From: Actinopolyspora alba
Lineage (GTDB): Bacteria; Actinomycetota; Actinomycetes; Mycobacteriales; Pseudonocardiaceae
Length of the DNA: 64,000 nt
Assembly (NCBI RefSeq): GCF_900112765.1
Contig: NZ_FOMZ01000020.1
Location: forward strand, 1 to 64,000
Direction of reading: 5' to 3'
The notes beneath the pieces are model-generated. The model was not told where the DNA came from and did no database searches. It was given only the letters and a program-made list of their open reading frames with translations. Of this stretch, positions 1 through 64,000 are shown piece after piece; the stretch's first letter is position 1; each line of letters begins with the position of its first letter. The position numbers and the translations under genes were made by a program.

Positions 1-765
1 CTCGGCGTTGGCCAGGATCGCGTCGTGCACGAACCGGGCACCACCGGTACCCACCTCGCGCTCGTAGGTGGCCGTGAAGCGCTCGTCGGCCAGATACATC
101 TCGGCCAACGAACGCTGCATCCCGTAGGAGCACTCGTAGAACCAGCCGGTGATCAGCCCGCGGTGCCGCTCGGCCAGCTCCATCGCGCGGGTGCTCGTGG
201 CGGACTCGCCGTCGGCGAGCGCCGCGGCGAAGTCCCGGTGCAGCTCCCGCTGCTCCGCGGCCATGCGGGACCAGTCGTCCTTGGTGTAGGAGGCCGTGCG
301 GCGCCGCGACTCCCGGTAGGGCTCGGTGCCGCCCCAGCGCCGCTCGGCCTCCTCGGAGTGTTCGTCCGGGTCGAACCCGCCGAACAGTTCGAACTTCTCC
401 TCCTCGGAGAGGTCGATTCCCATCGTGTTGGCCTCCAGTTCGAGTTCCACGGTGGCGAGCGTCGCCCGCAGCCGAGCTATCCGCTCGGTCAGCAGGCGGT
501 GTTGCCGCCGCAGCTGGTCGGTGGGGTCACCGCCGTCGAGGATCTCGGCGATGTCGGTGAGGCCGAACCCGAGTTCGCGGTAGGCGAGGACGCGCCGCAG
601 CCGTTCGAGATCCGTGTCGGAGTACTCGCGGTGCCCCGCCGCGCTGCGCCCGCTCGGCGAGAGCAAGCCGATCTCGTCGTAGTGGTGCAGCGTGCGCACC
701 GTGACTCCGGAGAGCCGCGCCACCTCACCGACGCCGCGGCCCTTCCCCGCTGCCGAATGACCCAT
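1..765 (-). CDS. TipA-like MerR family transcriptional regulator (3' end cut by window edge)
   Basis: Transcription activator of the MerR/TipAL type. The N-terminal winged helix-turn-helix (residues ~8-75, with VARLSGVTVRTLHHYDEIGL) binds a palindromic operator and a coiled-coil follows. The rest resembles the TipAS antibiotic-binding domain, with the WFYECSYGMQ and MYLADERFTATYE stretches of that family. The ATG at 763-765 is preceded by GGCGAGGTG, a good ribosome binding site. 255 codons are visible, about the full length of TipAL, so the stop is probably just outside the window. The upstream region carries a MerR-type operator, suggesting autoregulation. The exporter genes lie just upstream on the same strand, so a drug-response role is plausible but inferred. 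Confidence 0.85.
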   Translation of the reverse strand, partial: MGHSAAGKGRGVGEVARLSGVTVRTLHHYDEIGLLSPSGRSAAGHREYSDTDLERLRRVLAYRELGFGLTDIAEILDGGDPTDQLRRQHRLLTERIARLRATLATVELELEANTMGIDLSEEEKFELFGGFDPDEHSEEAERRWGGTEPYRESRRRTASYTKDDWSRMAAEQRELHRDFAAALADGESATSTRAMELAERHRGLITGWFYECSYGMQRSLAEMYLADERFTATYEREVGTGGARFVHDAILANAE

Positions 766-785
766 GTTCGTTCACCTCGCCGACC

Positions 786-816
786 ACCCTGCGCCCTCAC
801 GCGGCGTGAGGTTCAA
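786..816 (-). promoter_or_regulatory. MerR-type promoter with operator in a 19-bp spacer (autoregulation of the TipA-like gene)
   Basis: Reading the minus strand, a -35 box TTGAAC (811-816) and a -10-like CAGGGT (786-791) are separated by exactly 19 bp. The spacer contains the perfect inverted repeat CCTCACGC-G-GCGTGAGG (795-811, touching the -35 box). An overlong spacer carrying the dyad is the hallmark of MerR-activated promoters. It lies 21 bp upstream of the regulator start codon. Confidence 0.7.
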
Positions 817-882
817 GTACGAGTTCGCCCCGGTTTCAGCGAGCCCGACCGCGCCGCTGCCGGAAACGTCGAGCGGTGCCGG

Positions 883-1683
883 TCACCGGCTGGCCACCCG
901 CCGGTAGCGCGCCACCGACAGCGGGACGAACACGGCGATGATCACCAGCGAGGAGCCGACGGCGTAGGGGACGGCGTGCTCGGCGGGCCAACTGCTCGGT
1001 GGCGGCATCCCCACCCGGATCGGATTGCCGAACAGCTCCCGCAGCGCGTCGGCGTTGACCGTGATCGGGTTCCACCGCGCGAACACCCGCAGCGGCGTGG
1101 GCATCGACTCGGCCGAGACGAAGACCGAGGATATGAAGGTCACCGGGAACAGCCACAGCAGTCCGGCGCTCTGCGCCACCTCCACGGTGCGCGAGATCAG
1201 CCCGATGAAAGCTCCCACCCAGGACATGGCGAACGAGAACAACAGCAGCACCAGGTACCCGGTGAGCACGTCCGTGGGGTCTCCCCGCAGCCGCCAGCCG
1301 ATCAGCAGGCCGCAGAGCGACATGATCACCACGGACAGCAGGCTGACCGCTAGATCGGAGCTGGTGCGGCCCAGCAGCACCGCCACCCGCGACATCGGCA
1401 GGGCGCGGAACCGGTCGACGATGCCCTTCTGCAGATCGTTGGTCAGGCCGATCACGGTGAACGACGAGTTGAAGGCCACCGTCTGCACGAATATCCCGGC
1501 GATCAAAAACTCCCGGTAACGACCACCGCCCAGGCTGCCGCCGAACACGAAGGCGAACAGCAGCACGAACATGATCGGCTGCACGGTCCCGGACAACAGC
1601 CAATCGGGATTGCGCTTGATGTTGAGCAGGTTGCGCCAGGCCACCACGGAACTGTCCCGCAGGCTAGGTGGAACAACGGTCAC
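883..1683 (-). CDS. ABC-2 type transporter permease, DrrB-like drug exporter subunit
   Basis: Membrane subunit of a two-component ABC exporter of the daunorubicin-resistance (DrrB) type; 266 residues. It has six hydrophobic segments and the family core LLSGTVQPIMFVLLFAFVFG followed by the cytosolic GIVDRFRALPMSR loop. The GTG start at 1681-1683 overlaps the ATPase stop as GTGA, and GGGGAGG lies 8 bp upstream, so the two genes are translationally coupled. A longer GTG start 15 bp upstream is possible but lacks that spacing. Substrate cannot be read from sequence; hydrophobic drugs or lipids are the family norm. Confidence 0.9.
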   Translation of the reverse strand: MTVVPPSLRDSSVVAWRNLLNIKRNPDWLLSGTVQPIMFVLLFAFVFGGSLGGGRYREFLIAGIFVQTVAFNSSFTVIGLTNDLQKGIVDRFRALPMSRVAVLLGRTSSDLAVSLLSVVIMSLCGLLIGWRLRGDPTDVLTGYLVLLLFSFAMSWVGAFIGLISRTVEVAQSAGLLWLFPVTFISSVFVSAESMPTPLRVFARWNPITVNADALRELFGNPIRVGMPPPSSWPAEHAVPYAVGSSLVIIAVFVPLSVARYRRVASR

Positions 1684-2711
1684 TGTCGGCCTCCCCACTC
1701 CGCGCGCTCGGCGGTGGCAGCCCCTTCGGGCTCGGCGACATCGGTAGTCCCGCCGTTGCCGGACACCTCGGTGGGCTTACCGGTGAGGCTGAGGAACGCG
1801 TCGTCGAGGGTGGGGCGGTGCAGTCCCACGTCGTGCACCTCGATCCCGGAGTCGCCCAACCGACGTACCGCTTCGATCAACGACTTGGAACCGTCGTTCA
1901 CGACCACCTGCAATCGGCGGCTCTGCGCGTCGACCCGCGGGGTGTCGGAACCGATCCCGGCGAGCACCTCGGCGGCGGTGTCCAGCTCGGTCGCCTCGTC
2001 GACCACCAGCTCCAGGCGTTCGCCCCCGACCAGTGACTTCAGCTCGTTCGAGGTGCCGTTGGCGATCACCCTGCCGTGGTCGATGACCGCGATGGTGTCG
2101 GCGAGCGCGTCCGCCTCCTCCAGGTACTGGGTGGTCAGCAGCACGGTGGTGCCGTCGTCGACCAGTTCGGCGATGAGCCGCCAGGTGTCCATCCGCCCGC
2201 GCGGGTCGAGCCCGGTGGTGGGCTCGTCGAGCATCACCACCGGAGGTCTGGCCACCAGCGCGCCCGCCAGGTCCAGGCGTCTGCGCATCCCGCCCGAGTA
2301 CCCCTTGGCGATCCGGTCACCGGCTTCACCCAGTTGGAAACCGTCCAGCAGTTCACCTGCGCGCCTTCGCGCGTCCGGGCGGTTCATGCCGTAGAGCCTG
2401 CCGACCATGTAGAGGTTCTCGCGGCCGGTGAGGTTCTCGTCCACGGCGGCGTACTGCCCGGAGAGACCGATGGAACGCCGCACCGCGTGCGGCTCGGTGA
2501 GCACGTCGTGCCCGGCCACGGAAGCACTTCCGGCGTCGGGGCGCAGCAGGGTGGTCAGGATGCGCACGGCCGTGGTCTTGCCCGCCCCGTTCGGCCCCAG
2601 CAGCCCGAGCACCCTCCCCTCGCGGGCCGAGAACTCCACTCCGTCCAGCGCGCGGTTGGTGCCGAAGTTCTTGACCAGTGATTCGGCGCTGATCGCCGTA
2701 GCGGAGGTCAT
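1680..2711 (-). CDS. ABC transporter ATP-binding protein, DrrA-like
   Basis: ATPase that powers the adjacent DrrB-like permease; 343 residues. It shows Walker A GPNGAGKTT (residues ~39-47), the signature YSGGMRRR (~138), and Walker B VVMLDEPTTGLDP (~158-170). A C-terminal ~110-residue extension of the DUF4162 kind typical of DrrA follows. The ATG at 2709-2711 has GGAGG at good spacing; longer in-frame starts exist but lack a ribosome binding site. It forms a two-gene unit with the permease through a 4-bp stop/start overlap. The pair could be controlled by the TipA-like regulator encoded downstream, which is inference. Confidence 0.93.
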   Translation of the reverse strand: MTSATAISAESLVKNFGTNRALDGVEFSAREGRVLGLLGPNGAGKTTAVRILTTLLRPDAGSASVAGHDVLTEPHAVRRSIGLSGQYAAVDENLTGRENLYMVGRLYGMNRPDARRRAGELLDGFQLGEAGDRIAKGYSGGMRRRLDLAGALVARPPVVMLDEPTTGLDPRGRMDTWRLIAELVDDGTTVLLTTQYLEEADALADTIAVIDHGRVIANGTSNELKSLVGGERLELVVDEATELDTAAEVLAGIGSDTPRVDAQSRRLQVVVNDGSKSLIEAVRRLGDSGIEVHDVGLHRPTLDDAFLSLTGKPTEVSGNGGTTDVAEPEGAATAERAEWGGRQ

Positions 2712-2870
2712 CGCGGGAACCTCCATCCGCTCGGGTGGGATACGTGGCAACTCTAAGCGGGGCGGCCGCGCCACGCGCGACCACACGCCGCCGAGAGCTC
2801 CGGAGCTCCACGGAACCGGCCGTTGAGCCGGGAAAAGTGCCGACATTCGGGTCTTACGGCCGGTCTTTCC

Positions 2871-2909
2871 TTGGCAGAAGTTACTACTAGGTAATATACT
2901 TGGGTTACC
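2871..2909 (+). promoter_or_regulatory. Candidate sigma-70-like promoter and overlapping dyad upstream of the fadE5-like gene
   Basis: TTGGCA (2871-2876) and TATACT (2895-2900) are spaced 18 bp apart and point toward the acyl-CoA dehydrogenase at 2969. The dyad GGTAA-N10-TTACC (2890-2909) overlaps the -10 box, a position suited to a repressor. The AT-rich stretch stands out against its surroundings. The regulator is unknown. Confidence 0.5.
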
Positions 2910-2968
2910 GATGAGTAAGGGCGTGGTACCTGGCCCGCCCGCACGATTCAGCACGAGGGAGCCACGCC

Positions 2969-4813
2969 ATGGGCCACTACAAGAGCAATATCCGCGACCT
3001 CGAATTCAACCTATTCGAGCTGTTCGAAGTGCAGAATCGGCTGGGCAAGGGCGCGTTCGAACAGGCCGACGAGGACTCGGCCCGGGGCGTGCTCACCGAG
3101 CTGAACACCCTCGCCACCGGCCCGCTGGCCGATTCCTTCGAGGAGGGTGACCGCAACCCGGCCCAGTTCGACCCCAAGACCGCCTCGGTCACCCTGCCCG
3201 AGGGGTTCAAGAAGTCCTACCAACAGGTCATGGACGGTGAGTGGTGGCGGCTGAGCCTGCCCGACGAGCTGGGCGGCTACGGTATCCCGCCGTCGGTGCA
3301 GTGGGCGGCGGCCGAGCTGATGCTGGGCTCCAACCCCGCGATATTCATGTACATGGCCGGGCCGAGCTTCGCCACCATCCTGTGGGAGAACGGCACCGAG
3401 CAGCAGCAGCGCTGGGCCGAGCTGATGATCGATCGCGGCTGGGGCGCGACGATGGTGCTGACCGAGCCCGACGCCGGTTCCGACGTGGGCGCGGGTCGCA
3501 CCAAGGCCGTCAAGCAGGAGGACGGCAGCTGGCACCTCGAAGGGGTCAAGCGCTTCATCACATCGGGCGACCAGGACATGACCGAGAACATCATGCACCT
3601 GGTGCTGGCCCGGCCAGAGGGTCCCGGCGTGGAGCCCAAGCCCGGCACCAAGGGGCTGAGCCTGTTCCTGGTGCCGAAGTACCACTTCGACGACAACACC
3701 GGTGAACCCGGCGAGCGCAACGGCGCCTACGTCACCAACGTCGAGCACAAGATGGGGCTCAACGCCTCGGCGACCTGCGAGGTCACCTTCGGGCAGCACG
3801 ACGTCCCGGCCAAGGGCTGGCTGCTGGGCGAGGTGCACGACGGCATCGCGCAGATGTTCCAGGTCATCGAGTACGCCAGGATGATGGTGGGCACCAAGGC
3901 CATCGGCACCCTGTCCACCGGCTACCTCAACGCGCTGGAGTACGCCAAGGAACGGGTGCAGAGCGCAGACATGCCGCGCTCGACGGACAAGACGGCACCC
4001 CGCGTCACGATCACGCACCACCCGGACGTGCGGCGCATCCTGATGCTGCAGAAGGCCTACGCGGAAGGGCTGCGTGCCGTCTACTGCTACACCTCCGACT
4101 ACCAGGACCGCATCGCGCAGGCCAAGACGTCCGGCGAGGACGTGAGCCTGTACGAGCAGATCAACGACCTGCTGCTGCCCATCGTCAAGGGTGTCGGCTC
4201 GGAGCGGGCCTACGAGATGCTCACGCTGTCGTTGCAGACCCTCGGTGGCTCGGGCTACCTGCAGGACTACCCGATCGAGCAGTACATCCGCGACGCCAAG
4301 ATCGACAGCCTCTACGAGGGCACCACCGCGATCCAGGCGCAGGACTTCTTCTTCCGCAAGATCGTCAAGAACAACGGTCAGGCGATCGGCCACGTGGCCA
4401 ACGAGATCCAGCAGACCCTGAACTCCGCCGAGGCCGACGAGCGGCTCAAGGAGGAGCGCGAGCTGCTCGGACAGGCGCTGGACGACGCGCAGGGCATCCT
4501 CGGAGCGCTGTTCAACTTCGCGACCTCCGCGCAGGAGGACGTCAACGAGATCTACAAGGTCGGCCAGCAGGCCGTGACCCTGCTGATGAGCATGGGCGAC
4601 GTGCTGATCGGCTGGCTGCTGCTGCGCCAGGCCGAGATCGCGCTGCGCGCGCTGGACGGCGGTGCCACCGGCAGGGAGGCCGCGTTCTACAACGGCAAGG
4701 TCGCCGCGGTCCGGTTCTTCGCCAAGAACGTGCTGCCGGAGCTCTCCTCGAAGCGGAAGATCGTGGAGAACACCGACAACTCGCTGATGGAGATCGACGA
4801 AACCGCGTTCTGA
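2969..4813 (+). CDS. fadE5: FadE5-like acyl-CoA dehydrogenase
   Basis: FAD-dependent acyl-CoA dehydrogenase, first step of fatty-acid beta-oxidation; 614 residues, the size of the mycobacterial FadE5 class (~611). The N-terminus [18 protein letters not shown] and the block [20 protein letters not shown] closely match that class. Domain order is an extended N-terminal helical domain, central beta-domain with [16 protein letters not shown]-terminal helical domain with the catalytic-region [14 protein letters not shown], and an extra ~130-residue tail. GAGGGAG precedes the ATG. In Mycobacterium this gene sits beside fadA2, fabG4 and htdX; here those three lie about 10 kb downstream. Symbol given by similarity. 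Confidence 0.92.
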
Positions 4814-4924
4814 TCCCCGGATCGCGCTCGTGACGACTCACCCGCGCCCACCGGCACCACCGGGAAAACCCGGCGGAACCGGTGGGCGCGGTTTCGTCCG
4901 TTCGGTGTCTCTCGGCACGGCGTA

Positions 4925-4999
4925 AATTTCTCGCGAAATCGCCGCGCGGGACGGCGATACGGCCCCGGGCCCCGTCAATTTCTCGCGAAATCGCCGCGC
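4925..4999. repeat. Dispersed palindromic repeat, locus A (two direct copies)
   Basis: The intergenic space holds two copies of AATTTCTCGCGAAATCGCC (4925-4943 and 4977-4995), each continuing GCGC, in the same orientation 52 bp apart. The core ATTTCTCGCGAAAT is nearly palindromic. Related pairs occur at 33861-33938 and 60799-60872. The 4814-5048 gap contains no convincing gene. Confidence 0.8.
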
Positions 5000-5048
5000 C
5001 CGGGAACCGGCAGCGCACTCCTCGAACCCAAGGGCCGCTGCACACGGT

Positions 5049-6086
5049 TCAGGACGGGTCGACGAGGACCTTGAGTGCTTTCCGGTCGGCCATGTCGCGG
5101 TACCCGTCCGGAACACCGTCCAACCCGGTCCGCTGGTCGAACACCCGACCGGGGTCGAGCTTGCCGTAGAGCACGTCGGGCAGCAGCTCGGGGATGTAGG
5201 CGCGGGCGGGGCACACCCCGCCGGAGATGCCGACGTTGCGCATGAACATCTCGCGCACGTCCACGCCGTCGCCCTCCTGCGGGACACCGACGTAACCGAC
5301 CCGACCGCCCTCGCGGGCCAGCCGCAGCGCGGTTCGCAACGAGTCGCCGGTGCCGACGCACTCCAGCACCGAGTGCGTGCCCTCGCCGCCGGTCAGCTCG
5401 CGGACGCGTTCCACCGCCTCGTCGCCGCGCTCGGGCACCACGTCGGTGGCGCCGAACTCCACGGCGAGGTTCGTCCGATCGGTGTGCCTGCCCATGACGA
5501 TGATGCGCTCGGCACCGAGTCGCTTCGCCGCGAGCACCCCGCACAGCCCGACCGCACCGTCACCGACGACGGTGGCGGTGCCGCCGGGACGCACCCCGGC
5601 GGAGACGGCGGCGTGGTGTCCGGTGGGGAGCACGTCGGCCAGTGTCAGCAAGCCGGGCAGCAGCTCGCTGTCCGGCTCCACCGGCAGGCGAACCAGCGTG
5701 CCCTCCGCGTGGGGAACCCGTACCGCCTCCCCCTGCGCTCCGTCCGAACCGGGCGAGCCCCACAGGCCGCCGTTGACGCAGGAGGTCTGCAGCTGTTCCC
5801 TGCAGTAGGTGCAGTTACCGTCCGACCAGGTGAAAGGCGAAACCACCAGATCACCGGCACGCAACCCGTCGACCTCGGAGCCGGTTTCCTCGACGATCCC
5901 GACGAACTCGTGACCGATGCGACTGCCCGCGCCGTTCCGCTCCATGCCCTTGTAGGGCCAGAGATCGCTGCCGCAGATGCAGGTGAGGCTCACCCGCACG
6001 ATCGCGTCGGTGGGCTCGGCCAGCACCGGGTCGGCGACGTCCTCCACTCGGACGTCGCCCGCACCGTGTATGACGGTGGCGCGCAT
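5049..6086 (-). CDS. Zinc-dependent alcohol dehydrogenase family protein
   Basis: Medium-chain dehydrogenase/reductase oxidising alcohols or similar substrates with NAD(P); 345 residues. Catalytic-zinc motifs CICGSDLWPYKG and GHEFVGIVEE are present, and the nucleotide-binding fold shows GDGAVGLCGVLAAKRLGAERI. The structural-zinc lobe has only three cysteines in CTYCREQLQTSC, so that site is altered; I believe this is common in this subfamily. The ATG at 6084-6086 has GGAGTGG upstream. The gene stands alone. Substrate is unknown. Confidence 0.88.
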   Translation of the reverse strand: MRATVIHGAGDVRVEDVADPVLAEPTDAIVRVSLTCICGSDLWPYKGMERNGAGSRIGHEFVGIVEETGSEVDGLRAGDLVVSPFTWSDGNCTYCREQLQTSCVNGGLWGSPGSDGAQGEAVRVPHAEGTLVRLPVEPDSELLPGLLTLADVLPTGHHAAVSAGVRPGGTATVVGDGAVGLCGVLAAKRLGAERIIVMGRHTDRTNLAVEFGATDVVPERGDEAVERVRELTGGEGTHSVLECVGTGDSLRTALRLAREGGRVGYVGVPQEGDGVDVREMFMRNVGISGGVCPARAYIPELLPDVLYGKLDPGRVFDQRTGLDGVPDGYRDMADRKALKVLVDPS

Positions 6087-6222
6087 GAAACCACTCCGTT
6101 TCGGATGAAGACCTTCCACTCCGTCACACGTATGGACTACTCGCGGGATTCCGGCGAACCGGCGCACATCCGCGAAACGTGCGGCATCACACCCGGCGCA
6201 CTCCCGAAGCGTCGTCGGGCGA

Positions 6223-8757
6223 CTACTCCTCGCCCTTCTTCTCCGCGCACTTGACGATCGGCTGCGGATCGTAAACCGTCTTCTGCCGGTCCTTCGTCAC
6301 CTCACCGGTCTCGAGGTCCTTCCTGATGCGCGTGTTGCTCACCGTGAACCCCTTCTTGCCGTTGGTGGGCACGCACTCCTCGTCCGCGGGCACGGTCACC
6401 TTCTCGGGTTCGGTGACGTCGGTCTTGTCGCTGGTCTTGGACTTGACCTCGTACTGCTTGGTCCCCCAGAAGGTCACGCTCACCGACTCGGGGGTCCACG
6501 CCGTCCTGATCAGGATCCCGCTGTCGGAGACGTTCTTGAACTTGACGTCGATCACGCTGGTGCCGTCGGGACGCTGGAACACCGTCGCTTCCCGCCCCAT
6601 CGGGTAGCGGCTGATGTAGTAGCTGTGCGCCTTGTGCTCCACGTCCTTCATACCGGCCAGGTAGGAGGCGTTGTAGAGCGTGGTGGCGAACTGGGAGATG
6701 CCGCCGCCCACGGCCTCGTCGGGACGCCCGTTCTTGATGATCCCGGAGGCGATGTAGCCCTGTTCCTCCTGGCGGATACCGGTGTGGCCGTTGAGGCTGA
6801 ACGTCTCACCCGGTTTGACGAGCGCGCCGTCGACCTCCTGGGCGACCCGTTTGATGTTCACCCCGGAATCCTGGCTGAACCCACCAGTGGTGAAGGTGCT
6901 GACCTTCTCCTTGATACCGAGCTTCTTGGCCTGTTCGGTCGTCAGCTCCGCCGGAACGTCCTTGTAGACCGCCTCGATGGTGTCCGAACCGGACTTGGTG
7001 AGCTTCTCCCGCAGCGGCTCGAACGTCTTCTTCCAGTCGATGCCGCGTCCGGTCTCGGAGGGCTCGACGGTGGGTTCGCCGTCCTCGAACACGAAGGAGG
7101 CGCTCTCGCCCTCCTTGAGGGTGGACTTCAGCTGCGGCTTGACGACATCCCTGGCTGCGGGCACGTCGAGACGCCAGTTCAGACCACCGGAGTCGTTGGG
7201 TTCGAAACGCAGCGCCGCGGCGATGTCGGCGGGCGCCAGGGTCGCCTGGACGCCGTCGCCGTTTACGGTCACCGGCCCCGAGACCGCGGGACGGGCGACT
7301 CCCTCCAGCGCCCGGCGCACACCCGCCTCGTCGGTTCGGACGTCCTCCTTGGTGTAGGGCAGCGAGACCGGCTGGTTGCCCACCCAGTCGCGGACCACGA
7401 CGTCCATCGCCCGGTCCATGTCCACGTTCCTGCCGGTGACGGGGAAGACCGGTACCGGTTCGGAGCCCTCGAACCGGATGGTTCCCTCCACCGGTTCGCG
7501 ATGCAGGTCGTTGTGCACCTGCTTCAGCTGCGCCCGGAGCTTCTCCCGATCCACGTTGCTCTCCGGGGTCACCTCGCGGGTGATGAAGAAGGAGGTCAGC
7601 CTCGTGATCGGGTTCAGCGGCTGTGAACCCGCCTTGTCCAGTGTGGCGTCCCAGTCCATCGAAAGCCCGGCCGCCTTGGGATCGATGCTGCTGGTGGCTT
7701 TGCCGACCTGGAGCTGGATGGGCTCGCTGAGCGAGTCGTCGAGCTGGGAACGCAGCTCGCGCTCGGCCGCGGCTGGATCGAGCCCGCCGACGTCGACACC
7801 GGCCACCGTGGTGCCGCGCGGCACCTGCCCACTGCTGAATGCCAGGTCACCGAGGTAGAGCAGCGCCAGCACGCCGATCGTGATGCCGGCCGCGAGGCCG
7901 GCTCGAAGTAAGGACTTGTTGTCGGGAAGACCGCGCCGGAAACGCGAGCCGCCCGACTCGCCCGGAGAACCCGATTCGTCCACGTGCATTCCGAACGGGG
8001 GCTGCTGTGGATAGCCGGGCGGCGTCCCGAATCGCTGGTCCTGCCCGTACGGGGCCTGTTGGGGCTGTCCGTACGGGACCTGCTGGGGCTGCTGGTGGTC
8101 GAACCCCGCGGTCGCGTTGCCGCTGTAGTGCTCGGGCGAAGCCGGTACGTAAGCGGTGGCGGCGGCGCCGGAGTCGACCGACCGCGTGCTCTCGGTTACG
8201 GCGGGAATCGTGTCGGTGCGCTCGGTGTCCCCCTCGAGGGGGACCGCCGTCGTCTCCTCGGCGATCGGGGGGATGACGTCGGTGCGCTCGGTGTCCTCCT
8301 CCGGAGGGACACCGTTGTCGGTGCCCGTGCCCGCGGCACCGGTACTTCCGGCACCGGTACTTCCGGTACCGGTCTCCGATTCGGCGGAACCACCGGTGGT
8401 GGAGTTCCGGGCGGCGGAACCACCGGTGGTGGTGCTTCCCGTTTCGGTGTTCGCTGCCGCCGCGGCCTCCGGTCCGGCGACGTGCGGCGGCGTCATACCG
8501 GGTTTCGTGCTCCGACGGGATTCGTCGACGGCCTCGTCGTCGTCCGATCGTCCACCGGCGGCCGACTCCGACGTCCCGTCGGCGGCCGCGCCGCCGCTCG
8601 AAGCACCACTGCCGCTCAGATCACCGGTGAGAAACTGAATCCGCTCGGTCGGTTCGTCCGCTCGCCGATCCCGATCGCCCTCGGTGCGATCGGGACGTTC
8701 GTGGTCTTCCGGCACCGCGTCCCCTTCTTCTCGGTCTTGCGGCGGGGTCGGCGGCAC
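6223..8757 (-). CDS. VanW family protein with long disordered N-terminus and peptidoglycan-binding-like repeats
   Basis: Membrane-anchored cell-envelope protein; 844 residues. Residues 1-280 are low complexity, rich in Gly, Ser, Thr, Glu and Pro. One transmembrane helix (~282-305, AGITIGVLALLYLGDLAF) follows, then extracellular domains resembling the putative peptidoglycan-binding (PG_binding_4) repeats, and a C-terminal VanW domain (~640-770) with PGETFSLNGHTG and GGGISQFATTLYNA. The role is probably wall binding or remodelling; VanW biochemistry is unknown. The tail contains an imperfect 20-residue duplication (residues ~151-190, DTERTD core). GTG start with weak GGCAGG upstream; a later start within the disordered region is possible. 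Confidence 0.85.
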   Translation of the reverse strand: MPPTPPQDREEGDAVPEDHERPDRTEGDRDRRADEPTERIQFLTGDLSGSGASSGGAAADGTSESAAGGRSDDDEAVDESRRSTKPGMTPPHVAGPEAAAAANTETGSTTTGGSAARNSTTGGSAESETGTGSTGAGSTGAAGTGTDNGVPPEEDTERTDVIPPIAEETTAVPLEGDTERTDTIPAVTESTRSVDSGAAATAYVPASPEHYSGNATAGFDHQQPQQVPYGQPQQAPYGQDQRFGTPPGYPQQPPFGMHVDESGSPGESGGSRFRRGLPDNKSLLRAGLAAGITIGVLALLYLGDLAFSSGQVPRGTTVAGVDVGGLDPAAAERELRSQLDDSLSEPIQLQVGKATSSIDPKAAGLSMDWDATLDKAGSQPLNPITRLTSFFITREVTPESNVDREKLRAQLKQVHNDLHREPVEGTIRFEGSEPVPVFPVTGRNVDMDRAMDVVVRDWVGNQPVSLPYTKEDVRTDEAGVRRALEGVARPAVSGPVTVNGDGVQATLAPADIAAALRFEPNDSGGLNWRLDVPAARDVVKPQLKSTLKEGESASFVFEDGEPTVEPSETGRGIDWKKTFEPLREKLTKSGSDTIEAVYKDVPAELTTEQAKKLGIKEKVSTFTTGGFSQDSGVNIKRVAQEVDGALVKPGETFSLNGHTGIRQEEQGYIASGIIKNGRPDEAVGGGISQFATTLYNASYLAGMKDVEHKAHSYYISRYPMGREATVFQRPDGTSVIDVKFKNVSDSGILIRTAWTPESVSVTFWGTKQYEVKSKTSDKTDVTEPEKVTVPADEECVPTNGKKGFTVSNTRIRKDLETGEVTKDRQKTVYDPQPIVKCAEKKGEE

Positions 8758-8880
8758 GCTCGGGCCTGCCGACCAGCATCACCGGTACAGCCCGGCTGGG
8801 GAGGCCTCACACGGCTTCCGAACTGGTATCACGTGCGCCACAGCACACAGCGGCCACGCCGAACCGGACACGCACCTCGG

Positions 8881-9201
8881 TCAAAGATACAGACCGGTAC
8901 CCTGCTCGGTCCGCTCGGAGGCGACGGCGTGCAGGTCCCGCTCCCGCAGCACCACGTAGATCTCGCCCTGCACCTCCACCTCGTACTGCTCCTCGGGGTT
9001 GAACAGCACCTGATCCCCGGTTTGGACACTGCGCACGTGGCTGCCCACACCGAAAACCTCACCCCAGAGCAGGCGTTTGGCCACCTGGGCGGTCGCGGGG
9101 ATCACGATACCGCCGCTGCTGCGACGTTCACCGGACTCTTCGGAGACCCGCACCATGACACGGTCATGCAACATCTGGATCTCAAGCTTGGCATCGGTCA
9201 C
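8881..9201 (-). CDS. GroES-like co-chaperonin family protein
   Basis: Small Cpn10-fold protein; 106 residues. The block MLHDRVMVRVSEESGERRSS then GGIVIPATA matches the GroES N-terminal strand and mobile loop. The C-terminal half EVEVQGEIYVVLRERDLHAV corresponds to the second half of the barrel. It is not beside a groEL gene. This conserved actinobacterial paralogue is distinct from the groESL operon member, so a chaperonin-capping role is not certain. It is followed after 123 bp by the VanW gene on the same strand. Confidence 0.88.
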   Translation of the reverse strand: MTDAKLEIQMLHDRVMVRVSEESGERRSSGGIVIPATAQVAKRLLWGEVFGVGSHVRSVQTGDQVLFNPEEQYEVEVQGEIYVVLRERDLHAVASERTEQGTGLYL

Positions 9202-9284
9202 CCGGAAAGTTTACGCGTCCGGTCGAGTCCACCGAAGGCGCAGGGTTGGCCGTCGGAACGGGCCACGGAACCGCGACGAGCCGG

Positions 9285-11255
9285 TCACCGCTCGTCCAGC
9301 CCACCCATGACCAGCGGCAGCCGCTCGCTGCCGCCACTGTCGAGCCGAACCGGCACTCCCCAGTCCTGCCTGGTCAGTCGACAAGCCGGATGCTCCACCT
9401 CGGAGTCGTCGTCACAACTGGCCGCCTGCGCGACCACGTGCAGCACCCCGTGCTCGATCCCCTCGGCCAGCACGAGCCGCCTGCTCAGCTCCGTACCGAC
9501 ACCGGCGCCCTCGACCAACATGTCCGCCGGGGAGGAGCTGATCTCGAGCCGTGTGGCGGGGCCGTAGCGCTCGTCCAACTTCTGCCCGGGCGGAGGGTCG
9601 AAAACCACGGTGAGCTCGACCTCACCGGGACTGATCTCGGTCGCCGGGCGGTTGACCCGCTGGGACCCGCCCTCGATCAGCCGCGCGGTCACCCCTGGCG
9701 GCACCGGGCGTTCCAGCCGGTGCGCGGTACTCGCCGCGACCACCAGCTCACCTTCGGACGTGGTGGCGCCGGACGGCTCGGCGACACCGGTCGCCAGCGT
9801 CGAGACCTCCCCGGTGGCGGGTTCGTAACGCCGTACCGCGCCGTTGTAGGTGTCGCAGATCGCGATGGTGCCGTCGGGCAGCACCTCGACACCGAGCGGG
9901 TGCTGCAGCAGCGCGTCCGAGGCGGGGCCGTCGGAGTGGCCGAAGTCGAACAGGCCCTTGCCGACCGCGGTGTGGACCTCGAAAGCGTCTCCCGCGGGCT
10001 CCACCCAGCGCAACGCGGAGGTCTCGGCGTCGACGAACCAGAGCCGCTCCGGCTCACCCGCTCCGGCGTCGGTGGCTCCCGCTCCCGTGGCTCCCGCGAC
10101 GGCGAGCCCGGAGGGCTGGGCGAAGAACGCCTCGGTCGCCGGTCCGTCGCGCAACCCCTCCACGGTGGTGCCCGCGAACCGGGTGATGCTCTCCGCCACG
10201 GGATCGAACAGCCCAAGGGTGTGGTTGCCCGCCATCGCGATGACCACACCGCCCGCCGGTTCCCACCAGGTCACGTCCCACGGGCTCGTCAGCGCCGTTC
10301 GCGACGCCGCGCCGGAGTCCGGCTCGTCGCGCCACTGCGCACCGGTTCCCGCGACCGTGACGACGGCGCCGTCGGCCAGCCGCAGCCCGCGCAGCAGGTG
10401 GTTGACCGTGTCGGCCACCACGACGTCGTAGCCGACCCGCGCCGCGACCCGCTCGGGCAGCAGCGCCATGCCGCCGGGCTCGCTGAAGGAGGCGAACTCG
10501 GCGTCCCCGTCCGCGTCGCCCCTGCGGCCGGTTCCGATGCGGCGCAGCGGGGTCTCGCCGTCCGCCGCGAACTCGACCAGCGAGTGCCGCGCCGAGTCCG
10601 CGACGAGCAACGTTCCCCCCTCCAGGCCGAGCACCTTCGTGGGGAAGCGGAGCGTGGTGTCGGGTTCCGGGGGCTCGACACGGTGTTCGGCACCACGGTG
10701 GAGGGTGCCGCGCCGCTCGTGCTCGGGCACGAGCTCACCGAGTATCCGGCGCAGTGCCTCGACGTGCCCCTCACCGGCCGCCTGGTGCACCACGTAGCCC
10801 TCGGGATCGATCAGCACCAGGGTCGGCCACGCCTTGACCGCGTAGTCGCGCCAGGTCGCCAGCTCCGGATCGTCGAGCACCGGGTGGTCCACGCCGTAGC
10901 GCTCCACGGCGGCGGCGAGCGCGTCCGGGTCCGCCTCGTGCTCGAACTTGGGCGAGTGCACGCCGATGGTGACCAGTTCCTCGGCGAACTCCCGCTCCAG
11001 CGGGCGCAGCTCGTCGATGACGTGCAGGCAGTTGACGCAGCAGAACGCCCAGAAGTCCAGCAGCACGAACTTCCCGCGCAGCTCGTCGAGTCGCGGTGTG
11101 GTTCCACCGGTGTTCAGCCAGGCGCGCCCGGAGGGTTCCGGGGCTCGGACACGGGCACGACGGTTCCGCTGCGAAGTACTCACGTCCGTGCTCAACAGCA
11201 CCGCACCCGGTGATGTTCCCCTACGTGGTGCAGGCAACCCACGTGGCGCGGGCAA
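9285..11255 (-). CDS. Thioredoxin-like / NHL-repeat protein (NHLRC2-type)
   Basis: Two-domain protein, up to 656 residues. The N-terminal part (~60-210) is a thioredoxin-like fold with the atypical active-site region FWAFCCVNCLHVIDE. The remainder is an NHL beta-propeller with repeated units such as LLVADSARHSLVEF, DVVVADTVNHLLRGL and GTIAICDTYNGAVRRY. The architecture matches NHLRC2-like proteins; the function in bacteria is not established. The start is uncertain: the first in-frame start is used, but GTG at 11181-11183 (VSTSQRNRR) is an alternative; none has a strong ribosome binding site. Confidence 0.85.
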   Translation of the reverse strand: MPAPRGLPAPRRGTSPGAVLLSTDVSTSQRNRRARVRAPEPSGRAWLNTGGTTPRLDELRGKFVLLDFWAFCCVNCLHVIDELRPLEREFAEELVTIGVHSPKFEHEADPDALAAAVERYGVDHPVLDDPELATWRDYAVKAWPTLVLIDPEGYVVHQAAGEGHVEALRRILGELVPEHERRGTLHRGAEHRVEPPEPDTTLRFPTKVLGLEGGTLLVADSARHSLVEFAADGETPLRRIGTGRRGDADGDAEFASFSEPGGMALLPERVAARVGYDVVVADTVNHLLRGLRLADGAVVTVAGTGAQWRDEPDSGAASRTALTSPWDVTWWEPAGGVVIAMAGNHTLGLFDPVAESITRFAGTTVEGLRDGPATEAFFAQPSGLAVAGATGAGATDAGAGEPERLWFVDAETSALRWVEPAGDAFEVHTAVGKGLFDFGHSDGPASDALLQHPLGVEVLPDGTIAICDTYNGAVRRYEPATGEVSTLATGVAEPSGATTSEGELVVAASTAHRLERPVPPGVTARLIEGGSQRVNRPATEISPGEVELTVVFDPPPGQKLDERYGPATRLEISSSPADMLVEGAGVGTELSRRLVLAEGIEHGVLHVVAQAASCDDDSEVEHPACRLTRQDWGVPVRLDSGGSERLPLVMGGLDER

Positions 11256-11279
11256 CGAGTCGGTGTCCGGCCAGGCGTC

Positions 11280-12170
11280 TCACCCGGCGATCGCGCCGAA
11301 CAGACGATCGACGAACAGCACCTCCGAGCCGGCCAGACCGACCGAGCAGTGCACCGTGAGCTGATCGGGACTCTCCCGACCGGGACGGGTGCCGATCAGG
11401 ACATCGCCCAGCGACACCAGCCTCGCCGGATCGGTGAGGAAGTCGGGCAGATCCGCAGCCTGTCGCGGTGAGTCGCAGGTGACGATCGCCGCCCGTTCGA
11501 GCAGTTCAGGGGGCATCTCGTGCCTCGTCCGCCCCTTCGGCCCCACGGTGGTGACGTGCGTGCCGGGAGCGATGTCGGCCGAATCGACCACCGGACTCTC
11601 CGAGCGGGTGGCCAGTACGACGACCTCGGCGTCACGTACCGCCGAATCCGGGGTCGCGACCGTCTCGGTACGCAACCCGAGCCGGTCCCGCACCTCGGCC
11701 GCGAACGCCTCGCGGTTGCGCTCGTCCCTGCTGTGCACCCGGACCAGTTCGGGGGAGCGGACGGCACTGGCGGCCCAGACCTGGGTCCACGCCTGCTTGC
11801 CGGTTCCGACCACGGCGAGCGTGCTCGCTCGTTCGTTGGACATCGCTTCCACGGCGGCACCACCCAGGGCGCCGGTGCGGCGTGCGCCCAGTTCGTCCCC
11901 CACCACGATGCCGACCAGGCTGCCCGAGGCATCCCACAACGCCACCAGCTGATCCCCGGCGGGCACACCGGCACGGTAGGCGCGGAAACCGCTGATCCCG
12001 CCCGGCAGACCACCGGTGGTGTAGTAGTAGTCGAGATCTCCCAACTCGGCGCTGACCCGAGGAGGCGCGGCGAGCTCGCCACGAGCGAACCGGCGGAGGG
12101 CCTCTCGCGCGGCGTCGACGGCCGTCTCGGGACCAACGGTGACGACGTCGGAATCGGTTAGTACGCGCAT
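11280..12170 (-). CDS. Ornithine cyclodeaminase / mu-crystallin family protein
   Basis: NAD(P)-dependent enzyme of the ornithine cyclodeaminase family; 296 residues. It shows the family N-terminal region MRVLTDSDVVTV, the substrate-facing stretch YYYTTGGLPGGISGFRAYR and a Rossmann motif VVGTGKQAWTQVWA. TVGPKGRTRHEMPPELL is close to the family consensus with its catalytic acidic region. Members include alanine dehydrogenases, ketimine reductases and cyclodeaminases, so the substrate is not assigned. ATG at 12168-12170; a longer in-frame ORF exists upstream but would run through the divergent promoter area. Confidence 0.85.
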   Translation of the reverse strand: MRVLTDSDVVTVGPETAVDAAREALRRFARGELAAPPRVSAELGDLDYYYTTGGLPGGISGFRAYRAGVPAGDQLVALWDASGSLVGIVVGDELGARRTGALGGAAVEAMSNERASTLAVVGTGKQAWTQVWAASAVRSPELVRVHSRDERNREAFAAEVRDRLGLRTETVATPDSAVRDAEVVVLATRSESPVVDSADIAPGTHVTTVGPKGRTRHEMPPELLERAAIVTCDSPRQAADLPDFLTDPARLVSLGDVLIGTRPGRESPDQLTVHCSVGLAGSEVLFVDRLFGAIAG

Positions 12171-12352
12171 GTGCCGATGTTCGCAGCGCGCCCGGCCCCG
12201 ATCATCAGTCGCGTGGCTACGCATGGTCGGCACGGCAGAGCCCCGGGAAGACAACTCGTTCGCGCTCGGACAGTTCGGAGACCAATCTCCGAGCGACAGG
12301 CCGACGAATCAGCGATTGGCAGACCAACACGACCATGGGAAGGGTGCTGCCA

Positions 12353-13057
12353 GTGTCCAGGTTTCAACTGCGTTCCGTCGTGAGCACCGTAGCCGCGCTC
12401 GGGCTGATGGCCACGGGTTCAGCGGCGGTGGCCTCCGCGCAACCGAAGCACGACGTCGATCACGACAGCGGCCACGGCACGTTCACCGTCGTCGAGCTCG
12501 ACGAGCTCAACGACAGCGGAGCCCACGGGTTCGGCCTGATCAAACTGCGAGGCCGCGAGGCATCCGTACGGCTCTACAGCTCCGGGCTGCTGGAGAACCA
12601 ACCGCACGCGCAACACGTCCACATCGGCGGCGCGGGGCGGTGCCCCACCAAGGCCGACGACGCCAACGGCGACGGCATCATCAGCACCGCCGAAGGCGCC
12701 TCGGACTACGGCGGGATCGGGGTATCACTGACCACCACCGGTGACACCGGCCCGTCCAGCGGTCTCGCGGTGGACCGATTCCCGACCGCCCCCAACGGAT
12801 TCGTGACCTACTCGCGGACGGTGACCGTCAGCGAGGAAACCGCCGCGAACATCCGCGACGGCAACGCGGTGCTCGTGCAGCACGGCATCGACATCAACGA
12901 CAGCGGTGCCTACGACGGGGACGCTCCGAGTTCGCTGGACCCGTCCCTTCCGCTGGAGGCGACAGCACCGGCGGCCTGCGGCACGCAGGGACTGCGGCTC
13001 GGCGGTGGTCTCGACGAGCGCGGCCTCGGGCTCGGTCTCGGCCTGAGCACGCGGTAA
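12353..13057 (+). CDS. Secreted CHRD-domain protein
   Basis: Exported protein of ~234 residues. An N-terminal signal peptide (FQLRSVVSTVAALGLMATG then AAVASAQ) precedes a CHRD-like beta domain containing the HVHIGG region, where histidines may bind metal. The C-terminal tail is Leu/Gly-rich (LGLGLGLS). The GTG at 12353 is preferred because GGGAAGGG sits about 8 bp upstream; an ATG at 12335 lacks a ribosome binding site. Function in bacteria is unknown. A strong hairpin follows the stop. Confidence 0.8.
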   Translation: MSRFQLRSVVSTVAALGLMATGSAAVASAQPKHDVDHDSGHGTFTVVELDELNDSGAHGFGLIKLRGREASVRLYSSGLLENQPHAQHVHIGGAGRCPTKADDANGDGIISTAEGASDYGGIGVSLTTTGDTGPSSGLAVDRFPTAPNGFVTYSRTVTVSEETAANIRDGNAVLVQHGIDINDSGAYDGDAPSSLDPSLPLEATAPAACGTQGLRLGGGLDERGLGLGLGLSTR

Positions 13058-13080
13058 GAGGTAATCGAGAAGTTCGAGTC

Positions 13081-13114
13081 ACCGGGCCCCGGATCATCGG
13101 ATCCGGGGCCCGGT
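13081..13114 (+). terminator. Strong hairpin terminator after the CHRD gene
   Basis: Perfect 15-bp inverted repeat ACCGGGCCCCGGATC / GATCCGGGGCCCGGT with a 4-nt loop, 23 bp after the stop. There is no long T tract, as is usual in actinomycetes. Confidence 0.8.
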
Positions 13115-13464
13115 GAACTTTCGCAGCGACAGAACCGTATCCGGTTTCCGGGAAAACGGGAACGGCGCGCACCGAACGTCGGGGGGCGTCGGTACGCGCC
13201 GGGAAACGATCCGCATCGAAACCGATTCACGCGATATCGGAATCAATTTCATTCGCGGTTTCCGCGATATCTCCGGTCGTGCTCCGGGGGACAGAGCACG
13301 ACCGTTCGGTGCTTTTCGGTTCTTCGCCGACGACACCGCATCGCCGCGTTCACTTCTCACACGTACCCGGACGCGGCCACCGGGAACGAAGCACGAGGCC
13401 GGAACGATCTCGACGGACCGGAACGACCTCGACGGATCAGCCCAGGATGATCGGACTCGGCTGA
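13115..13464. other. Intergenic region, no gene seen; one strong hairpin
   Basis: No open frame here has coding character. The segment includes the perfect 11-bp dyad CGGTCGTGCTC / GAGCACGACCG (13274-13304, 9-nt loop), which could end transcription of the small membrane-protein gene on the minus strand. Confidence 0.5.
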
Positions 13465-13716
13465 TCAGGCCGCCTCGGACATCCGCCGGTCCCGGGATCC
13501 GTGATCCGCCGGGATGACGTGATCCATCGGAGTCACATGATCCACCGGAGCCAGCGGGGTGAGGTCACCGGAAGTCGACATGTCGTACTCATCGCTCTCC
13601 TCGCAATTCGGAGGGGAGCGATTGACGCGTTGCGGAGTACGGTGGTCGCTTACGTAGAACACGCTTGCCGCCAAGATCGGAAGCAGTGCACCGATCATCA
13701 CGATGGCAATGTTCAT
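13465..13716 (-). CDS. Small single-pass membrane protein, unknown function
   Basis: 83-residue protein. One N-terminal hydrophobic segment (IAIVMIGALLPILAASVFYV) is followed by a hydrophilic tail with repeated DHV/DHG motifs (VDHVTPMDHVIPADHG). The ATG at 13714-13716 has a near-ideal AAGGAGAGG ribosome binding site, which is the main argument that this short frame is real. I recognise no family. No operon partner is adjacent. Confidence 0.6.
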   Translation of the reverse strand: MNIAIVMIGALLPILAASVFYVSDHRTPQRVNRSPPNCEESDEYDMSTSGDLTPLAPVDHVTPMDHVIPADHGSRDRRMSEAA

Positions 13717-14418
13717 GGTGCCTCTCCTTAAGGCTGTCCGAAACACTGAGTGATTTTTCGATCACTCAGGGTGATCAATATGGGGCCATGGCATAGCCCT
13801 GCCGTACAGGTCGTCCTGCCATACAGGGATGCCGTTATCGGACTCGTCGCTCTCGCGACGAAGAGACACCTCGTCCGGCGCGTGGGAATCCACCCGTTGG
13901 GCGAGGACGTATGGGAGGTGCCTACCTACCGTTCACCGGCAAGTAGCACACCGGGAGTGGCGAACTCCGCGATGCTGCCAGGTCGGGGGTCCGACAGCAT
14001 CGCGGAGTCACCCCGTTCATCGTGCCTGTACATCAAAGCGTTACACCTTCGACGTGGTGTGTCTCGGATCACATTTTGCGATCGGGTCACGATGTCGATC
14101 GATCGGGAACACGAAGCGGCCTCAGTACGATACGGACAGTCATACCCGGAGGGGAAAGTGTTCTTCGGACAGGATCCGAGAACACTTGATCACCGTGCCG
14201 GTCCCCGACTGACGAACGGAGACCGAACCGGTGCGAATTCCCGAGCGGGGCAACAAATGTAGCGCGGCTCACGGCACGGGGCACGGCGAAACACACCGCC
14301 CCCGCCCACCCCGCGAAACGACGATCACAGTCCATTTCGGACCAATGCCGCGCGGTGGAGCGGAACCGCCCGGGCCCGGCACGACCGGACGAGCACCGGA
14401 ACCCGAGCGGAGCCCCGA
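13717..14418. other. Intergenic region without a supported gene; one long hairpin
   Basis: About 700 bp with open frames but no ribosome binding sites or recognisable protein. It contains a perfect 14-bp inverted repeat ACTCCGCGATGCTG / CAGCATCGCGGAGT (13964-13977 and 13995-14008), whose loop itself can fold as GTCGG/CCGAC. It may be a terminator or structured RNA. Confidence 0.5.
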
Positions 14419-15696
14419 TCATCGTTCGACTACGGCGGTGAGTCCCTGACCACCGGCCGCGCAGATGGACACGAGTCCACGACCGGACCCGCGCTCCGCC
14501 AGCAGCTTGGCCAGGGTCGCCACGATCCGCCCACCGGTCGCCGCGAAGGGGTGCCCGGCGGCGAGCGAGGAACCGTTCACGTTCAGTCGGTCGGTGTCGA
14601 TCTCGCCCAGCGGTTCGCCCCGGCCCAGTCGCTCGGCGCAGAACTCGGGATCCTGCCAGGCCCGGAGCGTGCACAGCACCTGCGAGGCGAATGCCTCGTG
14701 GATCTCGTAGAAGTCGAAATCGCCGAGCGAGCCGCCCACCCGGTCCAACAGCCTCGGCACGGCGTAGGCGGGAGCCATCAACAGTCCCTCGTCACCGCTG
14801 ACGTAGTCCACCGCCTCGGAGACGAAGTCACCGATGTAGGCCAGCACCGGCAGCTGGTGTCGCCGCGCCCACTCCTCGCTGGCGAGCAGCACCGTGGCCG
14901 CGCCGTCGGAGAGCGGGGTGGAGTTGCCCGCCGTCATCGTGGCCCCCTCGCCCCGGCCGAACACGGGCTTGAGCTTGGCGAGCTTCTCCGTCGAGGAGTC
15001 CGGCCGCAGGTTCTGGTCACGCGTGAGCCCCTGAAAGGGGGTGACCAGATCGTCGAAGAAACCTCGCTCGTAGGCGGCGCCGAGCCGCTGGTGGCTGCGG
15101 GCGGCCAGCTCGTCCTGCTCCGTCCGCTCGACGCCCCACGCCTCCGCCGTCCTGGCGGCGTGCTCGCCCATCGAGAGCCCGGTGCGGGGTTCCGCGTTGC
15201 GGGGAATACCGGGTACGACGTGTCCCGGCCGCAGGCCGGTCAGCGCTCCCAGCTTGGCAGCTGTGCCCTTGGCGTGGTTGGCGCGCAGCAGCACCCTGCG
15301 CAGCTCGTCGTTGAGCTCGATCGGAGCGTCGCTGGCCGAGTCCACACCGCCCGCTATGCCGGACTCGAGCTGTCCGAGAGCGATCTTGTTGGCCACGGAG
15401 ACGACCGACTCCAGGCCGGTGGCGCAGGCCATCTGCACGTCGTGCGCGGGAGTGCGCGAGTCGAGACCGGAGCCGAGCACGACCTCGCGCGCCAGGTTGA
15501 AGTCGCGGCTGTGCTTGAGTACCGCCCCCGCGACGAACTCACCGACACGCTGCCCGGACAGTCCGTAACGAGCCACCAAACCGTCGAGGGCGGCGGTGAG
15601 CATGTCCTGATTGGACGCACGCGCGTAGGGACCACCCGAACGTGCGAACGGGATTCGGTTACCTCCGACGATGGCGACCCGGCGAGTTGTGGACAT
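14419..15696 (-). CDS. Acetyl-CoA acetyltransferase / thiolase (FadA2-like)
   Basis: Thiolase that cleaves 3-ketoacyl-CoA in beta-oxidation, or condenses acetyl-CoA; 425 residues. The nucleophilic cysteine lies in MACATGLESV (~residue 96), the catalytic histidine in EIHEAFA, the general-base cysteine in CAAGGQG near the C-terminus, and VNGSSLAAGHPFAATGG matches the family. The ATG has GGAGGAA upstream. It is divergent from the fabG4-like gene over 125 bp, as fadA2 (Rv0243) and fabG4 (Rv0242c) are in M. tuberculosis, supporting a FadA2-type identity. A shared dyad lies between them. Confidence 0.9.
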   Translation of the reverse strand: MSTTRRVAIVGGNRIPFARSGGPYARASNQDMLTAALDGLVARYGLSGQRVGEFVAGAVLKHSRDFNLAREVVLGSGLDSRTPAHDVQMACATGLESVVSVANKIALGQLESGIAGGVDSASDAPIELNDELRRVLLRANHAKGTAAKLGALTGLRPGHVVPGIPRNAEPRTGLSMGEHAARTAEAWGVERTEQDELAARSHQRLGAAYERGFFDDLVTPFQGLTRDQNLRPDSSTEKLAKLKPVFGRGEGATMTAGNSTPLSDGAATVLLASEEWARRHQLPVLAYIGDFVSEAVDYVSGDEGLLMAPAYAVPRLLDRVGGSLGDFDFYEIHEAFASQVLCTLRAWQDPEFCAERLGRGEPLGEIDTDRLNVNGSSLAAGHPFAATGGRIVATLAKLLAERGSGRGLVSICAAGGQGLTAVVER

Positions 15697-15764
15697 GGCC
15701 GATTCCTCCGCACAGCTGGTCAACGAACACCCGGAACGGTGCCGGGCATGACTGGAAACTTAAC

Positions 15765-15778
15765 CTACCGACGGGTAG
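15765..15778. promoter_or_regulatory. Candidate shared operator between divergent thiolase and fabG4-like genes
   Basis: The inverted repeat CTACC-GACG-GGTAG lies roughly midway in the 125-bp divergent spacer, in the AT-richer context TTAACCTACCGACGGGTAGC. The position suits a regulator acting on both promoters, such as a TetR-type fatty-acid regulator. The regulator is not identified. Confidence 0.45.
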
Positions 15779-15821
15779 CTTATGCGTCGAGTGCCGGTCA
15801 CGCATGGAGGAGTTGCTCGTA

Positions 15822-17159
15822 ATGGCGGATCCGTACAGCAAGCTGGTCACATCCCGGTACGGGCGGCAGTTGGCCAACCGTCTCGGGCTGCCCACCCCCA
15901 CCCCGCTGCGCAGGTACCGACCGGGCGACCCGCTCGTCTCCGGCCCCGTACTGCTCGGGGAGACCGAAGGGGGCAGGCTCGGCGAAGCCGTGTCCGAGAC
16001 CCTGCGGAAGGCGAACGCCGAGACGCACCGGACTCGGGACGACGACGCCGAGTACGCGGCGCTGGTCTTCGACGCCACCGGGATAGCGGGCAGCACGGAA
16101 CTCGGGGAACTGCACGAGTTCTTCGGCGCCACGATCCGGCGAGTGGGCAAGTGCGGCAGGCTGATCGTGCTGGGCACCCCGCCGGAGGAGATCGACGACC
16201 CAGCGGAGCGAACCGCGCAGCGCGCGCTGGAAGGATTCGTGCGCACCGCGGGCAAGGAACTCAAACGCGGCGCCACCGCCCAGCTGGTCCACGTCTCCCG
16301 GGGCGGCGAGCGGGCGATCGACTCCACGCTGCGCTTCCTGCTCTCGTCGAGATCGGCGTTCGTCTCCGGCCAGGTGATCCGCGTCGGAGCCGCCGAGGCA
16401 CCCACCGTCGACGAAGCGCGACCGCTGCGCGACAAGGTCGCGCTGGTCACCGGCGCGTCACGAGGCATCGGCGCCGCCATCGCCGAGACCCTGGCCAGGG
16501 ACGGGGCCCACGTGGTGTGCCTGGACGTCCCCGCGCAAGGGGAGGACCTGGCCGAGGTGGCCAACCGGATCGGCGGTTCGACGCTCCAACTCGACATCAC
16601 CGCCGAGGACGCGCCCCGGCAGCTGATCGAACACGTCGGACAACGACACGACGGGCTCGACATCGTGGTGCACAACGCGGGCATCACGCGGGACAAGACC
16701 ATCGGCCGGATGAGCCGGGACCAGTGGGAAGCGGTGCTGCGGGTCAACCTCGCCGCCCAGGAACGGATCAACACCGCGCTGCTGGCCGACTCCTCCCCGC
16801 TCCGCAGCGGCGGCAGGCTGGTCGGGATCGCCTCCATCAGCGGTATCGCGGGCAACGTGGGGCAGGCGAACTACGCGACCTCCAAGGCCGGGGTGATCGG
16901 CCACGTGCAGGGCCTCGCTCCGCGCGCCGCGGAACGCGGCGTGACGATCAACGCCGTGGCCCCCGGATTCATCGAGACCGCGATGACGGCGGCCGTACCG
17001 CTGTTCGTGCGCGAGGCGGGCCGCAGGATGAACAGCCTCTCGCAGGGCGGGCTGCCGGTCGACGTCGCCGAGACCATCGCCTACTACGCGGATCCGGGGT
17101 CGGCCGGGGTCAACGGCAATGTGATCCGCGTATGCGGGCAGAGCCTGCTGGGGGCTTGA
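15822..17159 (+). CDS. fabG4: 3-oxoacyl-ACP/CoA reductase, high-molecular-weight FabG4-like SDR
   Basis: NAD(H)-dependent beta-ketoacyl reductase; 445 residues, far longer than ordinary FabG (~245) and matching the two-domain FabG4 class (~454). The N-terminal ~200 residues form a degenerate Rossmann/flavodoxin-like domain. The C-terminal SDR domain has the cofactor loop TGASRGIGAA, NAG (VVHNAGITRDK) and the catalytic tetrad with Ser in SISGIAGN and Tyr/Lys in YATSK. ATG at 15822 with GGAGG 11 bp upstream. It is followed after 135 bp by an htdX-like dehydratase, the same order as Rv0242c-Rv0241c. Symbol by similarity. Confidence 0.9.
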   Translation: MADPYSKLVTSRYGRQLANRLGLPTPTPLRRYRPGDPLVSGPVLLGETEGGRLGEAVSETLRKANAETHRTRDDDAEYAALVFDATGIAGSTELGELHEFFGATIRRVGKCGRLIVLGTPPEEIDDPAERTAQRALEGFVRTAGKELKRGATAQLVHVSRGGERAIDSTLRFLLSSRSAFVSGQVIRVGAAEAPTVDEARPLRDKVALVTGASRGIGAAIAETLARDGAHVVCLDVPAQGEDLAEVANRIGGSTLQLDITAEDAPRQLIEHVGQRHDGLDIVVHNAGITRDKTIGRMSRDQWEAVLRVNLAAQERINTALLADSSPLRSGGRLVGIASISGIAGNVGQANYATSKAGVIGHVQGLAPRAAERGVTINAVAPGFIETAMTAAVPLFVREAGRRMNSLSQGGLPVDVAETIAYYADPGSAGVNGNVIRVCGQSLLGA

Positions 17160-17294
17160 GGGGTTCGGCGGCTCGGTTATCGCGGGGGCTCGGGAGGCGG
17201 AACCTCTCGCGGGCTCTCGCTCCGGGGAGGCCCGACATCGAGTAGGTAGATCACGACAAGTCGCGGCGGATTACCGCAGGAAGGTGAGACGAGG

Positions 17295-18179
17295 ATGCCG
17301 ACCGAGGAACTGAGCGAGTCGCCGAACCTGGGCGCGCTCTATCTGAAGGCCGCGGGAACCACACCGCTGCGGCGGGCCGGGCGGGACGCAGAGCTCCCGG
17401 ACACCGAGTACGTCCGCTCCGGGATCACGATCGACCGCGAGCACCTGGCGGACTACAACCGGCTGTGCGGGTTCGGCACCCGCGACGAGCTGCCGCTCAC
17501 CTATCCGCACATCACCTCGTTCCCGCTGGCCGTGCGGCTGATGACCGACCGGGACTTCCCGTACCCACTGGTCGGCCTGGTGCACGTGGCGAACCGCATC
17601 ACGCGGTACGAGCCGGTGTCGGTGACCGACTCGATGACCCAGCGGGTGCGGCTGGCGAACCCGCGCCGCCACCCGAAGGGGCAGCGGTTCGACGTGATCA
17701 CCGAGACCAGCGTCGACGACCGGCTCGTCTGGAGCGAGACGAGCACGTACCTGCGACGGGGCGCCTCGGACGACTCCGTCCCCAGGCCGGAGGGAGTTCC
17801 GGAGGTGACCGCCGAGGCCCCCACCGCGGTCTGGCGGCTGCCCGCGAACCTCGGCAGGCGCTACGCGGCCGTGTCCGGCGACCGCAATCCGATCCACCTG
17901 CACCCGCTCACCGCCAAGGCGTTCGGCTTCCCCCGGGCGATCGCGCACGGCATGTGGTCCAAGGCCCGCTGCCTCGCCGCCTTCGAGGGCAGACTGCCCG
18001 ATGCCTGCACGGTCGAGGTGGAGTTCGCCAAGCCGGTGCTGCTGCCCTCCAAGGTGGACTTCACCGAACAACCCCGCACCGAACAACCCGGCGAGTCGGA
18101 CGCGGCGAAGCTCTTCGCGCTGCGCTCCGCCTCGGGCAAGCCGCACCTGAAGGGTCACCTGCGCGGCCTGCCCGAGTGA
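17295..18179 (+). CDS. MaoC-family (R)-specific enoyl hydratase, HtdX-like
   Basis: Double hot-dog hydratase acting on trans-2-enoyl thioesters; 294 residues. The C-terminal half carries the hydratase-2 motif YAAVSGDRNPIHLHPLTAKA with the Asp-His pair, followed by GFPRAIAHGMWSKAR. The N-terminal half is a degenerate second hot-dog, as in HtdX (Rv0241c). GGAAGGTGAGACGAGG precedes the ATG. It is probably co-transcribed with the fabG4-like gene, so reductase and dehydratase act on consecutive intermediates. A hairpin follows the stop. Confidence 0.88.
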   Translation: MPTEELSESPNLGALYLKAAGTTPLRRAGRDAELPDTEYVRSGITIDREHLADYNRLCGFGTRDELPLTYPHITSFPLAVRLMTDRDFPYPLVGLVHVANRITRYEPVSVTDSMTQRVRLANPRRHPKGQRFDVITETSVDDRLVWSETSTYLRRGASDDSVPRPEGVPEVTAEAPTAVWRLPANLGRRYAAVSGDRNPIHLHPLTAKAFGFPRAIAHGMWSKARCLAAFEGRLPDACTVEVEFAKPVLLPSKVDFTEQPRTEQPGESDAAKLFALRSASGKPHLKGHLRGLPE

Positions 18180-18197
18180 TCCAGCCCGGGAAACCCT

Positions 18198-18218
18198 GTC
18201 ATCGAGCCGGTCGATGAC
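18198..18218 (+). terminator. Hairpin after the htdX-like gene
   Basis: Perfect 8-bp inverted repeat GTCATCGA / TCGATGAC with a 5-nt loop, 18 bp after the stop. Likely terminator of the fabG4-htdX unit. Confidence 0.6.
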
Positions 18219-18293
18219 CGCAGTTCACACCACGTCAAGCCCGTGGTCGGGAATGCGTCGAGGGTGAGCCGAGGTCTCATGCGCGATCACTGT

Positions 18294-18884
18294 TCAGCGG
18301 AACCGGGTGACGCGCTTGTGCTGCCGGAAAAGCACGAAGAAACCGGGTAGACACGCCACCCACGTCAATGGTCCGAAGAACAACGTGAGGATGCTGGAAG
18401 GGCCGGTGGGCCCTCCGTCGAGGAAGAGCGGTGCGAGCAGTCCGATCAGAGTACCGAAAACATCGGTCGCCGTGACAAAGAGTAATAGATAAAGCGCGAG
18501 GCGTTTATTGCGCCACGCCCGCCGAACATCGATGTGATAGCCGGGCGGAACGTGCATCCTGTCACGTGTTACGACTTCTCCGTTTCCGATCAACGTGTGT
18601 CTGGCGGCCAGCATGGCACCGAACATCACGAATCCTCCCAGTGCGAGAAAGAACGCCGCGAGAATGAGCATCCACGCTGTCGAATCGCCCTCCGCCAGGA
18701 ATATCAGCCCGCCAAACCCCAACAGCAGCACAACGGCGATCGAAAGCAGGACGTAGCAAACGCCCATGACCAGGTAGAGAGCGACAAGCCTCCCGAACTC
18801 AGCGGGATGAATCAGCTGGTATTCGGACTCCCGAACCAGCCCCGCGGGATGGTCACCGGACATGCCACTCACTGGAGTCTCCAT
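18294..18884 (-). CDS. Integral membrane protein of unknown function, atypical codon use
   Basis: 196 residues with about five hydrophobic segments, including LVALYLVMGVCYVLLSIAVV, LILAAFFLALGGFVMFGAML, LYLLLFVTATDVFGTLIGLL and FFGPLTWVACLPGFFVLF. No family recognised. It uses codons rare in its neighbours, with a run CTT TAT CTA TTA CTC TTT near 18477-18494. The in-frame TTA (18483-18485) is a possible bldA-type control point and suggests recent acquisition. Start uncertain: ATG 18884 is used, ATG 18863 (MSGDHPAG) is an alternative with GAGTGG close by. Confidence 0.7.
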   Translation of the reverse strand: METPVSGMSGDHPAGLVRESEYQLIHPAEFGRLVALYLVMGVCYVLLSIAVVLLLGFGGLIFLAEGDSTAWMLILAAFFLALGGFVMFGAMLAARHTLIGNGEVVTRDRMHVPPGYHIDVRRAWRNKRLALYLLLFVTATDVFGTLIGLLAPLFLDGGPTGPSSILTLFFGPLTWVACLPGFFVLFRQHKRVTRFR

Positions 18885-19373
18885 CTCTCACACTGGCGTC
18901 GGAAATTTTCCCTTGTTGTGCTGTCGTATCGAATCAACCCGTTCGGGCGGCCATCTGAGAGCTGGAACACGTGACCTCGCATCGCGATCGTTACCCACTG
19001 CTTCACGGAACTCGCCCCACATGTTCACGACCGGATCAGCGAGACATTGACCGCCTCGAAAACCGAGGTTCGTACGATGCCGGATCGGTCAATCGGTGCT
19101 CCTCTCGTGAAGTCGATCGACATGCAAACTAGCAATGCTCCTGTGGCTCTGTGGCCGTTTTCACCGAATCGCCGATACGAGGACGAGGCTTCCCGTCCGA
19201 GGCGAACGGTGCGGCCCTGCGGGCCCACCCGCTCGTGAAGGAGTGATCCAGCTCCCACGTGGCACCCGGCCGCCCGTGAGGGAACTCGCAGGTCAGTTAC
19301 GCTTTGCTCGTAACGCCGACCATCCGCGCCCGCGGTAGCGGGACGGATCCGCACAGTTTCCGGAGCGACGCCC
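18885..19373. other. Intergenic region upstream of purS, no gene seen
   Basis: About 490 bp. Several open frames but none with a ribosome binding site or coding bias. A small dyad GTTAC-N9-GTAAC (about 19296-19314) lies in the promoter-proximal part before purS and could be a control site. Confidence 0.4.
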
Positions 19374-19613
19374 GTGGCCCGAGTCGTTGTCGACGTAATG
19401 CCGAAGCAGGAGATCCTCGATCCGCAGGGACAGGCGGTTGCCAACGCGCTGCCCCGGCAGGGATTCGAGGGGATCTCGGAAGTCCGTCAGGGGAAGCGGT
19501 TCGAGCTGGAGGTCGACGACGGTGTCGACGACGACACGCTCGCCCGAATCGCGGAGAACTTCCTGGCCAACCCCGTGATCGAGGACTGGGCCGTGCGCCG
19601 GGTGGAATCGTGA
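19374..19613 (+). CDS. purS: Phosphoribosylformylglycinamidine synthase subunit PurS
   Basis: Small structural subunit of the three-part FGAM synthase, fourth step of purine synthesis; 79 residues, normal for PurS. The sequence [18 protein letters not shown] and the C-terminal [12 protein letters not shown] are typical. GTG start with CGGAG upstream; an ATG is not available. The stop overlaps the purQ start as GTGA. It bridges PurQ and PurL in the complex. Confidence 0.93.
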
Positions 19614-20296
19614 GCGCCGCCGGGGCCAGGATCGGGGTCATCACCTTCCCGGGCTCGCTGGACGACGGCGACGCCCGCCGCGCGGTGCGCCGGGCGGGTG
19701 CCTCGGACGTGGGGCTGTGGCACGGTGACGCCGACCTGCACGGAGTGGACGCCGTGATCGTCCCCGGCGGGTTCAGTTACGGCGACTACCTGCGTTGCGG
19801 CGCCATCGCCAAGTTCGCGCCGGTCATGACCGAGGTGGTGCGCGCGGCCGGGCAGGGCATGCCGGTGCTCGGGGTGTGCAACGGGTTCCAGGTGTTGTGC
19901 GAGGCCGGGCTGCTGCCCGGCGTGCTGACCCGCAACTCGGGGCTGCACTACGTCTGCCGCGACCAGTGGCTGCGCGTGGACAACAACACCAGCACCTGGA
20001 CCACCCGCTACGAACCCGGTGCCGAGCTGCTGATCCCGATCAAGCACGGCGAGGGCCGCTACGTGGCCGAGGACCCGGTGCTGGACCGCCTGGAGGGCGA
20101 CGGCCGGGTGCTGTTCCGCTACGTGGACGGCAACCCGAACGGCTCGCGACGCGACATCGCCGGAATCACCGACGAACGCGGCAGGGTGGCCGGGCTGATG
20201 CCCCACCCCGAGCACGCGGTCGATCCACTCACGGGGCCCACCGACGACGGCCTCGGCATGTTCCTGTCCGCCCTCGACACCCTGGTGGCAGCATGA
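19610..20296 (+). CDS. purQ: Phosphoribosylformylglycinamidine synthase, glutaminase subunit PurQ
   Basis: Class I glutamine amidotransferase that feeds ammonia to PurL; 228 residues. The nucleophile is in GVCNGFQVL, the oxyanion region is [17 protein letters not shown], and the His/Glu of the triad are in [12 protein letters not shown] start at 19610 overlaps the purS stop by 4 bp, and its own stop overlaps purL as ATGA. This coupling ensures balanced subunits. Confidence 0.95.
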
Positions 20297-22626
20297 CCGA
20301 CCCCACCCGCGAAGCCGCGACGCAGGACCCGGCCACGCCGAACGGCGCCGAACCGGTGGACAGCGTCGAGCACGCCGCGCGGACCCCCGAACTCGACCAG
20401 CCGTACCGCGAGCTCGGCCTCGCCGACGACGAGTACGAGCGCATCCGCGAGATCCTCGGGAGGCGTCCCACCGAGGCCGAGCTGGCGATGTACTCGGTGA
20501 TGTGGAGCGAGCACTGCTCCTACAAGTCCTCCAAGACGCACCTGAAGTACTTCGGCGAGACCACCACCGACGAGATGCGCGCCAAGATGCTGGCGGGCAT
20601 CGGTGAGAACGCGGGAGTCGTCGACATCGGCGACGGCTGGGCGGTCACCTTCAAGGTGGAAAGCCACAACCACCCCTCGTATGTGGAGCCCTACCAGGGC
20701 GCGGCCACCGGTGTCGGGGGCATCGTGCGCGACATCATGGCGATGGGCGCGCGTCCCGTGGCGGTGGCCGACCCGCTGCGGTTCGGTCCGGCCGACGCCG
20801 CCGACACCCGCCGCGTACTGCCCGGTGTGGTGGAGGGAGTCGGTGGCTACGGCAACTGCCTCGGGCTGCCCAACATCGGCGGCGAGGTGGTCTTCGACGA
20901 GTCCTACGCACGGAATCCGCTGGTCAACGCGATGTGCGTCGGTGTGCTCAAGTCCGACGAGCTGCAGCTGGCACACGCCACCGGGACGGGCAACAAGGTG
21001 ATCCTGTTCGGTGCCCGAACCGGGCTGGACGGCATCGGCGGTGTCTCGGTGCTGGCCTCGGAGACCTTCAGCGGTGACGAGACCGGCAGCGGCCGCAAGA
21101 AGCTGCCCAGTGTGCAGGTGGGCGATCCCTTCACCGAGAAGGTGCTCATCGAGTGCTGCCTGGAGCTCTACGGCTCGGACCTGGTCGTGGGGGTCCAGGA
21201 TCTCGGCGGTGCCGGGCTCTCCTGCGCCACCTCCGAGCTGGCGGCGGCCGGTGACGGCGGCATGCGGATCGATCTGGACACGGTGCCGCTGCGGGCCGAG
21301 GGGATGAACCCGGCCGAGATCCTGTCCAGCGAGTCGCAGGAGCGGATGTGCGCGATCGTCCGCCCCGAGGACGTGGACTCCTTCATGGCGGTCTGCCGCA
21401 AGTGGGACGTGACGGCGACGGTCATCGGCGAGGTGACCGACGAGGAGCACCTGCGGATCGACTGGCGGGGCGAGTGCGTGGTCGACGTCCCGCCCCGGAC
21501 CGTGGCCGACGAGGGACCGGTCTATCAGCGCCCGGTGCGGCGCCCCGCGGAACAGGACCTGATCGCCGCGGACGACGCGAACACCCTGTCGCGCCCGGCC
21601 ACGGCGGCCGAGCTGCGCGAGACCGTGCTGCGGATGGCGGCCTCGCCCAACCTGTGCTCCCGGGAGTGGGTGACCGGCCAGTACGACCACTACGTGCGAG
21701 GCAACACCGTGCTGGCGCAGCCCTCCGACGGGGGCGTGCTGCGGGTGGACGAGGAGACCGACCGCGGCATCGCCGTGGCAACCGACTGCAACGCCCGCTA
21801 CACCAGGCTCGATCCCTACGAGGGTGCGCGTCTGGCGCTGGCAGAGGCATACCGCAACGTCGCGGTCACGGGCTCCAAGCCGGTGGCGGTCACCAACTGC
21901 CTCAACTTCGGGTCTGCCGAGGACCCCGGCGTGATGTGGCAGTTCCAGCAGTCCGTGCGGGGGCTCGCCGACGCGGCCGCCGAACTCGGCATCCCGGTCA
22001 CCGGCGGCAACGTGAGCTTCTACAACCAGACCGGTGGCGACCCGATCCTGCCGACACCGGTCGCCGGGGTGCTCGGGGTCATCGACGACGTGACCGCCCG
22101 GATCCCCACCGGTATCGGAGCGGCGCCGGGCGAGTCGCTGCTGCTGTTGGGAGACACCCGCGAGGAGTTCGGCGGTTCCGAGTGGAGCCGGGTGGTGCAC
22201 GGCCACCTCGGCGGCACCCCGCCGCGAGTGGATCTGGCACGGGAACGGCTGCTCGCCGACGTGCTGGGGATCGGTTCGCGGGACGGACTGATCTCGGCCG
22301 CGCACGATCTCTCCGAGGGCGGACTGGCCCAGGCGCTGGTGGAGATGTCGCTGATCGGTGAGACCGGGGCGCGGATCGTGCTGCCGGAGGAGGCGGACCC
22401 GTTCGTTTGGCTGTTCGCCGAGTCGGCGGGTCGGGTCGCGGTGTCGGTGCCGCGCGGTGCGGAACTGAAGTTCACCGAGCTCTGCTCGGCGCGTGGTCTG
22501 CCGTGCTCGAAGATCGGCGTGGTGGACGACGAGTCGCGGGCGCTGGAGATCCAGGGCGTCGGCGACATCCCGCTGTCGGAACTGCGGGAGGCGTGGGAAG
22601 GCACGCTTCCCCGACTGTTCGGCTGA
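20293..22626 (+). CDS. purL: Phosphoribosylformylglycinamidine synthase subunit PurL
   Basis: ATP-dependent synthetase subunit of FGAM synthase; 777 residues, the small-PurL size. Recognisable blocks are [16 protein letters not shown] near the N-terminus, [20 protein letters not shown] with ATP/metal ligands, [15 protein letters not shown] and [15 protein letters not shown] overlaps the purQ stop (ATGA). The first ~40 residues are an extra acidic tail. Confidence 0.96.
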
Positions 22627-22640
22627 TCGTTTCCGGGTGA

Positions 22641-22672
22641 GTGCCGTCGACACCGACGCCTGTCGGCGGCAC
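22641..22672. terminator. Hairpin between convergent purL and lysozyme genes
   Basis: GTGCCGTCGAC (22641-22651) pairs with GTCGGCGGCAC (22662-22672), 11 bp with one G-U pair and a 10-nt loop. It starts 14 bp after the purL stop. Probably serves purL. Confidence 0.6.
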
Positions 22673-22808
22673 CCACCTCCCGGAACTCGTAGCGGGAGTC
22701 GTTCCCGTGGTCGGGTTTCGGTACGTGAGTCGGCGTCGCACGGTGACGCGCTCGGTCCTGGTGGTTGCCCTCAAGCGACGAGCGGTGCCGTCCCGCGAGA
22801 AATCCGGC

Positions 22809-23627
22809 TCACCCGCGAGCCAGCCGCTCGAGCTGGTCGTAGGAACCGTTGAACAGGTTCTTGTCCAACGGGGACGAGGTGTACTGCCAGAAGGTGTGGA
22901 ACCCCCAGCCGTGTGGCAGCGGGCCGATGTAGTCGTTGTAGCGCGCGACCCACAGGGGATTGGTGTCGCCGAAGTCCGAGGCCACGCACTTGTTCCACCA
23001 GCTGGTGCTGGTGTAGATGGTGGGATATCTGCCGGTCAGTTTCCGATAGGTGTCGCTGAAGTCCCGGATCCAGTCGGTCATGGCCGCCTTGCTCTTGCCG
23101 TAGCAGGTGGGGCCGTACGGGTTGTACTCGATGTCCAACGCGCCGGGCAGGGTTTTGCCGTCGGCGGACCAGCCACCGCCGTTGGCGACGAAGTAGCGCG
23201 CCTGGGCGGCTCCACCGGAACGGTCGGGCAGTGCGAAGTGGTAGGCACCCCGGATCATTCCGACCTTGTACGAGCCGGTGTACTGGTGATTGAAGTCCGG
23301 ACTGGTGTAGCCGGTCCCCTCGGTGGCCTTGACGTAGGCGAACCGCATTCCCTTGTTCCACCAGTGTCGCCAGTTGACCCAGTTCTGGTGTCCACTCACG
23401 TCCATCCCCTTGACCGAGGGATTGCGTGCCGTGGCGGGATCGGCGGACGGATCACCGCCCTCGTGTTCGCGGATCTGCGAGCCCATGTCGTGGCCCGCCC
23501 GCTGCTGTGCCGGCGACGAGTCGTTCACGGCCTGTGCGGAGGTGCCCAGCAGCATTACCGTGCCGAACAACGCTGATAAGGCAACGGTCAGCGCTCGGGC
23601 GCGACCGCGTCCCCTCGAACGGTGCAT
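22809..23627 (-). CDS. Secreted GH25 lysozyme (muramidase)
   Basis: Glycoside hydrolase family 25 N-acetylmuramidase; 272 residues. A signal peptide (ALTVALSALFGTVMLLGTSA then QA) is followed by a linker and the GH25 barrel starting GMDVSGHQNWVNW. The barrel has the catalytic acidic residues in GALDIEYNPYGPTCYG and the region FAYVKATEGTGYTSPDF. The stretch FHTFWQYTSSP near the end is also typical. ATG at 23625-23627 with GAGGGGA upstream. It would cut peptidoglycan outside the cell, in growth, spore release or competition. Confidence 0.92.
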   Translation of the reverse strand: MHRSRGRGRARALTVALSALFGTVMLLGTSAQAVNDSSPAQQRAGHDMGSQIREHEGGDPSADPATARNPSVKGMDVSGHQNWVNWRHWWNKGMRFAYVKATEGTGYTSPDFNHQYTGSYKVGMIRGAYHFALPDRSGGAAQARYFVANGGGWSADGKTLPGALDIEYNPYGPTCYGKSKAAMTDWIRDFSDTYRKLTGRYPTIYTSTSWWNKCVASDFGDTNPLWVARYNDYIGPLPHGWGFHTFWQYTSSPLDKNLFNGSYDQLERLARG

Positions 23628-23985
23628 GATTGTCCCCTCGTGCTCGTCCAGCGGCCCGGGGGCGTGGCGTCGGTCCCCACGGGTAACCGCCGTTGTGGAA
23701 TTCCGGTCGTGCGTGAAAGACTGCGATCGTTCCACCGCACCACTAGATATCGTGTTACCTTTTCACCACAATGAGGCAAATCGGACAACGCGCGTTTCGC
23801 GAAACTCGACCCGTTCGAGTGACATGATCAGCCGATTCGATCTTTGTCAGCACTTCCCGCCAATTCACAGCGGCTAGCTACCCTGGTCGGCAACAGGTTC
23901 CGCGTTCGACCGACGGGTGGCATCGGCCGTATGCTCCCCACGTACTTTGCGCGGGCGACTACGAGAAGCGGAGGGCGCCGCGGGC

Positions 23986-26163
23986 ATGACCGGCTGGACA
24001 GCGCCTGTTTCAAGCGCTCACGAGGTGACGGGTGTGGACGGACAGCGCAAACGGGACTTCGCCGCCGCCTGGAGCCGGGCGCTCGTGGGGACCAGTTACG
24101 TGCCGATGACCGGCGCGGAAGTGGAAGAGCTGCTGGAGGGCTACACCGACCGGCTGGCCGAAGCGTTGCTGAGCGAACCGCAGAACACCGACGCCGCTCG
24201 CGAGATCGGTTCCGAACTGGTGTCCGTGCACTTCACCGGCGCCGACTCCCTCGCGAGAACGATCGAGAACGTCGGGGAGCACATGCTCCCCGCGTTCGGC
24301 ATCGCGGAGAGCCCCGAGATGCGAACGCGCGTCTCGGCGATACAGTCCGCGATCTCGGCGGGATTCATGCAGGCGGCCCGCAAGCGGACCCTGGACGAGC
24401 AGGAAGCCATCCGCCAGGCCGTGCTGGACGCGCGCGACTCCGTCGAGCAGGCGCTGCGCACCAGCGAGGCCAGGTTCCGGGCGATCTTCGCCGAAGCCGC
24501 CATCGGTATCGGGATCGCCGACACTGAGGGACGGATCATGGAGGCCAACGCCTCGTTGCGGCGGATCCTGGGACGCACCTCCGAGGAGCTGCGCGGCCTG
24601 ATGGTCTACGACCTGGTCGACCCCGAGGACAACGACACCGTCTGGCGGGTCTACGAGGAACTCGTCCGCGGCGAACGCGAGCAGTACCGGGTCGAGAAAC
24701 GCTTCACCCGTCCGGACGGAAGCAAGTCGTGGACCGAGCTGATCGTGTCGCTGGTACGCGGCGAGGACGGCCTGCCGCTCTACCAGGTCGCGATGATGGA
24801 GGACGTCACCGACCGCAAGATGCTGCAGGACCGACTGCGGCACCAGGCCCTGCACGACCCGCTGACCGGCCTGCCCAACCGTGCCCTCTTCCTGGACCGG
24901 CTCACCGAGGCGCTGCGCGAGGACTCCGAGAGCACGAAGCGAACCGACCGGGTGGCGCTGTGCTACATGGATCTGGACGGCTTCAAGGTCATCAACGACA
25001 GTCTCGGACATCACGTGGGTGACGACCTGCTGGTGACCGTGGCACAGCGCCTCGACGAGGCCGTGCGGGGCGAGGACCGGCTCGTCGCGCGGATGGGCGG
25101 GGACGAGTTCGTGATCCTCATCCAGGGATCGCAGGGCACGGAGCAGGCCATCGAAGTGGCCAACCACGTGCTGGAAACCCTGGTTTCCCCGATGCGGGTC
25201 GGCAACCAGGAGCTCGCGGTCTCGGCCAGCATCGGGATTCTGGAGCGATCCACGGCGGGACAGACACCCGCCGAACTGATGCGCGACGCGGACGTCACGC
25301 TGTACTGGGCCAAGGCCGAGGGCAAGAACCAGTGGGCGCTGTTCGACACCGAACGCAACGCGAACGAGGTCGCGCAGTTCCGGCTCTCGGCCGCCATGCC
25401 GGCGGCGCTGGAACGCGAGGAGTTCTACGTCGACTACCAGCCGCTGGTGGAGCTCGGCGAGTACACCGTCTCCGGTGTGGAGGCGCTGGTGCGGTGGTGG
25501 CACCCCGAGCTGGGCAGGCTCGGCCCCGACCGGTTCATCGGCCTCGCCGAGGAGACCGGCATGATCGTCCCGTTGGGGCGCTGGGTGCTCCGCAAGGCGT
25601 GCGAGCAGGCGAAGGCCTGGCAGGACGAGTTCGGGCGGGACGCGCCCTTCATGAGCGTGAACCTGGCCGTGCGGCAGTCCCGGGACCCCAACCTCGTCTC
25701 CGACGTCGCCGAGATTCTCGACCGGACCGGTCTGGACCCGGCCAAACTACAGCTGGAGCTGACCGAGAGCGCGATCATGGGCACCGCCGACGAACCGCTC
25801 GAGGCCCTGCGCACCCTGTCCCGGATGGGAGTGCGCATCGCGATCGACGACTTCGGCACCGGCTACTCCAACCTGGCCTATCTACGGCACCTGCCCGTGC
25901 ACGAACTCAAGATCGCCGGTTCGTTCATGGAGGGGCTGGCCGACAGCGAGTGCATCGATCCGGTGGATGCCCGGATCGTGAGCACCCTGGTCGACCTGGC
26001 GCACACCCTGGGGCTGACCGTGACCGCCGAGGGCGTCGAAACCCGCGCCCAGGCCAAGCGGATGAGCGAGATCGGCTGTGAAACCGGGCAGGGCTGGCTC
26101 TTCGCGAAACCGGGCGCCCCGGACGCGGTACGGGAACTGCTGACCGCCGAACAGCACCGGTGA
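23986..26163 (+). CDS. Bifunctional GGDEF-EAL cyclic-di-GMP protein with PAS sensor
   Basis: 725-residue putative diguanylate cyclase/phosphodiesterase. Order: an N-terminal helical domain (~15-160), PAS/PAC (~170-285, including VAMMEDVTDRKMLQ), GGDEF (~290-455) with intact MGGDEFVIL and YMDLDGFKVIND, and EAL (~470-715). The EAL part has VEALVRWWHP, MSVNLAV, ELTESAIMG, DDFGTGYSNL, AEGVET and QGWLF, so catalysis looks possible. The usual LKID motif reads LKIA (about residue 641-644): lysine kept, aspartate lost. ATG 23986 has GGAGG 11 bp upstream. Cytoplasmic. Neighbouring genes include a second cyclase. Confidence 0.92.
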   Translation: MTGWTAPVSSAHEVTGVDGQRKRDFAAAWSRALVGTSYVPMTGAEVEELLEGYTDRLAEALLSEPQNTDAAREIGSELVSVHFTGADSLARTIENVGEHMLPAFGIAESPEMRTRVSAIQSAISAGFMQAARKRTLDEQEAIRQAVLDARDSVEQALRTSEARFRAIFAEAAIGIGIADTEGRIMEANASLRRILGRTSEELRGLMVYDLVDPEDNDTVWRVYEELVRGEREQYRVEKRFTRPDGSKSWTELIVSLVRGEDGLPLYQVAMMEDVTDRKMLQDRLRHQALHDPLTGLPNRALFLDRLTEALREDSESTKRTDRVALCYMDLDGFKVINDSLGHHVGDDLLVTVAQRLDEAVRGEDRLVARMGGDEFVILIQGSQGTEQAIEVANHVLETLVSPMRVGNQELAVSASIGILERSTAGQTPAELMRDADVTLYWAKAEGKNQWALFDTERNANEVAQFRLSAAMPAALEREEFYVDYQPLVELGEYTVSGVEALVRWWHPELGRLGPDRFIGLAEETGMIVPLGRWVLRKACEQAKAWQDEFGRDAPFMSVNLAVRQSRDPNLVSDVAEILDRTGLDPAKLQLELTESAIMGTADEPLEALRTLSRMGVRIAIDDFGTGYSNLAYLRHLPVHELKIAGSFMEGLADSECIDPVDARIVSTLVDLAHTLGLTVTAEGVETRAQAKRMSEIGCETGQGWLFAKPGAPDAVRELLTAEQHR

Positions 26164-26165
26164 CG

Positions 26166-26222
26166 CCGGAGCGTCCGGGTGAGACCGGAGCGTCCGAGTG
26201 ACTCCGGAACACCCGAGTGACG
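26166..26222. repeat. Three tandem 19-bp repeats
   Basis: Immediately after the GGDEF-EAL stop, three 19-bp units share the pattern CCGGAgCgtCCGaGTGAnn (26166-26184, 26185-26203, 26204-26222), with the third more divergent. Function unknown. The following stretch to 26440 holds no gene. Confidence 0.7.
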
Positions 26223-26440
26223 TCGACTCGTCCCGAGGACGCCACCGGTGCGGCCCGCTTCCCCCGCGTCGGCCGAGCTGTCCCGAGGTTGTCGGGTGAG
26301 TCCCCGGAACCGAGCTCCCGGACCACGCCGCCGGCCCTGTCGTGGACGGCCGGACGTGGCCGCCGCCGGGAGCCGGCCGCGGCGGATACGCCGTGCCGAC
26401 TCGCGACGGCCGCGGGCCGAAGTCGGCCCAGCGGGAGACG

Positions 26441-27292
26441 TCAGTCCTTCAACTGCCGCTCCGCACGGCTGATCACCGAATGCACCGAGGCGTTGCCGTC
26501 ACTCGTGACCCAGGAGACCCGAACGCTCGGTCGGACCTGTCTGCGCTGCAGCCGCATGGGGCGGACCACCGCGCTGCGGGCACCCTCCGCGATCTCGTCC
26601 CCGGTCCCGCTGGGATGTTCCACGACCAACGCGAACTCGTCACCACCGAAGCGGGCCACGGTGTGCTCGTCGGCGACGCTCTGCCGCAGCCTCCCCGCGA
26701 TCATGGTCAACAGCTCGTCCCCCTGGGCGAAGCCGTGGTCGACGTTGAACTGTTCGAGCCTGCGGACGTCCACGAGCACCAACGTGGTCAGGGTGGTACG
26801 ACAACGGGCCCGCGCCAGTGCCTGGTCGAGCCTGTCCAGCAGCAGCACCCGCCCCGGCAGGCCCGTCAACGGATCCGTCATTCCACGGGAGTGCGACACG
26901 TCGGAATCCACCGGTTGGAGGAACATCAACACCCGCTGTTGCGAACAGGTGCGGGTGGGCTGGTAGTCCATCCAGAGGTGTCCACTCGGCTTGCCCTCCC
27001 GGGTGATCACGACGGGCGTGGACATCCGGGTGCCGGTACGCAGCACCTGGCTGGTCAGATCGGTCCAGTCGGGCAGTCGCGCTCCGGTACTGTCCCGCAT
27101 CGCCCAGTCCGCCGGGCGCGAACCGGTGAGCAGATCCGTGCGATCCAGCCGCAGCAGATCCGCGGCGGCGTCGTTCGTGGCCAACACCTGACCCCGCTCG
27201 TCGGTGAGCATGAATCCGGCGGTCAGACTCATGATGAGTTCATCCCACACCCCGGTGAACTGGGATACGCCAGTGGCATAGACAACACTCAT
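26441..27292 (-). CDS. Diguanylate cyclase with N-terminal PAS-like domain
   Basis: 283-residue soluble protein. The N-terminal ~130 residues look like a PAS sensor (MSLTAGFMLTDERGQVLATN), followed by a GGDEF domain with an intact signature RFGGDEFALVVEH (~residue 212). In the first metal-ligand strand the usual DxDxFK reads VDVRRLEQFN, keeping the first Asp but not the second. It would make c-di-GMP from two GTP. ATG 27290-27292 with GGGGAGGG upstream. It is convergent with the GGDEF-EAL gene. Confidence 0.88.
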   Translation of the reverse strand: MSVVYATGVSQFTGVWDELIMSLTAGFMLTDERGQVLATNDAAADLLRLDRTDLLTGSRPADWAMRDSTGARLPDWTDLTSQVLRTGTRMSTPVVITREGKPSGHLWMDYQPTRTCSQQRVLMFLQPVDSDVSHSRGMTDPLTGLPGRVLLLDRLDQALARARCRTTLTTLVLVDVRRLEQFNVDHGFAQGDELLTMIAGRLRQSVADEHTVARFGGDEFALVVEHPSGTGDEIAEGARSAVVRPMRLQRRQVRPSVRVSWVTSDGNASVHSVISRAERQLKD

Positions 27293-27788
27293 TCGGAGCT
27301 ACCCTCCCCACCAGATGGAGCAGTGAATTTGAGCCTCCCCTCGTAGCGGGATCGAATTCAAGGGTTCCGACACCACACGTCATGGTGTTTTTTCGTTGAG
27401 TCACTAACACAACGTGAGCACTGTCGAACCCCGGAAACCCGAGGTGATGTTTTCGCGACGGTTCGGCGACGTCGAGATGAACCGTGGCGGTCCTCCGGCG
27501 TCGCGCCCCGACCTCCTACTCTGGTTGACGTCTCGACTGCTGTCCGGGAACGCGTTCCCTCCCGAACGATCGGCCCGCCGATGGAGTCGTCCGGCTCACC
27601 GACCCGTGCCACGGGCTCCGTCGCGCGTGGCGGACCCCGCGACACGGGCACTCGACGGCTCGGAGTCCCCGGAAGCCGAGCGGGAACGGACGCGGTTCTC
27701 GGACCGCCCGACGAACCAGCAGGACCAACAGGACGGTGGCAGTGTGCGGCCGACAACACAATTCCCCGAACGGGGATCACTTGTCAGC
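27293..27788. other. Divergent promoter region, no gene seen
   Basis: About 495 bp between the diguanylate cyclase and the GT87 gene. The GT87 frame stays open through it, but its translation (Arg/Pro/Ser-rich) does not resemble protein and has no convincing start before 27744. The part near 27380-27425 is AT-richer than its surroundings and may hold promoters. Confidence 0.4.
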
Positions 27789-29180
27789 ATGGTGTACGAA
27801 CACCGAAAGATACTCTGCGTAATCGCACTGTGCGAGTTCCTCGCGGTGATCCTCGTCTCGGCCATCGACCCGCACGCGCACATCGACGGCGAGGTGTACC
27901 GACTCGGAGCGCAGGCGTGGTTGAACGGGCAACCGATCTATCACGACCTCCCGCCCACCGAAGTGGGGCTGCGGCTCCCGTTCATCTACCCACCGTTCGC
28001 GGCTGTCGCGTTCACACCGCTGGCACTGGTCTCCAAGACGGTCGCCGTCGCGCTGATCATGTTCGTCAGTCACGTCGCCCTGCTGACCACGCTGTACGTG
28101 ATCCTTCGAACGGCCGACTTCTCCCCGTCGAACCGACGAACCGTCCTGCTGGTGACCGCCGCGGTGCTGCCATTGGCCACCCTCGCAGAACCGGTAAGGG
28201 AAACCCTCACCTACGCGCAGATCAACCTGGTGCTCATGGCGCTGGTGGCCGTCGACTGCCTGTGGCGGGCGGACGGGCACCGCAAGCTGCCGTACCCCAG
28301 GGGACTACTGCTCGGCATCGCGGCGGGACTCAAGCTCACACCCGCCGTGTTCCTGCTGTTCTTCCTGCTGCGCCGGGACCCGCGCGCGATCATGACCACG
28401 GTGCTGACCTTCCTGGCGACCGTGGCACTCGGTTTCCTGCTCGCGTTCGACGACGCGCGTGAGTTCTGGTCGCGCGAGGTGTTCGCCAGCAGCGACGTCT
28501 CGTTCGGACCGCAGTTCACGGGCGATGCCTCGATCTACGCGGGCAACGTCTCGCTGCGCTCGCTGCTGAGCAAGCTCACCGTGCCGGAACCCTGGTTGAG
28601 CGTCTGTCTCGGGGTACTGATCCTGCTGATGGCGGGCTTGGCGGTGTTCGGGATGCTGTCGGCACTGCGCGCCCGGGACGGACAGCGCCGGGACTACTCG
28701 ACAGCGCTGGTGATCAACGCGGTGTTCGGCCTGCTGATCTCGCCGATCTCCTGGTCGCACCACTGGGTCTGGATAGTGCCGGGGCTGGTGCTGCTGTTCG
28801 GACGTGGGTACACGCGGCGCGACTGGCCACTGCTCGTCTCGCTGGGTCTCGCGGTGGAGCTCTACCTGATCGGTCCGCACTGGCTGGTTCCGCAGGGTGA
28901 CGGCAAGGAGCTCACGTGGAACTTCTTCGAACACCTGATCGGCAACGCCTATGTGTACCTGGGAGTCGGTTTCCTGGTCTACCACGCGTTTCTCGGCTGG
29001 AAAGGCCGGTACTCGAGTTCCGAAGCGAGGACACCGGTTTCCGCGGCGGCGGATCCCGGTCAGGCGGATCCCGGTCAGGCGAATCCCGGTCAGGCGAATC
29101 CCGGTCAACGGTCGGCTCCCGATGACTCCGACCCCGCGGGGAGCGCGAGATCGACCGCGCCGGACGGATACGGCGGTTGA
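27789..29180 (+). CDS. GT87 family polyprenol-phosphate-mannose-dependent mannosyltransferase
   Basis: Membrane glycosyltransferase of the GT87/PimE-like family, adding alpha-1,2 mannose to lipoglycans on the outer face of the membrane; 463 residues. There are about ten transmembrane segments. Family blocks seen are the extracytoplasmic DGEVYRLGAQAWLNGQPIY with its acidic residue, FIYPPFAAV, YAQINLVLMALVAVD, GLKLTPAVFLLFFLLRRD, and ISWSHHWVW. The C-terminal tail ends in four 5-residue repeats (DPGQA/NPGQA). ATG 27789 chosen; GTG 27744 with GGTGG upstream is an alternative. Confidence 0.85.
   Translation: MVYEHRKILCVIALCEFLAVILVSAIDPHAHIDGEVYRLGAQAWLNGQPIYHDLPPTEVGLRLPFIYPPFAAVAFTPLALVSKTVAVALIMFVSHVALLTTLYVILRTADFSPSNRRTVLLVTAAVLPLATLAEPVRETLTYAQINLVLMALVAVDCLWRADGHRKLPYPRGLLLGIAAGLKLTPAVFLLFFLLRRDPRAIMTTVLTFLATVALGFLLAFDDAREFWSREVFASSDVSFGPQFTGDASIYAGNVSLRSLLSKLTVPEPWLSVCLGVLILLMAGLAVFGMLSALRARDGQRRDYSTALVINAVFGLLISPISWSHHWVWIVPGLVLLFGRGYTRRDWPLLVSLGLAVELYLIGPHWLVPQGDGKELTWNFFEHLIGNAYVYLGVGFLVYHAFLGWKGRYSSSEARTPVSAAADPGQADPGQANPGQANPGQRSAPDDSDPAGSARSTAPDGYGG
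29051..29110 (+). repeat. 15-bp tandem repeat in the GT87 C-terminal tail
   Basis: Four in-frame units: two GGATCCCGGTCAGGC (29051-29080), one GAATCCCGGTCAGGC (29081-29095) and one GAATCCCGGTCAACG (29096-29110). They encode DPGQA DPGQA NPGQA NPGQR and are likely length-variable by slippage. Confidence 0.9.
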
Positions 29181-29218
29181 ATCGTCGCCGCGGCGGCAAC
29201 CGGGTCCGAGACGACGAT

Positions 29219-29251
29219 CGGGGCCGGGGAGTTCCCAGCTCCCCGGCCCCG
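29219..29251. terminator. Bidirectional hairpin terminator
   Basis: Perfect 13-bp inverted repeat CGGGGCCGGGGAG / CTCCCCGGCCCCG with a 7-nt loop, between the GT87 gene and the convergent secreted-protein gene. Confidence 0.8.
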
Positions 29252-29367
29252 ATAACGCCGCCCCGCGGCTACCGACAATCGCCAAGCGGCTCCGCGGGGG
29301 CGGCAGGACGCGTACTTCCGGGGTGGTCAGTCCCGGTCGTACGCGTGCGGCGACCCCGCCATGACGC

Positions 29368-30825
29368 TCACACGGCACCGACCTTCGGCATACCGTCGGC
29401 ATCCAGAGCGGGCAGCGGATAGGTGTGCCCGTCGAGCAGCGGCAGCGCCATCATCGTCGCCGGGGCGGCACCACGGGCGGTGGGCCGCTCGCGGAACGGG
29501 TTGGAAGCCACCTGCTGACGTTCCGGCATCGCGGCGGCCAGCTCGTCCAGCTCCCGCACCACCACGCGCGAGAGCTCGGGACGCTCACTGAAGAACACCT
29601 CGTCCTCCTCGGCTTCGTACGCCGGGATGACGGTGGTGGCCTCGATGCTCAACTCGCGTGCGATGCGGGAGAAGCCGCCGGTCTCGACGTTGCCGTCGAA
29701 GGCGTTGAACTCGCCCAGCGGCTCGACGAGCTCGGCACCGTCCGGACCGTTCGTCGAATCCGGAGTGGCGACCAGGAGTTCCGGCGCCACAAGGGTGGGG
29801 ACCTGCTCGGCTCGCTGATGTGCCTCGTTCGGCAGCCGGAGCGGCTCAGCGTCCTCAGCGGGGCGCTCGACGCCGGAACTCGCCGACAGCGCCGAGCGCA
29901 GCAGCTCACGCGGTACCGCGCGCAGATCCGGCCCGGTGTCCAGCCCGGACGAGGTGAGATCGATCGAATCGGTGAGCAGCAGCCCCGGCGAGTTGCGCGA
30001 CCGCGCGGCCGGACCGGCCTGGACGATTCCCTCGCCGCGTGGGGCGGCCAGTTCGGGAGCCACGGCCGGATCGGTGTGCGGTGTGACCAGTGCGAGGGGC
30101 AGCGTCTCGGTGGTGCTCTCGTCGACGTGCGGCTGAGCATCGACTCGCTTCCGGGCGTCGACGAGCGTGTCGACGACCCCGCCGATCGGCCCGGACCAGC
30201 TCAACGAGCGGTGGAAGCCGTCCGCCGGCTTGGTCTCCTGGGCCGCGTGCCTACCCCGGGAGCGTTCCCTGGGCTGAGCCTCGACACGGTCGGTGGTTCC
30301 GAGCGGAGCGGAACGTGCCACATCCGTGCGCCAGGACAGCTCGGGCAGCCCGGTGGACGGCCCCGAACGGGGAGGTTCGACCGGCAGACGCTCCGTCGAT
30401 TCCGCACGAGGCGGGATCCAGTGCTGCTGGGCGGTCTGCTGGGCGGTCCGCTCGACGGTCCGTTCCACATCGGGCTCCGGCGCATCGGTGATGCGCGGGA
30501 TCCGCTGGGTGCGCTCGTTGTCGACCTCGGGTGGGACGTCGCGTATGGGTTCGATGACGCCGACGAGGGTGTCGGCAGTGGCGTTGGCGACCGTGTCCCG
30601 GAGCGGATCCTTGCCGTCCTCCGGGAACAACTCACCGGCGAAGCACAGCCCACTGCGGCTGGGAGTGCCGTCTCCGGCCGCTTCCGCGGGAGTCAGCGGG
30701 TCACCGAGCGGTGAGGTGGGACGGTCCGGGCAGTTCCCGGACGCCGCGGCTACGCCGGTCCCGGCCGCGAGCATTCCGCCGGTCACCAGCGCTGCTTGCA
30801 CGCCTCGCCTTGCCCAAGTCTGCAT
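29368..30825 (-). CDS. Secreted low-complexity protein, unknown function
   Basis: 485 residues. An N-terminal signal peptide (VQAALVTGGMLAAGTGVAAA) is followed by GNCPDRPTSPLGDPLTP and a long hydrophilic, acidic, probably disordered region. That region has repeated ER/RTAQQ segments (VERTVERTAQQTAQQH) and ends with a more hydrophobic tail, TMMALPLLDGHTYPLPAL. Only two cysteines are visible, both near the mature N-terminus. No family recognised. ATG 30823-30825 with GGAGGAG upstream. It lies in tandem with a second protein of similar character (31047-32258), suggesting related envelope roles. Confidence 0.7.
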   Translation of the reverse strand: MQTWARRGVQAALVTGGMLAAGTGVAAASGNCPDRPTSPLGDPLTPAEAAGDGTPSRSGLCFAGELFPEDGKDPLRDTVANATADTLVGVIEPIRDVPPEVDNERTQRIPRITDAPEPDVERTVERTAQQTAQQHWIPPRAESTERLPVEPPRSGPSTGLPELSWRTDVARSAPLGTTDRVEAQPRERSRGRHAAQETKPADGFHRSLSWSGPIGGVVDTLVDARKRVDAQPHVDESTTETLPLALVTPHTDPAVAPELAAPRGEGIVQAGPAARSRNSPGLLLTDSIDLTSSGLDTGPDLRAVPRELLRSALSASSGVERPAEDAEPLRLPNEAHQRAEQVPTLVAPELLVATPDSTNGPDGAELVEPLGEFNAFDGNVETGGFSRIARELSIEATTVIPAYEAEEDEVFFSERPELSRVVVRELDELAAAMPERQQVASNPFRERPTARGAAPATMMALPLLDGHTYPLPALDADGMPKVGAV

Positions 30826-31022
30826 GGAACTCTCCTCCGATTCCTTTCCCGCGATACAGGAGTGCCCCTGCACGCAAGCTTTGTGAGAACTGCGATTGCT
30901 GAATGACCCGATCGAGCGAGCCGGGATTCCGGTTCCGGTAACACTCGGGGTCGAAGTCGCGGAGGGCGAAAAACACTGCTCGGGTGTGACGGTGAGTGGA
31001 AATCACTCGAACCGGCCCGAGG

Positions 31023-31042
31023 CGGTCCGCCACGGCGGACCG
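31023..31042 (-). terminator. Hairpin after the second secreted-protein gene
   Basis: Perfect 8-bp inverted repeat CGGTCCGC / GCGGACCG with a 4-nt loop, 4 bp beyond the stop at 31047 on the minus strand. Confidence 0.65.
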
Positions 31043-31046
31043 AGAA

Positions 31047-32258
31047 TCAGTCGGGAGTGGTACCCGGTTGCGGGCCCTCGGGGCTCGCGGGGTCGTAAAC
31101 ATTGGCGCGCGTTATGGCGCCGAACGAGGGGACGGCGAACCGCGAAACGGGAAGCGAGTCCCCGAGACCGTAGCCGCCGTGCGAGCCGCCGCCGGAGGTG
31201 TTGACATCCGTGCCGCAGCCGCAGTTACCGGACGGGAAAGGAAGTTTCCCGCCACGATTCTCCGTTGACGAACCGTCGCGTTCGGAGCGCGATTCGTGGT
31301 TCAGCCAAGCGATGTTCCGGTCGATCGCGGCGAGTGCCGCCGCTTCCCGGGAGTCGGATTCGGAACCGGACGCGCCGGAGTCGTTCGACCCGGTCTCGTC
31401 GGGGGTGTTGTCAGGACGTGTGGCGGACGCACCATCGTCCGGCAGTACCGCCGTACCGATGCCTCCGGGCACTTCCTCCGGGAGATCGCCCGGCGTTTCC
31501 CCGGAGACCGTTTCGCGTAGCGAGTCGTGCAGTCGCCCCAGACCCGACTCGACCGCTCCGGTGAGCGATTCCTCGCCCGTTGTCCCGGAAATCACGGTGC
31601 CCGCCACTCGTTCGACGGGATGCAGCAACGGATCGACCTCACGTCGCGCGGTGCGCAGTCCGTCGGAAACGGAGTCGGACAGCCGCTCGGTGGTTCCCCG
31701 GAGCCCGTCGCGGTCCAGCACGTTCCGGAGTGGACCGCTTTCTTCTCCGCTCACCTTTCCGCCGTTCGATTCGGCGGAAACGTCCGGGACGGTCCGAACT
31801 CGATCAACCTGGGATCGAGTGGCCTGGATTCGGTCGGCCTCAACCGGTTTCCCGGCTACTCGGGTAGCTGTACCACTCCCGGCGGCACCGTCGACCGGAT
31901 CCACCGTGGTCGTTCGAGCGGAAGCTTCGATCCCCAGCGCCCGGGGGAGTGTCGACACCGGACCCGATCGTCCCGTGTCCGACTCCGCGCGAGAGTCGGC
32001 CCGCCGGGCGTCGTAGCGGCCGTGCGGCTGGGAACCATCCGTTCCCGAGTCGGGAGAGTGGTCGTCGATGTGCCGGATCAGCGCCCCGACCTGTCGGAGC
32101 GTACCGTCCTCGGAAGGTTTCTCGACCGCCACGGCCTGCGCGGATCCGAAGAGCCAGGCAGCGGAGACACCGGCCACGGTTCCCCCGACAGCGACCAGCG
32201 CACGGGACAGCCACCGCCGTTGGCGGTCGGCCGTCACACACTGCTCGCCATCGAACAT
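31047..32258 (-). CDS. Secreted or membrane-anchored low-complexity protein, unknown function
   Basis: 403 residues. A short charged N-terminus (DRQRRWLSR) precedes a signal sequence or anchor (ALVAVGGTVAGVSAAWLF), then a Ser/Gly/Asp-rich region with alternating helices such as LSDSVSDGLRTARREVDPLL. A C-terminal cysteine cluster GNCGCGTDVNTSGGGSHGG follows. The layout resembles the neighbouring secreted protein, but I see no clear sequence identity. ATG 32256-32258 with GGAG close upstream. Family unknown; an aerial-hypha or spore-surface role is only a guess. Confidence 0.68.
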   Translation of the reverse strand: MFDGEQCVTADRQRRWLSRALVAVGGTVAGVSAAWLFGSAQAVAVEKPSEDGTLRQVGALIRHIDDHSPDSGTDGSQPHGRYDARRADSRAESDTGRSGPVSTLPRALGIEASARTTTVDPVDGAAGSGTATRVAGKPVEADRIQATRSQVDRVRTVPDVSAESNGGKVSGEESGPLRNVLDRDGLRGTTERLSDSVSDGLRTARREVDPLLHPVERVAGTVISGTTGEESLTGAVESGLGRLHDSLRETVSGETPGDLPEEVPGGIGTAVLPDDGASATRPDNTPDETGSNDSGASGSESDSREAAALAAIDRNIAWLNHESRSERDGSSTENRGGKLPFPSGNCGCGTDVNTSGGGSHGGYGLGDSLPVSRFAVPSFGAITRANVYDPASPEGPQPGTTPD

Positions 32259-32591
32259 GAACTCCGCAGCCTCCTCGGGACGACATTCCCGCCACGACGA
32301 GCCCGGGCGAGGAAAGGCGGTCGAACACCGGCCGATCCTCGCGTGCGGTCCGTCGCCAAGCCGGTCGAGGAACAACGTCCCGTCGAGCCGACGGACAACC
32401 GGACCGGAGCACGCCCAGCGGATTGCCGACGATCACTCTTCCAAAGACATCCCCCCGTTCGCATTCATTCAGCGCTCGGTTCGTCACATCGTGTGACAGA
32501 CCGATGTTCCGCGCACGTCCCGAACCGGACACGGCACAACCGGAGCCGTGAGTCACCACCGTGATCCACCACGTGCGTATACGGTTGCGGT
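32259..32591. other. Divergent intergenic region with palindrome GTCACATCGTGTGAC
   Basis: About 330 bp between the secreted protein and the AI-2E permease gene, no gene seen. The perfect dyad GTCACA-TCG-TGTGAC (32483-32497) is a good operator candidate for either flanking promoter. It resembles, but does not fully match, the BldD consensus (centre differs). Confidence 0.45.
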
Positions 32592-33743
32592 GTGAGCGCC
32601 TTCAAGGTCACGGATTCGGACGAAGCCGCCAGGGTTCCGGTCGCGATACGGACAACGGCAGCCCTCAGCTGGCGGGTGTTGGTCATCCTCGGCATGCTGT
32701 ACGCCCTCGGCTGGCTGGTGGGCAGGCTGTCCGTGGTCGTCATCCCGGTGGCCATCGCGCTGCTGCTGTCCGCGCTGCTGGCTCCGGCCGTGGCGGCGCT
32801 GACCAGGCTGCGCGTACCGCGCGGACTGGCCACCGCGGTCGTGCTGGTCGGCGGACTCGCCGCCGTGGGCGGCATCCTCACCTTCGTCATCAACGCGTTC
32901 ATCGCGGGTCTGCCCGACCTGCAACGGCAACTGACGGCCAGCCTGGACACCATCAGGGAGTGGGCGGCCACCGGTCCGCTGCACCTCGGTGAGGCGCAGA
33001 TCAACAGATACGTGGATCAGGCCGGGAACTGGCTGCAGAACAACCAGCAGCGAATCACCAGCGGAGCGCTGGCCACGGCCACCACCTTCGGCAGCTTCCT
33101 GACCGGGATGCTGCTGATGCTGTTCACCCTGATCTTCTTCCTGCACGACGGCAGGCGGATCTGGCTGTTCCTGCTGGGGCCGATGCCGGAGCCGTTGCGC
33201 TCCCGGCTCGATCTGGCGGGGACACGGGGATTCGACTCGCTGATCGGGTACATCCGGGCGACCGGCCTGGTGGCCGTCGGGGACGCGTTGGGCATCGGGA
33301 TCGGGCTGGCCATAATAGGTGTACCGCTGGTGGTGCCGCTGGCGGCGCTGGTGTTCCTCGCGGCGTTCATCCCGATCGTCGGTGCCGTGGCGTCCGGAGC
33401 GGTCGCGATACTCGTCGCCCTGGTGGCCGAGGGGCCGATCGCCGCGCTGCTGACGCTCGGGGTGGTGCTCGGCGTGCAGCAGCTCGAGGGCAACGTGCTG
33501 CAGCCACTGCTGATAGGCCGCGCGGTGCGGCTGCACCCGCTCGCCGTGGTGCTGGTGATCAGCGTGGGAGCCATAGTGGCGGGCATCATCGGCACGCTGC
33601 TGGCCGTACCGGTGCTGGCGGTGCTCAACTCCGCCGTCCGCGCGCTTTACGAGGGCGATGGGCAGGCGGAACCGGCCACCGCCACCGTGGAAAGCGGCCG
33701 GGAACACCCCGAAAGCGATAACGAGGAGCCCGCACCCGAATGA
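32592..33743 (+). CDS. AI-2E family transporter (PerM-like)
   Basis: Integral membrane protein, 383 residues, of the AI-2 exporter/PerM superfamily. It has about eight transmembrane segments with a central hydrophilic helical region (residues ~90-155). The conserved blocks are FFLHDGRRIW, AFIPIVGAVASGAVA and GVQQLEGNVLQPLLIGR. The substrate is unknown; some members are solute/proton antiporters rather than autoinducer exporters. GTG start with no strong ribosome binding site, possibly near-leaderless. The acidic C-terminal tail is soluble. Confidence 0.88.
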   Translation: MSAFKVTDSDEAARVPVAIRTTAALSWRVLVILGMLYALGWLVGRLSVVVIPVAIALLLSALLAPAVAALTRLRVPRGLATAVVLVGGLAAVGGILTFVINAFIAGLPDLQRQLTASLDTIREWAATGPLHLGEAQINRYVDQAGNWLQNNQQRITSGALATATTFGSFLTGMLLMLFTLIFFLHDGRRIWLFLLGPMPEPLRSRLDLAGTRGFDSLIGYIRATGLVAVGDALGIGIGLAIIGVPLVVPLAALVFLAAFIPIVGAVASGAVAILVALVAEGPIAALLTLGVVLGVQQLEGNVLQPLLIGRAVRLHPLAVVLVISVGAIVAGIIGTLLAVPVLAVLNSAVRALYEGDGQAEPATATVESGREHPESDNEEPAPE

Positions 33744-34155
33744 TTCGGAAATCAGGGTTACCGTAGCTCGATCGCCGTAGCGGTTCGTGTGGCGGAACCT
33801 CTGGTGCGGCGGCGCCGACCGGGTGGTGGGGTTTCAAGCACCGTACCGCCCCACCGCCCCGCGATTTCGTGGGAAATCGACGCCCGGTGCGGCGGTGTGG
33901 CCCCGTGGGCGTAGATTTCTCGCGAAATCGCCGCGCCGCTGGGCGAGGTACGCCGGTGCCCACCCCCGACCACTTCCGCAGGCCGAACCCCAATCATGCA
34001 AGCAATCGGCACCGCCGCGGGTTCTCCGGTGCGGCTCTCGCGAGGACGGCCCCGACGTTGTGTAGATCGCTACCCGATGTCGGGGCACCCGCAGCGAGAG
34101 CCGTGCCGGAGGTTCCACCACCCGTACCGCCACGCAACGGGCGAGGGGAGAACGC
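33744..34155. other. Intergenic region carrying dispersed repeat locus B
   Basis: About 410 bp without a supported gene, separating the convergent AI-2E and diguanylate cyclase genes. It carries the second copy of the dispersed palindromic repeat (listed separately). Confidence 0.5.
33861..33938. repeat. Dispersed palindromic repeat, locus B (two inverted copies)
   Basis: GCGATTTCGTGGGAAATCGA (33861-33880) and GATTTCTCGCGAAATCGCC (33914-33932) are related units in opposite orientation about 50 bp apart, giving a potential long hairpin. Same core as locus A (4925) and locus C (60799). Confidence 0.75.
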
Positions 34156-35352
34156 TCACGCGAGGCTGACGGCGTTGCGCCCGCCCGCTTTGGCGGTGAG
34201 GAGGGCCGCGTCGGCGGCCACCAGCAGGTCCTCCAGCTCGTAGCCCAACCGCTCGGTGGCGGCCACACCGATGCTGACGGTGAGATCGTCGAGTTCACGA
34301 TGTACTCCTCGCGTGTCCCGGGCGGGTACGGACAGCGAGGCGGTGGAGCTCCGGATGCGGTAGGCGATCTCGCAAGCGGCTGAGATGTCGGCGTCGGGTA
34401 ACAGCACGACGAACTCCTCGCCGCCGAAGCGCCCCACCAGGTCCCCCTTGCGGACACTGTCGCGCAGCATCAACGCCATCGAGGCCAGCGCGGCGTCTCC
34501 CGCCAGGTGTCCGAGCTCGTCGTTGACGCGCTTGAAGTGATCGAGATCGAGCAGCAGGATCGCGGCCCGCTGCTGCCGGGAGCTCGCCCTGCCCAACTCC
34601 GCGCGTGCCAGTTTGTCCCAGTGGACCGCGTTGACGAGTCCGGTCTTGCCGTCCCGCTGCGCCGAGCGCCGCCACTGCGGTAGTTGACCGGCCATGTCCA
34701 GCAACGCCATCGGTGGTGCGGCGAGCAACGCGCTGGCCGGGTGAAACTCCATCGCCACCGCCAGCAGGATGCCGAGGGTGGCGGCGACGATGCCGAGCAG
34801 GACATCGATCGGATCCCCCAGGAACTCGGCCCTGGTCGCCCGTGGTCTGCGCAGTCGGAGCCCGACCGCCACGATCGCGGCCCGAAGCAGCAGCAGGGTG
34901 GCCGAACCGGCGACCAGCAGCAGGGGGTTCCACCGCGGCTCGTGCCATCCGACAACCGCGCGGGCCGCGAACGTGGCCGAAACGGTGGCGGCGGTGACGA
35001 ACATCCACCGGTACGACTCGCCGCGCACGTCGAGCACCCCGTGCAGAGCGGGACCCAGCAACAACAGCACGAGCAGATTCGGCGGCAGTGTGAGCATGCC
35101 GGTGACGAGATAGCAGATGTGGATCGTCCAGGGATCCCGGCGCACCTCGTCGCGCAGCTGGATGGACAACGAGGTGCCGACGATCACGACGCCGGCGGTG
35201 AACGCGAGCAGCCCGAAGCGGTGCAACGTGTCGGACGTCGGAGGAGCGGTGGTCAGGATGACCGCGAACACCAACGACACGGCCACGACCTGCACCACGA
35301 GTACGTAGACCAGCGCCGCGGGCCTGAGCCTCCACAATGGCCAGTACCCCAT
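34156..35352 (-). CDS. Membrane-bound diguanylate cyclase
   Basis: 398 residues. The N-terminal ~215 residues contain about six transmembrane segments (for instance ALVYVLVVQVVAVSLVFAVI). The C-terminal GGDEF domain has LLLDLDHFKRVNDELGHLAG and an intact signature FGGEEFVVLLPDAD (~residue 308). It would produce c-di-GMP in response to an unknown membrane signal. ATG 35350-35352 with GGGGAGGAG upstream. Third GGDEF protein in 12 kb. Confidence 0.9.
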   Translation of the reverse strand: MGYWPLWRLRPAALVYVLVVQVVAVSLVFAVILTTAPPTSDTLHRFGLLAFTAGVVIVGTSLSIQLRDEVRRDPWTIHICYLVTGMLTLPPNLLVLLLLGPALHGVLDVRGESYRWMFVTAATVSATFAARAVVGWHEPRWNPLLLVAGSATLLLLRAAIVAVGLRLRRPRATRAEFLGDPIDVLLGIVAATLGILLAVAMEFHPASALLAAPPMALLDMAGQLPQWRRSAQRDGKTGLVNAVHWDKLARAELGRASSRQQRAAILLLDLDHFKRVNDELGHLAGDAALASMALMLRDSVRKGDLVGRFGGEEFVVLLPDADISAACEIAYRIRSSTASLSVPARDTRGVHRELDDLTVSIGVAATERLGYELEDLLVAADAALLTAKAGGRNAVSLA

Positions 35353-35846
35353 GAAGTTCTCACTCCTCCCCTGCCGGGAGCCTCGCACAGATCCGGTCGG
35401 GCTCGAAGCCACACCCTGTGTCGCGTTCGGTCCGAAGCGTCGTTCACACGCGGAACCCCGTTTCCCGTTGGATGTTCGAGGTGATCGACTGGTTCCGTTC
35501 GGTGAACCCATCGGTCCGATGACGCTGCCGACAGCGGTCGTCGGGAGCCCGTTCGGAACGTCGTTGTCGCCCCGGAAGCGGGCCTCGGTGTGGGACGGGC
35601 CCGTCGTGGCCGCGGGAAGCACGCCGTTCCGTGCGATCGATAATCGGTTCGCCCGTCCCGCACTAAGACGAATAAGATTCATACTTGGCTGGTTCGCACG
35701 TCACGCGTGCGGAGGAGAGTCGCGGCGCGGGGCGAAAACGGTCGCGAAGGTCCTGGAGCGAGCTCCGCGAAGGCTGGAACGAGGAGCCCGGCGCGCTCGT
35801 CGATACGTATGGCCCTGGCAAGTTCGCCGGAAAGGAACGCCGAAGA
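35353..35846. other. Divergent intergenic region, no gene seen
   Basis: About 495 bp between the membrane cyclase and the sensor kinase. The kinase frame extends upstream to 35685 but with poor coding character. No clear operator or promoter boxes noticed. Confidence 0.35.
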
Positions 35847-37136
35847 GTGGGCAGCACGACCAGCGACAGCACGGACGGACACCGAAACCGAACCCTGTGG
35901 CCGAGAATGTGGCGAACACTCACGACGACAGGCGAATCCCCACACACCACGACGAACCGGAACGGACAGCTGGAAGCGGTCCCGGACGGTCGCATCCCGC
36001 TCTGGCGGGCGCACAACGGACTACGCGTGATGACCCTGATCTACGCCTTCGCGTGGTTCCTGGTCATGCTGCCCGACTACCGCGAACCGGTGCTGGGGTC
36101 CGCGATCATGGCATCGATGGTGGCCTGGACCGCGTTCACCATCTGGCGCTACAGCAAACCGTCGGGACGCACGAAACGGCTGGTGCTGCTGGACCAGTTC
36201 GTCACGACGGGACTGTTCGGGCTCTGCTACTTCGTACTCACCGAGCACCAGCTGGAACAGGGGCTGCCGACCGTGGTCACCATGTGGCACGCCTCGATGG
36301 TCACCGCCGCGGCGGTACGGTGCGGCATGCCGGGAGGGTTCGTGAGCGGCGCGGCCGCGGCGGCGGCCAATTTCGCCATGCGCGGTTACATCGACTCCAA
36401 CATGTGGATGGACACGGCGCTGCACCTGGTGATCGGACTGCTGCTGGGGCTCGCCTCGGAAACGGCCAAGCATTCCACCCGACGGCTGGCCAGAGCACTG
36501 CGCGCCGAGGCGGCCACGGCCGAACGCGAGCGGTTGGCACGCGACATCCACGACAGCGTGCTCCAGGTGCTGGCACGAGTGCGACGCCGGGGTGGTGAGC
36601 TCGGCGGCGAAGCCGCCGAACTGGCCACCATGGCCGGTGAGCAGGAGACGGCCCTACGCACCCTGGTCTCCACCGGCCCGGCCGAACGCGGCGGGACGAG
36701 CACGGACCTGGCCGCGCGCCTCCGAGCGTTCGAGGGCACGGGGGTCAACGTCTCGGTCCCCGCCACCGAGGTCACGCTGCCGGCGGAAACGATCACCGCC
36801 CTGTGCTCGGTCACCGGCGAGGCCCTCCAGAACGTCGCGGAGCACGCGGGACCGGAGGCACACGCCTGGATCCTGCTGGAGGATCTGGGCTCCGAGATCG
36901 TGCTCAGCGTTCGGGACAACGGTCCAGGTATTCCGGAAGGCAGGCTGGAGGAAGCGGCCGCCGCGGGCAGGATGGGAGTCGCGCAGTCGATCCGCGGTCG
37001 GGTGGAGAGTCTCGGTGGGACTGTCACGTTGGACACCTCGCTCGGTGAGGGAACCGAGTGGGAAATCCATCTCACTCGCACCGATTCGCGGGACCGGACC
37101 GTGCACAGTGGTGGACGGGAACGCGGGAATTACTGA
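35847..37136 (+). CDS. MacS-like sensor histidine kinase
   Basis: Two-component sensor of the NarL-partner (HisKA_3) class; 429 residues. After a soluble N-terminus come about five or six transmembrane segments (residues ~55-200). The H box ERERLARDIHDSVLQVLARV has the phospho-accepting His at ~residue 235. The ATPase part shows ALQNVAEHAG (N box) and VRDNGPGIPEG (G1). The GTG at 35847 is preferred, with GGAAAGGAA upstream; longer starts back to 35685 are possible. The response regulator follows 11 bp after the stop, so the two are a pair. Confidence 0.87.
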   Translation: MGSTTSDSTDGHRNRTLWPRMWRTLTTTGESPHTTTNRNGQLEAVPDGRIPLWRAHNGLRVMTLIYAFAWFLVMLPDYREPVLGSAIMASMVAWTAFTIWRYSKPSGRTKRLVLLDQFVTTGLFGLCYFVLTEHQLEQGLPTVVTMWHASMVTAAAVRCGMPGGFVSGAAAAAANFAMRGYIDSNMWMDTALHLVIGLLLGLASETAKHSTRRLARALRAEAATAERERLARDIHDSVLQVLARVRRRGGELGGEAAELATMAGEQETALRTLVSTGPAERGGTSTDLAARLRAFEGTGVNVSVPATEVTLPAETITALCSVTGEALQNVAEHAGPEAHAWILLEDLGSEIVLSVRDNGPGIPEGRLEEAAAAGRMGVAQSIRGRVESLGGTVTLDTSLGEGTEWEIHLTRTDSRDRTVHSGGRERGNY

Positions 37137-37147
37137 GGAGCGAGAAC

Positions 37148-37825
37148 ATGACGGGGTCGGAGATTTCGGTGATGGTGGTCGACGACCACCCGATCTGGCG
37201 AGACGGAGTGGCGCGGGACCTCACCGAACGGGGATTCCGCATCAGCGCCACCACCGGCGACGCGGTCTCGGCACTGCGCATCTCACGGACCGTGCACCCG
37301 GACGTGGTGCTGATGGACCTCAATCTGGGCGACACCTCCGGGGTGGAGGCGACCCGCCAGATCACCCAGGAGATCCCCGGAACCAGGGTCCTGGTGCTCT
37401 CGGCCAGTGGCGAGCACGCCGACGTGCTGGAGGCCGTCAAGGCAGGGGCCTCGGGGTACCTGGTCAAGTCGGCCTCCGTGGACGAGCTGGTGGACGCGGT
37501 ACGACGCACCTCGGTGGGAGACGCGGTGTTCACCGCCGGTCTGGCGGGCCTGGTGCTCGGTGAGTACCGGCGGATGGCGGTCACCCCGGACGACTCGGAC
37601 CCGGACCCGCCGCGGCTGACCGAGCGGGAAACGGACGTGCTGCGGCAGGTCGCCAAGGGGCTGACCGCACGCCAGATCGCGAACAAGCTGGTGATCTCGC
37701 ACCGCACGGTCGAGAACCACGTGCAGTCCACACTGCGCAAGCTGCAACTGCACAACCGGGTGGAACTCGCCCGCTACGCGATCGAGCACGGGCTCGACCA
37801 GGAGGGCGAGGCTCCACCGGATTGA
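37148..37825 (+). CDS. NarL/LuxR family response regulator
   Basis: Receiver plus DNA-binding regulator; 225 residues. The receiver has the acidic pair VVDDHPIW and phospho-Asp 57 in DVVLMDLNL, with the conserved Lys in GYLVKSAS. The LuxR-type helix-turn-helix (~155-215) reads LTERETDVLRQVAKGLTARQ then IANKL. ATG with GAGGAG upstream, directly behind its cognate kinase gene. Targets unknown. Confidence 0.93.
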   Translation: MTGSEISVMVVDDHPIWRDGVARDLTERGFRISATTGDAVSALRISRTVHPDVVLMDLNLGDTSGVEATRQITQEIPGTRVLVLSASGEHADVLEAVKAGASGYLVKSASVDELVDAVRRTSVGDAVFTAGLAGLVLGEYRRMAVTPDDSDPDPPRLTERETDVLRQVAKGLTARQIANKLVISHRTVENHVQSTLRKLQLHNRVELARYAIEHGLDQEGEAPPD

Positions 37826-37850
37826 AGCCTCCCCTAACCGGTGGAGCTTC
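37808..37850. terminator. Bidirectional hairpin between response regulator and ptsI
   Basis: GAGGCTCCACCGG pairs with CCGGTGGAGCTTC, a 13-bp stem with one G-U pair and a 17-nt loop. The left arm overlaps the last codons and stop of the response regulator. It lies between convergent genes. Confidence 0.7.
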
Positions 37851-37874
37851 GTGCGCACGACGAGTCGGCCGGGT

Positions 37875-39512
37875 TCATTCGAACGCCGCACGCGCCGCCG
37901 CCTTGGCTCCGGCGGCGTCCGACGCGGCGAGCGCTGCCTCGGCGGCTCGTTCACAGGCTCGCAGCGAGACACCGGCAACCGCCGATCCCACGGCGGGAAC
38001 GGCCGTGGCGACCATGGACAGACTGCTCACGCCCAGCCCCACGAGCACCCGGCCGAGCAGCGGATCTGCGGCCGCTTCACCACAGACCCCGACCGACTTG
38101 CCCGTCTCGACCCCGGCACGACCGATCATCGCGATCAACCGCAGCAGGGCGGGCTGCCAGGGGTCGTTCAGCCCCGCCAGCGCGCCGAGCTGTCGATCGG
38201 CGGCGAACACGTACTGCGCCAGGTCGTTGGTACCGATGCTGACGAAGTCGACCGCTTCGAGCAGTTCTCCGGCGATCAACGCCGCCGCGGGCACCTCGAC
38301 CATCGCACCGACACGGGCGATCCCGGCCGTCCTGGCACGTTCGGAGAACCAGGCGGCCTCCTCCGGGGTGGCCACCATGGGAGCCATCACCGAGACGTCC
38401 GCGCCCGAGTCCCCCGCGGCCGCCGCGATGGCGGCCAGCTGCCGGTCGAGCACCTCCGGCCGGTCGAACGCCACCCGCAACCCGCGCACGCCCAGCGCCG
38501 GGTTGGGCTCGGCACCGGTTTCCAGGAATCCCAACGGTTTGTCGGCACCCGCGTCCAGCGTGCGCACCACGACGGGTTTCCCGGCGAACGGTTCGAGCAC
38601 CTCCGCGTAAGCCGCCCGCTGGGTGGCGACGTCCGGTTCGTCCTCGGCCGCGAGGTAGCAGAACTCGGTGCGGAACAGCCCGACTCCCTCGGCCCGCGCG
38701 GAGACGGCTGCCGCCGTGTCCGCGGCCGCGCCCACGTTGGCGAGGATCTTGACCCGAGTTCCGTCCGAGGTGCCGCCGCTGCCGGTCCAGTTCACCGTGT
38801 CGGTCCGTTCGGCGGCACGGACCTCGACCCGCTCCTCCGACAGTCCGACCGCGCCGCTGTCGCCGTCGACCTCGGCAGCGATCGCGGAGGTCCCGGCGAG
38901 CAGTCCGCGCACCGCCACCACGGCGGGGATTCCCAACGAGCGGGCGAGAATCGCGGTGTGACTGGTGGGGCCGCCCTCCTCGGTCACCAGGGCCAGCACG
39001 AGGTCCGGATCGAGATCAGCGGTGTCCGCGGGCGCCAGGTCCCGCGCGAGCAGCACGCTGGGCTCCAGCAGGGTGGGAACGCCGGGAGGCCGCACACCGA
39101 GCAGTTCGGCGATGATCCGGTCCCGCACGTCGTGCACGTCACGCACCCGTTCGGCCAGGTAGCCACCGGTGGCCCGCAGGGACTCCGCGAACTCGTCGGC
39201 GGCCTCCAGCACGGCCCGCGGCGCGGGTACCGCGCGCTGGTTCACGAGCTGCTCGGCACGCGAGCTCAACGAGGGATCCATCGCCATCGCGGCGGTGGTC
39301 TCCAGGACGGCCTTGGCGTCTCCCTCGACACCCGCGGCGCGTGCGAACAGTCCGTCGGCCACGGCTTGGGCGGCGGGTGAGATCCGCGCGGCCTCGGCTC
39401 CCGGATCCGTCACGGCGGGGGAGGCGGGGGGTTCGGGCAGGGGCTCGGCGACCCGGACCACCGGGCCGGCGGCCTGACCGTTGCTGACGCCGACACCACT
39501 CAATCGCAACAT
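37875..39512 (-). CDS. ptsI: Phosphoenolpyruvate-protein phosphotransferase (PTS enzyme I)
   Basis: Transfers phosphate from PEP to HPr at the start of the sugar phosphotransferase system; 545 residues, slightly short for enzyme I (~570). The phosphorylated His 185 is in EEGGPTSHTAILARSLGIPA, and PEP-binding motifs are GVGLFRTEFCYL, IGTNDLAQYVFAADR and the C-terminal SVGVCGEAAADPLL with the active-site Cys. The Ala-rich C-terminus is typical of actinomycetes. The start codon lies inside a DasR-like palindrome. Natural substrates in this system are often N-acetylglucosamine. Confidence 0.95.
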   Translation of the reverse strand: MLRLSGVGVSNGQAAGPVVRVAEPLPEPPASPAVTDPGAEAARISPAAQAVADGLFARAAGVEGDAKAVLETTAAMAMDPSLSSRAEQLVNQRAVPAPRAVLEAADEFAESLRATGGYLAERVRDVHDVRDRIIAELLGVRPPGVPTLLEPSVLLARDLAPADTADLDPDLVLALVTEEGGPTSHTAILARSLGIPAVVAVRGLLAGTSAIAAEVDGDSGAVGLSEERVEVRAAERTDTVNWTGSGGTSDGTRVKILANVGAAADTAAAVSARAEGVGLFRTEFCYLAAEDEPDVATQRAAYAEVLEPFAGKPVVVRTLDAGADKPLGFLETGAEPNPALGVRGLRVAFDRPEVLDRQLAAIAAAAGDSGADVSVMAPMVATPEEAAWFSERARTAGIARVGAMVEVPAAALIAGELLEAVDFVSIGTNDLAQYVFAADRQLGALAGLNDPWQPALLRLIAMIGRAGVETGKSVGVCGEAAADPLLGRVLVGLGVSSLSMVATAVPAVGSAVAGVSLRACERAAEAALAASDAAGAKAAARAAFE

Positions 39513-39524
39513 GGTCTAGACCAT
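39511..39524. promoter_or_regulatory. DasR-like operator (dre) over the ptsI start codon
   Basis: Perfect 14-bp palindrome ATGGTCTAGACCAT, whose TGGTCTAGACCA core equals the core of the Streptomyces DasR responsive element. It overlaps the ATG of ptsI (39510-39512). DasR represses pts and chitin genes and is released by glucosamine-phosphate ligands. A DasR homologue is not encoded in this window. Confidence 0.75.
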
Positions 39525-39751
39525 ACCTTTCGGCTAGCTGTTCCCGCGACGCCGAGCCTCCCGACGCCGTACGGGCTCACGGGAACACGAAACCCGTTCG
39601 AACGAAACAGCGACCACTCGCCCGGACAGGAACAACTCGGCGCGCGAGGGAACTTACTTCACTCGAACGAACCAGCGGGCTGCCGACAATAGGTAACTCA
39701 TGAGTAGCCGCACGGATCCCTGTCCCTCGTACTGACCAGCAGGCTGGAGAC

Positions 39752-40081
39752 ATGACACAACGAAACGTGACACACTCGCGAACCGTCGAACACTCCCGAG
39801 CACACCTCGCCGGCTCGGCCCGGCGGGTTCTCCGGCTCTCGCTGGGTGAACCGGTGGACACCAGCTTCGTCCCCCCGGAAACCGTCCCGAGGGCGGCCGC
39901 CACGGAGCCCACCACGGCTGACCAGTCGAGCCGGGAAGGCGGGAGCACGGTCACCACCGGACCGAAGAACACCAGGTTGACACTCGTGACCCGACTCCCG
40001 TACCGCACCGGACGGTTACGCAGACACCACGCGGACGGAAGGCATCGGAGAGTCCGCCCTTCCCCCGGCGGATCCGGCTGA
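39752..40081 (+). CDS. Small basic protein of unknown function (tentative)
   Basis: 109 residues, Arg/Thr-rich, without recognisable domain. Support is limited: ATG with GGAG very close upstream, an AT-richer candidate promoter area before it (GGTAACTCATGAGTAG near 39692), and a perfect hairpin 50 bp after the stop. The C-terminal RLRRHHADGRHRRVRPS looks like read-through of GC-rich non-coding sequence. It could be spurious. Confidence 0.3.
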   Translation: MTQRNVTHSRTVEHSRAHLAGSARRVLRLSLGEPVDTSFVPPETVPRAAATEPTTADQSSREGGSTVTTGPKNTRLTLVTRLPYRTGRLRRHHADGRHRRVRPSPGGSG

Positions 40082-40131
40082 GCTCTCTCGCACGATTCGC
40101 GTATTTCGAACCGAATCCACCCGTTAACCAC

Positions 40132-40147
40132 ACCCCCGTTCGGGGGT
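40132..40147 (+). terminator. Short GC hairpin
   Basis: Perfect ACCCCCG-TT-CGGGGGT dyad followed by TAT. It would terminate transcription coming from the small upstream frame. Confidence 0.5.
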
Positions 40148-40241
40148 TATTGGGAGCGGAATCGCACCGTTCTCGGGTTCCTCGGGGTCACACTGGAATG
40201 GTTGCAGCTCGTCGATATCGCGCCATCGGCGATCGCAACAG

Positions 40242-40281
40242 CCGGGGCCGGTCGTAACGCCCCCCGTACGGCCGGCCCCGG
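40242..40281 (-). terminator. Hairpin after the glutaredoxin-like gene
   Basis: Perfect 10-bp arms CCGGGGCCGG / CCGGCCCCGG (40242-40251, 40272-40281) with further CGTA/TACG pairing inside. It lies 21 bp beyond the stop of the minus-strand glutaredoxin gene. Confidence 0.7.
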
Positions 40282-40302
40282 TCCTCGGCCCGGAAGCCGC
40301 GA

Positions 40303-40749
40303 TCAGGAATCGCGCAACCGCAACGCCCGAAGCGCACCGTTCACCAGGCCCGGTTCGCTCTCCGGTAGCGCGGCGGGAGCGTGCGTCGCCGCGGCCTCGC
40401 GCACGGCCTCGGCGGAAGGGTTGACCGCCGACCAGGAGCCGATCACCACGGTGGGAACCGTCTCGTTGCCGTCGGCGAGCTCCCGGACAGCGGCGGCCGC
40501 CCGTTCGTCCTGCCAGATGTCGGTCTCCTCGAAGCTCACGCCGTGTCTGCGCAGCCCGGCGCGCAACGAGATGCAGAACGGGCAGCCCGGGCGGGTGTAG
40601 ACCAGCACCTCGCCGTCCTTCCCGGCTTCCCCGTCCGGCCGGTGCTCCCCGTCAGCAGCGTGTTCCCCCGCGGCAGCGTGGTTCGGTCCCTCACCGCCAG
40701 ATCGCACGCCCCGCTCGTCGGGATCACTCGGGTTCTGCCGCCACGACAT
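40303..40749 (-). CDS. Glutaredoxin-like / mycoredoxin-like protein
   Basis: 148 residues. The N-terminal ~45 residues are disordered (Gly/Glu/His-rich), followed by a glutaredoxin fold with the redox motif EVLVYTRPGCPFCISLR (Cys56, Cys59). The cis-proline region NETVPTVVIGSW matches glutaredoxin/NrdH-type proteins. In actinomycetes such proteins reduce mycothiol mixed disulfides. ATG 40747-40749 with GGAGGTG upstream. The N-terminal extension is unusual for a glutaredoxin. Confidence 0.85.
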   Translation of the reverse strand: MSWRQNPSDPDERGVRSGGEGPNHAAAGEHAADGEHRPDGEAGKDGEVLVYTRPGCPFCISLRAGLRRHGVSFEETDIWQDERAAAAVRELADGNETVPTVVIGSWSAVNPSAEAVREAAATHAPAALPESEPGLVNGALRALRLRDS

Positions 40750-40930
40750 CGGACACCTCCGGCTCACTCGTCGTCCTTCTTCGGCACCGCCTCGGGCTCC
40801 CCGCGTCACGCTCTCGCGAGATCACCGGAGACGTGGCGTGATGCTCACTCGGGCTTCTCGGCACCGCGAGCCGACTCCGGTGGCGGATTCCGACCACCGA
40901 ACGCCCTGCTCCACCGTTGGAACACTCCGA

Positions 40931-43082
40931 TCAGCGCACCGATTCCGGTTCCGCTTCGTTCCCGGCCTCCGCTTCGGAGCGGTCGCCCCGTCGCCGCGAC
41001 CGACGCGGCTTTCCGGGTGCCCACCATGACGCATCACCCAGCGACCGCAGCAAAGCGGGTACGAGGATCATTCGCACCACGGTGGCGTCCAACAGCAGCG
41101 CCACGATCATTCCCACCCCGATGAACCGCATCATCGTGACGCTGGAGAACGCGAAGGCTCCGGTGACCACTATCAGCAGCAGGGCGGCGGCTGTGATCAT
41201 CCGGCCGGTCCTGGCCAGCCCGGTGCGCACCGCCTCGGGCGTGTCGGCACCGTGGGCGCGCGCCTCGACCATCCTGGAGAGCAGGAAGACCTCGTAGTCG
41301 GTGGACAGCCCGAACACCACCGAGGCCATCAGCACGACGATGCCGATCGACATGGGGGCGGGAGTGACGTTGATCAGTCCGGCGCCGTGTCCGTCGACGA
41401 AGATCCAGGTGAGCACCCCGAAGGTCGCGGAGAGGCTGAGCACGCTCAGCACCACGGCCTTGATCGGCAGCAGTACCGAACCGAACGCCAGGAACATCAG
41501 CACCAACGTCGCCCCGACGAGCAGCACCGCCACCCACGGCAGGGTTTCCACCGTGTCGCGCAGACTGTCCAGGTTCAGCGCGGTGGTACCGCCGACCAGT
41601 ACCTCGGTGCCGGGTGGCGGGGGCAACGATCTGATCTCGTCGATGGCGTCGTTCGCCCGCCGGCCGAACGTCTCCGTCTCCAGCCCCGCCTTGAGCACCA
41701 CGACCCCGTCCCGGCTGCCCGCGGCGCGCGCCCGTCCGATACCGGGAACCCCACCGACGGCGTCGCCGAAGGAGGCGACCCGCTGCCGCGTGGGCGCGTT
41801 CCGGCCGCCGTCCAGCACGATTCGAACGTTGTCACTGCTCATGGAGGGAAAATCGGCCCGCAGTCTCTCGATGCCCTGCCTGGCCGGATCGTCCTTCGGC
41901 AGGATCCGCTCGTCCGGGGTGCCGAACTCGGTCCGCAGGAACGGCGCTCCCAGCAGCAACAGCACGGCGAGGATCGGGACCGCCGTCAGCATCGGACGTC
42001 TCATCACCGCGTCGGCGAACCGGTACCAGCCACGCCCGGGGTCGGTCTCGGTCCGGCGTTGGCGGCGCCGGGGCACCGCGAGCTTGTCCACCCGGGGACC
42101 GAGCATGCCGAGCACGGCGGGCAACACCGTCAGCGAGATCACCGCCGCCAACGCCACCGAGGACATCCCGCCGTACGCCAGCGAGCGCAGGAAGCTCTGC
42201 GGGAACAGCAACAGGCTGCCCAACGCGATCACCAGCAGCGTGGCGGAGAACGCGACGGTACGTCCGGCGGTCGCCACGCTACGGCGCACGGCGTCCCCGG
42301 TGGAGTTGCCCGCCGCGAGCTCCTCGCGGAACCGACCGACCACGAACAGGCCGTAGTCGATCGCCAGTCCCAGCCCGAGCAGGCTGGCCACGTTGACCGC
42401 GAAGGTGTTGACGTCGGCGAACAGCGTGATCAGGCGCAGCAGCCCCAGCGAACCGAGCACGGCGGCACCGCCGACCAGCACGGGTAGGGCGGCAGCGACG
42501 AGACCACCGAATATGATCACCAGCAGTACCAGCACCACGGGGAGTGAGACGGCCTCGGCCATCGCCAGATCGTGCTTGGAGTGCCTGCTCATCGACGCCT
42601 GCAGCGGGACGCTCCCCGCGACGTCGGTACTCGCTCCGGCCACGTCGAGCCGATCGGCTATCCGCTCGTAGGAGCCGGTCTTGTCCCCCTCACCACCCGC
42701 GAGTCGGATCGTGGCCAGCCCCGTGGTGTGGTCCGCATCGGTCAGTGCGGGGTTCCGGGGTACTCCAGTAGGAGTTGACCTCCCGTACGGCGGAGTCGGG
42801 CAGGTCGGCGAGCGTGCTCCGGATTCGTTCACCCAGTTCGGGGTTGTCAACGGTCCCCCGGTCCACGCTGTAGAGCACCACCACGTCGCCGCTGGAGCCG
42901 AGTACCCGCTCGGCCCGTCGCTGCGCCTCCGCCGCCTCGCTGTCGGGTGACTCGTAACCGCCCTGGGATAATCGGTCGAATACCCCGAAACCCCAGATCC
43001 CGCCCGTAATGACCACCAACAGCACTGTCACCAGCACCGGGAGCCTGCGCCGATACGCGAGGGATCCCCAGGAAGCGAACAC
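40931..43082 (-). pseudogene. MMPL family transporter interrupted by a frameshift
   Basis: RND-superfamily lipid/drug exporter, ~716 residues if restored. The 5' part (43082 to ~42760) encodes FASWGSLAYRRRLPVLVTV and the first periplasmic segment up to REVNSYWSTP. The rest (to 40931) continues in another frame from RNPALTDADHTTGLATIRLA. The junction lies at the GGGG run 42757-42760; removing one base restores one frame. The GTG start has GGAGGT upstream. Both MMPL halves are present (AIDYGLFVVGRFREEL; GLSTDYEVFLLSRMVEARAH), so the lesion is recent, a sequencing error, or programmed. It is divergent from a TetR gene. Confidence 0.85.
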
Positions 43083-43140
43083 ACGGACCTCCGGCTGCGC
43101 GGTCGGGGCCGTACAGTGGCTACGACCCGGCCATTCCCGA

Positions 43141-43155
43141 GTTAACGGCGTTTAC
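43141..43155. promoter_or_regulatory. Candidate TetR operator between mmpL and tetR
   Basis: GTTAACGGCGTTTAC is a near-perfect 15-bp palindrome (one mismatched pair) in the 125-bp divergent spacer. The position fits autoregulation by the TetR protein and control of the MMPL gene. Confidence 0.5.
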
Positions 43156-43207
43156 TTCGCACCACTGTAGCGATGAACTCCGAGATGAGCACCCGATGGA
43201 GTGACAC

Positions 43208-43972
43208 ATGAACGGAGTCACTCGACGTGAACAGCTGCGTGCTGCCACGGAACTCGACATCCGCAGGCACGCGCGCGAACTGCTGGTCCGCGAGGGACAG
43301 GAAGCGGTGACGCTACGCGCGATCGCACGTGAGCTCGGCATCACCGCGCCCGCGCTGTACCGCTACTACGACTCCCGCGAGGACCTGCTCCACCGGCTCT
43401 CCGAGGACATCTGCGACGACCTCTCGGCGGAGCTGAGCGAGACGATGCGCGGCATCGAGGACGACCACCTGAGCAAGGTGTTCGCGGTCTGCCGGGGTTT
43501 CCGGAGCTGGGCGCTGACACATCCACGGGAGTTCGGGTTGGTGTTCGCCACCCCGGGCGGCAACGCTGGTGCGAACGCCGGTGTCGACGCTCGGGAACCC
43601 GCCCCCACGGCGACGACAGTGCCAGCCACGCGCAGCGACGAGCTGGGCAGCGTCTTCCTCGGCGTGGTCGGCCCGCTCATGGCGGAGGGAGCCAACAACT
43701 CGCCACCACCCCGGATTCCCGAAGAGCTGCGGGCCGGACTCGCGGACAGCCAGCGCGACCTGGCGGCGGCCTTCAACACGCACGGCATCGAAATGCCCCC
43801 GGAGGCGCTCAGCGCCGAGGCGGTCTACATGCTGCTGCGCTGGTGGGCGAGGCTCTACGGCCAGGTCGCGCTGGAGGTTTTCGAGAAATTCCCCTTCGAC
43901 GTCAGCCACGCCGACCGGCTGTTCGAGTCGATGCTGGAGGAACTCGGCAGGGAAGCCGGACTGTACCGGTAG
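43208..43972 (+). CDS. TetR/AcrR family transcriptional regulator
   Basis: 254 residues. N-terminal DNA-binding domain with TLRAIARELGITAPALYRYY at ~35-54, followed by a ligand-binding domain of the TetR_C_13-like kind (FRSWALTHPREFGLVFATPG). A short Ala/Pro/Thr-rich insert lies at ~120-140. ATG with GATGGAG upstream. Divergent from the frameshifted MMPL gene, which it probably represses. The ligand may be a lipid or toxic hydrophobic compound, by family analogy. Confidence 0.9.
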   Translation: MNGVTRREQLRAATELDIRRHARELLVREGQEAVTLRAIARELGITAPALYRYYDSREDLLHRLSEDICDDLSAELSETMRGIEDDHLSKVFAVCRGFRSWALTHPREFGLVFATPGGNAGANAGVDAREPAPTATTVPATRSDELGSVFLGVVGPLMAEGANNSPPPRIPEELRAGLADSQRDLAAAFNTHGIEMPPEALSAEAVYMLLRWWARLYGQVALEVFEKFPFDVSHADRLFESMLEELGREAGLYR

Positions 43973-44024
43973 CGGGTTCCCGGATCAACGGAACACCTCC
44001 GGCCGGGCGCCGAGGAGGGGAGCT

Positions 44025-45989
44025 TCAGCCGGTGCCGGGCTGCTCGCCGGTGGCTATCGGCGCCCGCAGCCACCGGCGCGGCATCCCGAAGGCGGTGACC
44101 AGCTCGACCGCGTGCGGGCGCAGTCCCTTGCACAGCGCGTTGACGGCCTCGGTGACCGCCTTGGACCGGCGCGGACTGATCCGCTCGTGTTCCAGGAACC
44201 AACCGCGATCCGCCTCGATGTCGCACAGCACGTACAGATCGCACAGCCGCTCCAGCATCTCGGCGACCGTCGGATCGGTACAACGCTCGATCCCGGCCAC
44301 GAACGCCTCCAGCACGACGCGGTCGACGTGCACCCGCGCGGCGCGCAGCACGTGGTCCTGCGCGTCGTTGAACACCTCGAACGGGTCGGCGTCCCCGGAC
44401 CCGGCACGGCGCAATCTGCGGGCCACACCGTCCAGCACGTGTCGTTCCCGGTCCTCGAACAGCCGCAGCTGCCACCCCCTGTCGAACAGCGCGTCCTCGT
44501 CGTCCCTGCCGGGTGAGGCGTCCACCAGGCGCTGGATCAACGAGCGGGCGGCGGTCCGCTCGATCACGGTTCCCACGAACTGATCGGCGACGTAGCGGGC
44601 CATTCCCAGCGTGCCGAGCTCGTCGAAGCCCTCGCGGTAGCCGGTCAGCAGTCCCTTGGCCACGAGTTGCAGCAGTACGGTGTTGTCCCCCTCGAAGGTG
44701 GTGAACACGTCGGTGTCGGCCTTCAACCCGGCCAGCTGATTCTCGGCCAGGTAGCCGGATCCGCCGCAGGCCTCGCGGCAGTCCTGGATGGTGCGGGTGG
44801 CGTGCCAGGTGGTCACCGCCTTGAGGCCGGCGGCGCGGGACTCCAGCTCCCGCTGGGCTCGTCCCTCGGGGTCGTCCTCCGGGGAAGCCTGCCGCAGGTC
44901 GTGCAGCGTGGCGACCAGTTCCTCCTGCGCGAAGTGCAGCGCGAAGGAGGTGGCCAACGCGGGAAGCAGCTTGCGCTGGTGCGCCAGGTAGTCCAGCACC
45001 GGTGTCTCGCCACCGGTCCGGGGGTTGGTGAACTGACGCCGGGTGTCGCCGTAGCGCAGCGCGATCTCCAGCGCGAGCTTGGTCGCGGCCCCGGCCGTTC
45101 CGGCCACCGACACCCGACCGGTGATCAGAGTGCCGAGCATGGTGAAGAACCGCTTGTTCACCCCCTCGATCGGGCTGCTGTAGCTGCCGTCCTCGGCCAC
45201 GTCGCCGTAGCGGTTCAACAGTGCTTCCCGTGGCACTCTCACCCGGTCGAAGGAGATCCTGCCGTTGTCCACCCCGTTGAGTCCGGCCTTGCGACCGCAG
45301 TCCGAAATGGACACTCCTGGGAACGGGTTCCCCGCCCCGTCGCGGATGGGAACCAGCAGGGCGTGCACCCCGTGGTTCTCCGTGCCGCCGTCGGAAGTGG
45401 GGGTGTGCAGCTGGGCGAAGACCGCGGCGGTTCGCCCGTCCCTGGCGGCGTTGCCGATGTAGTCCTTGCGGGCTGACTCGTCCGGGGTGTGCACCACGAA
45501 CTCCGCCGTGGCCGGATCGTAGACGGCCGTGGTCCCGAGATGCTGCACGTCGGAGCCGTGCCCGGTCTCGGTCATCGCGAAACAGCCCGGCTCCGAGAGG
45601 TCCATGATGGACCGAAGATGTTCCTCGTGGTGGCGTTCGGTTCCGAGCGCGGTGACCGCACCACCGAAAAGTCCCCATTGGACACCGGCTTTGACCATCA
45701 GCGAGAGGTTGCCCGCCAGCATCTCCATGGCGACCACCGAGCCGCCGCGGTCCCCGGATCCGCCGTACTCGACGGGAAAACCGATCCGGACGATCTCGCT
45801 GTCGGCCAACCGCCGCAGCTGTTCGAAGGTGTGTGCCCGGTGGGACTCGGTGTCCAACCCGTCGCCGGTGGGCAGGGATTCCTTCTCCAGGACGCCGCGC
45901 ACCCGGTCACGGACCTCGCCCCAGCGGCCGTCCAGTGACTCGCGCAGCTTCGCGGGATCGAACTTCACGGGGATCCTCGGGGTCCGCAT
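44025..45989 (-). CDS. Acyl-CoA dehydrogenase/oxidase family protein
   Basis: 654-residue FAD enzyme with the long acyl-CoA-oxidase-like architecture. The flavin-contact stretch is CFAMTETGHGSDVQHLGTTA, the helical domain has TITGRVSVAGTAG-like sequence, CREACGGSGYLAENQLAGLK follows, and the catalytic region is TTFEGDNTVLLQLVAKG. The C-terminal ~190 residues form an extra helical domain, as in ACOX. It would introduce the 2,3 double bond in acyl-CoA. ATG 45987-45989 with GGAGG 4-5 bp upstream. Its 3' end faces the TetR gene. Confidence 0.9.
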   Translation of the reverse strand: MRTPRIPVKFDPAKLRESLDGRWGEVRDRVRGVLEKESLPTGDGLDTESHRAHTFEQLRRLADSEIVRIGFPVEYGGSGDRGGSVVAMEMLAGNLSLMVKAGVQWGLFGGAVTALGTERHHEEHLRSIMDLSEPGCFAMTETGHGSDVQHLGTTAVYDPATAEFVVHTPDESARKDYIGNAARDGRTAAVFAQLHTPTSDGGTENHGVHALLVPIRDGAGNPFPGVSISDCGRKAGLNGVDNGRISFDRVRVPREALLNRYGDVAEDGSYSSPIEGVNKRFFTMLGTLITGRVSVAGTAGAATKLALEIALRYGDTRRQFTNPRTGGETPVLDYLAHQRKLLPALATSFALHFAQEELVATLHDLRQASPEDDPEGRAQRELESRAAGLKAVTTWHATRTIQDCREACGGSGYLAENQLAGLKADTDVFTTFEGDNTVLLQLVAKGLLTGYREGFDELGTLGMARYVADQFVGTVIERTAARSLIQRLVDASPGRDDEDALFDRGWQLRLFEDRERHVLDGVARRLRRAGSGDADPFEVFNDAQDHVLRAARVHVDRVVLEAFVAGIERCTDPTVAEMLERLCDLYVLCDIEADRGWFLEHERISPRRSKAVTEAVNALCKGLRPHAVELVTAFGMPRRWLRAPIATGEQPGTG

Positions 45990-46137
45990 ACGTCCTCCAG
46001 CTCGTTCGACTGCCGCCCGACCGGTTACCCCGTGGCGGAGTTTTCGAACCAGTCTGGCGCCTTCAGGAGTTCGGAGCGCGGTGACCCCGGCGGACGAGCG
46101 CCGCCCGGCAGCCCCACAGCCACGCGCTCTTCCCGGA

Positions 46138-46878
46138 TCACCCGCCGCCCGAGCTCATGCCGTCCTTCGGATGCAGCGCGTCGATGCGCCGCAGCACATC
46201 GAGCTGGGCGGGGTTGTACAACTCCAGCAACGCCTGGACGACGACCGACTCCCTGGACGTCTCTTCCCGCCGCCGGGCTTTCGCCCACGGATCATGCAGC
46301 GCGGGGTGGTTCTGGTAGTGCTGTCGGATCTCCGGGAGGTAGCGCTCGGCCAGCCGTATCCGAGCGTCCTCGCTCGCGTCCGCGGGCAGGGCGTCGAACT
46401 CTTTCTCGACCGGAGTGGGAGGTCGCGACAGCATCTCCCACAACGCCGTCATCGCCGAGTCTCCGAAGACCCGCGAATAGATCAGCAGCAGGGCCCGGTC
46501 GGCGTCCGAGCGCTCGGCGGCGACCTCGTCGAAGCCCGCGGGCAGGTCGGCCGGGGAACGATGCCGCAGGATCACGGCCAGCTCCTCCCGCATCCGCTGC
46601 TGCCGTTCGATGCTCGCCGCCAGCTCGTCGTCCAAAGCGCGGAGCGACTGCTCCGTGTTCTCCTCCGATTCCTCCATCACAGCGATCTCGGAAAGCGGCA
46701 CGCCCAGGTCGACGAGCCTGCGGATCCGCAGCAGTCGGACCAGGTGCCCGATGCGGTACCGCTTGTACCCGTTCGCCGCCCGTTCCGGCTCGTCCAACAG
46801 TCCGACCTCGTGGTAGTGGCGGACGGTTTTCAGCGTCGTGCCCGCGAGTTCGGCCAACTGCCGCGTGCTCCAAGCCAT
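46138..46878 (-). CDS. MerR family transcriptional regulator
   Basis: 246 residues. N-terminal winged helix TRQLAELAGTTLKTVRHYHE then VGLLDEPERAANGYKRY, a coiled-coil (ESEENTEQSLRALDDELAAS), then a ligand-binding-like helical domain without an obvious metal-binding cysteine set. ATG 46876-46878 with GAGGAAGG upstream. It is divergent from a CPBP-family membrane protease, with a MerR-type operator between them. Confidence 0.9.
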   Translation of the reverse strand: MAWSTRQLAELAGTTLKTVRHYHEVGLLDEPERAANGYKRYRIGHLVRLLRIRRLVDLGVPLSEIAVMEESEENTEQSLRALDDELAASIERQQRMREELAVILRHRSPADLPAGFDEVAAERSDADRALLLIYSRVFGDSAMTALWEMLSRPPTPVEKEFDALPADASEDARIRLAERYLPEIRQHYQNHPALHDPWAKARRREETSRESVVVQALLELYNPAQLDVLRRIDALHPKDGMSSGGG

Positions 46879-46969
46879 CGGACCGCCTTCCTCTCGTGCT
46901 CCTCGGCAACCGCTGTCCTCGATGGTGGGTCGTGTGCCCGAGGACACAGTCAAGCAGAACCGGGCGAGC

Positions 46970-47003
46970 TTGACCGTGCCCCAACGGCACGGTTTGCGAT
47001 AAC
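46970..47003 (+). promoter_or_regulatory. MerR-type operator/promoter facing the CPBP gene
   Basis: TTGACC (46970-46975) is followed by the perfect dyad ACCGTGCC-CCAAC-GGCACGGT (46973-46993) and a -10-like GATAAC (46998-47003) or TGCGAT (46995-47000, giving a 19-bp spacer). This is the layout of MerR-activated promoters. It lies between the divergent regulator and protease genes. Confidence 0.65.
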
Positions 47004-47074
47004 TCGCGTCGGCCGGAAGCGGTGCACCGGTGCGACGCCCCTTCGGAAACAACGAGCACGAGGAGTCAACCACC

Positions 47075-47803
47075 ATGTCCACCGATCAAGCCGAACTACA
47101 GCAGCCGACATCGGCGGATACCACCTCACCGAAGCGTCCGGGATGGCCCGAGATCGTGGTCGGCCTGCTCGCGATGATCGCCGCCACGGCCCTGGTGCCG
47201 TTCTTCGGCCCGTGGGGGCTCGAACTGGGCCCGACGGCGTACGGGCTGGTCCTGACCGCCTGGTCGGGCGTGGTCGGCCTCGTCGGCTTCGGCGTGGCAG
47301 CGTTGCTACGCATCCGTTCCCTGGCGGCCTTCAACGTGCGCCGCACCACCTGGCGCTGGATGCTCATCGGTGTGAGCGGGGGCGTGGTCGCCCTCACTGC
47401 CAATCTCCTGTTGAGCTACGCGATCATCGGCATCACCGGATTCGACTCCAACCCGCAGGGCATGTACTACGACGCCGCGAACGGCGGGGTGCTGCACCTG
47501 ATCCTGACGTTCGTCTTCCTGTCGCTGCTCACTCCCATCGGTGAGGAGTTCCTCTTCCGTGGCGTGGTCGCCAACGCTCTGCTGCGTTACGGCCCCGTCA
47601 CCGGCGTACTGAGCAGCACGGTGATCTTCGCCCTGTTCCACGGCATCAACATCGTGCTGCCCGCGGCGATCGCGGTGGGCGTCATCACCGCCGAGCTGAT
47701 GCGCCGCAGCGGATCGATCTGGCCCGCGGTGGCCGTCCACACCGTCAACAACCTGGGGCTGCCGCTGTACGTGCTGCTCACCGGCGCGGTCGGGCCCGCC
47801 TGA
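47075..47803 (+). CDS. CPBP family intramembrane glutamic endopeptidase
   Basis: CAAX-protease/bacteriocin-processing family membrane protein; 242 residues, about seven or eight transmembrane segments. Active-site motifs are EExxxR in PIGEEFLFRGVVANALL, FxxxH in FALFHGINIV, and the C-terminal HTVNNLG. Function ranges from prenyl-protein processing to stress or bacteriocin immunity. ATG 47075 with CGAGGAG upstream. Likely target of the divergent MerR regulator. Confidence 0.9.
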   Translation: MSTDQAELQQPTSADTTSPKRPGWPEIVVGLLAMIAATALVPFFGPWGLELGPTAYGLVLTAWSGVVGLVGFGVAALLRIRSLAAFNVRRTTWRWMLIGVSGGVVALTANLLLSYAIIGITGFDSNPQGMYYDAANGGVLHLILTFVFLSLLTPIGEEFLFRGVVANALLRYGPVTGVLSSTVIFALFHGINIVLPAAIAVGVITAELMRRSGSIWPAVAVHTVNNLGLPLYVLLTGAVGPA

Positions 47804-47847
47804 GCTCGCGGCACACTGCCGGAAGACCCGATCGGCCGCCTCGGCGG

Positions 47848-47937
47848 CAAGTGGCGCTCAGCCGGACTGTGCGTCCGGAGAACATCGGGATCATCTCGGT
47901 GCACAGGTCTCGCGCTGCGGAGGTAGGGATTTATGAG
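47848..47937 (+). pseudogene. Remnant of a BrnT-type toxin gene
   Basis: The frame at 47848-47937 reads QVALSRTVRPENIGIISVHR SRAAEVGIYE (broken here only for length). This resembles the C-terminal region of BrnT RNase toxins (GxTxxG...IRIISARxAxxxExxxYE), with the internal strand missing and key arginines changed. It ends over the brnA start, as brnT does in intact operons. There is no upstream reading frame long enough for the N-terminal catalytic half. Confidence 0.5.
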
Positions 47938-48178
47938 GGCCGCGGAGTTCGACGACAACTTCGATCGCGGCGAGGACATCACCTCGACGCTCGATCTCGC
48001 CAAGGCGCAACGTCCCGGTGAGGAGCGTCCTGGTGAGGAGCAGCGGCGCGGCAACGTCGATTTCCCCGCCTGGATGATCGCGGCACTGGATCGTGAAGCC
48101 GGGAGGCTGGGTGTACGTCAGTCCGTCATCAAGGTCTGGCTCGCCGACCGGTTGGAACACAGCACGCACGCTGCCTGA
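47933..48178 (+). CDS. BrnA-family CopG-like antitoxin
   Basis: 81 residues. The N-terminal segment MRAAEFDDNFDRGEDITSTL wraps the toxin in the BrnTA family, and the C-terminal ribbon-helix-helix NVDFPAWMIAALDREAGRLG binds DNA. Its closing VRQSVIKVWLADRLEH is strongly conserved in BrnA. A short insertion with a duplicated RPGEE lies between the two. GCGGAGGTAGGG precedes the ATG. The partner toxin appears decayed just upstream, so this may be a retained, solitary antitoxin/repressor. Confidence 0.85.
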   Translation: MRAAEFDDNFDRGEDITSTLDLAKAQRPGEERPGEEQRRGNVDFPAWMIAALDREAGRLGVRQSVIKVWLADRLEHSTHAA

Positions 48179-48339
48179 GTTCGTGAGCCCAGTGGGAATC
48201 CAGGCCTGGCCGAAGTCCTGCCCGTCCAGAATTCTGCCCGAGCGTGACGGTCGCGGGGGAGATCCGCGGTCGGCTGTCGCTCCGGCACCCCGGAATCGGG
48301 AGATCACGGCCCTTGCACGGCGACAGCCGACCGGGACTC

Positions 48340-48372
48340 GTCGTGCCGCCCCGTGCTCCGGGGCGGCACGAC
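48340..48372. terminator. Strong hairpin between convergent brnA and RTX genes
   Basis: Perfect 13-bp inverted repeat GTCGTGCCGCCCC / GGGGCGGCACGAC with a 7-nt loop. It ends 13 bp before the stop of the minus-strand RTX gene, so it probably terminates that gene. Confidence 0.8.
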
Positions 48373-48384
48373 GAACTTCAGGCG

Positions 48385-48882
48385 TCAGCCCCTGCCGTAG
48401 TAGGGGATCTCGCAGTTGACGACCTTGTCGTCGAGGTCGGCGTTGTAGCGGTCGATGCCGGGACCGCAGTCGACGACGTCCGCCTCGTCGTCGGAACCGA
48501 GCTCGTCGGACATCACGGTGTCGTCGCCGGGGCCGGCGTAGAGATAGTCACCACCCTGTCCACCGTGGAGGAAATCGTCACCGTTGCCACCTCGGATGAC
48601 GTCATTGCCGGAGTTGCCGAACAGGCTGTCGTCATCGGCCTCGCCGAAGATGACGTCGAAGCCGCCCCGCCCCTTGATCACATCCTGGCCAGGTGTGCCG
48701 TGCAGGCCATCCGGCCCGTCGGTCCCCTCCTGGTGGTTCTCCTCGTCCGCCGCGGCGGTGAGCGTAGGCTGAGCGGGGGAAGGCGCCGCCGCCGCCAACG
48801 GCGCGCCTACCACCAGAGCAGCCGCGGCGATTCCGGTTCCCACCAGTCCGGTAAGGCCGGTTCTCGTACGCGTGGTACGCAC
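48385..48882 (-). CDS. Secreted RTX-type calcium-binding protein
   Basis: 165 residues. A signal peptide (GLVGTGIAAAALVVGAPLAA then AAPS) is followed by nonapeptide Gly-Asp repeats of the hemolysin type. They include GRGGFDVIFG, GNSGNDVIRGGNGDDFLHGG and GPGDDTVMSDE, which form a calcium-binding beta-roll. A C-terminal disulfide pair is likely (VDCGPGID...VVNCEIPYY). There is no catalytic domain, so it is a short structural or lectin-like exoprotein. GTG 48880-48882 with GAAAGGAG upstream. Its leader contains three hairpins. Confidence 0.85.
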   Translation of the reverse strand: MRTTRTRTGLTGLVGTGIAAAALVVGAPLAAAAPSPAQPTLTAAADEENHQEGTDGPDGLHGTPGQDVIKGRGGFDVIFGEADDDSLFGNSGNDVIRGGNGDDFLHGGQGGDYLYAGPGDDTVMSDELGSDDEADVVDCGPGIDRYNADLDDKVVNCEIPYYGRG

Positions 48883-48900
48883 AGCGGTTCGCTCCTTTCG

Positions 48901-48991
48901 CCGTGCGATCAGCCCTCCGTAACCCCTGGGGCTGATCGCACGGTTCGGTTTCCGTATGTCACCCCTGGTGACGTATTGCCCCCATCGGGGG
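48901..48991 (-). promoter_or_regulatory. Hairpin-rich 5' leader of the RTX gene
   Basis: Three perfect dyads lie 19-109 bp upstream of the start: CCGTGCGATCAGCCC / GGGCTGATCGCACGG (48901-48942, 15-bp arms), GTCACC-CCT-GGTGAC (48958-48972) and CCCCC-ATC-GGGGG (48979-48991). They could form a structured leader RNA or an operator array. Confidence 0.55.
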
Positions 48992-49262
48992 TTGAGTGTC
49001 GAATCCGGACGATTTGAAACCACAGTGGACTCCGCTCCCGCGAGCGGTAGCCGCCCGGGGACCGGCTTCCGTCCGTCCCCGGTAGTGACCACGATCGATC
49101 GGACGGATGCGGCGCCGCGATAGCGAGATCGGGTGGAACCGAACCGGTTCGATTGACCGTCTTCGGACGCGCCGAACAAGCTGGGATCGAAACACCGCCG
49201 GTCCGAAGCGCAGTCGACCGGCGAACTCGCTCCCGCGGCGGACGTGGCGGAAAGGTGGAGCC

Positions 49263-49592
49263 GTGGAACTCGAGCACACCGTCGCCGCGCTACGCAGCGC
49301 GGCGCGGGCCAGCCGCGACGCCGGTGACCGCGACCCGGCTTCCGGCCACGACTGTCAGGAGAACCTGAAACCGCTGCGCGCCGCGCTGGGTGAGCTGGCC
49401 GAACCGCTCGGCGGCACCGTCAAGGAGCTGCTCAGTCTGATCGAGCGGAAGCTGCGGGACGAGCTGCATCATGATCCGGAAACGGCGGCGAGGCTCTCCC
49501 GCGCCGTAGCGGCCGCGAACGAATGGACCGACGAGCTGATCGCGTGGCTGCGTCCGCTGGGCGAGCGGCGGGAGGTTCCGCCGAGCGAGTAG
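49263..49592 (+). CDS. Small helical protein, unknown function
   Basis: 109 residues, predicted mostly alpha-helical with heptad-like spacing (VAALRSAARASRDAG; LSLIERKLRDELHHDPETAA). One cysteine. No family recognised. GTG 49263 chosen because GGAAAGGTGGAG lies directly upstream; the frame extends back to 49107 without coding character. Convergent with the five-gene operon, so it is probably not part of it. Confidence 0.6.
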   Translation: MELEHTVAALRSAARASRDAGDRDPASGHDCQENLKPLRAALGELAEPLGGTVKELLSLIERKLRDELHHDPETAARLSRAVAAANEWTDELIAWLRPLGERREVPPSE

Positions 49593-49619
49593 CTCGACAA
49601 CCCGCCCGGAAGACTTCGA

Positions 49620-50036
49620 TCAGAGGCTCTGGGTGTCCGTGAGGTAGAGCCACTTGCCCGACAGCTCGTCCAACCAGACTCCCTCCTCCTCGATGTCGGG
49701 ATGGACGAACCGGCGCGTATCGCCGAACCGGGACTCGACGGTGACCAGGAAGCTCTCGACCAACCAACCGTCGTCCCCCTCCAGCCGGACATAGGCGGGG
49801 AAGCGGTCCAGGCTCGCCATGCTCAGCCTCGGTCTGCGCGGATCGTTGTACTTCGCGGACTTGGTGTCGCCCGTAGGCCCGAAAGTGATGTGGATGGTGT
49901 CGTTACCCGAGAAGGAACTTCCCTTGTCCATCCGGAATTCCCGGCCCGCCATGCCCAGGAAGAACCTGTCGGTGGCCTCCGTGGCGCTTTCGCTGCCGGA
50001 TTTGGCCTTGATCTCGATCCGTTCGATCCAGCTCAT
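49620..50036 (-). CDS. Unknown protein, last gene of the module-shuffled operon
   Basis: 138 residues, beta-rich and acidic, without signal peptide. Notable stretches are MSWIERIEIKAKSGSESATE, GSSFSGNDTIHITFGPTGDT and GVWLDELSGKWLYLTDTQSL. It could be a small beta-sandwich (PLAT/LH2-like) domain, but I do not recognise the family. Starts 6 bp after the stop of the HTTM-like gene on the same strand, so it is co-transcribed. Confidence 0.75.
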   Translation of the reverse strand: MSWIERIEIKAKSGSESATEATDRFFLGMAGREFRMDKGSSFSGNDTIHITFGPTGDTKSAKYNDPRRPRLSMASLDRFPAYVRLEGDDGWLVESFLVTVESRFGDTRRFVHPDIEEEGVWLDELSGKWLYLTDTQSL

Positions 50037-50042
50037 CGTCGT

Positions 50043-51551
50043 TCACTCCGTTTCAGGAATCCGCTGTCGCACTTCGGATTTCCGCCGCTCGACGACCGGC
50101 GAAATATAACGGGGTCTTCGTCCTCCCGCCCCGTAACCGGGACACTGGTCCACCCGGAACTGGAAGGACACCGTGTTGCCCGTGAAGCGCCCTTCCAACA
50201 GCAGCGATCGGCATACCCGATCAGCCAGCAACCGGAAGGTCGGCAGCTCTGTCAGTCGTTCCGGGCCCCGATCGTGCTGTTCGAGCAGTTCCGAGCAGAC
50301 GTCGAACAACGCCTTGTCCTCTCGGCGTTCCGGGAACCAGAGAATGTGGGCGGGAACTCGTCGCCCAGCACCGGCTTCGGACCACCAGGATGAGGTGTCG
50401 TCGTCCGGATGGACGACGCGATAGGCGACCCGAAAGTCGTGTCCGGCCGGTTCCGGTGCGAAGAACCGCCAGTCGGGCAGCCACACCCCGGCACGGTCGA
50501 GTGCCCGCAGCCGGTCGAGGGCGCGATACGGCAGCTGGCACAGCAGGATGAGCAGAAACCACACCGCCAGTCCGGTCTCCAGCGGACTCGGCCTTCGCAG
50601 CCGGTCCCGAACATGCCGGGGAAATGATCGCTCGCCGGGTACGCGAGGTGCGTTCCTCGCCACCGACCACACCGCCGGATAGGTGGCCAGGAAAGCCCAG
50701 AGGAATCTCCCCAACCCCATGACTCCGGCGGTCACCAGGTGGAACGTGGCCATGGCAGAAAGCACCACCGGTGCGTGTCGTCCTCGGTACGGGAACGCGG
50801 ATCCGAAACCGCACTCCAGCGTGATCACGCAGATCTCCGCCGCGCGCACCAGATGGGGGAACCGGTCGCACCACGTGTGCACCGCGGCGTTGCCGTAAGT
50901 CCTGGTACGCAGCACTCCGGCCAGCGCCCCGCCCGCACGCCAGGGGCGGCCACCGAGCTTGGCCAGTCCGGAGGTCGAGTAGGCGAGCAGCGCCTGTCCG
51001 GCCAACCAGCGCAGGCACGTCCGCACCGCGTGGGGATCGGACTGCCTCACCCGGGCGAGCGTGCAGCCGAACTGCACCAGGAAGGCGAGCTGGTCCGAAC
51101 CGTCGGAGCCGTACTGGTGGCGCGGGTGCAGCAACCGCGAGGCACCCGCGGCCACACCACCGGCCAGCAGGCGCGGCCAGCGCCGAGTCGTCGGGCTCAG
51201 CAGCACACCCGAGGCCAGGATCCGTGCCGTGTGCAGTGCGCGGGTGCCACGCTCACTTCCCACCGCGTCGTAGAGGCGACGCAGTGCGTCGTGATCCCGG
51301 GGGTCGCGCTCGCGCAGCACCGACCAGTTGTTCAGCCCGCCCCAGGCACGGTGTCGTGCGTTGTGCAGGTACTCCAGACTGGCGATCAGCTGAGTGGTCG
51401 CCGAGAGCCGCTCCGACCAGATCAACGCTTCGCGCTCCGCGGCGACGGTATCGCGCACCGCGTCGCGGGCGGGCCTCAACGATCCTGTCGCCCGAACGAG
51501 ATCCGCGAACCGTGGCCACGGGCCACGACGGTTCCGCACCCCCGGCCTCAC
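50043..51551 (-). CDS. HTTM-like integral membrane protein
   Basis: 502 residues. After a soluble, Arg-rich N-terminal ~110 residues come several hydrophobic segments. They include an HTTM/VKG-carboxylase-like core: LLAYSTSGLAKLGGRPWRAG, AAVHTWCDRFPHLVRAAEIC, then FLWAFLATYPAVWSV and WFLLILLCQLPYRAL. The C-terminal ~170 residues are soluble and beta-rich (WLPDWRFFAPEPAGHDFRVA). HTTM proteins may carry out vitamin-K-carboxylase-like chemistry, unproven here. The GTG start overlaps the previous stop as GTGA. Family assignment is moderate. Confidence 0.7.
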   Translation of the reverse strand: MRPGVRNRRGPWPRFADLVRATGSLRPARDAVRDTVAAEREALIWSERLSATTQLIASLEYLHNARHRAWGGLNNWSVLRERDPRDHDALRRLYDAVGSERGTRALHTARILASGVLLSPTTRRWPRLLAGGVAAGASRLLHPRHQYGSDGSDQLAFLVQFGCTLARVRQSDPHAVRTCLRWLAGQALLAYSTSGLAKLGGRPWRAGGALAGVLRTRTYGNAAVHTWCDRFPHLVRAAEICVITLECGFGSAFPYRGRHAPVVLSAMATFHLVTAGVMGLGRFLWAFLATYPAVWSVARNAPRVPGERSFPRHVRDRLRRPSPLETGLAVWFLLILLCQLPYRALDRLRALDRAGVWLPDWRFFAPEPAGHDFRVAYRVVHPDDDTSSWWSEAGAGRRVPAHILWFPERREDKALFDVCSELLEQHDRGPERLTELPTFRLLADRVCRSLLLEGRFTGNTVSFQFRVDQCPGYGAGGRRPRYISPVVERRKSEVRQRIPETE

Positions 51552-52084
51552 GAGGAATCACTCCGGTTTCCGGAGGGCACCGTTTCCGCGTGCCGTTCGG
51601 AGTCCGACTTCTTGTCGTCACCGGCGCAGGATCCACATGACTCCTGCTCCTTCTTACGGCACTCGCAAGGCCCCTGACCGATGCTGCCGAGGATGTTGGC
51701 GAGTGCTTCCAGGATCCGCGCCAGGATGTTGCCCAGCCTGCAACCACCGATGGCCATCAACGCCTGGGTCACGGTGCCGAGCAGCGCTTCGAGTACTTCG
51801 TTGAGCCCGTTGAACGGTGGTTTCGGCGGCGGACCACCACCGGTGGTGGTAACCGATTTGCCACCGGTGGCGGCGGTGTTCTTGTCCGGCTTCTTGTTGT
51901 TGTCGTTCGGGGAGGGGGCCAGGTCGTACCCGTCGGAATAGCCTCTGGCGTAGCCGTCCTTGTAGCCGCGCTCGCCGTCGGTCTCCTGGGGCCGCTTGGG
52001 CTTGCCGGCCATCTTGTCCCGCTGGCCCTGCTCCTCGCCCGCGACCAAACCATCACGATATTCGTTCGCCACGAGATTTCCCAA
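51548..52084 (-). CDS. Module-shuffled operon protein C: GY-rich head, hydrophobic helices, cysteine cluster
   Basis: 178 residues. The N-terminal ~54 residues (YRDGLVAGEEQGQRDKMAGK then YKDGYARGYSDGYD) are almost identical to the head of the next upstream protein, at the DNA level too (~90%). A Pro/Gly/Thr linker leads to a hydrophobic amphipathic stretch (LNEVLEALLGTVTQALMAIG, LGNILARILEALANILGSIG). A cysteine cluster then follows: CECRKKEQESCGSC. No signal peptide. TTG start. The hydrophobic part could insert in membranes or oligomerise. The stop overlaps the HTTM-like gene (GTGA). Confidence 0.75.
   Translation of the reverse strand: MGNLVANEYRDGLVAGEEQGQRDKMAGKPKRPQETDGERGYKDGYARGYSDGYDLAPSPNDNNKKPDKNTAATGGKSVTTTGGGPPPKPPFNGLNEVLEALLGTVTQALMAIGGCRLGNILARILEALANILGSIGQGPCECRKKEQESCGSCAGDDKKSDSERHAETVPSGNRSDSS
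51914..52059 (-). repeat. Head-module repeat, copy in gene C (partner 52295-52440)
   Basis: About 146 bp in gene C matches 52295-52440 in gene B at roughly 90% identity, in direct orientation and offset 381 bp. It encodes the shared N-terminal KMAGKPKxPQETDGExGYKD module. Recent duplication or gene conversion. Confidence 0.8.
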
Positions 52085-52117
52085 ATTCGGCCGACTGGGG
52101 GCTCATCCACTTCGCAC

Positions 52118-52456
52118 TCACTCGGAATCCCGCTGTTTTATCCCGTAACGCTTCCAGGCGTCCTTCCAGGCATCCCTCCTGCCTTCGGCATAGGCGTCGT
52201 CGGCCTCCTGCTGCTTGCTCTTCCGACACTCCTCGAGCTGCCGCTTCACCTTTTCGTGCTCTTTTTTGGATACGGTTTCCTCTTTCTCAGGCTCGGGGGC
52301 CTGGTCGTATCCGTCGGAGTATCCCTTGGCGTAGCCGTCCTTGTAGCCGTGCTCGCCGTCGGTCTCCTGGGGCTGCTTGGGCTTGCCGGCCATCTTGTCC
52401 TTCTGGCCCTGCTGCTCGCCGTCGACCAAACCATCGCGATACTTGTTGTCGGACAT
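52118..52456 (-). CDS. Module-shuffled operon protein B: GY-rich head plus coiled-coil tail
   Basis: 112 residues made almost entirely of two shared modules. The head YRDGLVDGEQQGQKDKMAGK then GYKDGYAKGYSDGYD matches protein C. A charged linker and coiled-coil (KKEHEKVKRQLEECRKSKQ) lead into the tail DDAYAEGRRDAWKDAWKRYG, which matches the C-terminus of protein A. Soluble, no signal peptide. ATG 52454-52456 with GAGAGGA upstream. No known family; it looks like a linker or adaptor between A and C. Confidence 0.8.
   Translation of the reverse strand: MSDNKYRDGLVDGEQQGQKDKMAGKPKQPQETDGEHGYKDGYAKGYSDGYDQAPEPEKEETVSKKEHEKVKRQLEECRKSKQQEADDAYAEGRRDAWKDAWKRYGIKQRDSE
52141..52237 (-). repeat. Tail-module repeat, copy in gene B (partner 52513-52609)
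   Basis: 97 bp shared between the 3' ends of genes B and A (52513-52609) with about three mismatches, direct orientation, offset 372 bp. It encodes the shared LEECRKSKQxxxDDAYAEGR tail. Confidence 0.85.
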
Positions 52457-52498
52457 CGAGTCCTCTCTTCGGAGTCGGACGAATATCAGGGACGGATC

Positions 52499-53239
52499 TC
52501 AGTTCTTGTTGATCCCGTAACGCTTCCAGGCGTCCTTCCAGGCATCCCTCCTGCCTTCGGCATAGGCGTCGTCGATCTCCCGCTGCTTGCTCTTCCGACA
52601 CTCCTCGAGTTCGCGCCGGCACTCCGCGAGCTTCTGTTCGCAGTCCCTCTCGTTCGTACCGTGCTCCCCGTTGTCCGAGCCCTCGCCGGTCTCGAACACT
52701 CGAACGTCGGTGATTCCGGCCTGGCAACTGAACGAATCGTTTCCGTGGAACTCGACCGTGGTCTCACCCGACTCCGCCGTGAACTGAAGCTTCGCGTCCC
52801 TGTGCCAGGAGGGAACCGGCGGGTCGGGGGTGAAACCCGCGTCGAAGTGGTGGGACTCGATCACCTCCCCCGACCTCTCGTCACGTATCTTCACGGTGAA
52901 GTCGTTCGGTTTTCCGACACAGTTCTGCCAGACGTTCGGGCCGTGATCGAAAACCAGCCGGTAGCTGTTTCCCCGCTTCGTTTCGATGGTCTGCTTGATT
53001 CCACCGTTCGGCTGAAACTCCTGCCCGAGATCGACCGCTGGGCAGTTCTTCTCGTGCTTGGCGAAGGCAGCACTGAGATAGTCGAAACCCCCCGACTGCG
53101 AATTACCCCCACTGGGGATGTAAATGGCCTCCCAGGGATCGGGCCAGTAGGGCGGTTGAATAATACTCGAATTCCACCAGTTCGCCGGAGGTGGCGACTT
53201 CTTCTCGAACCGCCCGTTCTTTATCAGGTTTTCCCCCAC
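52499..53239 (-). CDS. Module-shuffled operon protein A: carbohydrate-binding-like beta domain plus coiled-coil tail
   Basis: 246 residues. The N-terminal ~190 residues resemble a DUF642/galactose-binding-like beta-sandwich: ENLIKNGRFEKKSPPPANWW, VDLGQEFQPNGGIKQTIETK, YRLVFDHGPNVW, DAKLQFTAESGETTVEFHGN and CQAGITDVRVFE. A Cys-spaced coiled-coil (CEQKLAECRRELEECRKSKQ) follows, then the tail DAYAEGRRDAWKDAWKRYGI shared with protein B. GTG 53237-53239 is chosen because GGAGGG lies just upstream; a TTG 75 bp earlier is possible. No signal peptide seen. First gene of the operon. Confidence 0.78.
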   Translation of the reverse strand: MGENLIKNGRFEKKSPPPANWWNSSIIQPPYWPDPWEAIYIPSGGNSQSGGFDYLSAAFAKHEKNCPAVDLGQEFQPNGGIKQTIETKRGNSYRLVFDHGPNVWQNCVGKPNDFTVKIRDERSGEVIESHHFDAGFTPDPPVPSWHRDAKLQFTAESGETTVEFHGNDSFSCQAGITDVRVFETGEGSDNGEHGTNERDCEQKLAECRRELEECRKSKQREIDDAYAEGRRDAWKDAWKRYGINKN

Positions 53240-53725
53240 CAACAACCCTCCAAGGGCAAAATCGTCCTCGGCCTCACCAATGATCAATTTACCCTCGATC
53301 CGCCACCCCTTCAATCACACGAAGGTGTAAGCATTCCGAAAAACACCACACAAAAACAACACCCCCAAACCGGAAACACGTCCTACCACCCAAAGGTGAA
53401 CTTTCTGGACAAAAAACGCTGGATTTGATAAAGGATTTTTCGACGAACCGAATCCATCGGAACGCGTTCACGGGAAACCGGAATGAAGGATCGGACCTCA
53501 CCCGATCGGACCGATTCGAGGATCGTCCGAGGGACGGAAACACCCGCGAAAAGGGGAGCTCCGACCACCGGAAGTCGGAACCGCCCCTTGTTCTTCGAGG
53601 CTTCCTCGATGTCAACGTTGTCCGCACGGTGCGCCCAGTTACCCGGGAGCGGTGTCCCAGCTGCTCGTTGAACCGGGCGACCACGCGGCGGGCCCGTGTC
53701 TTGCGTTAGGCCCACCCGACATCGC
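53240..53725. other. AT-richer intergenic region upstream of the module operon
   Basis: About 485 bp with no supported gene; 53280-53460 is clearly lower in GC than the surroundings, with runs of A. It should contain the operon promoter on the minus strand and the terminator of the DUF262 gene. I could not assign -35/-10 boxes with confidence. Confidence 0.5.
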
Positions 53726-55600
53726 TCATGGCCGGTAGTCCTCCAGGCGGGCCGGATCCCAGATTCGTTCCACCAGGGCTCGAACCAGCTTGCTCCGCTC
53801 CTCGTGCTCGGCCTTGCCGAACCGCTCATAGGGCCGAAACGGCAGGCCGGACCGCTCCACGAAGGAACTGAACTGGGGCTGATGCTGGTAGGCGGCGCTG
53901 GTCAGGCTCGCGGCGTAGAAGTTCTGCTTCGCGTAGTGCGGCGCCTTCCGCTCGAACGGCTTGTCCTGGTAGCTGCGGTTCACGTCGGCGGGCAGCAGCA
54001 CCAGACCGGCGACATGGTCACGCCACAGGTCGAAGTCCTCGCGGCTCGGACACTCGTCGGCGTAGCGCTCGTGGTGGTCGGGCCAGATGTGCTCGATCTC
54101 CCACGGGTTCTTCAACGTCCGGTCCACCAGTTCGTCGAAGCGATCGGGCTTACCGGCTCCGCGCTCGGTGTAGGCGGTCAGTCGGGCCAGCAAGTGGTAG
54201 ATGTAGCGCCTGCTGAACTGGTTCAGCCCGAGTCCCGCGATGCCGCGCCGATAGCGGCTCGGACTCCCGTCGAACGAGACATCGGCCTCGTCCTGATCCA
54301 GCTTCGACCGCAGGGTGTCGATCAGATCCGACAACGACATGCCACGGATGTCGCGGCACAGCAACCACATGGCGTAGTTGACACTCGAGTAACTGATCCG
54401 GATGTAGTTGGCGGCTCGGCGCATCACCCAGATATCGAGGTAGGTCGCGGTCGCCGCGAGCTTGCGGCGTACGGTCTCGTCCTCGTCACCGACCCTGAGC
54501 GGAGCCAGCAGCACGGTGCTCTGCCAGGTGAACTCGTTGTGCGCGTTGTAGAACACCGGTTCCAGACCCGAGGTGTAGCCGCGCGAGGCCTCCAAGACCT
54601 TCCGGTACGCCCGCGCGAAGAACGGCACCTCGTTGGTCATCAGGGCGAGGTTGCGCCCCGCGTCGCCCACGCCGACGCGGCTGGTGTTGTCACGGACCCA
54701 GCGGTGGAACGTGGAACCGATCAGTTCCCAGTCACGGTCGAGGGCACCCGCACGACGCTCCCGGATCGACTCGGCGTACTTGGCACGGAGCCATGCCTTG
54801 ACGAAGGTGGCGTCGCGTTCCGCGTCGGGGTCGGGCTCCCAGGAAGTCAGGTCCAGCAGCGTCTTCTTCCAAATACGGTTCGCGTTCGCCCGCTCGCCCT
54901 CGTCTTCCACCGCACCGAGCAGATACGCCTTCAGCATGTCCACCGGGCTCAACGGTTTGCCCCGGTCGTTCATCGTCTCGAAGATCGAGTACGCGTGCGC
55001 GTCGGTCTCGGTCGCGATCTCGATCAACCCGACATTGCCGATCAACCAATAGACGAACGGCTCCAGCCCCTCGCCGAGCTCGTCCGCCGGATCGATCGAC
55101 ACGAGGTCGTTGTACCGAGCGACGATCGTCCGGATCGACTCGTCCTTGCCCTCGGCGTCGTAGTCCGCACCGGCGAACAACGCCCGGAGCGCCGGCACGC
55201 GCTCGGCGATGTCGAGGTTGAACTTCGGCTCGCCGTAGTCATCGGAGAAGATCAACGGCTCCACCGTGGAGGTCACCCTGAGCCCGCGCTGCCGCGCCAC
55301 CCGGTACAGGTAAATCAGCAGCAACGTCAGGGAGGTGACCCGCTGCTGGCCATCGACCAGGTAGCTCTTGTTGCCACGCCTGGTCACGATGATCGAACCG
55401 AGGAAGTAGTCGCCGTAATCGCTGGCGTCCCTCGGTGTGTCGCCGGTGCGGTAGAACGTCGAGAACCTGTTCTGCAGGTCGGTGACCAGTTCCTCGATGT
55501 TCTCCCGGTCCCACTTGTACTCCCGCTGGTACTCGTCGATCGCGAAGGAACGGGACTGCAGCAGCTCCTTGATCGTGCGGTAGTGCGGCGTGATGCTCAT
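53726..55600 (-). CDS. DUF262 / DUF1524 protein, GmrSD-type restriction-like
   Basis: 624 residues. The N-terminal DUF262 (ParB/Srx-like fold) has the NTPase-type motif SYLVDGQQRVTSLTLLLIYL and GDYFLGSIIV. The C-terminal DUF1524 HNH-like nuclease has NPWEIEHIWPDHHERYADE with the family Ile-Glu-His signature. Fused GmrSD proteins are type IV restriction enzymes that attack modified phage DNA. No modification genes or Ssp/Dnd/BREX partners lie beside it, so it may act alone. ATG 55598-55600 with GGGGAGAAG upstream. Confidence 0.87.
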   Translation of the reverse strand: MSITPHYRTIKELLQSRSFAIDEYQREYKWDRENIEELVTDLQNRFSTFYRTGDTPRDASDYGDYFLGSIIVTRRGNKSYLVDGQQRVTSLTLLLIYLYRVARQRGLRVTSTVEPLIFSDDYGEPKFNLDIAERVPALRALFAGADYDAEGKDESIRTIVARYNDLVSIDPADELGEGLEPFVYWLIGNVGLIEIATETDAHAYSIFETMNDRGKPLSPVDMLKAYLLGAVEDEGERANANRIWKKTLLDLTSWEPDPDAERDATFVKAWLRAKYAESIRERRAGALDRDWELIGSTFHRWVRDNTSRVGVGDAGRNLALMTNEVPFFARAYRKVLEASRGYTSGLEPVFYNAHNEFTWQSTVLLAPLRVGDEDETVRRKLAATATYLDIWVMRRAANYIRISYSSVNYAMWLLCRDIRGMSLSDLIDTLRSKLDQDEADVSFDGSPSRYRRGIAGLGLNQFSRRYIYHLLARLTAYTERGAGKPDRFDELVDRTLKNPWEIEHIWPDHHERYADECPSREDFDLWRDHVAGLVLLPADVNRSYQDKPFERKAPHYAKQNFYAASLTSAAYQHQPQFSSFVERSGLPFRPYERFGKAEHEERSKLVRALVERIWDPARLEDYRP

Positions 55601-55748
55601 GCTTCTCCCCTGCGGCAGACAGGCACGTCCGGTCAACGGTTCCCGCCTCATGGTCCACTTCACCACGTCAGCCTTCGCGAATCGTCGTCACTTGCGGGCA
55701 GCGCGCCGACAGATGTCCTTGCTCGCCCGCGGACGCAACTGGTTTCGC

Positions 55749-55982
55749 TCATCCGGAGTCGTGCCCATCGGACACGGCCACATCGGTCTCGGCCAAAGCG
55801 TGTTGTTCGTCCCGGTACTCCCGCAGCTCCTCGCCGGGCAGCCGTGCCAGCGCGGCGAAGGACTCGTGTTCGAAGGCCAGTCGAGCCACGGTCTCGTCCA
55901 GACTCACACCGCCGTAGTCGCGCTCGGCGATGCGGGCGAGCCTCTCCCGAGTGGCGGAGTCGATCCGCACGTTCGTTCGCAT
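55749..55982 (-). CDS. Ribbon-helix-helix (antitoxin-like) protein
   Basis: 77 residues from the ATG at 55980-55982. The N-terminal RTNVRIDSATRERLARIAER followed by GVSLDETVARLAFEHE matches small RHH/VapB-type DNA-binding antitoxins. The acidic C-terminus would bind a toxin. No toxin gene follows; the neighbour on the same strand is the DUF262 gene 149 bp downstream. A GTG 15 bp upstream is an alternative start. No clear ribosome binding site. Confidence 0.65.
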   Translation of the reverse strand: MRTNVRIDSATRERLARIAERDYGGVSLDETVARLAFEHESFAALARLPGEELREYRDEQHALAETDVAVSDGHDSG

Positions 55983-56076
55983 GTTTCGATCATGCACCGC
56001 TCACGCGGCCGCGACCGGCAACAGGCCCGCAGGGGCGGCACGGTCACCCGTTCCCGCTCATCACCGGCGAGCACGC

Positions 56077-56149
56077 CGGGGCTCCGGTTCCCGTGCGAGG
56101 AACCGAAGCCCCGAGAAGGCCGTCGTGGCGTGCGAAACCGCCACGACGG
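56077..56149 (-). terminator. Tandem hairpins downstream of leuS
   Basis: CCGTCGTGGCG / CGCCACGACGG (56120-56130, 56139-56149) lies 10 bp after the leuS stop. A second stem, CGGGGCTCCGGTTCC / GGAACCGAAGCCCCG (56077-56113, one mismatch), lies further on. Confidence 0.75.
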
Positions 56150-56158
56150 GAAAAGCGA

Positions 56159-59071
56159 TCAGCCGACCACGTTCACCAGCCGACCGGGAACCACGATCAC
56201 CTTGCGCGGCTCACCGCCGCCCAACAGCTCCACGACCCTGCTGTCGGCCAACGCCGCGGCCCGGATCTCCTCCTGCTCGGCCGACGCCGACACGGTGATC
56301 CGGGAACGGACCTTGCCGTTGAACTGGATCGGGTACTCGACCGTGTCGTCGACCAGGTACTCCTCGTCGGCCACCGGGAACGGCCCTTGCACCAGGCTCC
56401 GCTCGTTGCCCAACCGCGACCACAGCTCCTCGGCCAGGTGCGGCGTCAACGGAGCCACCAGCAGCACCATCGGCTCCATCACCGCGCGCGGCGGACCGAC
56501 CGCACCCGAGTACGCCTTGGTCACCCGGTTGTTCAGCTCGATCAGCTTGGCCACCGCGGTGTTGAACTGCAACGCGTCGTAGTCCTCGCGCACCCCGGCG
56601 ATGGTCTTGTGCAGCGCACGCAGCAGCTCGACGTCGGGTTCCTCGTCGGTGACCCGCACCTCGCCGGTCCGCTCGTCGATGACGTTGCGCCACAACCGCT
56701 GCAGGAAGCGGTGCGAACCGACCACGTCCTTGGTCGCCCACGGCCGCGAGGCGTCCAACGGCCCCATGGACATCTCGTAGAGCCGCAGCGTGTCCACGCC
56801 GTAGGCGTCGGCCATCTCCTCGGGCGAGACCGAGTTCTTGAGGCTCTTGCCCATCTTGCCGTACTCGCGGTTGACCTCCTCGCCGCCGTAGAAGTACTTG
56901 CCGTCCTGCTCGACGACCTCCTCCGCTGGCACGTAGACACCGCGCGAGTCGGTGAACGCGTAGGCCTGGATGTAGCCCTGGTTGTACAGCCTGCGGTACG
57001 GCTCCTCGGCCGAGACGTGCCCCAGGTCGTAGAGCACCTTCTGCCAGAACCGCGCGTACAGCAGGTGCAGCACCGCGTGCTCCACACCGCCGACGTAGAG
57101 ATCCAGTCCACCCGGATCGTTCGCGCCGTGCCGATCGGGGCGCGGCCCCATCCAGTACCGCTCGTTCTCCGGATCGACGAACCGCTCGTCGTTGTCGGGA
57201 TCGATGTAGCGCAGCTGGTACCAGCAGGACCCCGCCCACTGCGGCATCACGTTGGTGTCGCGGTGGTAGTGCTTGAGCCCGTCGCCGAGGTCCAGTTCCA
57301 CCTCGGCCCAGTCGGACGCCTTGGACAGCGGCGGTTCGGGTTGGCTGTCCGCGTCCTCGGAGTCGTAGGTGCGCGGGGAGTACTCGGCCACCTCGGGCAG
57401 CTCCACCGGCAGCTGGTCCTCCGGAAGTCCCCTCGGATTGCCGTCCTCGTCGTAGACGATCGGGAACGGCTCGCCCCAGTAGCGCTGCCGCGCGAACAGC
57501 CAGTCACGCAGCTTGTACTGCACGCTGCCGCTGCCGTGACCGTGCTGCTCCATCCAGGAGACGACCTTGGTCTTGGCGTCCTCGACCGAGAGCCCGTTCA
57601 GGCTCAGCCCCGTGGCCTCCGAGGCGGAGTTGATCGCCGGGCCGTCACCGGTGTAGGCCTCGCCCTCGAAGTCGGCCGGGGGGTCGACGGTGCGCACGAT
57701 GGGCAGTCCGAACTCGGAGGCGAACTCCCAGTCCCGCTGGTCCTGCGCCGGGACCGCCATGATCGCACCGGTTCCGTAGGCCAGCAGCACGTAGTCGGCG
57801 GCGAACACCGGAACGAGCTCGCCGTTGACCGGGTTGACCGCGCGCAGCCCGGTGAAGACCCCGGTCTTGTCCTTGTTCTCCTGCCGGTCCAGCTCGGACT
57901 TCGTCGCGGCGAACCTGCGGTACTCCGCCACCGCCTCGGCGGGGTTGGAATAGCCGCCGGTCCAGCGCGGGTCGGTCCCCGCGGGCCACTCGCCGAACTT
58001 CTCGGGGGCAGCGAGGATCTCGTCGACCAGCGGGTGCTCCGGGGCGAGCACCATGTAGGTGGCGCCGAACAGGGTGTCCGGCCTGGTGGTGAACACCTCG
58101 ATCGTCTCGTCACGGCCCTCCAGCGCGAAGCGCACCTCCGCTCCCTGGGAGCGGCCGATCCAGTTGCGCTGCATGGTCTTGACCTTGTCCGGCCACTCCA
58201 GCCGGTCCAGATCGTCGACGAGCCGGTCGGCGTAGGCGGTGATCCGCATCATCCACTGCTTGAGGTTGCGCCGGAACACCGGGAAGTTGCCGCGTTCGCT
58301 GAGGCCGTCCGCGGTGACCTCCTCGTTGGCGACCACGGTCCCCAGGCCGGGGCACCAGTTCACCGGGGCCTCGGAGAGGTAGGCCAGCCGGTAGGAGTCG
58401 ATGATCTCGCGCTGCCGGTCGCGCCCCAGTTCGTCCCAGGGGGTGCCGTCCGGCGTGGCCCGCTCACCCGAGGCGAACTCCGCCTCGAGCTCGCTGATCG
58501 GGCGGGCACGCCCCCTGCCCTGGTCGGCCTCGGTGTCGTACCAGGCGTGGAAGATCCGCAGGAAGATCCACTGCGTCCACTTGTAGAACTCGATGTCGGT
58601 GGTGGCGACCCGGCGCCGCTCGTCGTGACCGAGGCCGAGCCTGCGGATCTGCGTGAGGTAGCGCTCGATGTTGTTCTCGGTCGTGGTCCGCGGGTGGGTG
58701 CCGGTCTGCACCGCGTACTGCTCGGCGGGCAGCCCGAAGGCGTCGAAACCCATCGTGTGCAGCACGTTGCGCCCGAGCATCCGGTGGTAGCGCGCGTAGA
58801 CGTCACTGCCGATGAACCCGAGCGGGTGCCCCACGTGCAGGCCGGATCCCGAGGGGTAGGGGAACATGTCCTGCACGAACAGCTTCTCGGATGCGGCGTC
58901 CTGCCCACGCAACGGTCCCACCGGGTTCGCGGCGTGGTAGCTGCCGAGCTCTTCCCAGCGCCGCTGCCAGTCCCGCTCGATGTCGCCCGCGATGCCCGCG
59001 GTGTACCGGAAGGGGGGCGTGTCGTCGCCCGCACCGTCCGTGCCCTGTGAGTTCCGTTCCGCGCCACTCAT
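56159..59071 (-). CDS. leuS: Leucyl-tRNA synthetase
   Basis: Class I aminoacyl-tRNA synthetase charging tRNA-Leu; 970 residues, normal for actinomycetes. The HIGH-type motif reads [16 protein letters not shown] (~residue 78), the KMSKS-type motif is [16 protein letters not shown] (~740), and the CP1 editing domain (~250-450) contains [22 protein letters not shown]-terminal anticodon-binding domain follows. ATG 59069-59071 with GGGGAAGGAAA upstream. Preceded by a structured leader with an intrinsic terminator, so expression is probably attenuated. Confidence 0.97.
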
Positions 59072-59161
59072 CGTGTGCGTTTCCTTCCCCTAGTCCGTCG
59101 CTCCGACTCGCCGGGTAACGCTCCGAGCGACTCATCGGTGTGCCGCCACTGAAAAGTTAAA

Positions 59162-59193
59162 AACCCCTCAGCCCTTGCCGGGCATGAGGGGTT
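59162..59193 (-). terminator. Intrinsic terminator in the leuS leader (candidate attenuator)
   Basis: On the minus strand AACCCCTCA pairs with TGAGGGGTT (9 bp, loop 14 nt with an inner GCCC/GGGC), followed directly by TTTAACTTTT. It ends about 90 bp upstream of the leuS ATG, within its leader, so it must be conditional or mark the end of another transcript. Confidence 0.75.
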
Positions 59194-59225
59194 GCCGCGC
59201 CGAGGGTCGATCGCCTCAGCGCGGC
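59194..59225 (-). promoter_or_regulatory. Hairpin 1 of the leuS leader
   Basis: GCCGCGCTGAGG pairs with CCTCGGCGCGGC (12 bp, one G-U, loop 8 nt), abutting the terminator hairpin. Its 5' arm overlaps the stop codon of the putative leader peptide. The sequence GCTGAGG in it recurs in the terminator 3' arm, so the two could compete for the CCTCA of the terminator 5' arm. Confidence 0.6.
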
Positions 59226-59263
59226 TTCGTAAGCAGTCGGGCGGTGGCCACGACGGACAGCAT
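59216..59263 (-). CDS. Putative leuS leader peptide (15 residues)
   Basis: ATG at 59261-59263 encodes MLSVVATARLLTKPR, ending TGA at 59216-59218. Three Leu codons occur, two adjacent (CTG CTT at positions 10-11); CTT is rare here. A candidate promoter TTCCCA (59292-59297) - 16 bp - TACGCT (59270-59275) would start transcripts at or next to the ATG, giving leaderless translation. Ribosome stalling on Leu codons could steer hairpin 1 versus the terminator. Confidence 0.5.
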   Translation of the reverse strand: MLSVVATARLLTKPR

Positions 59264-59495
59264 AACCGGAGCGTAAAGCGCGATGACCGGGTGGGAACCC
59301 CCGACAGGGCGGACAGCTGCGAGTGCTGCGGCCGCCCCGGACGGCGTCGCGGCCGACGTTCGAGACCGGAGAGGCGGATCCGGGGCCTACGGCGGGAACC
59401 GTAGCAGTGGAGTCGGAGTGCCGCCGCATGTGCTCCCGCGCACCCGAGGCGGGAGCTGTCCGTCCCCCTGCGCGGCGGCGTCGTAGGCTGGCGGG

Positions 59496-60026
59496 GTGGC
59501 AGTCGCATCGCTGATCATCGTGTGTGCCGTCGTGATCCTCGCCGGTCTGGCAGCGCTGGCGCTCGGGTGGCGCGGGTTGCGTGGCACCCTGCCGCGCAAC
59601 CGCTACGCGGGGGTGCGGACCCCCGCGGCGCTGCGTGACGACGAGACGTTCCGCCTGGCCAACCGGGTGGCCGCTCCGCCGATCCTCGCCGGCGGCACGA
59701 TCGCCGTGGTGGTGGGCTGCTGTCTGGCCGCGCTGGGTGGTACCGGCACGGGATGGCTGATCACGGGAATCGGCGTGCTCGGCGCGCTGGTACTGATCGT
59801 GGCCGGTGGTGTGCTCGGTGGGCGAGCGGCGGCGGCGGTGCCCGAGACCGCCCCGGCGGCTTCCGGTTGCGCCACCTGCGCCGCGGCTCCCGCCGGGAAC
59901 GTGTCCGAGCCGAGCGGTGGTGGCTGCGCCGCGGCGGGACTGTGCTCGGCTGCGGGCGGATGCTTCGCCGCCACGGCTCCGGGAGCGAGCGGGAACGAGG
60001 GCACGGCCGCGCCGGACGGTCGGTGA
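59496..60026 (+). CDS. SdpI-family membrane protein with cysteine-rich C-terminal tail
   Basis: 176 residues. Three hydrophobic segments (SLIIVCAVVILAGLAALALG, AVVVGCCLAALGG, GIGVLGALVLIVAGGVLGG) flank the SdpI-type loop GWRGLRGTLPRNRYAGVRTP. SdpI of Bacillus gives immunity to a killing toxin, but most homologues have no known role. After ~115 residues a tail rich in Ala, Gly and Cys follows (CATCAAAP ... CAAAGLCSAAGGC), which is not part of the family. GTG start, weak ribosome binding site. Confidence 0.75.
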   Translation: MAVASLIIVCAVVILAGLAALALGWRGLRGTLPRNRYAGVRTPAALRDDETFRLANRVAAPPILAGGTIAVVVGCCLAALGGTGTGWLITGIGVLGALVLIVAGGVLGGRAAAAVPETAPAASGCATCAAAPAGNVSEPSGGGCAAAGLCSAAGGCFAATAPGASGNEGTAAPDGR

Positions 60027-60132
60027 ACCGGGATCCCCGCGAGGTGGCGTCCAACGAGAGGCACTGCCGCGCGTCGATGCGTGATCACAAGGTCACGGCA
60101 CTTCCCCGCTGCCCGAGCGGGGAAGAACTCGC

Positions 60133-60705
60133 TCAGTTGAGCTGTACGTCCCCCGGGTGGGTGGCCAGGAAAGCCAGTGGCGGCCCCTGCCTGCGCAGCA
60201 CCCTGGCCCACAGGTTCTCGTCGGGCGGCGCGATCACGTCCTCCGGCAGTGCCGGGAACACGTGCCAGTCACCCCGGTCGATCTCGCCCGCCAGCTGCTG
60301 CTTGCCCCATCCCGCGTAGCCCGCGAAGAACCGCATCCCGCGCGCCTGACCGGCCAGCTCGTCCGGGTCGCTGTCCAGATCCACCAGCCCTACCGGCCCG
60401 TTCACACCGACGATGTTGCTGAAATCCCCGGCGTCGACCCCGGTTCGCAGCGCGGCGAGGCAGATCGCGGTGCGCTGCTCGACGGGCCCGCCGACGAACA
60501 GCGACTGGGGTTCGCTCGCCAACTCGCCCCACTTGGGCAGCACGTCGTGCACCGGTATCTCGCTGGGCCGGTTGAGCACCACGCCGAGCGTGCCCTCGTC
60601 GTGGTGGTGAATGACGAAGACCACCGCACGGCTGAAGTTGTCGTCCTGCAGCGTGGGCGCCGCCACCAGCAGCGTCCCCGGTTTCACATCCGCGTCGGAT
60701 CCCAC
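60133..60705 (-). CDS. YqgE/AlgH family protein
   Basis: 190-residue cytoplasmic protein of the UPF0301/AlgH family. It matches the family at VKPGTLLVAAPTLQDDNFSR, EGTLGVVLNRP, FVGGPVEQRTAICLAALR, MRFFAGYAGWGKQQLAGEI and WHVFPALPEDV. Biochemical role is not established. GTG start at 60705; no other start fits the frame. It is convergent with the SdpI-family gene. Confidence 0.93.
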   Translation of the reverse strand: MGSDADVKPGTLLVAAPTLQDDNFSRAVVFVIHHHDEGTLGVVLNRPSEIPVHDVLPKWGELASEPQSLFVGGPVEQRTAICLAALRTGVDAGDFSNIVGVNGPVGLVDLDSDPDELAGQARGMRFFAGYAGWGKQQLAGEIDRGDWHVFPALPEDVIAPPDENLWARVLRRQGPPLAFLATHPGDVQLN

Positions 60706-60798
60706 CCGCCCATGATCTCACTACCGGCCGGAGTTGGGGACCGGCCGTTCGTACCGAGGAGTGTCGAGGCGCCGATACCGCCCGGCGGCCCGGCGAAA

Positions 60799-60872
60799 AC
60801 TTCGTGGGAAATCGACACCGCCCGGGCCGCACCGCCCCACCGGCGCGGCGATTTCGCGAGAAATTGGCGCTC
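60799..60872. repeat. Dispersed palindromic repeat, locus C
   Basis: CTTCGTGGGAAATCGACACC (60800-60819) and GGCGATTTCGCGAGAAATT (60848-60866) lie about 50 bp apart between the YqgE and CCA-adding enzyme genes. The second is the reverse complement of the locus A unit, and the first shares GTGGGAAATCGAC with locus B. Confidence 0.75.
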
Positions 60873-60989
60873 GGCGACAGCGAGACAGAAACGGCGAGAG
60901 CGACCGGGGGCAAGGCGTCGGGAACAGTGAACGCGAGCCGGTAGCAGTGAGCACTACTACCGAGCAGTGATGCTCACTAATAATGCCGA

Positions 60990-62507
60990 CTACTGCTCCG
61001 GCGGCTCGATCCCCTGCTCACGGGCCCAGCGGTGCAGTTCGGCTACCGCGTCCGCCCGCTCCAGCGGTCCCTGGTCCAGCCGGACCTCCTTCAGATGGCG
61101 CCACGCCTGACCGACGAGCGGCCCCGGACTGATCCCCAACAACCGGATGATCTCGTTGCCGTCCAGGTCCGGGCGGACCCGCGCCAGGTCCTCCTCCTCG
61201 GCGATGCGCTGGATGCGGGCCTCCAGATCGTCGTAGGAGAGCTGCAGCGCCCGCGCCTTGCGCTTGTTGCGGGTGGTGCAGTCGGCGCGGACCAGCTTGT
61301 GCAGTCGCCGCAGCAGATGCCCCGCGTCGTTGACGTAGCGACGCACCGCCGAATCGGTCCAGTTGCCCTCGCCGTAACCGTGGAACCGAAGGTGCAGGTA
61401 CACGAGGTCGGAGACGTCGGAAACGACTTCCTTGGAGTACCGCAGCGCACGAAGCCGCTTGCGGGCCATCTTGGCACCGACGACCTCGTGGTGGTGAAAA
61501 CTCACCCCACCGCCCGGCTCGAAACGCCGGGTGGCCGGTTTGCCGATGTCGTGCAACAACGCGGCCAACCGCAGCACCAGATCCGGCTCGCCATCGGGGT
61601 TCTCGGCCCGCTCCAGGTCGATGGCTTGCTCCAGTACTACCAGTGAGTGGTAATAAACGTCCTTGTGCTGGTGGTGCTCGTCGATCTCCAGCCGCATCGC
61701 GGGCAGCTCGGGCAGCACGTGCTCGGCCAGACCGGTGTCGACCAGCAGCTCGATGCCGCGGCGTGGGTAGGTGCCGCAGAGCAGTTTGGAAAGCTCGGCC
61801 TGTATCCGTTCCGGAGTGATGCGCTCGATCTCGGCTGCCATGCGGCGCATCGCGTCGAGCACCCGCTCGGCGGGCTCGAACCCCAGCTGCGCCGCGAACC
61901 GGGCGGCACGCAACATCCGCAGCGGGTCGTCGGCGAAGGACTCCTCCGGTGGGGCGGGGGTGTCCAACCGCTGCCGGACCGCGTCGCGCATGCCGCCGTG
62001 CGGATCGACGAACTCCCCTGAGATCGGTTCGACCGCCATCGCGTTGACCGTGAAATCCCTGCGCAGCAGGTCACCGGAGATGGAGTCACCGAAGACGACC
62101 TCGGGGTTGCGGCTGGTGCGGTCGTAGGTGTCGGCCCGGAAGGTCGTGATCTCCACGGTGACGCCGTGCCGGTAGGCCCCCAGGGTGCCGAACTCGATAC
62201 CGGTGTCCCACACCGTCTCGGCCCAGTCGTCCAGCAGTCCGCGCACCCGTTCCGGCCGCGCGTCGGTGGTGAAGTCGAGATCCCCGCCGAACCGTTCCAG
62301 CAGCACGTCGCGCACGCTGCCACCCACGATGTAGAGGGAGAGCCCCTCGGCCGCGAACCGTTCGGCCAGTTCCCGAGCGGTCGGCACCAGTCGCGACAGC
62401 TCCCGCACCACGTTGTGCTGCGCCGTCCGCACGGCGGTCACTTCGGGATCGTCGGTCCGCGCGGGGGAGTCGTGGGAACCTGCGGCGTCGAAAACGGAAG
62501 GGGACAC
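60990..62507 (-). CDS. pcnA: CCA tRNA nucleotidyltransferase
   Basis: Class II nucleotidyltransferase adding or repairing the CCA end of tRNAs; ~505 residues. The active site shows YIVGGSVRDVLLERFGGDLDF with the metal-binding DxD, RRDFTVNAMA and DDPLRMLRAARFAAQLGF. A C-terminal HD domain (LAALLHDIGKPATR) is present, as in the mycobacterial PcnA-like proteins. The GTG at 62505-62507 (SPSVFDAAG) is chosen; the frame stays open far upstream and the true start may differ. Divergent from a NUDIX gene, as Rv3907c is from Rv3908. Confidence 0.93.
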   Translation of the reverse strand: MSPSVFDAAGSHDSPARTDDPEVTAVRTAQHNVVRELSRLVPTARELAERFAAEGLSLYIVGGSVRDVLLERFGGDLDFTTDARPERVRGLLDDWAETVWDTGIEFGTLGAYRHGVTVEITTFRADTYDRTSRNPEVVFGDSISGDLLRRDFTVNAMAVEPISGEFVDPHGGMRDAVRQRLDTPAPPEESFADDPLRMLRAARFAAQLGFEPAERVLDAMRRMAAEIERITPERIQAELSKLLCGTYPRRGIELLVDTGLAEHVLPELPAMRLEIDEHHQHKDVYYHSLVVLEQAIDLERAENPDGEPDLVLRLAALLHDIGKPATRRFEPGGGVSFHHHEVVGAKMARKRLRALRYSKEVVSDVSDLVYLHLRFHGYGEGNWTDSAVRRYVNDAGHLLRRLHKLVRADCTTRNKRKARALQLSYDDLEARIQRIAEEEDLARVRPDLDGNEIIRLLGISPGPLVGQAWRHLKEVRLDQGPLERADAVAELHRWAREQGIEPPEQ

Positions 62508-62822
62508 GGCCGTCAGGGTATCGGCCCCGAGCGAATCGACCACGGCGGTCACCGCACCCGGCCCTTCGCGCGCCGGCGCGCGTTCCGATCCGGCCGAGCG
62601 GCCGAGCCGGTACGGCGCCCCGGGGACCACTTCAGAACTCGTGGGGCGCTGCCGCCGAACCGGAGTGCGCACGGGATCGCGATCATTACTATGATCGCAT
62701 CGTTCGTCGCCCGAACGGGTGAGCCTGGATGATCGAGGGGCGGAGGGCGGCGCCGGTCGGAACGCGCCACGGCGGTTGTCGAGAACGACGGTTACCCGCC
62801 CGATCGCATTACCATCGGCTAC
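62508..62822. other. Divergent spacer between pcnA and the NUDIX gene
   Basis: About 315 bp, no gene seen. The pcnA frame remains open through it but the translation is Arg/Pro-rich and not conserved-looking. AT-richer patches near 62683-62702 (CGATCATTACTATGATCGCA, a near dyad GCGATCAT..ATGATCGC) and around 62808-62822 may contain promoters. Confidence 0.4.
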
Positions 62823-63356
62823 ATGCCCCCTCTGCCCGGTCGCTCCGGCGGCTCCCGATCCAAACGTCGGGGTCCGCGGCGGCGGCGCGGGCTGCGGACC
62901 GTGGACGAGACCTCCGCCGGTGGGCTGGTCGTCGACGGGAGCTGGGAGAACGCCGCCGTCATCGGACGTTCCGACCGACGGGGCCGGTTGCTGTGGTCCC
63001 TGCCCAAGGGCCACATCGAGACCGGTGAAACACCGGAGGAGACCGCCGCGCGAGAAGTCTCCGAGGAGACGGGCATCATCGGACGGGTAATCCGCCCGAT
63101 CGGGACGATCGACTACTGGTTCGTCGCGGACAACCGGCGGGTGCACAAGACCGTGCACCATTTCCTGCTGGTGGCCATGGGCGGCGATCTTTCCGACGAG
63201 GACGTGGAGGTCACCGAGGTGGCGTGGATGCCGCTTGGTGAGCTGGACAAGGCTCTGGCCTACGCCGACGAGCGCAGGCTCGTCCAGCACGCGATCGCGC
63301 TGTTCGGTCCCGGTGCGGGCAGCGCGGAGTTCGGCACCGGAACGGAGCACGGATGA
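62823..63356 (+). CDS. NUDIX hydrolase (MutT4-like)
   Basis: 177 residues. After a basic N-terminus ([14 protein letters not shown]) comes a NUDIX fold with the complete box [20 protein letters not shown] then TGI, whose glutamates bind magnesium. It hydrolyses a nucleoside diphosphate linked to another moiety; the exact substrate is unknown. Position between pcnA and a DUF6049 gene equals Rv3908 (mutT4). The stop overlaps the next ATG (ATGA). Confidence 0.92.
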
Positions 63357-64000
63357 CCCGCGGCCCCGGTCACGCACGAAAACCGCGCGGCGCACGGATC
63401 CGGTTACGGGCGGGGCTGCTGCTCGTGGTGGGCGCCCTGCTCGCCGCGTTGGCCCCCGTGACCACACCGGTGGCCGAGGCACAGCCCACCGAGCGGATCG
63501 ACATCACCGTGTCCACGGTCACGCCACAGCTGGTTCGGGGTGATTCGTCGAACACGCTGACGATCAGCGGAACCATCCACAACACCAGCGACAGCACCCT
63601 GCGCGACCTGGAGATGCGACTGCAGCGCGGCGAAGCCCGAGCCACCCGCGCCAGCGTGCTCAAGGCACTGCGGGACCGGGCGTCCACCGCCGTGGTGCGA
63701 ACCAGGTTCGAGCCGGTCGCCACGAAACTCGCAGCGGGCGCCCGGACCGGATTCGAACTGCGGGTGACGCTGCGCGGCGCGGACTCCCGATCGCTGCGCA
63801 TCGGCTCCCCGGGGATCTATCCGCTGCTGCTCAACGTCAACGGTGAGCTCCCCTCCCGGCGACGGGCCCGCGTCGGCTCCACCCGGTTCATGCTGCCCGT
63901 GCTCTCACCTCCGGGAGGATCCCCGGCGGCCCCTTCCGAGAGCACGCCGGTGACCACGCTGATACCGCTGATCGACTACCCGAGGATGATCCAGCAGCGG
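63353..64000 (+). CDS. DUF6049 family secreted/membrane protein (5' part)
   Basis: 216 residues visible, continuing past the window. An N-terminal signal or anchor ([20 protein letters not shown]) precedes a beta-rich extracellular region ([40 protein letters not shown]). It matches the start of the large envelope protein encoded at this place in actinomycetes (Rv3909 homologue), which usually precedes murJ. ATG overlaps the NUDIX stop. Confidence 0.85.

Follow-up and report, generated by a model that had tools for sequence, protein, structure and literature searches.

Shared head and tail modules and an HTTM-LinL fusion protein of linaridin type in a five-gene operon of Actinopolyspora alba

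The operon and its modules

The window analysed is a 64,000 nt stretch of the genome of Actinopolyspora alba, which belongs to a genus of salt-loving bacteria. As proposed in the earlier note, genes A, B and C, an HTTM-like gene and a gene for a small beta protein form a single minus-strand unit, and all five frames were found where that note had placed them. The A-B spacing is 42 nt and the B-C spacing 33 nt (measured to a TTG start of C); C and the HTTM-like gene share a GTGA overlap, and a gap of 6 nt precedes the small protein gene. The features are:

52499..53239, minus strand: gene A, DUF642/choice-of-anchor-C-like domain and C-terminal tail module, start codon unsettled
52742..53227, minus strand: DUF642-like domain of A (Pfam E 7e-5, below the gathering score); in A. 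biskrensis it is joined to the C core
52502..52624, minus strand: tail module of A (LEECRKSKQ..DDAYAEGRRDAWKDAWKRYG)
52118..52456, minus strand: gene B, 112 aa, head/tail chimera and proposed adaptor
52286..52450, minus strand: head module of B, Gly-every-4 register
52124..52255, minus strand: tail module of B
51548..52072, minus strand: gene C, head, Thr/Gly/Pro linker and hydrophobic Cys-rich core, conserved GTG at 52072
51905..52072, minus strand: head module of C
51605..51856, minus strand: C core, TTTGG-PPPKPP-hydrophobic helices-CRLGNILA-Cys cluster, omega 0.01-0.03
50043..51551, minus strand: HTTM-LinL fusion protein (P0004), 502 aa
50628..51434, minus strand: HTTM half of P0004, related to the N-terminal half of LinH, YGxDGxDQ and GxxKxxxxxW motifs kept
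50103..50579, minus strand: LinL-like half of P0004, PxWxxFxPxP motif
49620..50036, minus strand: small beta protein, PLAT/LH2-like predicted fold, moderate confidence
52295..52447, no strand: direct repeat copy, B head, pairs with C head 51914-52066 at 90%
52137..52244, no strand: direct repeat copy, B tail, pairs with A tail 52509-52616 at 94%

The TTG at 52084, which the earlier note took as the start of C, is missing in genome G177 and the GTG at 52072 is kept in three of three genomes, so the latter is the better choice. The start of A is unsettled because its GTG (53239) reads GCG in A. righensis; the open frame extends back to a TTG at 53314.

B had been described as the head of C joined to the tail of A, and recomputed repeat identities bear this out far beyond chance. 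The heads of C and B are identical at 132 of 146 bp (51914-52059 vs 52295-52440) and the tails of B and A at 94 of 97 bp (52141-52237 vs 52513-52609); a repeat search lengthens the pairs to 153 nt at 90% for the head and 108 nt at 94% for the tail. Besides these two copies, no ungapped tail match above 55/97 is present in the window on either strand. In the heads, seven of nine glycines fall in one phase of four (p about 0.005). Only three genomes are known to carry heads and tails: a search for their co-occurrence, which had been suggested, gave both in 3 and neither in 7 of 10 Actinopolyspora genomes (B as query, E 0.001). A second locus in the same genome encodes a tail protein and a head-only protein without an HTTM gene, and thus the occurrence of head and tail together does not depend on the HTTM system. 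The A2 gene of this second locus is degraded in G038 and has lost its tail, and a head gene was not seen there.

Could the modules be by-products of recent duplication and gene conversion, with B a chimera having a private role or none, and A and C not meeting through it? Where A is present (two genomes), its tail and that of B agree at every one of 31 third codon positions within a genome but differ between the genomes, and the tail similarity may therefore be partly gene conversion. B is also intact in G177, whereas A there is a decayed remnant, and B must therefore do something without this A. But B is under purifying selection (omega 0.03-0.15), and its tail differs between G000 and G177 by 6 synonymous and no non-synonymous changes (dN 0, dS 0.33). 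Head and tail moreover occur together at two separate loci in three of three genomes, and it is exactly these modules that are absent where A and C are fused. A by-product is thus an unlikely explanation.

The fusion counterpart, known from one genome, is of interest here. A. biskrensis has at the same site, beside LeuRS, a fusion of the DUF642-like domain of A to the core; B, head and tail are absent, and the fusion gene is followed by the same two genes (HTTM, LinL). B therefore looks like a non-covalent linker in place of a fusion, by way of a putative docking. As for the domain itself, the carbohydrate-binding-like assignment made for A is weakly supported by two matches that lie under curated cut-offs, to choice-of-anchor C at E 1e-7 and to DUF642 at E 7e-5, and by one to an alpha-amylase chain in the PDB (2c3v, E 0.002). 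The gathering score of DUF642 (PF04862), 27, is not reached by A (23 bits), A2 (14.3) or the A. biskrensis fusion (17.7).

The small beta protein, rightly counted in the unit by the earlier note, also looks PLAT-like in its predicted fold, with moderate confidence, a resemblance which that note missed. The AF2 model, built from 3 rows, has a pLDDT of 67.4 and a pTM of 0.66; the top Foldseek matches are lipases and lipoxygenase (best E 0.008, probability 1.00; 0 of 302 with E up to 0.001). Pfam matched none of three small proteins at E up to 10. In a third species (one genome) the small protein has decayed jointly with A. A match to it in G134 (E 7e-4), a 488-aa frame amid genes that by eye resemble those of cobalamin biosynthesis, is probably due to chance and was dropped. 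PDB profile searches with the small protein, the head, the core and the LinL half of P0004 gave nothing better than E 0.087.

The HTTM-LinL fusion protein and the core

The HTTM-like gene belongs to the unit, as had been proposed, but it encodes an HTTM-LinL fusion of linaridin type, which had been overlooked. In P0004 the HTTM half of LinH is fused to LinL, two parts of linaridin clusters; elsewhere they are separate genes, including those in two clusters with curated linaridin precursors (L039 and L038; NCBIfam E 1.5e-28 and 3.5e-32). Matches of P0004 to the HTTM half of LinH-type proteins have E 5.8e-54 (G417) and 8.8e-20 (L039); those to LinL have E 9.7e-28 (G417) and, pairwise, 4e-8 in the cypemycin-type cluster L039. 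In a tree of 12 rows, the core-linked Actinopolyspora enzymes form one clade (100/99) beside the LinH/LinL-type pair of G417 (100/100); neither the HTTM alignment nor the tree includes L036 (G559), whose HTTM gene was missed by the simple gene caller. With Pfam HTTM (PF05090) P0004 scores 15.5 bits (E 0.013), short of the gathering score of 27.7. A split relative in L058 scores 15.8 bits and the LinH-type protein of L035 11.9 bits, so that the model misses the latter relative as well. P0004 has no match to DUF5819 or to any NCBIfam family at E up to 1. Its hydropathy is weak for a multi-pass membrane protein, with only three separate windows at a Kyte-Doolittle mean of 1.0. Lys 198, invariant in the HTTM half, may correspond to carboxylase Lys218, which initiates the vitamin-K-carboxylase reaction (PMC9146348). 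The HTTM alignment found 0 matches in a PDB profile search at E up to 10, and the carboxylase link therefore stays an idea.

C ends in a hydrophobic, Cys-rich 'CRLGNILA' core of about 84 residues, with a Thr/Gly/Pro linker, two amphipathic hydrophobic helices and a Cys cluster. It is strongly conserved (omega 0.01-0.03), has an invariant Cys and an invariant TT-G motif, and was seen only in Actinopolyspora within the searches made. HTTM/LinL lies directly after the core in six of seven copies, consistent with the co-occurrence on which the earlier note had staked its reading. An orphan core protein in G177 (P0007) appears beta-propeller-like by eye; its best Pfam match is SSL_N (E 0.13).

Is the operon, then, a linaridin cluster? 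A LinL homologue is the usual marker of such clusters (PMC9927463), and both this and an HTTM domain protein of the LinH/CrdG kind are present. However, no alpha/beta hydrolase (LinH C-terminal half or CrdE) was matched among the five operon proteins with Pfam and NCBIfam, and one is present in L034, L035 and L039. The same libraries gave no ABC exporter, methyltransferase or decarboxylase among the five genes, nor is there a protease gene among them, and none of four core proteins (P0003, P0007, P0008, P0009) matches a linaridin precursor model at E up to 1. Residues 1-60 of C have no hydrophobic stretch (maximum KD19 -1.13), and thus no Sec-like signal. Lacking hydrolase, leader and exporter, and a signal peptide on C by hydropathy, the operon is not a canonical linaridin cluster.

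The modules had been thought to lie outside known toxin and surface-layer families, and Pfam, NCBIfam and PHROGs indeed gave nothing of that kind for the five proteins at E up to 1; weak PHROGs matches are to a family of unknown function (A, E 2e-4), a tail fiber family (B, E 0.024) and, for C, at E 0.4. Other identities were rejected: for anti-phage defence, the five proteins have no PADLOC match at E up to 0.1; for phage and plasmid origin, tblastn of B against 50,697 phage records and of C against 72,556 plasmid records gave no match at E up to 0.01.

A proposed modular system and its alternatives

The best reading is a modular peptide or protein system that employs a linaridin-type enzyme. 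More specifically, with a probability of about 0.45, the operon is a modular variant, in three parts, of a product with two domains, in which the core is the substrate of P0004, A, B and C are joined by docking modules, and the PLAT-like protein is an accessory. The C core would be an effector peptide, and the 502-aa membrane enzyme P0004, by analogy with linaridins, might dehydrate or epimerise its residues, perhaps those near the invariant TT-G or within the helices. One review attributes cypemycin dehydration to kinases and lyases, not to LinH/LinL (PMC10880069). A would contribute a DUF642-like binding domain; its tail would dock on the head of B and the tail of B on the head of C, a pairing order that we infer and that would make B the adaptor. 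The PLAT-like protein might assist the A domain, probably at a lipid surface, and the product may be exported and have an antagonistic or surface role. The earlier sequence of 'binding head, adaptor, membrane-active part' is partly supported and is strengthened by A. biskrensis, where a single protein contains both the A domain and the C core, and B and the modules are missing. A broader claim is doubtful: a previously undescribed kind of bacterial effector, with an HTTM-LinL-matured peptide domain and exchangeable N-terminal partners, attached either through gene fusion or through an orthogonal helical plug and socket, the Gly-Tyr head and the Ala-Trp tail, with a double-ended adaptor as the bridge. 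One and the same conserved peptide could in this way be combined with various binding domains without covalent linkage.

Might the assembly instead be retained by the cell, the core anchoring or inserting in the membrane with HTTM-LinL help and displaying the DUF642-like domain, with no toxin role? The missing signal peptide and exporter, the very slow evolution of the core and the PLAT-like partner fit this, but HTTM/LinL relatives adjoin curated linaridin precursors, and two core copies have (TGSPTPPP)n leaders with glycosyltransferase-like genes nearby (in L059 judged by eye), as might be expected of an exported product; retention is thus quite improbable.

The SdpABC cannibalism toxin of Bacillus consists of an HTTM-type membrane protein, a small partner and a hydrophobic peptide that contains Cys, and its pro-toxin carries a Sec signal peptide. 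Were the operon of this secreted type, C would be the pro-toxin, HTTM and the soluble half would stand for SdpB and SdpA, and maturation would proceed by proteolysis and disulfide formation, not linaridin chemistry. The likeness, which includes the invariant Cys, is one of general features. C differs in having no signal peptide by hydropathy, P0004 matches no NCBIfam family at E up to 1, and sequence similarity favours LinH/LinL; an SDP-type toxin is very unlikely. Least probable is a genuine linaridin cluster in which nothing but the hydrolase has been lost: HTTM and LinL are of the proper type, but exporter, methyltransferase and decarboxylase are missing from the five genes as well, and neither C nor P0007-P0009 match a precursor model.

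P0004, a relative without the hydrolase half beside a multi-domain protein, would narrow what HTTM and LinL do alone, and offers a compact single-chain enzyme for testing. The fused and adaptor-linked arrangements in sister species are a natural pair for studying non-covalent assembly, and the head and tail may constitute a new small docking pair.

Comparison with known systems

Similarity to DUF642/choice-of-anchor C proteins extends over A, A2 and the A. biskrensis fusion (E 8e-8 to 0.035), with all matches under curated cut-offs; unlike in those proteins, the domain is linked in the present system with either a putative docking tail or the core. PLAT/LH2 domains, such as those of pancreatic lipase, lipoxygenase and clostridial phospholipase C, resemble the predicted fold of the small protein (moderate model confidence), but here the domain stands alone and has no sequence match.

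The Yae1-Lto1 deca-GX3 adaptor is alike in that Gly-every-4 motifs are found in partners acting in a chain of binding events, and the Yae1-Lto1 complex requires these motifs to form (PMC4523923). The present system differs in being bacterial and in having two motif types (Gly-Tyr head, Ala-Trp tail), with one protein carrying both; the Yae1_N model (Yae1/Lto1 family) has no significant homology to B (E 0.36, 11 bits vs a cut-off of 27.5).

Biosynthesis of the linaridin antibiotics (cypemycin, grisemycin, corynaridin) shares homologous HTTM and LinL halves and a hydrophobic peptide gene directly upstream. LinH of linaridin clusters is HTTM plus an alpha/beta hydrolase, and the supposed substrates of LinH and LinL are short linaridin precursors. 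Here HTTM and LinL are fused, in an operon without hydrolase, exporter or linaridin leader, and the proposed substrate would form the C-terminal domain of a modular protein of larger size.

Operon layout and surroundings

The unit consists of five genes on one strand:

49620-50036, minus strand: small beta protein
50043-51551, minus strand: P0004, an HTTM-LinL fusion
51548-52072, minus strand: C, a Gly-Tyr head and the core, a C-terminal hydrophobic, Cys-rich CRLGNILA domain
52118-52456, minus strand: B, head plus tail
52499-53239, minus strand: A, a DUF642-like domain plus the Ala-Trp tail

On re-examination of the sequence, the five frames, their gaps and their repeats are all as the earlier note described, and B does represent a joining of the C head (132/146 bp in common) and the A tail (94/97 bp). 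Apart from the two known copies, the best match to the tail in the window does not exceed 55/97. Two start codons have to be revised or questioned: the TTG first assigned to C is not conserved, the GTG at 52072 being kept in 3/3 genomes, and the GTG first assigned to A is doubtful, as one relative has GCG there.

Directly upstream of the operon, at 53726-55600 on the minus strand, lies a gene for a restriction endonuclease of the GmrSD type (GmrSD_N, E 5e-33; GmrSD_C, E 3e-8). Actinopolyspora righensis also has it; in Actinopolyspora biskrensis and a further Actinopolyspora genome, G177, the genes called from LeuRS to the operon do not include it. At 48385-48882, minus strand, a small protein carries calcium-binding nonapeptide repeats of the RTX type (E 6e-22, window copy scanned), and a similar protein also adjoins the operon in these three genomes. 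Between the RTX and small beta genes, a protein of about 104 aa (about 49287-49592, plus strand) is likewise present in all three; its A. righensis copy has a single, weak Pfam match (Acyl-CoA_dh_C, E 0.34).

The core and its fused counterpart

At the same site beside LeuRS, A. biskrensis carries a single frame of 371 aa (339 aa from an internal GTG) that fuses a DUF642-like domain, 70% identical to that of A, with a core that is 87% identical; a fused HTTM-LinL gene and then the small beta gene follow. Neither B nor A2, a second-locus relative of A, as query gave a match in this genome at E 0.001. Thus, units that are covalently joined in A. biskrensis, where B and A2 matches are absent, are split in the window. 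Three genomes have the split arrangement, and these carry genes for the head, the tail and B; in one of them, G177, A has since decayed to a remnant.

Core copies number seven in five genomes. In six representatives, the shared features are TT-G, a Pro-rich stretch, a pair of amphipathic, hydrophobic helices, the CRLGxILA motif and four Cys that never vary, that of CRLG being one; helical moments are above those of shuffles (p 0.005 or less, four helices with ends chosen by eye). Among the window's genome, A. righensis and G177, core omega is 0.01-0.03 and that of the HTTM-LinL protein 0.31-0.32, rising to 0.47 at most once A. biskrensis is included. HTTM/LinL directly follows the core in six of the seven copies. 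The exception, locus L057 of G177 (6972-9264), is an orphan core fused to an undefined domain; next to it is what by eye looks like an IS200/IS605 TnpA/TnpB transposase pair, and gene calling gave no HTTM gene over the 13-kb stretch.

What precedes the core? The N-terminal part is the Gly-Tyr head in three copies, a DUF642-like domain in one, (TGSPTPPP)n in two and the undefined domain in one. The in-frame (TGSPTPPP)n repeats lie at about 6310-6490 in core locus L058 and about 6980-7140 in L059. One L058 neighbour is galactosyltransferase-like (Glyco_transf_7C, 26.6 bits vs a cut-off of 23) and another resembles a glycosyltransferase more weakly (E 0.15); by eye, L059 has neighbours of the same appearance. 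These two core proteins are possible glycosylated relatives.

The core profile matched 5/249 family genomes, and a scan of genome contigs gave four loci, Actinopolyspora every time. B relatives were found in 3/297 family genomes sampled, every one Actinopolyspora. The head (1/346), the tail (1/326) and the small beta protein (1/326) were each found in the window's own genome alone, in phylum samples where, among the matches listed, this genome is the sole Actinopolyspora. Because a limited number of candidates was scored per genome, absences in genome searches are not absolute.

Head, tail and the small beta protein

A second locus, seen in the three split-arrangement genomes, encodes A2, a DUF642-like protein with the tail, and then a head-only protein of 73-74 aa. 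In genome G038, A2 is a degraded gene that has lost its tail, and no head gene was seen. In head and tail alike, every fourth position is a small residue, usually with an aromatic one after it, and 7/9 Gly of the head fall in one phase (p about 0.005). The simplest rule that accounts for A2 and the head-only protein as a minimal set is that head pairs with tail; applied to A, B and C, it predicts the pairs A-tail/B-head and B-tail/C-head. Between G177 and the window's genome, the B head has 12 non-synonymous and 10 synonymous changes and the B tail 0 and 6; the B head differs from that of A. righensis by 1 and 6. Although counts are small, this would fit the loss of the B head's presumed partner in G177. 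Against this reading, no third position differs between the A tail and the B tail in either genome that has A, a sign of gene conversion or recency.

An intact small beta protein accompanies the A domain at all three loci where that domain is intact; at the remaining four core loci the small protein is missing or decayed. Pfam gave nothing at E up to 10 in 3/3 relatives. A PLAT domain had been guessed by eye ahead of structure prediction. The AlphaFold2 model from three rows has pLDDT 67.4 and pTM 0.66 (four others were worse, 56 to 29), and its best Foldseek matches are pancreatic lipases, 5-lipoxygenase and clostridial phospholipases C, enzymes that carry PLAT/LH2 domains (best E 0.008, probability 1.00, query TM 0.40 to 0.51; 0/302 matches reach E 0.001). 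C2 domains rank lower.

Proposed working and relation to linaridin systems

P0004 relatives occur in at least 6/396 phylum genomes, a lower bound with up to three candidates scored per genome. Outside the operon, P0004 matches seven loci, in six of which the match is divided between two genes lying within some 4 kb (residues about 1-310 on one, about 320-483 on the other). At the seventh, L039, the first piece appears among the matches listed, and LinL was located by pairwise comparison (E 4e-8). The first piece corresponds either to an HTTM gene or, in L035 and L039 (Pfam), to the N-terminal half of a protein that combines HTTM with an alpha/beta hydrolase; the second reads as a LinL-like gene. 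Invariant residues in ten aligned HTTM sequences include R144, G148, D150, K198, W204, E246 and H271, and PxWxxFxPxP is common to 11 LinL sequences. DUF5819 matches LinL of L039 and L035 at E 5e-4, below cut-off, and that of L058 at E 0.017; it has no match in LinL of L040 or, at E up to 1, in P0004. In a 12-row tree the core-linked Actinopolyspora enzymes group together (100/99) and the LinH/LinL-type pair of genome G417 adjoins them (100/100); two long branches leave the deeper order unsure.

Precursors at these loci are of more than one kind. The precursor of L039 is of the cypemycin type (NCBIfam linaridin_CypA, E 1.5e-28); L038 also has a linaridin precursor (E 3.5e-32), and at L035 one of a pair of small genes matches a linaridin model weakly (E 0.02). 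L034 (own genome, C39:25000-39000) is a linaridin-like cluster with HTTM, ABC transporter, alpha/beta hydrolase, LinL-like and DCC1-like oxidoreductase genes, a LuxR-type regulator (by eye) and two small hydrophobic precursor-like genes that matched no linaridin or other NCBIfam model. At L040 (3485-7478) the neighbours of an HTTM + LinL-like pair are three related proteins that begin like leaders and vary in their tails, NHLP-type leader proteins in place of the linaridin type; of two scanned, one scored 40.5 bits against the Os1348 NHLP clan cut-off of 40 and the other 37.5, below it. L040 would present a different precursor class served by the same enzyme pair.

How might the operon work? 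Probably, the C core is an active or anchoring peptide and the substrate of the HTTM-LinL membrane enzyme, as gene order and homology suggest, and B couples A to it, as the fusion counterpart and co-occurrence suggest. We infer that A would be the binding domain, assisted at a lipid surface by the PLAT-like protein. Hydropathy shows no signal peptide on C, and the five genes include no exporter.

Linaridin dehydration has been attributed tentatively to HTTM, hydrolase and LinL genes, by an unclear mechanism (PMC9927463), LinH or LinL are likewise named (PMC7794033), grmL is cited as a possible epimerase gene (PMC10373908) and cypemycin is instead placed among products of kinases and lyases (PMC10880069). 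Among the matches listed for open-licence PMC papers that combine at least two of Actinopolyspora, linaridin, HTTM and DUF642, no title or displayed portion of an abstract describes this arrangement, nor was a use of DUF5819 found among the matches listed for open-licence PMC papers since 2021 on DUF5819 or linaridin. We rate the operon a new form of the HTTM/LinL-dependent peptide systems, in which head-tail pairing is possibly a new docking principle.
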